The notes under the pieces are model-generated. The model was not told the DNA's origin. It did not search any database and worked only from the letters and a program-made list of their open reading frames with translations. Positions 1 to 28,829 of a stretch of 28,829 bases of DNA are shown one piece after another. This DNA is from an uncultured Collinsella sp. (GTDB taxonomy: Bacteria > Actinomycetota > Coriobacteriia > Coriobacteriales > Coriobacteriaceae): assembly GCA_900556605.1 (NCBI GenBank), contig USPC01000012.1, forward strand, positions 1 to 28,829. The letters run 5' to 3'. How positions within the stretch are numbered: position 1 is the stretch's first letter; every line of letters begins with the position of its first letter. The translations under genes and the position numbers were made by a program.

Positions 1-37
1 TCCGTCTCGTGGGCTCGGAGATGTGTATAAGAGACAG
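1..37. other. Nextera sequencing adapter (artefact)
   Basis: Positions 4-37 match the Illumina Nextera read-2 side adapter and end in the transposase mosaic end (AGATGTGTATAAGAGACAG, 19-37). The three bases before it (TCC) agree with the index tail seen at the other contig end. This is library sequence, not genome. An open frame starting at 23 begins with the typical adapter translation MYKRQ and is not a gene. Confidence 0.97.
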
Positions 38-1275
38 GTCTCGACCTGCTCGCGGGTTCGGGCGTCCAGCTCTGGTGGGGCCTCATGGTCCTGGTCTTCG
101 GATCCATCTCGTCGGTCCTGGGCGTCGTCTACGCCCTCCACGAGCACGACATTAAGCGCCTGCTGGCCTACCACTCCGTCGAGAACATCGGCATCATCTT
201 GCTCGGTGTCGGCGCGTCCATGACGGCGCACGCCCTGGGCAACGACGTCATCGCGACGATCGCGCTCATGGCCGCCCTCTACCACACGCTCAACCACGCC
301 ATGTTCAAGGGCGAGCTGTTCCTCGGCGCGGGCTCCCTGCTCTATGCCACGGGTACGCGCAACATGGAGAAGATGGGCGGCCTGTTCCGCCGTATGCCGG
401 TCACGGCCGTCTGCTTCCTCATCGGTGCCCTTGCCATCTCGGCTATCCCGCCGCTCAACGGCTTCGTTTCCGAGTGGTTCACCTACCAGTCCCTGTTCAA
501 CATCTCGACGCTCTCCGACCCGGTCGTCATGGTGTTCGCCGTCGCCTCCGCGGCCGCCCTCGCCATCACCGGTGCCCTGGCCGTCACGTGCTTCGTGAAG
601 GCCTACGGCGTCTCGTTCGCGAGCAGCCCTCGTTCCCAGGAGGCCGCGAACGCCAAGGAGTCCCCGGCTCCGATGTTGTTCTCGCAGATGCTCCTCGCGG
701 CCATCTGCGTGGTGCTGGGAATCGGCTCTCCCGTCATCGCCCCGGTTCTGGGCGACGTCGCCCAGAGCGTGCTTGCCGGCTCTGCCATCACAGCCACCTC
801 GGGCGTGTCTCTGGTGAACGAGATTTCCGGTGCCGCCACCTCCACCCCCGCGATCGCCATCGCGCTCGTGGTCCTCACCGGCCTCGCGTTCGTGTTGAGG
901 TCCTGCCTCGGCACCAAGGCCCCCGCTAAGAAGACCGACCCTTGGGCGTGCGGCTACGAGCCCAACGAGCACATGCCCGTCGTCGCCACGAGCTTCGCGT
1001 CGGACGTAGAGCTCTTCATGGGCCCGCTCTACACCCTGCGCGAGGTATGCACCAAGATCTGCTGGTCCATCGCGCACGTGTTCCAGAAGCTCACCGGTGT
1101 CGCCCAGGGCGTTGAGCCCCTGCCCGACCGCTTCCTGGTCGATGCACCGAGCGAGGGTGCCGATAAGCTGGCCGGCCTCGCCTCCAAGATCGAGGGCGGC
1201 AACTACTCCGTATACATCTGCTACATCGTCGCGGCGCTCGTGGTCTTCCTCGTGCTCGCCGTGGTCATGGTCTAG
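38..1275 (+). CDS. hyfB: Hydrogenase-4 component B (membrane subunit), 5' truncated
   Basis: C-terminal part, about 412 residues, of HyfB/HycC, an antiporter-like (NuoL/M family) membrane subunit of a formate hydrogenlyase. The reading frame stays open from the adapter junction, so the start lies beyond the contig; an internal ATG at 85 is not the real start. Diagnostic segments are EHDIKRLLAYHSVENIGIIL, which is nearly identical to E. coli HyfB/HycC, and the helix containing NHAMFKGELFLGAG. A proline-bearing helix with IPPLNGFVSEW follows, and a final transmembrane helix ends at the stop. E. coli HyfB is about 670 residues, so roughly the first third is missing. It is the first visible gene of a tightly packed hyf operon, with hyfC 17 bases downstream. 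The role in anchoring the hydrogenase and in ion movement is inferred from the family. Confidence 0.93.
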
Positions 1276-1292
1276 AGAGGGGAGAGGATATT

Positions 1293-2216
1293 ATGAACAT
1301 CGTTCTTGCGATAGCGCAGGGCCTCGTGGTCATGCTGGTCGCGCCCTTCTTCTCCGGCCTCGCCCGTGTGATTCGCGCGAAGATGCACAATCGCCGCGGT
1401 CCGTCCATCCTTCAGGATTACCGGGACCTCGCGAAGCTCATGGCGCGTCCCGAGTCCGTGAGTTCCGACTCGAGCTTCGTGCTGCGCATCATGCCGCCGC
1501 TGTTCCTCGCGGTGTCGTTCATGCTCGCCATGGGCCTGCCCATGTTCACGCTCGAGAGCCCCATGCCCGTCTTTGGTGACGCCATCACCATCATGTACGC
1601 GCTCGCGCTGTCCCGCTTCTTCTTCGCGCTGTCCGGCGTGGATTCCTCCAACGCCTACGCGGGCTTCGGCGGTATCCGCGAGCTCCTCATGAGCGTGCTC
1701 ATCGAGCCGTCCATGCTCATCGCGCTGTTTACCGTCGCCATCGTGTGCGGCTCCACGGACATTGCGACCATGGGTCAGCACATCGTTACGGGCAACGTCT
1801 CGAGCGTCGTCGCCGTCATCCTCGCCGGCGTCGCCTTCGCGGCCGCCTGCTATATGGAGCTCGGCAAGCTTCCGTTCGATCAGGCCGAAGCCGAGCAGGA
1901 GCTCCAGGAGGGCCCGCTCGCCGAGCTCTCCGGCCCGTCCCTGGCCATGATGAAGCTCGCCATGGGCATGAAGCAGGTCGTGGTCGTCGCTTGGTTCACC
2001 TCCATCTTCATCCCCTGGGGAGAGCCCGCGACCATCGGCGTCACCGCTCTCGTGGGCGCCGTCGTCTTCCTTGTCAAGTGCCTGGTCGATTTCGTTGTCT
2101 GCGGCGTGCTCGAGAACTCCGTTTCCCGTTCGCGCTTCAAGGTGCTCGGTAACCAGACCTGGGCCGTCGTCGGCATCGCGGTCCTCGCGTTCGTCTTCGT
2201 CGTCGTAGGCGTGTAG
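1293..2216 (+). CDS. hyfC: Hydrogenase-4 component C (NuoH-like membrane anchor)
   Basis: 307-residue integral membrane protein of the respiratory complex I subunit 1 (NuoH)/HycD/HyfC family. It links the soluble hydrogenase arm to the membrane antiporter subunits. The sequence shows about eight hydrophobic helices, an early basic loop (RAKMHNRRGPSILQDYRDLAKL) typical of HycD/HyfC, and the acidic cytoplasmic loop ELGKLPFDQAEAEQELQEG that corresponds to the NuoH quinone-side loop. The start is ATG at 1293 with GGAGAGG 5 bases upstream. Its length matches the family (E. coli HyfC about 320). It lies between hyfB and hyfD with 16-17 base gaps, so co-transcription is almost certain. Confidence 0.94.
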   Translation: MNIVLAIAQGLVVMLVAPFFSGLARVIRAKMHNRRGPSILQDYRDLAKLMARPESVSSDSSFVLRIMPPLFLAVSFMLAMGLPMFTLESPMPVFGDAITIMYALALSRFFFALSGVDSSNAYAGFGGIRELLMSVLIEPSMLIALFTVAIVCGSTDIATMGQHIVTGNVSSVVAVILAGVAFAAACYMELGKLPFDQAEAEQELQEGPLAELSGPSLAMMKLAMGMKQVVVVAWFTSIFIPWGEPATIGVTALVGAVVFLVKCLVDFVVCGVLENSVSRSRFKVLGNQTWAVVGIAVLAFVFVVVGV

Positions 2217-2232
2217 GGAGAAGGGAGAAACT

Positions 2233-3690
2233 ATGTCAATCGAATCGAGCTTGTCCCTCTTTGCCATGGTGGCGATCGCCGTCCCCATGCTGGGCTCCCT
2301 GCTCATCGTCATGCTGCCGCGTCCCTACGCTAAATGGATCTGCGCCTTTGCCGGCGGCATCGCCACGGTCGCTTCCGTTGGCTTGGCCGCGACGTTTGCC
2401 GGAAACGGCATGAACGCGGTCGATGTAACCTGGGCGAGTATGGGCCAGACCTTGGTCATGGGCTTCATATTCGACCGGATGAGCACGCTGCTCGCACCCG
2501 CGTTCGTCGCTATCGGCCTGCTCGTCGTCATCTATTCGTTCCCGTACATGAGCGATAAGAACAAGGAGCATCCCGACGCGCCCCGTCGCCGCTTCTACGT
2601 GTACTTCTCCACGTTCATCGGCGCCATGGCCGGTCTCGCCTACAGCTCCACCATCGTCGGCCAGCTCGTTTTCTTCGAGATCACCGGCGTGTGCTCCTGG
2701 GGCCTCATCAGCTACTACATGACGCCCACGGCCAAGAAGGCCGGTATGAAGGCGCTCATCATCACCCATATCGGCGCTCTGGGACTCTACATCGGCGCGG
2801 CCTTCCTGTTCGCCGGAACCGGCACGTTCGCGCTGAGCGCGATCTCCCAGCTCGATTCCGGTATGAAGACCGTCGTGCTGCTGCTCATCCTGTTCGCCGC
2901 TTGGGCCAAGTCCGCCCAGTTCCCGCTCTACATGTGGCTGCCCTCCGCAATGGAGGCCCCCACGCCCGTTTCCGCCTACCTCCATGGCGCGTCCATGGTG
3001 AAGGTCGGCGTGTGCGTGTTCGCCCGCGCTCTTGCGAGTGCCGGCGATATCCCCGAGATCGTCGGTTGGGTCGCCATCATCGACGCCGTCGTGACCATGC
3101 TCTTCGGCTTCCTCATGTACCTGCCCCAGAAGGATATGAAGCGCCTGCTCGCCTTCTCGACGATCGCGCAGCTCGCCTACGTGTTCTTCGGCCTGGGCCT
3201 CTCCGTGTTCGGAAGCCAGATGGCGTTCAACGGCGCCGTCGAGCACATCTTCAACCACGCGTTCACCAAGACCCTGTTCTTCCTCATCGCCGGCTCCCTC
3301 AGCTTCACGCTGGGAACCCGTATGTTGCCCAAGATCCAGGGCCTCATGAAGAAGTACCCGGTCACGGGCGTGGGCTTCGCGGTCGCCGCGACCGCTATCG
3401 CCGGCGTGCCCCCCATGAGCACGTTCTTCTCCAAGTTCCAGATTATTTCCGGTGGCTTCGCGGTTGGTGCTTCCAACACGGTCATCTTCGTCCTCGTGTG
3501 CGTCATGGTCGTCGAGACCGTCGCCACCTTCGCATGGTTCCTGCGTTGGATGGGTAAGGTCCTGCCCGGTGAGCCGAGCGAGACCGTGGCCGCCGGCCAG
3601 CCCCTTCCGCGCGCCATGGCGTTCGTGTTCGTCGTCCTCATGATCATGGTCGTCGTCGCCGGTCCTCTGTCCTCTAGTTGGATGGGTTAG
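2233..3690 (+). CDS. hyfD: Hydrogenase-4 component D (antiporter-like subunit)
   Basis: 485-residue polytopic membrane protein of the proton-translocating NADH-quinone oxidoreductase antiporter family (Proton_antipo_M, NuoL/M/N-like). Its length is close to E. coli HyfD (479). Recognisable segments include AWAKSAQFPLYMWLPSAMEA and PTPVSAYLHGASMVKVGV, the classical NuoL/M Lys- and His-bearing helices, then LPQKDMKRLLAFSTIAQLAY and FNHAFTKTLFFLIAGS. It is one of the extra antiporter subunits that separate Hyf (FHL-2) from the smaller Hyc (FHL-1) complex, which suggests added ion-pumping capacity. The start at 2233 is preceded by a GGGAGAAGGGAG purine run. It is followed after 10 bases by hyfE. 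Confidence 0.93.
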   Translation: MSIESSLSLFAMVAIAVPMLGSLLIVMLPRPYAKWICAFAGGIATVASVGLAATFAGNGMNAVDVTWASMGQTLVMGFIFDRMSTLLAPAFVAIGLLVVIYSFPYMSDKNKEHPDAPRRRFYVYFSTFIGAMAGLAYSSTIVGQLVFFEITGVCSWGLISYYMTPTAKKAGMKALIITHIGALGLYIGAAFLFAGTGTFALSAISQLDSGMKTVVLLLILFAAWAKSAQFPLYMWLPSAMEAPTPVSAYLHGASMVKVGVCVFARALASAGDIPEIVGWVAIIDAVVTMLFGFLMYLPQKDMKRLLAFSTIAQLAYVFFGLGLSVFGSQMAFNGAVEHIFNHAFTKTLFFLIAGSLSFTLGTRMLPKIQGLMKKYPVTGVGFAVAATAIAGVPPMSTFFSKFQIISGGFAVGASNTVIFVLVCVMVVETVATFAWFLRWMGKVLPGEPSETVAAGQPLPRAMAFVFVVLMIMVVVAGPLSSSWMG

Positions 3691-3700
3691 GAGGTAGGAC

Positions 3701-4354
3701 ATGGGTTATTCGTTAGTCAATATCCTGGGCGGTCTTCTGATCGTGACCTCCACCATGGTGGTCGTCTCGAAGACCATCCCGTCCGCCATTAAGTGGTACG
3801 CGATCCAGTCGGTTGTCCTGGTGGGCGTGCTGCTCACCCTGGGCCTCACCACCGGTGCCACCGAGCTTCTCATGTGGGCCGCGTCGGCCTTCGTCACCAA
3901 GGTGATCCTCGTTCCGTTCATTCTCAACCGTGCCTACAAAAAGATGGGTTCGCCTGCCGATAGCACGCTGACCTCCTCCATCAAGCCGGCCTGGACCATC
4001 ATCCTCACCGGTCTGGAGGTGGCCATCTGCTTCGCGGTGGTCACGCGCCTGAGCCTGCCCACCGCTGAGGTGGCTACTCCGGCCCTCGCCATCAGCTTCG
4101 CGCACTTCTTTGTGGGCCTCACGTGCATCATCTCCCAGCGCAACATCCTCAAGCAAATCTTCGGGTACTGCCTTATGGAGAACGGTAGCCACGTGACTCT
4201 CGCCCTGCTCGCGCCCACGGCCCCCGAGATCATCGAGATCGGCATCGCCACCGACGCCATTTTCGCCGTCATCATCATGTCCGCCGTCGTCGTGAGGATC
4301 TGGAACGACACCAAGTCGCTCGACTCCCACGACCTGACCGAATTGAAGGGGTAG
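3701..4354 (+). CDS. hyfE: Hydrogenase-4 component E
   Basis: 217-residue membrane protein matching HyfE in size (E. coli 216) and organisation: about seven helices, with a NuoK-like core. The C-terminal part has ISQRNILKQIFGYCLMENGS followed by a helix with ATDAIFAVIIMS, as in HyfE. The start ATG at 3701 has a strong AGGAGGT (3689-3695) that overlaps the hyfD stop codon. The next gene, hyfF, starts 3 bases after the stop. HyfE occurs in Hyf-type (group 4) hydrogenases and not in Hyc, so it supports classifying the operon as FHL-2. Confidence 0.9.
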   Translation: MGYSLVNILGGLLIVTSTMVVVSKTIPSAIKWYAIQSVVLVGVLLTLGLTTGATELLMWAASAFVTKVILVPFILNRAYKKMGSPADSTLTSSIKPAWTIILTGLEVAICFAVVTRLSLPTAEVATPALAISFAHFFVGLTCIISQRNILKQIFGYCLMENGSHVTLALLAPTAPEIIEIGIATDAIFAVIIMSAVVVRIWNDTKSLDSHDLTELKG

Positions 4355-4357
4355 GCC

Positions 4358-5923
4358 ATGGATGTTTCAATGCTGACGGTCGCCCTGCTCGCTTGTCCCC
4401 TCGTGTTCTCCCTGATTATGGCTGCGCTCCCCAAGACGACGTCCTACAGCGTCTTTGCGGGGCTCAACACCATCTCCGTCGCGGCGACCCTCGTCCTTTC
4501 GGTCGTCACCGCGGGAACCATGCTCTCGAGCGGGCAGAATATCGACGCTTTGGGCCTGTGGCTCCATCTCGATTCGCTCTCGTCGATCTTCGTCCTTCTG
4601 GTAGGCATCATCGGGTTCATCACCGGCGTGTACTCCATCTCCTATATCAAGATCGATATCGAGGAGAAGACCATGCCGGCCGAGCGCACCAAGCAGTACT
4701 ACGCGCTGTTTAGCCTGTTCGTTTTCACGATGCTGCTCGCCTGCCTGTCCAACAACATCATCCTCACCTGGGCGGCGGTCGAGGCCACCACGTTGTCGAC
4801 CGTGTTCCTCGTGGGCATCTACAAGAACAAGCAGGCGCTCGAGGCGTCTTGGAAGTACGCGATGGTCTGCACCGCCGGCGTGGCCTTCGGCCTGTTTGGC
4901 ACGCTGCTCATCTACGCGAACGCCGCCGATATCATGCCCAACGCGCATGAGGCAGCCTTCCTCACCTCCATCATGCCCTACGCCGACCAGTTCGACCCGA
5001 TGCTCGTGCGCCTCGCGTTCGCGTTCATCGTCATCGGCTTCGGCACCAAGGCGGGCCTGTTCCCCATGCACACTTGGCTGCCCGACGCGCACTCCCAGGC
5101 TCCGAGCCCGGTCTCCGCGCTGCTCTCGGGCGTGCTGCTCAAGTGCGCCATGCTGGTGATCATCCGCTTCTACTCCCTGTCCATCATCACGGTGGGCGAC
5201 ACCTATCCGCGTACGCTCCTGCTCATCCTGGGCACGCTGTCCATCCTGGTGGCCGCCCTGTGCATCTTTAAGCAGGACGATATCAAGCGCCGCTTCGCGT
5301 ACTCCTCCGTCGACAACGTCGGCGTGGTCGCGCTGTGCCTGGGTATCGGTGGTCCGCTCGGTATCGCCGCCTGCCTGCTGCACTGCATCTTCCACGGTTT
5401 CACGAAGGCGCTCGCCTTCTGCATGGCCGGTAACATCCAGCACATCTACCACACCCGCGACCTGAACAAGATCAAGGGCGTCGTCGAGATCGCTCCCGTC
5501 ACGGCAGCGCTCACCATCATCGCCCTGCTCGCGCTCGCCGCCTTCCCGCCGTTCGCCCTGTTCATCTCCGAGTTCCTCACCTTCGTGGCCGGCGTCCAGT
5601 CCGGTCCCATCTGGGTGGTCGTGCTCGTGGCCATTGGCCTCACCGGCGTGTACTTTGCCCTTACCGGCATCGCGCTCAAGTCCATCTTCGGCAAGGCACC
5701 CGAGGGCATGAAGCGCCACGAGGTGCCCGCCCTCATGATCATCCCCGAGATCGCCCTCGCGATCGTGGTCATGTGGTTCGGTATCGCCACCCCGGTCGCC
5801 ATCACGAGCGGCGTCGAGGATGCAACGTCCGTCGTTTTGAACCAGAGCGTCGAAGAGCTCCACGAGGCTCCTCTCTACCGCATGGTGTTCAGTTCCCAGA
5901 CCAAGACAAGCGAGGTGAATTAG
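4358..5923 (+). CDS. hyfF: Hydrogenase-4 component F (antiporter-like subunit)
   Basis: 521-residue antiporter-like membrane subunit (Proton_antipo_M), similar in length to E. coli HyfF (526). Typical segments are NNIILTWAAVEATTLSTVFL, FGTKAGLFPMHTWLPDAHSQ and APSPVSALLSGVLLKCAMLV, with the conserved lysines in the putative ion channel helices, then FKQDDIKRRFAYSSVDNVGV and HCIFHGFTKALAF. The C-terminus is a short hydrophilic tail. The start is ATG 4358, 3 bases after hyfE, with AAGGGGT upstream. Together with HyfB and HyfD this gives three antiporter-type modules, the architecture expected for an energy-conserving formate hydrogenlyase; pumping itself is inferred. Confidence 0.94.
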   Translation: MDVSMLTVALLACPLVFSLIMAALPKTTSYSVFAGLNTISVAATLVLSVVTAGTMLSSGQNIDALGLWLHLDSLSSIFVLLVGIIGFITGVYSISYIKIDIEEKTMPAERTKQYYALFSLFVFTMLLACLSNNIILTWAAVEATTLSTVFLVGIYKNKQALEASWKYAMVCTAGVAFGLFGTLLIYANAADIMPNAHEAAFLTSIMPYADQFDPMLVRLAFAFIVIGFGTKAGLFPMHTWLPDAHSQAPSPVSALLSGVLLKCAMLVIIRFYSLSIITVGDTYPRTLLLILGTLSILVAALCIFKQDDIKRRFAYSSVDNVGVVALCLGIGGPLGIAACLLHCIFHGFTKALAFCMAGNIQHIYHTRDLNKIKGVVEIAPVTAALTIIALLALAAFPPFALFISEFLTFVAGVQSGPIWVVVLVAIGLTGVYFALTGIALKSIFGKAPEGMKRHEVPALMIIPEIALAIVVMWFGIATPVAITSGVEDATSVVLNQSVEELHEAPLYRMVFSSQTKTSEVN

Positions 5924-5927
5924 CACC

Positions 5928-7700
5928 ATGGCAGAACCTGAAAAGAAGGACTACGCTCGTCGTTGCGAAAGCCACGTCGAGGCCCTGCGCGCCGCAGTGC
6001 CGGGCGCTATCGAGAAGGTTGAGTGGCAGTGCGAGGACCAGCTGACGATCACCGTCAAGCAGGACAAGCTGCCCGAGGCCGTCCACTACCTGTATTACGA
6101 GCGCTACGGCTGGATTCCCGTGATCATCGGCAACGATGAGCGCAGTCTGTGCGGCCGTTACGCTGTGTACTACGTCATCTCCATGGAGGGGGAGGACCCC
6201 GGCTGGGTGACCGTCCGCACCGAGGTCGATCCCGCCAAGATGACGTTCCCGTCCGTGACGCCGTTCGTCCCCGCCTGCGTGTGGGGCGAGCGCGAGCTGC
6301 GCGATATGTTCGGCCTGATCCCCGAGGGCCTGCCCGATCGTCGTCGCCTGGTGCTGCCCGACGATTGGCCCAGCGGCCTGTACCCGCTGCGCAAGGATTC
6401 GATGGACTACCGCTTCCGTCCCGCTCCCGCGAGTGACATGGAAAACTACGAGTTCTTGGCCGATACCAAGGGCAAGGAGACGACTCTTGTCCCCATGGGC
6501 CCGTTGCACATTACCTCCGACGAGCCCGGCCACTTCCGCCTGTTCGTTGAGGGCGAGACGATCGTCGACGCCGACTACCGTCTGTTCTACGTGCACCGCG
6601 GCATGGAGAAGGTCGCCGAGACGCGCCTGAACTATGACGCCGTGACGTTCCTCGCCGACCGCATCTGCGGCATCTGCGGCTGCGCCCACTCGGTGGCCTA
6701 TGCCGAGGCCGTCGAGCGCGCCCAGGGCATCCATGTCCCGCCGCGCGCCCAGTACATCCGTGCCATCATGCTTGAGGTCGAGCGTCTGCACTCGCATCTG
6801 CTCAACATTGGCCTGGCGTCGCACTACACGGGCTTCGACTCCGGCTTCCAGCAGTTCTTCCGCGTCCGCGAGAAGTCCATGGACCTGGCCGAGAAGCTCT
6901 CCGGTCACCGCAAGACCTACGGCCTCAACGTGATCGGCGGCGTGCGTCGCGACATTTTGGCCGAGCAGAAGCTCTCCACGCTCACGACCATCCACCAGCT
7001 GCGCTCCGAGGTTCAGGAGCTCGTCGACGTCTTGCTCTCCACGCCCAACTTTATTGAGCGTACGAGCGGTATCGGCATCTTGGACCGCAAGATTGCACGC
7101 GACTTCTCGCCGGTCGGCCCGCTCATGCGTGGCTCGGGCTATGCCCGCGACGTGCGCTTTGACCATCCCTTCGACGGCTACGCCGATCCGGACGTTCAAA
7201 AGATGCACGCCGCTACGGCCGACACCTGCGATGCCTTCGGCCGTACCGCCGTTCGCATCCAGGAGGTCTACGATTCGATCGATATGATCGAGACCATGCT
7301 TGAGAACTGCCCGTCGGGCCCCATCCTCACCACGGATTGGGAGTACACCCCGCACAAGTACGCCATCGGCGCCACCGAGGCGCCGCGCGGCGAGGACGTG
7401 CACTGGGCCATGCTCGGTAATAACCAGAAGTGCTACCGCTGGCGCGCCAAGGCGGCCACGTACAGCAACTGGCCGGTCCTGCGCTACATGTTCCGCGGCA
7501 ACACCGTGGGCGACGCGGCGCTGATCGTCGGATCGCTCGACCCGTGCTACTCCTGCACCGACCGCGTGACGGTGACCGATGTCGCTGCCAAGCGCGACCA
7601 CGTGCTCGACAAGGAGCAGTTCGAGAACGTCTGGCGCGACAAGTCGCCGCTTGCGGGCGAGGGCACCATGGCCGCTCCGCTCGATGAGGAGGCGCTCTAA
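5928..7700 (+). CDS. hyfG: Formate hydrogenlyase NiFe large subunit (HycE/HyfG)
   Basis: 590-residue catalytic subunit of a group 4 [NiFe] hydrogenase that reduces protons to H2. Residues about 1-180 are the fused 30-kDa (NuoC-like) domain. The remainder is the NuoD-like NiFe domain. The active-site ligands are present: R245-x-C247-x2-C250 (RICGICGCAHS) and C540-x2-C543 (DPCYSCTDR). After R546 there is a 44-residue C-terminal extension, the peptide expected to be removed by the HycI protease, whose gene lies downstream. The segments QFFRVREKSMDLAEKLSGHR and TYGLNVIGGVRRD closely match E. coli HycE. The C-terminal motif uses Cys, not selenocysteine. The start at 5928 follows the hyfF stop by 4 bases, with GAGGTG at 5912-5917. 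Confidence 0.96.
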   Translation: MAEPEKKDYARRCESHVEALRAAVPGAIEKVEWQCEDQLTITVKQDKLPEAVHYLYYERYGWIPVIIGNDERSLCGRYAVYYVISMEGEDPGWVTVRTEVDPAKMTFPSVTPFVPACVWGERELRDMFGLIPEGLPDRRRLVLPDDWPSGLYPLRKDSMDYRFRPAPASDMENYEFLADTKGKETTLVPMGPLHITSDEPGHFRLFVEGETIVDADYRLFYVHRGMEKVAETRLNYDAVTFLADRICGICGCAHSVAYAEAVERAQGIHVPPRAQYIRAIMLEVERLHSHLLNIGLASHYTGFDSGFQQFFRVREKSMDLAEKLSGHRKTYGLNVIGGVRRDILAEQKLSTLTTIHQLRSEVQELVDVLLSTPNFIERTSGIGILDRKIARDFSPVGPLMRGSGYARDVRFDHPFDGYADPDVQKMHAATADTCDAFGRTAVRIQEVYDSIDMIETMLENCPSGPILTTDWEYTPHKYAIGATEAPRGEDVHWAMLGNNQKCYRWRAKAATYSNWPVLRYMFRGNTVGDAALIVGSLDPCYSCTDRVTVTDVAAKRDHVLDKEQFENVWRDKSPLAGEGTMAAPLDEEAL

Positions 7701-7701
7701 T

Positions 7702-8418
7702 ATGCTGAAGCTTTGGAAGGTTAACGCCAAGGCCGGCGACGCGACGGTCAAGTACCCGTTTGCGCCGTTCCCCACCAACAAGGATATGCGCGGCAAGCCC
7801 GAGCACAACGCCGAGCTCTGCATCGCCTGCGGTGCCTGCGGCGTGGCGTGCCCGGCCGATGCCATTCGCATGGACACCGACCTTGCGGCCGATACCATCA
7901 CCTGGTCGATCGACTACGGTCGCTGCATCTTTTGCGGCCGCTGTGAGGAAGCCTGCCCCATGGAGGCCATCAAGCTCACCGAGGAGTTTGAGCTGGCCGT
8001 CATGAGCAAGGACGACCTCACCAGCAAGAGCGTCTACACGCTCGAGCACTGCTCGCGCTGCGGCAAGCCGTTCGCCCCGCACAAGGAGATCGACTACGCC
8101 AAGCGCCTGCTGCAAAAGGCCGGCGGCATGGAGGCCGAGCAGGCCGCCCGTACCGTCGGTATGTGCCAGGAGTGCAAGCGCGAGCTCGACGCCCTGCGCG
8201 CCGCCTCGGCCGTAAAGACCGGCAACGCGCACGGCATGGCTGCCAACGAGACGCTTGCGTCCGGTGAGCCCCAGGGCCCCGGCATGGAGTATCTGGGCGG
8301 CCACGGTGTGAACCCGGAGTATATCGACCGCGAGCTCAACCCCGATGCGCCCGAGATTCCCGCCGGTCCGGCGCCGGTCGAGGGCATCATCATGGATTTT
8401 GAAACGAAGGAGGAGTAA
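7702..8418 (+). CDS. hyfH: Formate hydrogenlyase 2x[4Fe-4S] subunit (HycF/HyfH)
   Basis: 238-residue electron-transfer subunit with two ferredoxin motifs: C40-x2-C43-x2-C46-x3-C50 and C75-x2-C78-x2-C81-x3-C85. It passes electrons toward the hydrogenase small subunit. Two further CxxC pairs, C117/C120 (CSRCGKPF) and C155/C158 (CQECKR), match the C-terminal zinc-ribbon-like region of E. coli HycF. I place the start at ATG 7702, not at upstream in-frame codons inside hyfG, because GAGGAGG at 7686-7692 is well spaced and the protein then begins like HycF (MLKLWKVNAK). It is longer than HycF/HyfH (about 180) because of a tail of roughly 65 residues rich in Gly, Pro and acidic residues, of unknown role. 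Confidence 0.94.
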   Translation: MLKLWKVNAKAGDATVKYPFAPFPTNKDMRGKPEHNAELCIACGACGVACPADAIRMDTDLAADTITWSIDYGRCIFCGRCEEACPMEAIKLTEEFELAVMSKDDLTSKSVYTLEHCSRCGKPFAPHKEIDYAKRLLQKAGGMEAEQAARTVGMCQECKRELDALRAASAVKTGNAHGMAANETLASGEPQGPGMEYLGGHGVNPEYIDRELNPDAPEIPAGPAPVEGIIMDFETKEE

Positions 8419-8420
8419 CC

Positions 8421-9203
8421 ATGGCCGAACCCACGCTTTTGCCCGAGCGGCTTCAGTACCGCCCGACCAAGATCGAGCTCGACGAGAGCATCGAGAAGGC
8501 CAAGGCGACCCTTCTTAAGAAGATCAAGCGCTCGGTGTACGTCTACCGTGTCGACTGCGGCGGCTGCAACGGCTGCGAGATCGAGATCTTCGGTTCCATC
8601 ACGCCCGTCTTTGACGTCGAGCGCTTTGGCATCAAGGTCGTGCCCTCGCCCCGTCACGCCGATGTGCTGCTGTACACCGGCGCCGTGACGCGTGCCATGC
8701 GCATGCCGGCCCTGCGCGCGTTTGAGGCCGCACCCGATCCCAAGATCGTGGTGTCCTATGGCGCGTGCGGCTGCACCGGCGGCATCTTCTACGACAACTA
8801 CTGCGTCTGGGGCGGCACGGATAAGATTCTGCCGGTCGACGTCTACATTCCCGGCTGCCCGCCCAGCCCTGCGCAGACCGTCTACGGCTTTGCCATGGCG
8901 CTCGGTCTGCTGGACCAAAAGCTCCATGCCGAGACCACGGTGGAGGCCGCCGGCGAGCAGGCCGATATCCTGCACCCCGGCGTGCCGTACAAGCTGCGCG
9001 TTGCCATCGAGCGCGAGGCTCGCGCCATGAGCGGCTACCGTTACGGCCGCGACCTGGCCAACGAGTTTATGGATACGCTCGAGGGCGCGCCCAAGGGCGA
9101 TATCCGCGGTGCCATGGCGCTGCTCATCGACAAGCAGGACGATCCGCGCCGCGTCGAGGTGTACTCGGCGCTGCAGGATCTGGTGCTGGCCGGAGGTCGC
9201 TAG
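8421..9203 (+). CDS. hyfI: Formate hydrogenlyase small subunit (HycG/HyfI)
   Basis: 260-residue NuoB-like small subunit of a group 4 [NiFe] hydrogenase, carrying the proximal [4Fe-4S] cluster next to the NiFe site. Ligand candidates are C49 and C52 in DCGGCNGCEIE, C116 in GACGC and C146 in PGCPPSP. The order and spacing match E. coli HyfI/HycG (about 250 residues). The N-terminal part up to about residue 35 is hydrophilic and there is no Tat signal, consistent with a cytoplasm-facing hydrogenase. The start ATG 8421 has AAGGAGGAG just upstream and lies 2 bases after hyfH. The stop is immediately followed by the next start. Confidence 0.96.
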   Translation: MAEPTLLPERLQYRPTKIELDESIEKAKATLLKKIKRSVYVYRVDCGGCNGCEIEIFGSITPVFDVERFGIKVVPSPRHADVLLYTGAVTRAMRMPALRAFEAAPDPKIVVSYGACGCTGGIFYDNYCVWGGTDKILPVDVYIPGCPPSPAQTVYGFAMALGLLDQKLHAETTVEAAGEQADILHPGVPYKLRVAIEREARAMSGYRYGRDLANEFMDTLEGAPKGDIRGAMALLIDKQDDPRRVEVYSALQDLVLAGGR

Positions 9204-9785
9204 ATGGAGCTCACGGACCGCTCTGGTTACTTTGCGGGTCCCGGCATGCTCGGCGGTTCTTTTGGCGATGCCTCGCGCGCAAGCGACGAGGCCGCCGAGG
9301 GCGTCGCCGACCCCTGCCTGGGCCATGCGCCCGACCAGGTGGTCTTCTATGAGCTCACGCGTAAGTTTGTGGAGACCGAGGAAGACGTTCCCCAGGAGGC
9401 CTGCGACGTGCTGTACTACACGCTCGCCGTGGGCCACCACACCGGCGTACTCGATTGCTTTGAGCCGCGCCTGTCGGTGCCGGTGAACGTGTTTTATTCG
9501 CTCGTCGACGCGCTGCCGGAGGGGGAGGCCAAAACCAAGTTCGAGGCCATCCGCTCCTTTGGCGAGTGCCAGCTCGACAAGGCGGCGGTGCCGTCGCTGC
9601 TCGAGGCCTGCGATGCGCTGCTCGACGAGCGCGGTTTTCGCGGGTCGGCCAAGGCCGGCATCTCGGTGTTCGACGACGACTTTGGCCTGCATGCCCAGCA
9701 GGTCGCGTTCTTAATGAAGTTCCGCGATTTGGTGGAGCGCGTGCGCGATGTTTCGGGCGTGTATCTGACGGGAAGGTTGCAGTAA
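9204..9785 (+). CDS. hycH: Formate hydrogenlyase maturation protein HycH (HyfJ)
   Basis: 193-residue protein of the HycH/HyfJ family, needed for FHL assembly in E. coli. The core from about residue 45 matches HycH well: VVFYELTRKFVE, then VLYYTLAVGHHTGVLDCFEP, and a C-terminal region ending YLTGRLQ. It differs from E. coli HycH (136 residues) by an N-terminal extension of about 43 residues, rich in Gly, Ser and Asp. The extension is probably real, because ATG 9204 has a perfect GGAGGT at 9192-9197 with a 6-base spacer and no good site precedes an internal start. The stop codon overlaps the hycI start (TAATG). The molecular activity of the family is poorly known; a chaperone or assembly role is the accepted view. 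Confidence 0.88.
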   Translation: MELTDRSGYFAGPGMLGGSFGDASRASDEAAEGVADPCLGHAPDQVVFYELTRKFVETEEDVPQEACDVLYYTLAVGHHTGVLDCFEPRLSVPVNVFYSLVDALPEGEAKTKFEAIRSFGECQLDKAAVPSLLEACDALLDERGFRGSAKAGISVFDDDFGLHAQQVAFLMKFRDLVERVRDVSGVYLTGRLQ

Positions 9786-10288
9786 TGGATCGCGTTGTGG
9801 ATGGACGTGTGAACGGCGCCCCGTTTGCGGGTATCGTGCTCACGGCGGGAAGCGTGCTGCGTGCCGACGATGCCGCCGGCCCCGTGCTCTCCAAAAAGAT
9901 GGAGGACGCGCCCATCGCCGGTTGGTACACCATCGACGGCGGGCAAACGCCCGAGGACGACATCATCGAGGTTAAGCGTGAACGTCCGCCGCGTTTGGTT
10001 TTGGTCGATGCCGCCGACATGGCGCTGCCCGTCGGCGCCATCCGCTTGCTCGACAAACGTGACGTGGCCCGCAAGTCGATGTTCACCACGCATTCGCTCC
10101 CTTTGTCGATTCTGATCGAGGAAATCGAGCAATCGTGCGAAGATATCGTCTTCATAGGGATTCAGCCGGGCGATACGGAGTTCTATAACCCCATGTCCCC
10201 GGAGGTCTTTGAGGCCGTCGACGCCGTGTACGACGCCGTGGCCGCCAACGACTTTTCCCACTTTGTCCGCTTGGGGCAAGAGCAATAG
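9785..10288 (+). CDS. hycI: Hydrogenase 3/4 maturation endopeptidase HycI
   Basis: 167-residue nickel-dependent endopeptidase of the HyaD/HycI family (peptidase M52), expected to cut the C-terminal extension of HyfG after Arg546. It aligns with E. coli HycI (156 residues) across its length: YTIDGGQTPEDDI, then LVLVDAADM, TTHSLPLSILIEE and FIGIQPGDTEFYNPMS. The metal-binding residues D16, D62 and H90 of HycI correspond to D29, D75 and H103. The usual GN...GDDG entry motif reads GSVLRADDAAG, so Asn is Ser and two glycines are alanines. I choose ATG 9785, overlapping the hycH stop; upstream in-frame codons lie inside hycH. The E. coli hyf operon lacks its own protease, whereas this one carries it. 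Confidence 0.93.
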   Translation: MDRVVDGRVNGAPFAGIVLTAGSVLRADDAAGPVLSKKMEDAPIAGWYTIDGGQTPEDDIIEVKRERPPRLVLVDAADMALPVGAIRLLDKRDVARKSMFTTHSLPLSILIEEIEQSCEDIVFIGIQPGDTEFYNPMSPEVFEAVDAVYDAVAANDFSHFVRLGQEQ

Positions 10289-10327
10289 GAGCGCTTGTCC
10301 CTGCTGAATAGGAAAGAAGTGATTGAC

Positions 10328-11167
10328 ATGGCAGATTCCAAGGTGGAGTACCCCTCTCCCGATTGCCTGGCGCCCGCCGCGATCGAGGCCAAGACCGAGG
10401 CCGCCGGCGTGACCAAGGCTAACCTGCCGGTCGCTAAGGCCTTTCTGTTGGCAATGTTCGCCGGCGCGTTTATCGCCTTCGGCGGCCTGTTCTTTACGGT
10501 GTTTTTGAGCGACAGCACGCTGGGCTGGGGCGCTCAGCGCGTCGTGGGCGGTCTGTGCTTTTGCCTGGGCCTGGTGCTCGTGCTGGTGTGCGGCGCCGAG
10601 CTGTTTACCGGCAATTCGCTTATGGTCTGCGCACTCAAGAGCAAAAAGATCACCCTGGTTCAGATGCTTAAGGCCTGGGTCGTCGTGTGGGTCGGCAATT
10701 TTGTCGGTGCCCTGTTCATCGTCTTTTTGGTGTACATGGCCGGCATCTATAAGCTCAACGGCGAGGCGGTCGCCAATTCCATGGTGAGCGTCGCCGCCGG
10801 CAAGGTGACGATCGACTGGGTGACGATCTTCTTCCGCGGCATCCTGTGCAACATCTTTGTGTGCCTTGCCGTGTGGATCGGTACCGCCGGCAAGACCGTA
10901 GTCGATAAGGTTGTGGGCATTCTGCTGCCCATCGCTGCCTTTGTGGCCTGTGGTTTTGAGCACTGCGTCGCCAACATGTACTTTTTGCCTATGGGCGCCG
11001 TGATGCATGCATGCGGCTATGGTGCCAAGGTTGCCGGGGCCGATGCGCTCAACGTCGCGGGTATTGCGTTTAACCTTTCCGCCGCCACGCTGGGCAACAT
11101 CGTGGGCGGTGCGGTTCTGATCGCGCTCGGCTACTGGTTTGTCTACGCCAAGAAGTCCGAGGCGTAA
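10328..11167 (+). CDS. focA: Formate channel (FNT family, FocA/FocB-like)
   Basis: 279-residue inner-membrane channel of the formate/nitrite transporter family, six helices, pentameric in known members. The key loop AELFTGNSLM and the pore histidine H212 in GFEHCVANMYFLPMG correspond to the FocA motif around His209. It probably exchanges formate between the cytoplasm and the outside and feeds the formate hydrogenlyase encoded just upstream. The position resembles E. coli, where focB ends the hyf operon. I prefer ATG 10328, preceded by AGGAAAG, over a TTG 33 bases upstream that would add an untypical leader. A strong terminator follows. FocA and FocB cannot be separated from sequence alone. 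Confidence 0.93.
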   Translation: MADSKVEYPSPDCLAPAAIEAKTEAAGVTKANLPVAKAFLLAMFAGAFIAFGGLFFTVFLSDSTLGWGAQRVVGGLCFCLGLVLVLVCGAELFTGNSLMVCALKSKKITLVQMLKAWVVVWVGNFVGALFIVFLVYMAGIYKLNGEAVANSMVSVAAGKVTIDWVTIFFRGILCNIFVCLAVWIGTAGKTVVDKVVGILLPIAAFVACGFEHCVANMYFLPMGAVMHACGYGAKVAGADALNVAGIAFNLSAATLGNIVGGAVLIALGYWFVYAKKSEA

Positions 11168-11189
11168 GGTATCGTCTGTTTGATGTTGG

Positions 11190-11225
11190 GCCTCCCGCGG
11201 GGCGTTGCCGTGCGGGAGGCTTTTT
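11190..11225 (+). terminator. Rho-independent terminator after focA
   Basis: A perfect 9-bp stem, GCCTCCCGC (11190-11198) with GCGGGAGGC (11212-11220), and a 13-base loop, followed directly by TTTTT. It closes the hyf-foc operon 22 bases after the focA stop. Confidence 0.9.
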
Positions 11226-11289
11226 GGGTCTGGGGCTCGTTGCCGTGCTTTTGGCCTGTTGTGTTTGGCTGATGAAAGGGGTAATCGAG

Positions 11290-13407
11290 ATGGCATCTGC
11301 TGTGAAGCGCGACGGTCGCGCCGTGGTGACCACATGCGGGGGATGCTATGCCGATTGCGCCTTTGCGGCACGCGTTGAGGGCGGTCGCGTGGTTGCCGAG
11401 TTACCGGTTGTGGGGCATCCGTGCGCGGCGCGTGCCCTCTGCGCCCGCGGACGGCATCGCCTGGCAATGCCGTTTGACGAGCGCGACCGCATTGTGCACC
11501 CCATGCGCCGACGAGCTGATGGCTCGGGGTTCGATGTGATTTCGTGGGACGAGGCGTTTGCTCAGATTGCCGAGCGCCTTTTGGGGATTGTTGACGGGCA
11601 TGGTCCGCGAGCGCTGGGTATGACGCTCGGCGTGCCCTCGTTCGACCGCTACTGGGCGTATCGTTTTATGCATGCGCTTGGTTCGCCCAACGTGTACGGT
11701 GCCGACGGTGCCTGCGAGGTAAGCCGACTTACCGGTTGGGAGCACAGCTTGGGCTATAGTCCCGCCTCCGACCTGGCGCATACCGATTGCATCATGTATC
11801 TGGGGCGCTCCATTGTCGATTCGTCGACGATGGGGGCCGTTGATGCGCTCAACGATGCCCGTCGACGTGGGGCTAAGATTATCGTGGTTGACCCCCGGCG
11901 CAGTGGCTCGGCTGCGCTTGCCGACCGCTGGCTGCGCGTACGTCCTGGATGCGATCTGGCGTTGCTGCTGGGTATCGCACATGTGCTGGTAGCCGAAGAC
12001 CTGTACGATCACGAGTTCGTGGACCGCTACGCCACAGGCTTTGACGAGCTGGCGCAGGCGGCCAGTGCTTGGACACCCGAGTGGGCCGAATCGATGTGCG
12101 ACGTGCCGGCCGCAGAGATCGCCGCCACGGCGCGTGATCTAGCTGCCGCCGCGCCTGCTGCCGTGGTGGACGCCGGCTTTCATGGCGGCATCGGTATCGC
12201 GTATGCCAATAGCACCCAGACCGCGCGCGCGATTTGTCTGGTCGATGTGCTGCTGGGCTGCATCGGACACGCGGGCGGTGCCCTCAACCCGCCCACGCCG
12301 CTTGCTTTGGGCGATTTGGACCCTGCGCGTTTCGCGACGCCGTCGATGCCACGTGAGCCCAAGCTGGGGTCCGAGCGCTATCCACTGGTCGATCCGGTGC
12401 GCGGCCTGTGCACGACTATCGGTCAGTCTATTCTGGCCGGCGATTTGCGTGGGCTGATCGTTTACGCCAGCAATCCCGGTGCGGGCTATGGCAATGCACA
12501 GGCTTGGTTGGGTATTTTGCAGCAGCTCGACTTGCTTGTGACGATTGATATTCGTTGGTCCGAGACGGCGCGTGCTTCTGACTTCGTGCTGCCCGACGTG
12601 ACGTATCTGGAGGCCGACCGCGGTGTGGGCACGGTCGTGGGCGTCAACGATGCGCGCGTGTTCTACCGCAACGCCGTGCTGCCCGTGCAGCATGACGGCA
12701 CACGTCCCGGTCGGGAGATTTTTGCCGGTCTGGCGCAGGCGTGTGGCGTGGGCGAGTATTTCCAGTTTACGTCTGACGATCTGACGGCTGCCCAGGTGGC
12801 GCCTTTTGGGATCGATCTGGACGAGCTCAAGGAGCGCGGCTGGGCCGATACGGGCGTGGCGCTGCCGTCGCGCACGGGTGAGCCGGTGATTCCGCTTGCC
12901 GGCGGCAAAATTGCGCTGGCAAGCGACGTATGGGAACGAGTCGGCATGGGTCGTGTGCCCAACTGGATTGCGCCCATGGTGGAGCCCGGCCCGGGGATGT
13001 TTCGCCTCATTAGTGGCAACCGTCCCTTTGAGTCGCACACCTCGCGCAGGCTTGCGGCTCAAGGTGCCGCCGAGGCTGGATCGGACCTGGATGCCGTGCA
13101 GATGAATGCCGATGCTGCTGCGCACATGGGCATCGCCGACGGCGAGATCGTCGAGCTCGTGAGCGATATGGGCCGCGACCGCGTGCGCGTGGAGACGACG
13201 CCCTATCTGCATCCGGCGTGCATCTTCACCTCGGCCGCTCCCGGCGGACGCGCATTTGGTGCTGAGAGTGGTGGCCGGCAGGCCCTGGGCGTCGGTCCGC
13301 TCGACCACACGCCGCTGCGCTGGGACCCGTTGACGGGTGCCGCGCTCACCCAAGAAAACGCCGTTCGCGTGGAAAAGATCGCGGCGCGCGAGGATAATAA
13401 CGAGTAA
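11290..13407 (+). CDS. Molybdopterin (bis-MGD) oxidoreductase, substrate unknown
   Basis: 705-residue cytoplasmic member of the DMSO reductase/formate dehydrogenase superfamily. An N-terminal [4Fe-4S] motif C16-x2-C19-x3-C23-x27-C51 is followed by the molybdopterin domains (IIVVDPRRSGSAALAD, YASNPGAGYG, SETARASDFVLPDVTYLEAD) and a C-terminal dinucleotide-binding domain (LISGNRPFESHTS). There is no Tat signal. The likely Mo ligand is C142 in GADGACEVSRLTG, at almost the same position as Sec140 of E. coli FdhF. However, Glu follows it instead of the His conserved in formate dehydrogenases, so I do not call this an FDH. ATG 11290 is chosen with AAAGGGG upstream. It lies between the focA terminator and selA, 52 bases before selA, with no partner subunit beside it. 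The substrate cannot be read from the sequence. Confidence 0.88.
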   Translation: MASAVKRDGRAVVTTCGGCYADCAFAARVEGGRVVAELPVVGHPCAARALCARGRHRLAMPFDERDRIVHPMRRRADGSGFDVISWDEAFAQIAERLLGIVDGHGPRALGMTLGVPSFDRYWAYRFMHALGSPNVYGADGACEVSRLTGWEHSLGYSPASDLAHTDCIMYLGRSIVDSSTMGAVDALNDARRRGAKIIVVDPRRSGSAALADRWLRVRPGCDLALLLGIAHVLVAEDLYDHEFVDRYATGFDELAQAASAWTPEWAESMCDVPAAEIAATARDLAAAAPAAVVDAGFHGGIGIAYANSTQTARAICLVDVLLGCIGHAGGALNPPTPLALGDLDPARFATPSMPREPKLGSERYPLVDPVRGLCTTIGQSILAGDLRGLIVYASNPGAGYGNAQAWLGILQQLDLLVTIDIRWSETARASDFVLPDVTYLEADRGVGTVVGVNDARVFYRNAVLPVQHDGTRPGREIFAGLAQACGVGEYFQFTSDDLTAAQVAPFGIDLDELKERGWADTGVALPSRTGEPVIPLAGGKIALASDVWERVGMGRVPNWIAPMVEPGPGMFRLISGNRPFESHTSRRLAAQGAAEAGSDLDAVQMNADAAAHMGIADGEIVELVSDMGRDRVRVETTPYLHPACIFTSAAPGGRAFGAESGGRQALGVGPLDHTPLRWDPLTGAALTQENAVRVEKIAAREDNNE

Positions 13408-13459
13408 TTGACTCAGCTGATGTATTCGACTGATCCACGTTTCATTTGAAAGGCCGCAC

Positions 13460-14917
13460 ATGAGCGATAGCCAGAACATGTCCGATGAGGTGCGCGCCCG
13501 CCTGCGCGCCATTCCTTCCGTCAATGAGCTGCTTGCCGAGTGGCCGGTGGTGAAGGCGGCGGGGGAGACCTGCGACGCGGTGGTCCATGCTGCCGTCACG
13601 GCCGAGCTCGACGAGGAGCGCGCCGCCATTCGTGCCGGTGCCGACCCGCGCTCTAAGCGCGACCTGGCTTCGGCCATCGAGTGGCGTGCCCACCGCTCCG
13701 CGCTGCCGAGCCTGCGTCCCGCCGTCAACGCCACGGGTGTGGTTATCCATACCAACCTGGGTCGCGCCCCGCTCGCTGAATCGGCCGCCAAGGCCGTGGC
13801 CGAGGTTGCGCGCGGGTATAGCACGCTCGAGTACAGCGTCGACACCTGCTCACGCGGGTCCCGCAAGGAGCACGCCGCGCAGCTGATCCGTTCGCTTACC
13901 GGTGCCGAGGACGCGCTCGTCGTCAACAATAATGCCGCCGCGGTGCTGCTGGTGCTGGCCACTCACGCTGCGGGCAAAGAGGTCATCGTGAGCCGCGGCG
14001 AGCTCGTCGAAATCGGCGGTAGCTTCCGCATCCCCGATGTCATGGCGGCTTCGGGCGCCAAACTCGTCGAGGTCGGCGCCACCAACCGCACGCACCTGTC
14101 GGACTACGAGCGCGCCATCACGCCCGATACGGCGATGATCCTTAAAGTCCATCCTTCCAACTATCGCATCGAGGGTTTTCACGAGGAAGTGAGCTCAAGG
14201 GAGCTCGCCGCACTGGCTCATAAGCACGGCCTGCTGTTCTATGAAGACCAGGGGTCGGGCGCGCTGTTGCCTGACGACATCCTGGTTCGCGGCGGCGAGG
14301 AGACTACGCCGGCTTCGGTTTCGGTAGAGCTCGATCTGGTGTCGTGCTCGGGCGATAAGCTGCTGGGCGCCGCGCAGGCGGGCATTATCATGGGCCGTCG
14401 CGATCTGGTCCAGGCCTGTGGGTCACATCCGCTTATGCGTGCCCTGCGCCCGGGCAAGCTCGCACTGGCGGCGCTCGAGGCTACACTGCGCATCTACATG
14501 GACGGGGCGGATGTGGCCCATCGCGAGGTACCGGTGCTCAACATGCTCACGCTTCCGCAGGCTCATCTGGAGCGTCGCGCACGTAAGCTGCGCGATCGTA
14601 TGGCCGCCGGGCTTGATAAGGCTGGCTGCCCGTGCGCCGTGCAGGTGGAAATCATCGAGGAGTCGTCGACTCCCGGCGGCGGCTCGCTGCCTACCGTGGA
14701 GCTGCCCACCATGTGCGTTGCCGTGTGCCTCGTCGATGAGCGTCTTTCCGTTGACGCACTCAAGCGCTCGCTCGTCCAAGATTTCGACACGCCGGTCGTC
14801 ACGCGCGCCTCGCACGATCGCGTCCTGTTTGACGTGCGCACACTCGTGGGTGACCGCGATATCGAGACGGCGGCATCGACGCTCGTCGCGTGCGTTGAGA
14901 AGGCGATTGCTCGATGA
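13460..14917 (+). CDS. selA: L-seryl-tRNA(Sec) selenium transferase
   Basis: 485-residue PLP enzyme that converts Ser-tRNA(Sec) to Sec-tRNA(Sec) using selenophosphate. The N-terminal tRNA-binding domain contains IPSVNELLAEWP, typical of SelA, followed by the aminotransferase-like fold (NATGVVIHTNLGRAPLAE). The PLP lysine is K300 in SCSGDKLLGAAQAG, equivalent to K295 of E. coli SelA. Its length is slightly above E. coli (463). The start is ATG 13460 with AAAGG upstream. The stop overlaps the selB start (ATGA), so the two are translationally coupled. The selenophosphate synthetase gene selD is not in the window. Confidence 0.97.
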   Translation: MSDSQNMSDEVRARLRAIPSVNELLAEWPVVKAAGETCDAVVHAAVTAELDEERAAIRAGADPRSKRDLASAIEWRAHRSALPSLRPAVNATGVVIHTNLGRAPLAESAAKAVAEVARGYSTLEYSVDTCSRGSRKEHAAQLIRSLTGAEDALVVNNNAAAVLLVLATHAAGKEVIVSRGELVEIGGSFRIPDVMAASGAKLVEVGATNRTHLSDYERAITPDTAMILKVHPSNYRIEGFHEEVSSRELAALAHKHGLLFYEDQGSGALLPDDILVRGGEETTPASVSVELDLVSCSGDKLLGAAQAGIIMGRRDLVQACGSHPLMRALRPGKLALAALEATLRIYMDGADVAHREVPVLNMLTLPQAHLERRARKLRDRMAAGLDKAGCPCAVQVEIIEESSTPGGGSLPTVELPTMCVAVCLVDERLSVDALKRSLVQDFDTPVVTRASHDRVLFDVRTLVGDRDIETAASTLVACVEKAIAR

Positions 14918-16881
14918 GTGAGGTTCAGGCGCTGGTGGAGTGTCCCGTTATCGTTGGCACGGCGGGCCACGTTGACCACGGCAAGTCGGCATTGATCGAG
15001 GCGCTGACCGGCAAGAATCCCGACCGTCTGGAGGTTGAGCGCCGTCGCGGTATGACCGTGGAGCTGGGCTTTGGCGAGCTGGCACTGCCGAGTGGCAAGA
15101 TCGTCGGCCTGGTCGACGTGCCGGGCCACGCGCATTACCTGCGCGCCATGGTGCAGGGTGCGACAGGCATCGACGTTGCCGTGCTGGTGGTCTCTGCCGT
15201 TGAGGGTGTAATGCCGCAGACGCGCGAGCACGTGCACGTGCTGGAGCTGCTGGGCGTTACGCATATGGTGGTCGCGCTGACGATGTGCGACCTGGCCGAT
15301 AGCGAGATGGTTGATCTGGCCGAGCTCGATGTCGATGACTATTTGTCGGGTACTGTGTTTGCGGGCGCGCCAATTGTGCCCGTGTCGTCTAAGACGGGCG
15401 AGGGGATTGACGGGCTGCTTGCGGTGCTCGACGAGCAGGTGGGTGTCTGCTGGGATACCTGTCGCGAGCGTGCCGAGCGGAGCGATGCCGCGCCGCGCCT
15501 GCCGATTGACCGCTGCTTTACGATCAAGGGCGCCGGTACCGTGGTGACGGGAACGTTGCACGATGCGCCGGTTGCGGTGGGCGACGAGCTGATGGCTTTG
15601 CCGTCGCGTACGGTCTGCCGTGTCCGCGGGATTCAGGTGCATGGCGATACGCCGCGCGCGCTGCCTGGGCAACGCGTGGCGCTCAACCTGGTTGGTGACG
15701 GTGTCGCGGCGCTTGACCGTGGCGAGATGCTGGGCGTGGCGGACCGCTTTGGTCAGACGTTGCGCTTTATGATGACGTTCACCTACCTGGGTCGCGAGGG
15801 TGCCAAGCCGCGCGTGCTCGAGTCGGGCGCGCGTGTGCACGTGATGGCGGGTACAGCCGAGGTTGTCGGCCGCATCATGCTTTTGGAGGGTGAGGCCCCC
15901 ATTGCGGTGGGCGAGACCCGTACCGTGCAGGTGCGCTTGGAGGAGCCGCTGCCGCTGCGAGCCGGAGACCATGCTGTGGTGCTGTCGTATTCGCCCGTCA
16001 TGCTCATTGGCGGCGGGCGTGTGCTGCTTTCGCGTTGCCGTCGTTCGCGCGAGCTTGCCGAAGGAGAGCGTGCGCTGTATGTGGCGCTTGAGGCCGGCGA
16101 TACCGCCGCTGGTGTTGAGGCGTGGCTGGCACTGCAGACGTTGCCGGTCGTGGCTACCGACGTTGCCGCGGCGCTGGATCTTGTTTCCGGTGGAGTCGAT
16201 GCCGCGCTGAACGAGTTGGTGGCGCGAGGTGCTGTGTGCGAGCTTGCCGGCTCGGATGGCTCGCTGTATGCAGATTCTTCCGCGCTCGACGCAGCGATGG
16301 ATGCCCTTGCGGCGACCCTGTCAGCCATGCACGCGGCGGCTCCCAAGGAGACGGGCTTTACGCCCGGCGCCGTTGCCCATGCTGCGTGGCCTGCCGCTGA
16401 TGAAGGCGTTGCCGCGGCCCTGATTGCCGAGGGCTGCTCGCGTGGCGTGTGCGCCGCCGAGGGCGCCGAGGTATTCGATCCGCATTCGGCCGCCGCGGCG
16501 GCACGCGTGGTGCGAGAGGCTTGCGAGCGCATTGTCGCGCTGCTTGACGAGACCGGCCTGGACGCACCGGCGCTTCCCGAGGTGGGCGAACAGCTGCAGC
16601 TCGGCCGCGACACCATGACGCGTGCCCTGCGCGAGCTTTCGCTCAACCGCTCGATCGTTAAGGTTGAGCGCGATGTTGCCCTGTCCGCTGCCGCCGAGCC
16701 CCATGCGCGTGAGCTCGTCGCAGCTGCCATTGAGGCAGCCGGTGGCGCAGCCACCACGAGCGTGCTGCGCGAGGCCTTGGGAGTGTCGCGCAAACGCGCC
16801 ATCAGCATCTTGGAGCACCTGGATGCCGTGCGCTTTACGGTGCTCGACAAGGAGGCCGGCGGCCTGCGCTCCCTGCGCTAG
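14914..16881 (+). CDS. selB: Selenocysteine-specific elongation factor SelB
   Basis: 655-residue GTPase that delivers Sec-tRNA(Sec) to UGA codons marked by a SECIS hairpin. G1 is GHVDHGKS (18-25), followed by RRGMTVELGFG (G2) and DVPGHAHYLRAMV (G3). The C-terminal half carries the winged-helix repeats that bind mRNA (for example ETGLDAPALPEVGEQLQLGR and REALGVSRKRAISILEHLD). The G4 motif, normally N/TKxD, reads T123-M-C-D126, with Met in place of Lys. The gene overlaps selA by 4 bases and is followed 36 bases later by tRNA-Sec. It is somewhat longer than E. coli SelB (614), mainly in the C-terminal region. Confidence 0.96.
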   Translation: MSEVQALVECPVIVGTAGHVDHGKSALIEALTGKNPDRLEVERRRGMTVELGFGELALPSGKIVGLVDVPGHAHYLRAMVQGATGIDVAVLVVSAVEGVMPQTREHVHVLELLGVTHMVVALTMCDLADSEMVDLAELDVDDYLSGTVFAGAPIVPVSSKTGEGIDGLLAVLDEQVGVCWDTCRERAERSDAAPRLPIDRCFTIKGAGTVVTGTLHDAPVAVGDELMALPSRTVCRVRGIQVHGDTPRALPGQRVALNLVGDGVAALDRGEMLGVADRFGQTLRFMMTFTYLGREGAKPRVLESGARVHVMAGTAEVVGRIMLLEGEAPIAVGETRTVQVRLEEPLPLRAGDHAVVLSYSPVMLIGGGRVLLSRCRRSRELAEGERALYVALEAGDTAAGVEAWLALQTLPVVATDVAAALDLVSGGVDAALNELVARGAVCELAGSDGSLYADSSALDAAMDALAATLSAMHAAAPKETGFTPGAVAHAAWPAADEGVAAALIAEGCSRGVCAAEGAEVFDPHSAAAAARVVREACERIVALLDETGLDAPALPEVGEQLQLGRDTMTRALRELSLNRSIVKVERDVALSAAAEPHARELVAAAIEAAGGAATTSVLREALGVSRKRAISILEHLDAVRFTVLDKEAGGLRSLR

Positions 16882-16896
16882 ATTGGCTGCTCGGTT

Positions 16897-16905
16897 TGGT
16901 AAAAT
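16897..16905 (+). promoter_or_regulatory. Candidate extended -10 promoter of selC
   Basis: TGGTAAAAT (TG-n plus TAAAAT) lies 12 bases before the mature 5' end of tRNA-Sec. No convincing -35 hexamer is seen at 16-18 bp. The same TTTGGTA context precedes the hydroxylase operon at 20016. Confidence 0.4.
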
Positions 16906-16917
16906 ACTTCCGCACTT

Positions 16918-17014
16918 GGGAACGGATGGGCTCCGGTGGGCTCCGCGGTCCTCAAAACCGTTGCGAGGCGTGCAAAACGTCTTGGATGTGTTCGATTCAC
17001 ATACGTTCCCGCCA
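16918..17014 (+). tRNA. selC: Selenocysteine tRNA (anticodon UCA)
   Basis: 97-nt tRNA-Sec with encoded CCA. The acceptor arm GGGAACG pairs with CGTTCCC, with an eighth G-A opposition and discriminator G. The D arm has a six-pair stem (GGGCTC/GGGCTC with wobbles) and a tight CGGT loop, typical of tRNA-Sec. The anticodon stem GCGGT/ACCGT holds a 7-base loop with TCA at 16952-16954. A long variable arm (GAGGCGT/ACGTCTT) and a T arm with loop TTCGATT follow. The location right after selAB and the unusual geometry make the identification secure although it lies outside any coding frame. Confidence 0.96.
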
Positions 17015-17023
17015 TACGCTACC

Positions 17024-17078
17024 AGCGCTTTTGTGCTCGCGGTCTTGCTGCGTGCCGCAAGGGCGCTGTTTTGTTTTT
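17024..17078 (+). terminator. Probable terminator of selC
   Basis: Nested stems AGCGC (17024)/GCGCT (17063) and CTTGC (17044)/GCAAG (17057) are followed by GTTTTGTTTTT. The placement 10 bases after the tRNA fits processing and termination. The outer stem is short, so this is moderate evidence. I see nothing else between here and the mobA ribosome binding site. Confidence 0.5.
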
Positions 17079-17168
17079 GTGCGGGTCCGCCGTGTCGTCC
17101 GCCTTGTCGCCTACGGTATTTGCCCCGTGCGCTGGGTTTAGAACGCGCCGATGGAGGTGTTTTGCCGT

Positions 17169-17801
17169 ATGACTACCGTAAGACGTGCCGATCTTTCTTG
17201 TGTCGTCCAAGCGGGTGGGCTGTCCTCGCGCATGGGCTGTGATAAGGCTCGCATGGCGTTTTGCGGCGAGCCGCTTATCGAACGCGTGCTGGGTCGGCTG
17301 GCGCCAGTTGCCGGCGAGTTGGTCGTGACGACTTCGCGTCCCAGCGAGCTTGCCTACCTTGAGGAGCGCGCGTTTGGCGGCCTGGTGCCGCGAATAGTGT
17401 CGGACCTTGAGGGGCCGGCGGGCGCCATGCGCGGCATCGCGAGTTCGCTGACTGCGGCCCGGCTGCCTCTCGTTGCTATCGTCGCCTGTGATATGCCGTT
17501 TGTCTCTTCGGAGCTAATCGGTGCCCTTGCTGGCTGTGTCGAGGCCGAGGCGTTCGACGTGTGCGTGCCGCGCGAGGAGCGGGGGATTGAGCCGCTTTGC
17601 GCCGTCTGGCGCCGTGACGCGTGTGCGCCGGTTGCCCAAGAGCTGCTCGCCGGTGACCGTCAGCGAATCCGCTGCCTGATCGACCGGGTGAATGCCGGGT
17701 ATTTGGACGAGCCTCAGATTGTCGAGGTCGCCGGCTCGACGCTCTGCTTCGAAAACGTCAATACGCCCGAGGAGTTTGCGGCGGCCGAGTTACTCGCCTA
17801 G
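17169..17801 (+). CDS. mobA: Molybdenum cofactor guanylyltransferase
   Basis: 210-residue nucleotidyltransferase that attaches GMP to Mo-molybdopterin, giving the MGD form used by DMSO-reductase-family enzymes such as formate dehydrogenase and the oxidoreductase upstream. The N-terminal signature QAGGLSSRMGCDK (14-26) and the metal-binding ACDMPFVSSELI match MobA, as does DLEGPAGAMRGIASSL. I prefer ATG 17169 because GGAGGT (17153-17158) lies 10 bases before it and the protein then starts close to the Rossmann strand; an ATG at 17151 lies on that ribosome binding site. The next gene starts 15 bases after the stop. Its length fits the family (E. coli 194). Confidence 0.9.
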   Translation: MTTVRRADLSCVVQAGGLSSRMGCDKARMAFCGEPLIERVLGRLAPVAGELVVTTSRPSELAYLEERAFGGLVPRIVSDLEGPAGAMRGIASSLTAARLPLVAIVACDMPFVSSELIGALAGCVEAEAFDVCVPREERGIEPLCAVWRRDACAPVAQELLAGDRQRIRCLIDRVNAGYLDEPQIVEVAGSTLCFENVNTPEEFAAAELLA

Positions 17802-17816
17802 ACGATTGGAGTTGCC

Positions 17817-18212
17817 ATGTCTCACGATATTTGCCCCGACACGGGAGAGCCTTGCACTTGCGATGGTTCCGAGCCCTGTACCTGCGGTTGCGGTGGCTGT
17901 GGACATACTGCGGAAGAGGAAGCGGCCGCCGCGGCGTATCGCGAGGCACATCGCGAAGGCCCGTCCGGTGATGCCCTCGACCACGAGCGCAAGATTATCG
18001 TTTCGTTCGACAGCACCTTCGATGTGATGGAGTGCGAGCAGCTTTGCCTGGATGCCGGCGTGCCCGGGCGCATTATGCCATTGCCGGGCTCCATTACCGC
18101 GGGTTGCGGCCTGTGCTGGGCCATGCCGTTCTCGGGCGATGCGCTCGCCGCCTTCCGCGCCGCCACCGAGGGCCGCATAACCCCTGCCGACTACCATCAG
18201 CTCGTCCTCTAA
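17817..18212 (+). CDS. DUF3343 (putative Se/S carrier) protein with Cys-rich tail
   Basis: 131-residue small protein. Residues about 57-122 match the DUF3343 family, described as a putative selenium/sulfur carrier: KIIVSFDSTFDVMECEQLCL, then GVPGRIMPLPGSITAGCG. The family's conserved Cys is C97, and here it forms a CxxC (C97-G-L-C100). The N-terminus is unusual: seven cysteines within residues 6-28 (C6, C13, C15, C21, C23, C25, C28) plus His3 and His30, a likely metal- or selenium-binding tail. An Ala/Glu linker joins the two parts. GGAG upstream supports ATG 17817. The neighbours are selA, selB, selC and mobA, which fits a role in selenium or molybdoenzyme handling. The biochemical function is unknown. 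Confidence 0.78.
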   Translation: MSHDICPDTGEPCTCDGSEPCTCGCGGCGHTAEEEAAAAAYREAHREGPSGDALDHERKIIVSFDSTFDVMECEQLCLDAGVPGRIMPLPGSITAGCGLCWAMPFSGDALAAFRAATEGRITPADYHQLVL

Positions 18213-18220
18213 CCACCAAC

Positions 18221-18252
18221 ACCACCACAAAGGTGCCCAATGTGGTGGTTTG
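18221..18252 (+). terminator. Hairpin after the DUF3343 gene, possible weak terminator
   Basis: A 9-bp perfect stem ACCACCACA (18221-18229)/TGTGGTGGT (18241-18249) begins 8 bases after the stop codon. It is followed by only a short T stretch before GG, so it may be a weak terminator or a stabilising 3' hairpin. The rest of the gap up to gdhA (to 18463) shows no gene. It holds a possible -10 (TGCGATATT, 18380-18388) for gdhA. Confidence 0.35.
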
Positions 18253-18463
18253 GAACATGTGGACGAAACAGCTTCGAAACACGCGATTTGCGCGTTGGGC
18301 GCTCAAAAACGCTTCTACCTGCATCGTAATCAAAACGAAACATCTGCTCGTCGGCTTATGCGAAACTTTGCTGCAACAGTGCGATATTATCCATACTCGA
18401 TAAAGCTCGCGGCGCATGGGGCGCCTCGAACGACACTTTTCTTTTCCATCAATTGGAGGAAGC

Positions 18464-19819
18464 ATGAGCTACACGCAGAAAGTTCTCGACGAGCTCAAGG
18501 CCCGCTATCCCGAGCAGCCTGAGTTCATCCAGGCCGCGACCGAGATTCTCGGCACCATCCAGCCGGCGCTCGACGCCCATCCCGAGTACGAGGAGGCCGC
18601 CCTGCTTGAGCGCCTCGTCGAGCCCGAGCGCATCGTCATGTTCCGTGTTCCCTGGGTCGACGACCAGGGCAAGGTTCAGGTCAACCGCGGTTACCGCGTC
18701 GAGTTCAACTCTGCCATTGGACCCTACAAGGGCGGCCTGCGCTTTAACCCGACGGTCACCCTGGGTATGCTCAAGTTCCTGGGTCTGGAGCAGATCCTCA
18801 AGAACAGCCTGACTACCCTTCCCATGGGCGGCGGCAAGGGCGGCTCCGACTTTGACCCCAAGGGCAAGTCCAACAACGAGATCATGCACTTCTGCCAGTC
18901 CTTCATGACCGAGCTCTATCGTCATATTGGCCCCAACACCGACGTTCCCGCCGGCGACCTGGGCGTTGGCGGCCGCGAGGTTGCCTACCTGTTCGGTCAG
19001 TACAAGCGCCTGACCAACGAGTGGACCGGCGTTCTTACCGGCAAGGGCCTCTCCTTTGGCGGCTCGCTCGCCCGTACCGAGGCCACCGGTTATGGTCTGG
19101 CCTACTTTGTGGACGAGTACCTTAAGAGCCGCGGCGACTCCTTCGAGGGCAAGAACGTCGTCGTTCACGGCTCCGGCAACGTCGCTATCTACGCGGTCCA
19201 GAAGGTCACTCAGCTCGGCGGCAAGGTGCTCGCCTGCTCCGATACCCACGGCTGGGTCGAGGATCCCGACGGCATCGACTACACCGTGCTCGAGCACATC
19301 TACAACAAGAAGCGCTCTGGCCACGACAAGGGTGTTACGCTCGCTATGTACGTTGACGAGAAGCCCAACGCCGTGTGGCACGAGGGCGACGGCCGCGGCG
19401 TGTGGCAGCTTCCCTGCGATATCGCGCTGCCCTGCGCTCGCGAGAACACGCTGCTGCTCGAGGACGCCCAGGCACTCGTCGCCAACGGCTGCAAGGTGGT
19501 CGGCGAGGGCGCGAACATGCCCACGACCATCGAGGCCACGACTTACTTCCAGGAGAACGGCGTCGCCTTTATGCCCGGTAAGGCTGCCAACGCCGGCGGC
19601 GTGCTCGTGTCCGGCCTGGAGATGAGCCAGAACGCCGAGCACCTGTCCTGGACCTTCGAGGAGGTCGACGGCAAGCTCGAGCAGCTCATGCGCGGCATGT
19701 TCCACAACGTGGACGACACCGCCAAGGAGTACGGCCAGGAGGGCAACTTCGTCATGGGCGCCAACATCGCCGGCTTCCTGAAGGTCGCCGACGCCATGCT
19801 CGCCCAGGGCGTCTGCTAA
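18464..19819 (+). CDS. gdhA: NADP-type glutamate dehydrogenase
   Basis: 451-residue hexameric-type glutamate dehydrogenase (2-oxoglutarate + NH4+ + NAD(P)H to glutamate). Catalytic and substrate residues occupy the same numbers as in the Clostridium symbiosum enzyme: K89 (PYKGGLRF), K125 (PMGGGKGG) and D165 (VPAGDLGVGG). The Rossmann motif is VVVHGSGNVAIYA. ATG 18464 has a strong GGAGGA 5 bases upstream; an in-frame ATG at 18416 would add an untypical 16-residue leader. The gene is monocistronic: about 250 bases of non-coding DNA precede it and a strong terminator follows. Cofactor preference (NADP) is inferred from overall similarity to the biosynthetic GdhA group. Confidence 0.96.
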   Translation: MSYTQKVLDELKARYPEQPEFIQAATEILGTIQPALDAHPEYEEAALLERLVEPERIVMFRVPWVDDQGKVQVNRGYRVEFNSAIGPYKGGLRFNPTVTLGMLKFLGLEQILKNSLTTLPMGGGKGGSDFDPKGKSNNEIMHFCQSFMTELYRHIGPNTDVPAGDLGVGGREVAYLFGQYKRLTNEWTGVLTGKGLSFGGSLARTEATGYGLAYFVDEYLKSRGDSFEGKNVVVHGSGNVAIYAVQKVTQLGGKVLACSDTHGWVEDPDGIDYTVLEHIYNKKRSGHDKGVTLAMYVDEKPNAVWHEGDGRGVWQLPCDIALPCARENTLLLEDAQALVANGCKVVGEGANMPTTIEATTYFQENGVAFMPGKAANAGGVLVSGLEMSQNAEHLSWTFEEVDGKLEQLMRGMFHNVDDTAKEYGQEGNFVMGANIAGFLKVADAMLAQGVC

Positions 19820-19846
19820 ATCTTCGCTCGACATAGCATGTGATGA

Positions 19847-19876
19847 GGCTCCCAGCTATCTGGCTGGGAGCCTTTT
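19847..19876 (+). terminator. Rho-independent terminator of gdhA
   Basis: A perfect 10-bp stem GGCTCCCAGC (19847-19856)/GCTGGGAGCC (19863-19872), with a 6-base loop and TTTT, 28 bases after the gdhA stop. Confidence 0.93.
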
Positions 19877-19894
19877 CTATCCCGGAGGACTCCT

Positions 19895-19969
19895 CATAAC
19901 TTGCGGTGATATACGGACTGTTTTGCGTCCCAGAACGGCTAATCAGTCCGTATATCACCGCAAGTTATG
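19895..19969. repeat. Long palindromic element, copy 1 (26-bp perfect arms)
   Basis: Left arm 19895-19920 and right arm 19944-19969 are exact reverse complements (26 bp), separated by 23 bases starting TTTTGCG. The stretch 19898-19924 is 23/27 identical to 24041-24067 in copy 2. It lies 18 bases after the gdhA terminator and 80 bases before the hydroxylase operon. There is no T-tract typical of terminators on either strand, and no open frame. Confidence 0.92.
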
Positions 19970-20015
19970 TATGGGTGGGTGGATTTTGTCCTAAAACGGT
20001 GTGCGGCCCCTCGTT

Positions 20016-20024
20016 TGGTACACT
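20016..20024 (+). promoter_or_regulatory. Candidate extended -10 promoter of the hydroxylase operon
   Basis: TGGTACACT (TG-n plus TACACT) lies 24 bases before the first start codon. No good -35 is present. It shares the TTTGGTA context with the selC promoter. Confidence 0.38.
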
Positions 20025-20048
20025 TAAACGTACTGGACAAGTGGAGAG

Positions 20049-20963
20049 ATGGGGGAGAACGTGCTCAAGTTCGGTACCTACGTCCGTGTTGGAAACGCGG
20101 CCGAAGCCTATGAGCTCTTACAGAAGAACCGCAACAACAAGATTGTGGGCGGCGGCATCTGGATGCGCCTTGGTTCGCGTCGCGTGGCGACGGCGATTGA
20201 CCTTTCGGCCTGCGGACTCGATCAGATCGAGGAGACCGAGACCGAGTTTCGCATCGGTGCCATGTGTACCCTGCGCCAGCTCGAGCGCCATACCGAGCTC
20301 AACGCGCTTGTCAACCATGTCTTTGAGTTCGCCGTCCACGATATCGTGGGCGTGCAGCTGCGCAATACCGCCACGGTGGGCGGCAGCATCTACGGTCGCT
20401 TTGGCTTCTCGGACGTTCTCTCCGCCTTTCTCGCGCTCGATTCCTATGTTGAGCTGACGGGCGCCGGTCGCGTGCCGCTTGTCGAGTTCGTGGACATGGG
20501 CTACGTGCGCGACGTTATCGAGCATGTCGTGGTCGTCAAGCACGATTACCGTGCGAGCTACGAGGCCGTGCGCAAGGCCGCGACTGACTTCCCCTCGCTG
20601 AACGTCACCGCCGCCTGGTGGGATAGCACCTGGCACGTCACCGTGGGCGCCCGCCCGCTGCGCGCGACCCTGTTGCAGGGCGAGGCGTGCGGCCTTACCA
20701 ACGAGCATCCTTCCGAGGACGAGCTTCGCGCCCTGGCCGCATCCGTGCGCTCGCTGAGCTACGGCACCAACCTGTGGGGCTCGGCCGACTACCGCCGCCG
20801 CATCTCGGCCCCGCTTGCCGTCCAAGCTGTGCGCCGCGCCGCCGGCATCGAGCTTTCTGCCGCGCTTGCCCGCGAGCTCGAGACCGTGCAGGTCCCCAAG
20901 TTTGCCACGGACGAGTATTCCTGCCGCCGCGTGCCCGGCGTCGATTCTAGCGAGGTGCGCTAA
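20049..20963 (+). CDS. ygfM: FAD-binding subunit of molybdenum hydroxylase (YgfM/CoxM-like)
   Basis: 304-residue FAD-binding subunit of the xanthine dehydrogenase/CO dehydrogenase medium-subunit family. It passes electrons from the Fe-S clusters to NAD or another acceptor. The PCMH-type FAD motifs are visible: NNKIVGGGIWMRLG near the N-terminus, and QLRNTATVGGSIYGRFGFSD with VLSAFLALDSYVEL in the middle. The C-terminal CO_deh_flav_C region ends with ISAPLAVQAVRRA. Both ATG 20049 and GTG 20061 are possible starts; neither ribosome binding site is ideally spaced (GGAG 2-3 bases from ATG, GGGGGAG 3 bases from GTG). The stop overlaps the next start (TAATG), so the two subunits are coupled, as E. 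coli ygfM and xdhD are neighbours. Confidence 0.86.
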   Translation: MGENVLKFGTYVRVGNAAEAYELLQKNRNNKIVGGGIWMRLGSRRVATAIDLSACGLDQIEETETEFRIGAMCTLRQLERHTELNALVNHVFEFAVHDIVGVQLRNTATVGGSIYGRFGFSDVLSAFLALDSYVELTGAGRVPLVEFVDMGYVRDVIEHVVVVKHDYRASYEAVRKAATDFPSLNVTAAWWDSTWHVTVGARPLRATLLQGEACGLTNEHPSEDELRALAASVRSLSYGTNLWGSADYRRRISAPLAVQAVRRAAGIELSAALARELETVQVPKFATDEYSCRRVPGVDSSEVR

Positions 20964-23794
20964 TGGCTGCCAAACTCATCGATCTTTCCTTTACGCTCAA
21001 CGGCCGCAAGGTCAAGGTTCAGATTGCCCCCGACACCATGCTCTTTGCGCTGCTGCGCGAGCAGGGCTGCGCGTCGGTGCGCTGCGCCTGCGAGACCACC
21101 AACTGCGGTCTGTGCACGGTGTGGCTCGACGGCGACCCGGTGCTGAGCTGCTCGGTTCCCGCCGCTCGCGTCGAGGGCCGCTCCGTCACCACGCTCGAGG
21201 GCCTCAAGGCCGAGTCTGAGGCGCTGGCCCGTGCGATGGCTGCCGAAGGCGCCGAGCAGTGCGGTTTTTGCGCCCCCGGCCTCATCATGAACGTGCTGGC
21301 GCTTGCCCGCGCCGCCAAGGAGGACCCGAGCCTTGTTGCCACGCGCGAGGAGCTCTCGCGCCAGCTCGCCGGTAACCTCTGCCGCTGCAGCGGCTATGAG
21401 AGCCAGCTGCGCGCCATCGTCCGCTTCCTCAACGAGTCTGGTGTGCAGGTGGGCTTCGAGATGCCCGAGCTGCCGGTCAACGAAACCAGCTGCGACGGCG
21501 TCACCTACAAGCAGATTACCCACAAGCAGCCCAAGAAGGACTCGAAGGCGTTGCTCGAGGGTCGTCCCGTCTACACGGGCGACATGGTGCCCGCCGGCGC
21601 GCTCATCGTTAAGCTCAAGCGCAGCCCGTATGCCCGCGCCAAGATCCGCTCCATCGATACGTCGCGCGCCCTGAAGGTGCCCGGCGTGGTGGGCGTCTAC
21701 ACCTACGAGGACGTGCCCAAGCGCCGCTTTACCATCGCCGGCCAGAGCTATCCGCAGCCGAGTCCCTACGACCGCCTAATTCTCGAGAACCTCGTCCGTT
21801 ACCAAAACGAGGAGGTGGCGATCGTCGCCGCCGAGACCGAGGAGGCCGCCGACAAGGCGCTCAAGCTCATCAAGGTCGACTACGAGGTGCTCGAGCCGCT
21901 GCTCGACTTTACCCAGGCACTCGATAACGACATCGTGGTCCACCCCGAGGGCGACGTGACCTTTATGTTCCCGCAGGGCGGCGACGTCCCGCGCAACTTG
22001 GTGTGCAGCGGTACCAGCGATTTTGGCGACTTGGACGAGGCCTTCGCCCAGAGCGACATCGTCTTCACCCGCACCTACACCAGCCAGGCCACGCAGACCG
22101 CGCCCATGGAGACCTTCCGCGCCTTCGCGACGACCGACGCGTTTGGGCGCATCTCGGTGACCACCTCTACGCAGGTGCCCTTCCACGTGCGCCGCATGGT
22201 CGCGCAGTCGCTCGATATTCCGCAGTCGCAGGTGCAGGTAATTAAGCCGCGCATCGGCGGCGGCTTTGGCTCCAAGCAGACGGGCTGCTGCGAGATCTTC
22301 GTGGCATTCGTTACCCAGCAGACCGGCCGTCCGAGCTACTGCTGCTACACGCGCGAGGAGACCATCACCGCGGGCAACTCGCGCCACCAGATGCAGATGA
22401 CCGTTAAGCTGGGCGCCATGAACGACGGTACCATCACGGCTATCGACCTGCATACGTTGTCCAACGCCGGCGCGTACGGCGAACATGCCACCACGACGAT
22501 CGGCCTCTCGGGCCACAAGAGCCTGCCCATCTACAACCATGTGAAGGCAAGCCGCTTTAGCTGGGACGCCGTCTACACCAACACCAACCGCGGCGGCGCG
22601 TATCGTGGCTACGGTGCCACCCAGGGCCAGTTTGCCGTGGAGAGCGCTGTCAACGAGCTCGCCGACATGCTGCACATGGACCCCGCCGACCTGCGACTTA
22701 AGAACATCGTGCGCGAGGGCGAGGTCATGCCGCAGTACTACAACGAGAAGCTCAACGCCTGCGCGCTCGACCGCTGTCTGCTGCGCGCGATGGACATGAT
22801 CGGCTGGCGCGACAAGCCGTTGGCCGTGGACCTGGGCGACCGCGTGCGCGCCTTGGGCTGCGCGCTCACCATGCAGGGCTCGGGCATCTCCAACGTGGAT
22901 ATCGCCGGCATCGACATGCGCTTGGAAGAGGACGGCTTCATTACCATCGGCACCGGCGCCACCGATAACGGCATGGGCGTCGACACGATCCTGGCGCAGA
23001 TTGCCGCCGAGGAGCTGGGCGTGGAGAGCTCGCTTATCGTGGTGCGCGGCGTGGACACCGACGTGTCGCCGTTCGATGCCGGCTCGTACGCGAGCTCGGG
23101 CACGTACGTGACAGGTCTGGCAGCCAAGAACGCTGCGACCGAGCTGCGTGAGAAGATCTGCGCCAAGGCCGCCCAGATGTGGGACGTGGACGCCGCCGAT
23201 GTGGTCTTTGATGGCCAGTACGTGCGCCTGTCCGACGAGCGTGCCGCGCGCGAGCAGAACCGCTACCTTACGCTGCGCGACTTTGCCAACCTGTGCGTCA
23301 AGAACATCGCGGGCGGCGACGCGCTGACCTCGCACGCCTCTGCCTGCCTGCCCGTTTCGCCTCCGCCGTTTATGGCCGGCATTGCCGAGGTCGAGGTCGA
23401 CAAGGCCACCGGCAAGGTGACTGTTGTGGATTATGCGGCGGCTGTCGACTGCGGCACCGTGATCAACGAGGCACTCGCGCGCGTCCAGGCCGAGGGTGGC
23501 ATTGCCCAGGGTATCGGCCACGCGCTCTACGAGATTGTCGAGCACGACGATCGCGGCCGCCTGCGCACCGGCAACTTTATGAGCTACAAGCTGCCCACGC
23601 GCCTGGATATCGGCAGCATTCGCGTGGCCTTTGAGCCGAGCTACGAGCCGACGGGCCCGTTTGGCGCCAAGTCGATCGGCGAGGTCGTCATCAACACGCC
23701 GCTCGCCGCCGTTGCCTCGGCCGTGGCACACGCCACCGGCCACCAGGTTCGCTCGCTGCCGATCACGCCCGAGAAGGCCCTGCTGGGGGAGTAG
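20963..23794 (+). CDS. xdhD: Fused [2Fe-2S]/molybdopterin hydroxylase, XdhD-type (candidate selenium-dependent)
   Basis: 943-residue fusion of the small (2x[2Fe-2S]) and large (Mo) subunits of a xanthine-dehydrogenase-family hydroxylase, the architecture of E. coli XdhD (956 residues) and selenium-dependent molybdenum hydroxylases. Plant-type [2Fe-2S]: C43-x4-C48-x2-C51-x11-C63. Second cluster: C100-G-F-C103 and C140-R-C142. The Mo domain shows GGGFGSKQTG (from residue 432), NRGGAYRGYGATQGQF and the putative catalytic Glu907 in GAKSIGE. Two extra N-terminal cysteines (C36, C41) are present. Likely substrates are purines or other N-heterocycles, by family only. Selenium dependence is inferred from the fused architecture and the selenium genes 3-7 kb upstream; the usual companions (ygfK, ssnA, yqeB) are absent here. 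A weak GGCG/CGCC hairpin with GCTTTTT follows the stop. Confidence 0.88.
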   Translation: MAAKLIDLSFTLNGRKVKVQIAPDTMLFALLREQGCASVRCACETTNCGLCTVWLDGDPVLSCSVPAARVEGRSVTTLEGLKAESEALARAMAAEGAEQCGFCAPGLIMNVLALARAAKEDPSLVATREELSRQLAGNLCRCSGYESQLRAIVRFLNESGVQVGFEMPELPVNETSCDGVTYKQITHKQPKKDSKALLEGRPVYTGDMVPAGALIVKLKRSPYARAKIRSIDTSRALKVPGVVGVYTYEDVPKRRFTIAGQSYPQPSPYDRLILENLVRYQNEEVAIVAAETEEAADKALKLIKVDYEVLEPLLDFTQALDNDIVVHPEGDVTFMFPQGGDVPRNLVCSGTSDFGDLDEAFAQSDIVFTRTYTSQATQTAPMETFRAFATTDAFGRISVTTSTQVPFHVRRMVAQSLDIPQSQVQVIKPRIGGGFGSKQTGCCEIFVAFVTQQTGRPSYCCYTREETITAGNSRHQMQMTVKLGAMNDGTITAIDLHTLSNAGAYGEHATTTIGLSGHKSLPIYNHVKASRFSWDAVYTNTNRGGAYRGYGATQGQFAVESAVNELADMLHMDPADLRLKNIVREGEVMPQYYNEKLNACALDRCLLRAMDMIGWRDKPLAVDLGDRVRALGCALTMQGSGISNVDIAGIDMRLEEDGFITIGTGATDNGMGVDTILAQIAAEELGVESSLIVVRGVDTDVSPFDAGSYASSGTYVTGLAAKNAATELREKICAKAAQMWDVDAADVVFDGQYVRLSDERAAREQNRYLTLRDFANLCVKNIAGGDALTSHASACLPVSPPPFMAGIAEVEVDKATGKVTVVDYAAAVDCGTVINEALARVQAEGGIAQGIGHALYEIVEHDDRGRLRTGNFMSYKLPTRLDIGSIRVAFEPSYEPTGPFGAKSIGEVVINTPLAAVASAVAHATGHQVRSLPITPEKALLGE

Positions 23795-23831
23795 CCGAGG
23801 CGACGCAGCCGCCGCTTTTTGCCGAGCCCGG

Positions 23832-23877
23832 GGAAACTGCAGCTCACTTTTCGACTGAATTGTGGGCTGCAGTTTCC
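23832..23877. repeat. 16-bp hairpin downstream of the hydroxylase gene
   Basis: Positions 23832-23847 pair with 23862-23877 (16 pairs including one G-T) around a 14-base loop. The right arm contains the TGCAGTTTCC core that also begins each 62-bp repeat unit. There is no T-tract, so it is not a classical terminator. Confidence 0.75.
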
Positions 23878-24012
23878 GTTTGAGGCCCTTGGCGGAAAGT
23901 GCATCCCGGAATAGGGGCTCAAAACGGGTTGCAGTTTCCGGTTGATGGCTATAGCGGAAGCTGCATCCCATTCCGAGGCCCCAAGCCGGGACACGCTTTC
24001 CGGCGCATGGCC
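23864..24012. repeat. 62-bp imperfect tandem repeat, about 2.4 copies
   Basis: Units begin at 23864, 23926 and 23988, exactly 62 bases apart. Units 1 and 2 are identical at about 42 of 62 positions; the third is partial and degraded (about 25 bases). Each full unit opens with GGGYTGCAGTTTCCG and has GCGGAANNTGCATCCC about 15 bases later, so it can fold on itself. No open frame, tRNA or insertion-sequence feature explains it. Together with the flanking hairpins it fills most of the 431-base gap from 23795 to 24225, which holds no gene. Confidence 0.85.
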
Positions 24013-24040
24013 AGCACCGCCTGACTGCCGAGTCCTACCG

Positions 24041-24109
24041 AAGTTGCGGTGGAATAGGGACTGTTTTGGAGGACTGGAGCCCCAAACAGTCCCTATTCCA
24101 CCGCAACTT
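24041..24109. repeat. Long palindromic element, copy 2 (26-bp perfect arms)
   Basis: Left arm 24041-24066 and right arm 24084-24109 are exact reverse complements (26 bp) around a 17-base loop. It belongs to the same family as 19895-19969. All four base differences in the shared stem segment are matched by complementary changes in the opposite arm. It lies between the 62-bp repeats and tRNA-Leu. Confidence 0.92.
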
Positions 24110-24197
24110 ATGAGATGGGGTGGCGTGCTCTATTGGCTTGCTCTCGTGGTGAGGTCGTGAGCCTGTAAAAGGTGTGCGTGCGCTTGCCGTTCGTATC

Positions 24198-24206
24198 TGC
24201 TATCAT
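24198..24206 (+). promoter_or_regulatory. Candidate extended -10 promoter of tRNA-Leu
   Basis: TGCTATCAT (TG-n plus TATCAT) ends 19 bases before the mature tRNA 5' end. No clear -35 at the standard distance. It may also drive the trigger factor gene, as no terminator is seen after the tRNA. Confidence 0.42.
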
Positions 24207-24225
24207 TCCAAGTCTGTGCGTTCAT

Positions 24226-24309
24226 GCGGGCGTGGCGGAATTGGTAGACGCGCCAGATTTAGGTTCTGGTGGGATTCCCGTGAAGGTTCGAGTCCTTTCG
24301 CCCGCACCA
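24226..24309 (+). tRNA. tRNA-Leu (anticodon UAG)
   Basis: 84-nt class II tRNA with encoded CCA. The acceptor stem GCGGGCG/CGCCCGC is perfect, with discriminator A. The anticodon stem CCAGA/TCTGG carries loop TTTAGGT, giving anticodon TAG. A variable arm (GGGATTCCC) and T loop TTCGAGT follow. The sequence around the anticodon is the same as in E. coli tRNA-Leu(UAG). The tig start lies 91 bases downstream. Confidence 0.97.
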
Positions 24310-24400
24310 TCGCACCTGCGTCGGCCCTGGCCGTCGCGACACTTTGTTGCATAAAGGTACCAGCACCTCAGATAAGCTGGGCAGTATGAGGAGGAACGTG

Positions 24401-25699
24401 TTGAACATCACCGCTTCTGACGTCAAGGACGCCAAGCTCACCGCTACGGTCACCATCCCGGCCGCCGACGTCGACGCCGCGATCAAGAAGGCCTACAAGG
24501 ACACCGCCAAGAAGTACCGCTTCCCGGGCTTCCGTGCCGGAAAGGCTCCCCGTCCGGTCATCGACTCCGCTCTTGGCGCCGAGGCTACCCTCGCTCAGGC
24601 CACCAACGACCTGATCGCCGCCAACGAGCCCGCCGTCCTCAACGAGCTGGACATCGTCCCCACCAAGAACGGTGACTACAAGGAGCTCGACCTCGCCAAG
24701 GATCACGAGGACTACACCTACACCGTCGAGTTCTCCCTGCGTCCTGCTGCCGAGCTCTCCTCCTTCGACGCCGTCGAGATCGAGATGCCCCCTGCGGAGG
24801 TCACCGAGTCCGAGATCAACAATCAGGTCGAGATGCTCCTCAACTACCGTGCCACCTTCGAGGACGTCGAGGGTCGCGCCGTCGAGGCCGAGGACTACGT
24901 CACCGTCGACCTCAAGGCCGTCGAGAACGCCGACAACTTTGCCGCCGAGGGCCGCATGCTCATCGCCGGTAGCGACAGCAACCCCAAGGAGTTCAACGAG
25001 GCCCTGATCGGCGCTAACGTTGACGACGTCAAGACCGTCACCTGGACCGACGAGGTCGAGGAGGGCGAGGAGGCCGAGACCCACACCGTCGAGGTCACCG
25101 TCAAGGGCATCAAGGTCCGCAACACCCCCGAGCTCACCGACGAGCTTGTCAAGTCCGACTTCGGCTTCGACAGCATCGAGGCCATGCGCGACGCCATCAA
25201 GATCGAGATCGAGCAGGACAAGGCTTCCCGCCTCCCGGCCGAGAAGGAGAACCGTTGCGTCTCCGCTCTCGCCGAGCGCCTGCAGCTCGACGAGATGGAT
25301 GCCGACTACGAGCAGTCCGTCTTTGAGGAGCTTGGCCAGAACTTCCTGTCCAACCTCGCTGCCCGCGGCATGACGCTCGACACCTGGCTGCCCGCTTCCG
25401 GTCTGACCATGGAGCAGTTCATCGGCGACCTGCACAAGCAGGCCAACGACGTTGCCCGTGAGTCCCTGGCTCTGGACGCCCTCGCCCGCGAGCTCAAGAT
25501 CGAGGTCACCGAGGACGACATCAACGCCGAGTTCGAGAAGGCCGGCGTCAAGGACGTCGAGGCTTCCAAGGCCGAGTTTATCGCCGATGGCCGCATGCCT
25601 GCCGTCCGCGAGTCCATCCGTCGCTCCAAGGCCGTCGACCACCTGGTCGAGAACGCCAACGTGACCGAGGTCGACGAGACCGCCAAGGACGCCGAGTAA
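24401..25699 (+). CDS. tig: Trigger factor (ribosome-bound chaperone, PPIase)
   Basis: 432-residue trigger factor that binds nascent chains at the ribosome exit tunnel. The N-terminal ribosome-docking signature GFRAGKAP is at residues 43-50. A diverged FKBP-like domain (about 155-235, starting EDYVTVDLKAVENADN) and a helical SurA-like C-terminal chaperone domain follow, with a very acidic composition. I place the start at TTG 24401 because AGGAGG (24389-24394) lies 6 bases before it. GTG 24398 is possible, and ATG 24386 would overlap the ribosome binding site and lacks its own. The order tig-clpP-clpX is the common bacterial arrangement. Confidence 0.93.
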   Translation: MNITASDVKDAKLTATVTIPAADVDAAIKKAYKDTAKKYRFPGFRAGKAPRPVIDSALGAEATLAQATNDLIAANEPAVLNELDIVPTKNGDYKELDLAKDHEDYTYTVEFSLRPAAELSSFDAVEIEMPPAEVTESEINNQVEMLLNYRATFEDVEGRAVEAEDYVTVDLKAVENADNFAAEGRMLIAGSDSNPKEFNEALIGANVDDVKTVTWTDEVEEGEEAETHTVEVTVKGIKVRNTPELTDELVKSDFGFDSIEAMRDAIKIEIEQDKASRLPAEKENRCVSALAERLQLDEMDADYEQSVFEELGQNFLSNLAARGMTLDTWLPASGLTMEQFIGDLHKQANDVARESLALDALARELKIEVTEDDINAEFEKAGVKDVEASKAEFIADGRMPAVRESIRRSKAVDHLVENANVTEVDETAKDAE

Positions 25700-25775
25700 T
25701 TCTCGCCACCTTGCCCGCGAGCGCATTCGTGCGCCCGTGATGGGGTAAAGTTATACACCGGTTATCCGGTTGCTT

Positions 25776-25822
25776 CGTACGGTGCCAGCCAATGCATAGC
25801 ATGCGGGCACCGTACGTTTATC
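25776..25822 (+). terminator. Inverted repeat between tig and clpP, terminator-like
   Basis: A perfect 11-bp inverted repeat CGTACGGTGCC (25776-25786)/GGCACCGTACG (25806-25816) is followed by TTTATCT. It may end tig transcription or attenuate read-through into clpP. The loop is long (19 bases) and the T-tract short. A smaller ACCGG-TTAT-CCGGT repeat lies just upstream (25757-25770), next to a possible -10 TATACA (25752-25757). Confidence 0.5.
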
Positions 25823-25824
25823 TA

Positions 25825-25839
25825 GAACCAATTTGGTTC
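25825..25839. promoter_or_regulatory. Palindrome GAACCA-ATT-TGGTTC before clpP
   Basis: A perfect 6+6 palindrome with a 3-base centre, 23 bases before the clpP start. The spacing and symmetry suggest an operator or a small leader hairpin. It does not match the CtsR, HrcA/CIRCE or ClgR consensus as I know them. Confidence 0.4.
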
Positions 25840-25862
25840 ACAAGAGAGAAATGGAGATGCGT

Positions 25863-26483
25863 ATGATCGCTAAGTTCGATTCCGCCCTCGTGCCATACGT
25901 TATCGAGCAGACACCGCGCGGCGAGCGCAGCTACGATATCTATTCGCGCCTGCTCAACGACCGCATCATCTTCTTGGGCGAGGAGATCAACTCCGTCAGC
26001 GCCAACCTGGTTGTTGCCCAGCTGCTGCATCTTGAGAGCCAAGATGCCGAGAAGGATATCTCGCTCTATATCAATTCGCCCGGTGGCGAGGTCTACTCCG
26101 GCCTGGCGATTCTGGACACCATGAACTTCATTAAGCCGCAGGTCTCCACCATTTGCGTCGGTATGGCTGCGTCTATGGCCGCCGTGCTGCTTTCGGCCGG
26201 CGCTAAGGGCAAGCGCTTCTGCCTGCCGCACTCCAAGGTCATGATTCACCAGCCCAGCGGCGGTGCCCAGGGTCAGCAGACCGAGATCGAGATCGTGGCC
26301 GAGGAGATCAAGAAGACCCGTCGCGAGCTCAACCAGATCCTGTCCGATGCCTCGGGCCAGCCCATCGAGAAGGTCCAAGCCGACACCGAGCGCGACAATT
26401 ATCTGACTGCTGCCGAGGCCCTCGACTACGGCCTGATCGACCGTATCGTCACCTCGCGCGATCTCGCCGCGAAGGACGCCTAG
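25863..26483 (+). CDS. clpP: ATP-dependent Clp protease proteolytic subunit
   Basis: 206-residue serine protease forming the ClpP tetradecamer. Counting from ATG 25863, the catalytic triad is S104 (GMAASM), H129 (MIHQP) and D178 (TERDNYL); the intervals of 25 and 49 equal those of E. coli S97/H122/D171. Conserved blocks [17 protein letters not shown] and [16 protein letters not shown] are present. The start is uncertain by a few codons: in-frame ATGs occur at 25851, 25857 and 25863, and GGAGA at 25853 favours the last. clpX begins one base after the stop, so protease and unfoldase are coupled. Confidence 0.96.
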
Positions 26484-26484
26484 G

Positions 26485-27891
26485 ATGGCAGGTAACATGC
26501 AGGACAACTTTGACGAGAACGGCAACCCCATCCGCTGCTCCTTCTGCGGAAAAGAGCAGGGGCAGGTACGCCGTCTCGTAAAGGGCCCGACCAACATCTT
26601 TATCTGCGACGAGTGCGTCGCCGCCTGCTCCGAGATCTTGGAGGAGTCGCTGGCTTCGGACTTTATGGACGCCGCCCGCAACGGCAAGCTGCCGGGCTTC
26701 CTCAACGACCACGGTCAGGCTGCATCCCAGCCCGCCGTGGACCCCGAGACCGAGGGCTTTGAGCTCGAGGACGACCGCCAGGTCATCACGCACGTGCCGA
26801 CGCCGCACGAGATCTATGACGAGCTTTCGGCCTATGTCATGGGTCAGGAGGACGCCAAGCGCGCCATGTCGGTTGCCGTGTACAACCACTATCGCCGCGT
26901 GATCGAGGGCGGTGCTGCGGTGTCTGCCTTTGATGACGACATGGGCTCGCAGTTCGATGACGATATGGACGAGGTAGAGCTCGCCAAGTCCAACATCCTG
27001 TTGCTCGGTCCTACCGGTACCGGTAAGACCCTGCTCGCCCAGACGCTCGCGCGCATCCTCGAGGTGCCGTTTGCCATCGCCGATGCCACCGCGCTCACCG
27101 AGGCCGGTTACGTGGGCGAGGACGTGGAGAACATCCTGCTCAAGCTCATCAATGCTGCCGATGGCGACATTGAGCGCGCGCAGGTGGGCATTATCTACGT
27201 GGACGAGATCGACAAGATCGCCCGAAAGGCCGAGAACCTCTCTATTACCCGCGATGTTTCGGGCGAGGGCGTTCAGCAGGCGCTGCTTAAGATTCTTGAG
27301 GGCACGGTGGCAAGCGTTCCGCCCACCGGCGGCCGTAAACATCCCCAGCAGGAGCTGCTGCAGATTGACACGACCAACATCCTGTTTATCTGCGGCGGAG
27401 CCTTTGTGGGCCTGGACAAGATCATCGCCGACCGCGTGGGCAACAAGGGTGTGGGCTTTAACTCCGAGATCGCCGGCCCCACCTCGGTCGACGAGAACGA
27501 CCTGCTGCGCCAGGTGCTCCCGCAGGACCTCAACGCCTTTGGCATGATCCCCGAGTTTGTGGGACGTACGCCCGTCGTCACCCAGACGCAGGCGCTCGAC
27601 GAGGACGACCTGGTGTCGATCCTGACTGAGCCCAAGAACGCCGTGGTGCGCCAGTACCGCAAGATGTTCCAGCTCGAGGACGTTGAGCTTGAGTTCGAGG
27701 ACGCCGCCCTGCACGAGATCGCCCGCATGGCACTCGCCCGCAAGACCGGCGCCCGCGGCTTGCGCTCTATTTGCGAGGACGTGCTGCAGCAGACGATGTT
27801 CGACCTGCCCAGCGAGGAGGGCGTCGCCAAGGTCATCGTGACCGAAGCCTCCGTAAAGGGCGAAGAGCAGCCCCAGCGCATCTACGGTTAA
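26485..27891 (+). CDS. clpX: ClpX ATP-dependent unfoldase
   Basis: 468-residue AAA+ unfoldase that feeds substrates to ClpP. The N-terminal zinc-binding domain has C18/C21 and C41/C44 ([13 protein letters not shown]). Walker A GPTGTGKT is at 175-182 and Walker B IIYVDEID at 236-243. The pore-loop region [14 protein letters not shown], the substrate-loop region [20 protein letters not shown] and the sensor-2 segment [12 protein letters not shown] follow. A linker of about 50 residues, rich in acidic residues, lies between zinc domain and AAA module, and an acidic insert ([18 protein letters not shown]) precedes Walker A; this makes the protein longer than E. coli ClpX (424). It ends before a strong terminator. 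Confidence 0.97.
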
Positions 27892-27912
27892 ACCAGCCAA
27901 AAACGTGCTTGC

Positions 27913-27953
27913 AAATAGCCTCCGACCACCCGCGGTCGGAGGCTATTTAATAT
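27913..27953. terminator. Strong terminator after clpX
   Basis: A perfect 15-bp stem (27913-27927 with 27934-27948, core AGCCTCCGACC/GGTCGGAGGCT) and a 6-base loop, flanked by A/T-rich sequence on both sides. It ends the tig-clpP-clpX unit and could act on both strands. Confidence 0.9.
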
Positions 27954-27977
27954 ATACTCAATAACCCCAACTACCTG

Positions 27978-27986
27978 TGTTATTCT
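27978..27986 (+). promoter_or_regulatory. Candidate extended -10 promoter of valS
   Basis: TGTTATTCT (TG-n plus TATTCT). Transcription from it would start near 27993 and give a leader of about 185 nt containing the hairpin at 28044-28158. No clear -35. Confidence 0.4.
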
Positions 27987-28043
27987 GTGTGTTTGTTTAA
28001 AGTCTCAGCAAAGTCCATTCAGACTGAAGTAATCGATACCTAA

Positions 28044-28158
28044 GGGGAGGAATGTAGGCCCGATTTTCGTAGATTCCGCACGAGCCGAAGACCACTTAAT
28101 GTGGTCTTCGTGCGAGCCAGGACTTGACCGAGCGAAAATCGGGCCTACATTCCTCCCC
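28044..28158. repeat. Two-tier hairpin in the valS leader
   Basis: The outer arms 28044-28069 and 28133-28158 are a perfect 26-bp inverted repeat. Inside lies a second hairpin: GAAGACCAC (28087)/GTGGTCTTC (28101) with loop TTAAT, extended by CGCAC (28077)/GTGCG (28110) past a 5-base bulge GAGCC. The right outer arm ends 9 bases before the valS ribosome binding region (GGGAG, 28168). T-box landmarks (the conserved antiterminator box, a terminator with T-tract) are not seen. Confidence 0.9.
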
Positions 28159-28178
28159 GACGGGCAAGGGAGAGATAT

Positions 28179-28788
<610 letters not shown>

Positions 28789-28829
28789 CTGTCTCTTATA
28801 CACATCTCCGAGCCCACGAGACGGACTCC
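28789..28829. other. Nextera sequencing adapter (artefact)
   Basis: 28789-28822 is the reverse complement of the adapter at the left end, starting CTGTCTCTTATACACATCT. The last seven bases, GGACTCC, agree with the start of the Nextera i7 index known as N705 (GGACTCCT). Not genomic. Confidence 0.97.

Follow-up and report, generated by a model that had tools for sequence, protein, structure and literature searches.

The DNA analyzed here, a 28,829-nucleotide stretch of an uncultured Collinsella sp. contig (USPC01000012.1; hereafter the window), carries two members, W1 and W2, of a family of dispersed palindromes. The members of this family have a core of nearly constant length, are present at a given site in some relatives and absent in others, lie preferentially behind stop codons, and carry a short word at core positions 13–16 (counted from 0) that matches between the two arms. 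With a probability of approximately 0.55, W1 and W2 are non-autonomous palindromic DNA elements of the REP/TIR kind that would be spread as single-stranded hairpins by a candidate Y1/HUH enzyme.

The arms of W1 (19895–19920 and 19944–19969) and of W2 (24041–24066 and 24084–24109) each form a perfect 26-bp inverted repeat, as stated in the original prediction made from the letters of the window. The same prediction held that each of the four differences between the two copies is matched by a complementary change in the opposite arm, and a check of the partner bases confirmed this for all four. The pair 19900 C-G 19964 in W1 corresponds to 24043 G-C 24107 in W2, 19909 A-T 19955 to 24052 G-C 24098, 19910 T-A 19954 to 24053 A-T 24097, and 19914 C-G 19950 to 24057 G-C 24093. 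Both elements fold far beyond chance, either as DNA (z of −11.5 for W1 and −14.0 for W2) or as plus-strand RNA (z of −10.7 and −11.6, respectively), and none of 200 shuffled sequences folded as well in any of these cases. W1 is located between a Glu/Leu/Phe/Val dehydrogenase gene and a gene for a molybdopterin-dehydrogenase FAD subunit, whereas W2 has a molybdopterin-binding dehydrogenase gene on one side and a tRNA, followed by a trigger-factor gene, on the other. The features of both elements are listed in Table 1.

Table 1. Features of the two palindromic elements in the window
Feature	Positions	Strand	Remark
W1 63-bp core (TTGCGGTG...CACCGCAA)	19901..19963	.	
W1 left foot tetranucleotide TAAC	19897..19900	+	commonest in the family is TAAG
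W1 right foot tetranucleotide GTTA	19964..19967	-	inward TAAC
W1 left-arm covarying word CGGA	19914..19917	+	core positions 13–16, counted from 0
W1 right-arm covarying word TCCG	19947..19950	-	inward CGGA
W1 loop segment, 23 nt	19921..19943	.	core positions 20–42
W2 63-bp core	24044..24106	.	
W2 left foot tetranucleotide GAAG	24040..24043	+	
W2 right foot tetranucleotide CTTA	24107..24110	-	inward TAAG
W2 left-arm covarying word GGGA	24057..24060	+	GTTC in the G010 ortholog
W2 right-arm covarying word TCCC	24090..24093	-	GAAC in the G010 ortholog
W2 loop segment	24064..24086	.	all 23 letters identical in the ortholog with the other word

An intrinsic terminator was rejected as a reading of either element, in agreement with the earlier judgment that this is not a normal terminator. 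The letters directly after the arm are TATGGGTGGG in W1 and ATGAGATGGGG in W2, neither of which is a T-tract, and the spacing to gene ends is unlike that of T-tract terminators. An Rfam search of the window revealed no family at gathering score on W1 or W2; only tRNA-Sec and tRNA reached this score, and the microRNA matches over W2 remained far below their cut-offs. The selenocysteine tRNA gene (RF01852, 64.6 bits) is located at 16918–17010. At 28044–28158, two further 26-bp arms separated by 63 nt form a perfect inverted repeat.

The core pattern TTGCGGTG-N47-CACCGCAA was found in 13–42 copies in 22 of the 43 Collinsella genomes, in 1 copy in one genome, and in none of the remaining 20, and the reversed pattern, which served as a control, had no match across all 43. 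In an order-wide sample, the core occurred in 23 of 297 genomes and in 1 of 107 genera, with no core match in the other 106 genera sampled; the reversed pattern matched one of the 297 genomes, once per strand. The dispersed 63-bp-core family is real and not a chance collection, and the search for further copies in Collinsella genomes that the original prediction called for revealed them in large numbers. Copies are scattered through intergenic regions in the Collinsella aerofaciens group, and the family is specific to this lineage.

The length of the element hardly varies. A span of 63 bp was observed for 208 of 213 elements, in loci largely fetched by the 63-bp pattern, which itself imposes this length and the exact 8-base ends. 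An arm-only search of genome G001 yielded 20 spans, 19 of 63 bp and one of 62 bp, and the arm-only pattern with up to three mismatches identified 27 arms in that genome, with TTGCGGTG intact in all of them. A search with a free loop of 2–30 nt returned 77 stretches, all in Collinsella records, and every listed match spanned 59 nt; this search required GGGAC on both arms, and its loci (L001–L077) are biased at core positions 10–19. The outer 8 bases of the core are invariant across the family. In genome G002, which has 36 copies in 2.43 Mb, seven pairs of neighbouring copies are less than 3 kb apart (for example, 122070/123258 and 345158/346469 on contig 1); at least three close pairs enclose one called ORF, and one close pair is identical in sequence.

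Comparison of orthologous sites revealed presence/absence polymorphism at both W1 and W2. The orthologous spacer of W1 was read in 21 genomes, 12 with the element and 9 without it. W2 was present in 3 of 22 genomes; 17 of the 22 instead had a short spacer containing a terminator-like, GC-rich hairpin, in one case (L219) without a T-run, and 2 had a different palindrome. The element was also absent in four more distant relatives readable at the W2 site. Filled and empty sites differed beyond the element, in that the surrounding spacer changed as well and the boundaries were not clean, and no target-site duplication of the classical MITE kind was readable at them. The W2-orthologous spacers of L204, L211, L221, and L222 carry other palindromes, such as the GGGTAGCTAATTTGGGACGGGGC family, and this spacer seems to be a palindrome hot spot.

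Copies were assigned to ortholog groups by single linkage on both flanks, with genomes G004–G012 represented by part of their copies, which resulted in 81 groups, 51 with at least two members and 47 with at least two sequences. Among the 65 groups with enough flank, 58 were located between mechanically called ORFs, 6 inside an ORF, and 1 at an edge; the 58 comprised 25 convergent, 25 tandem, and 8 divergent gene pairs. The element often starts approximately 17 nt behind a stop codon. The core was 8–24 nt from the gene end on 32 of 75 gene-end sides, compared with 14.1 expected under uniform placement in the same spacers, a count reached in 0 of 20,000 simulations for a distance window picked after the peak had been seen. 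T-tract terminators were farther off and more broadly distributed (median 36 nt for 61 gene ends, orthologs not merged). The possibility that the element supplies the stop codon was rejected. Out of 89 filled gene ends, four were compared with an unfilled relative, and these represented three genes (L011 and L085 being the same); two of the three genes kept the stop at the same place in unfilled relatives, and in the third (L142 versus L162) the unfilled relative reached its stop one codon later, inside another palindrome. Judging from these three genes, the stop is not contributed by the element, and one gene can be followed by different palindromes.

The positions behind genes are also those expected of an RNA element, that is, a long 3′-UTR hairpin that would end or protect transcripts in both directions and be selected for RNA pairing. 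The gene-end peak (subject to its window having been chosen afterwards), the share of convergent pairs (25 of 58 placed groups), the RNA fold z below −10, and the more distant and broader placement of T-tract terminators are all consistent with such an element. We nevertheless consider it unlikely. The T-tract is absent, 8 of the 58 groups lie between divergent genes, and no Rfam family reached gathering score on either element. No clear sense-strand bias of G-U over A-C was observed with transcription orientation (30 versus 14 in one orientation and 6 versus 11 in the other among tandem groups). Moreover, pairing is not maintained at core positions 8 and 17–22.

A functional RNA stem is usually considered strongly supported when changes in one arm are compensated in the other. 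In this family, compensation is confined to positions 13–16 and, weakly, to positions 9 and 12, and pairing along the whole stem is not preserved. When the right arms of the 36 copies in G002 were dealt anew, excess matching was revealed at positions 13–16 (0 of 1000 shuffles at each position); at positions 14–16, 94–97% of the copies paired, compared with 49–52% after the arms were reshuffled. Position 9 was borderline (53 of 1000), and positions 8 and 17–22 exhibited no excess. For the 19 copies in G003, the corresponding values at positions 13–16 were 17, 0, 0, and 0 of 1000, and that at position 19 was 89 of 1000. Similarly, one member each from 68 groups yielded 0 of 1000 at positions 13–16, 1 of 1000 at position 9, and 28 of 1000 at position 12, with no compensation at positions 8 and 17–22. 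The G002 and G003 copies and the 68 groups, whose members came from other searches, were free of the selection for GGGAC on both arms. Sliding the partner by 1–3 positions reduced the matching at positions 13–16 from 0.92 to 0.40 or less.

Outside this block, mismatches were left standing. Among the 36 copies in G002, position 8 failed to pair in 13, position 17 in 11, and position 19 in 9, and two-sided changes were not in excess; in ortholog pairs with the same loop, one-sided changes amounted to 107 cells, compared with 10 for two-sided changes (167 non-independent pairs). Compensatory change along the stem, the mark of a structured RNA, was not observed across the family. The original prediction that pairing rather than sequence is preserved holds at positions 13–16 and weakly at 9 and 12, but not at the invariant outer 8 bases or at positions 8 and 17–22. 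Two of its four differences, at 19900 (flank position −1) and 19909 (core position 8), are compensated between W1 and W2 but not in the family. Uncompensated differences in further copies, which it had named as grounds for abandoning the idea, were found at most positions but not in the block 13–16.

The words at positions 13–16 are mostly GGGA, CGGA, or GTTC and form two classes, xGGA (G) and GTTC (T). The G class carries AGGGACTG or ACGGACTG and the T class AGTTCCTG, and the motif GGGGWSAS was not found. The 81 group representatives comprised 54 G/G and 24 T/T elements, 3 elements with one unclassed arm, and no G/T hybrids. G/G and T/T representatives (54 versus 34 compared) differed little outside the word except at position 8. 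Both classes coexist in one genome: among 35 distinct contexts in G002, 20 were G/G and 14 were T/T.

The word also differed between orthologs at one and the same site. In 8 of the 51 ortholog groups, the block 14–16 differed on both arms. At the W2 site, both arms carry GTTCC in genome G010 and GGGAC in W2 and in the remaining members, with all 23 loop letters unchanged. Two further groups retain 19 and 15 of the 23 loop letters, and the remaining five retain 5 to 10; because so few loop letters are kept in these five groups, they possibly reflect whole-core replacement or re-insertion at the same spot rather than a switch of the word. In 21 of 241 distinct ortholog pairs, the loops became more similar when one of them was inverted, which could signal template switching; this was given no weight because the loops are near-palindromic and some of the pairs are merged paralogs.

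A palindrome could also remain symmetric by mutation alone, as an inert sequence in which template switching during replication copies one arm onto the other and ectopic conversion acts between copies. Template switching is reported (PMC8794818) to generate compensatory changes of several bases in stems. A series of hairpin units of another family (GGAAA.TGCA..CCC / GGG..TGCA.TTTCC) occupies window positions 23832–23992, and its first unit (23832–23877) differs between the orthologs L198 and L199 by three left-arm changes, each compensated in the right arm. This unrelated hairpin favours arm copying, and the two identical copies located 1.2 kb apart in G002, where G003 has two different ones, are as conversion predicts. 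However, if template switching were acting alone, repair would be expected throughout the stem, which is at odds with the mismatches at positions 8, 17, and 19 among the 36 copies in G002, and the predominance of one-sided changes in same-loop ortholog pairs (107 versus 10 cells in the 167 non-independent pairs) also argues against it. We regard this explanation as quite improbable.

The flanks of the core carry a conserved foot. Among 167 distinct flanks, G occupied position −1 in 151, A position −2 in 161, A position −3 in 115, and T position −4 in 114; farther out, both flanks were C-rich and G-poor. The 162 feet of the 81 groups included TAAG 60 times, TCAG 19 times, and GCAG 15 times. GTAG and GTGG, the hairpin foot of the REP/REPIN GTAG class, accounted for 1 and 0 of the 162 feet, respectively. 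The left and right flanks did not pair in excess over chance at positions −1 to −6 and −8 to −10; position −7, one among ten positions examined, paired above chance (11 of 1000 shuffles). A on both sides at position −3 and T on both sides at position −4 were underrepresented (94 and 14 of 5000 shuffles, respectively, at or under the observed count), hinting at an element with a left and a right end. TAAG on both feet exhibited no such deficit (2045 of 5000).

Genes encoding Y1 transposases were found in 37 of the 43 Collinsella genomes, with 85 matches, of which 44 loci were examined, including at least three duplicated places and 14 loci with only approximately 300 nt of flank. No Y1 gene with the element on both sides was seen among these 44 loci, and the associated REP-type transposase proposed for a check in the original prediction was not found flanked by copies; two of the 44 loci hold one copy each. 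L246 has one complete copy approximately 2 kb from a Y1 gene. At L229 (genome G026), a complete 63-bp element at 2226–2288 is separated from an IS200-type transposase gene by a few hundred bases, and L230, whose gene is of like length and score, carries no element. Several types of Collinsella Y1 genes (RAYT/TIRYT-like) are flanked by their own GGGAC-core hairpins, and the G class shares this GGGAC.

One gene type, designated type-i (70–100% identical to the L243 protein), was detected in 21 of the 22 genomes rich in the element and in 0 of the 21 genomes with 0–1 copies; it was not detected in G031, a genome with 21 copies. Because this co-distribution represents one clade and one event, it is weak evidence. 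The type-i proteins have Y1_Tnp and helix-turn-helix matches, and the helix-turn-helix is kept. In 17 of 21 genomes, serine takes the place of the catalytic tyrosine, the position of which was assigned from the Y---NP motif in PMC6006769; a histidine of the HUH motif is missing in 11 of 21, and all frames are open. The serine forms have a median dN/dS of 0.30 (132 pairs), which indicates purifying selection. In ten genomes the type-i gene adjoins another dispersed repeat, TTTGGGACAAA...TTTTGTCCC. Type-i was set aside as the cognate transposase since its candidacy, although suggested by co-distribution, is weakened by the broken catalytic residues and the different adjoining repeat. Judging from these sequence features, type-i Y1 (for example, at the L240, L246, and L257 loci) is possibly a domesticated protein. 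The second repeat family, TTTGGGACAAA-ACTACTGATTA-TTTTGTCCC, follows the type-i gene directly in ten genomes but is not confined to this place; it is found at approximately 2150–2200 (complement) of L243 and at dispersed places in 13 of the 43 Collinsella genomes.

A double-stranded operator, in which the arms would be half-sites of a dimeric DNA-binding protein and need the same word in both, would agree with the invariant ends, the fixed spacing, the identical words in both arms, and a Y1-derived helix-turn-helix protein that lacks the catalytic tyrosine in 17 of 21 genomes yet keeps its frame open (median dN/dS 0.30 among the serine forms) as a domesticated binder would, but it is very unlikely, since half-sites of more than 20 bp would be long and two word classes in one genome (G002) would call for two proteins or for one indifferent to the word.

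No earlier report of the 63-bp repeat was found in the open-access literature searched, and the family was compared with known systems. Pseudomonas REPINs reportedly consist of two inverted halves, each a GTAG-tagged hairpin, are extragenic, and are proposed to be mobile in trans; the present element is one long hairpin instead. Many intergenic copies per genome, as in REPs and REPINs, were found (13–42 exact-ended copies in 22 genomes), and copies flanking a RAYT gene (a REPtron) were not found in the 44 Y1 loci examined. Long REPs with a double foot, associated with TnpA-REP (RAYT) subclass 2.4, carry a conserved tetranucleotide at the 5′ foot that recurs in reverse-complement form at the 3′ end, as described in PMC6006769. 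Like these, the element is a long hairpin with a conserved foot on both sides and is dispersed between genes. Unlike these, its foot is TAAG-like rather than GT[AG]G, it has a matched internal word, and no associated tnpA-REP gene was found among the 44 Y1 loci.

The TIRs of TIRYT genes (subclass 2.1) are characterized, in portions of PMC3733652 and PMC6006769, as moderate-copy inverted repeats of Y1 enzymes with a C-terminal helix-turn-helix, and the repeat core is given there as GGGG[AT][CG]A[CG]. The GGGAC carried by the G class is similar to this core, and several Collinsella Y1 genes have GGGAC hairpins on their flanks. In contrast to TIRYT repeats, the 63-bp element was not found flanking such Y1 genes with a C-terminal helix-turn-helix, type-i adjoining TTTGGGACAAA...TTTTGTCCC, and the GTTC class is without the core. 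In appearance the element is akin to double-foot REPs and to TIRYT repeats, yet it fits the definition of neither. In the IS200/IS605 family, a four-letter guide located 5′ of a hairpin pairs with the cleavage site, and a change in the guide changes the site, as an excerpt of PMC8266576 describes. The two words of the present element, by contrast, both lie inside one stem.

A non-autonomous element of the REP/TIR kind would account for the anatomy, namely a 63-bp core of nearly fixed length, a TAAG-like double foot, and C-rich outer flanks. Its single-stranded hairpin would be handled in trans by a Y1/HUH enzyme (TnpA-REP/TIRYT-like) that reads the invariant ends, and copies behind stop codons may survive since they would be least harmful there. 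A match of the word between the arms would be required for propagation, and this requirement may be why xGGA and GTTC coexist in single genomes without hybrids. The word could switch in place by ectopic conversion from another copy and subsequent transfer to the second arm; given the compensated change in the unrelated hairpin beside W2, arm copying may join the second step.

The matched word needs an explanation beyond structure, which could be a guide/target rule, a dimer half-site rule, or conversion combined with arm copying. Under the first of these, the word at positions 13–16 would form a guide/target pair around the inner hairpin (CTG...CAG), with the guide directly 5′ and the site directly 3′ of it, and the enzyme would be indifferent to the word itself. 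We hold this reading to be doubtful. If it were true, one genome would contain interchangeable address words that are switched in place, as between W2 and G010.

The family is suggestive of mobile DNA whose two arms carry an internal matching code rather than of an ordinary RNA structure. Because compensation is limited to a short word and other variable stem positions drift, the family allows three causes of compensated change to be told apart, namely pairing, sequence recognition, and mutation by arm copying. Its coexistence with a tyrosine-less Y1 protein under purifying selection points to possible domestication, and the family provides a natural test of the guide/cleavage-site rule of single-strand transposition.
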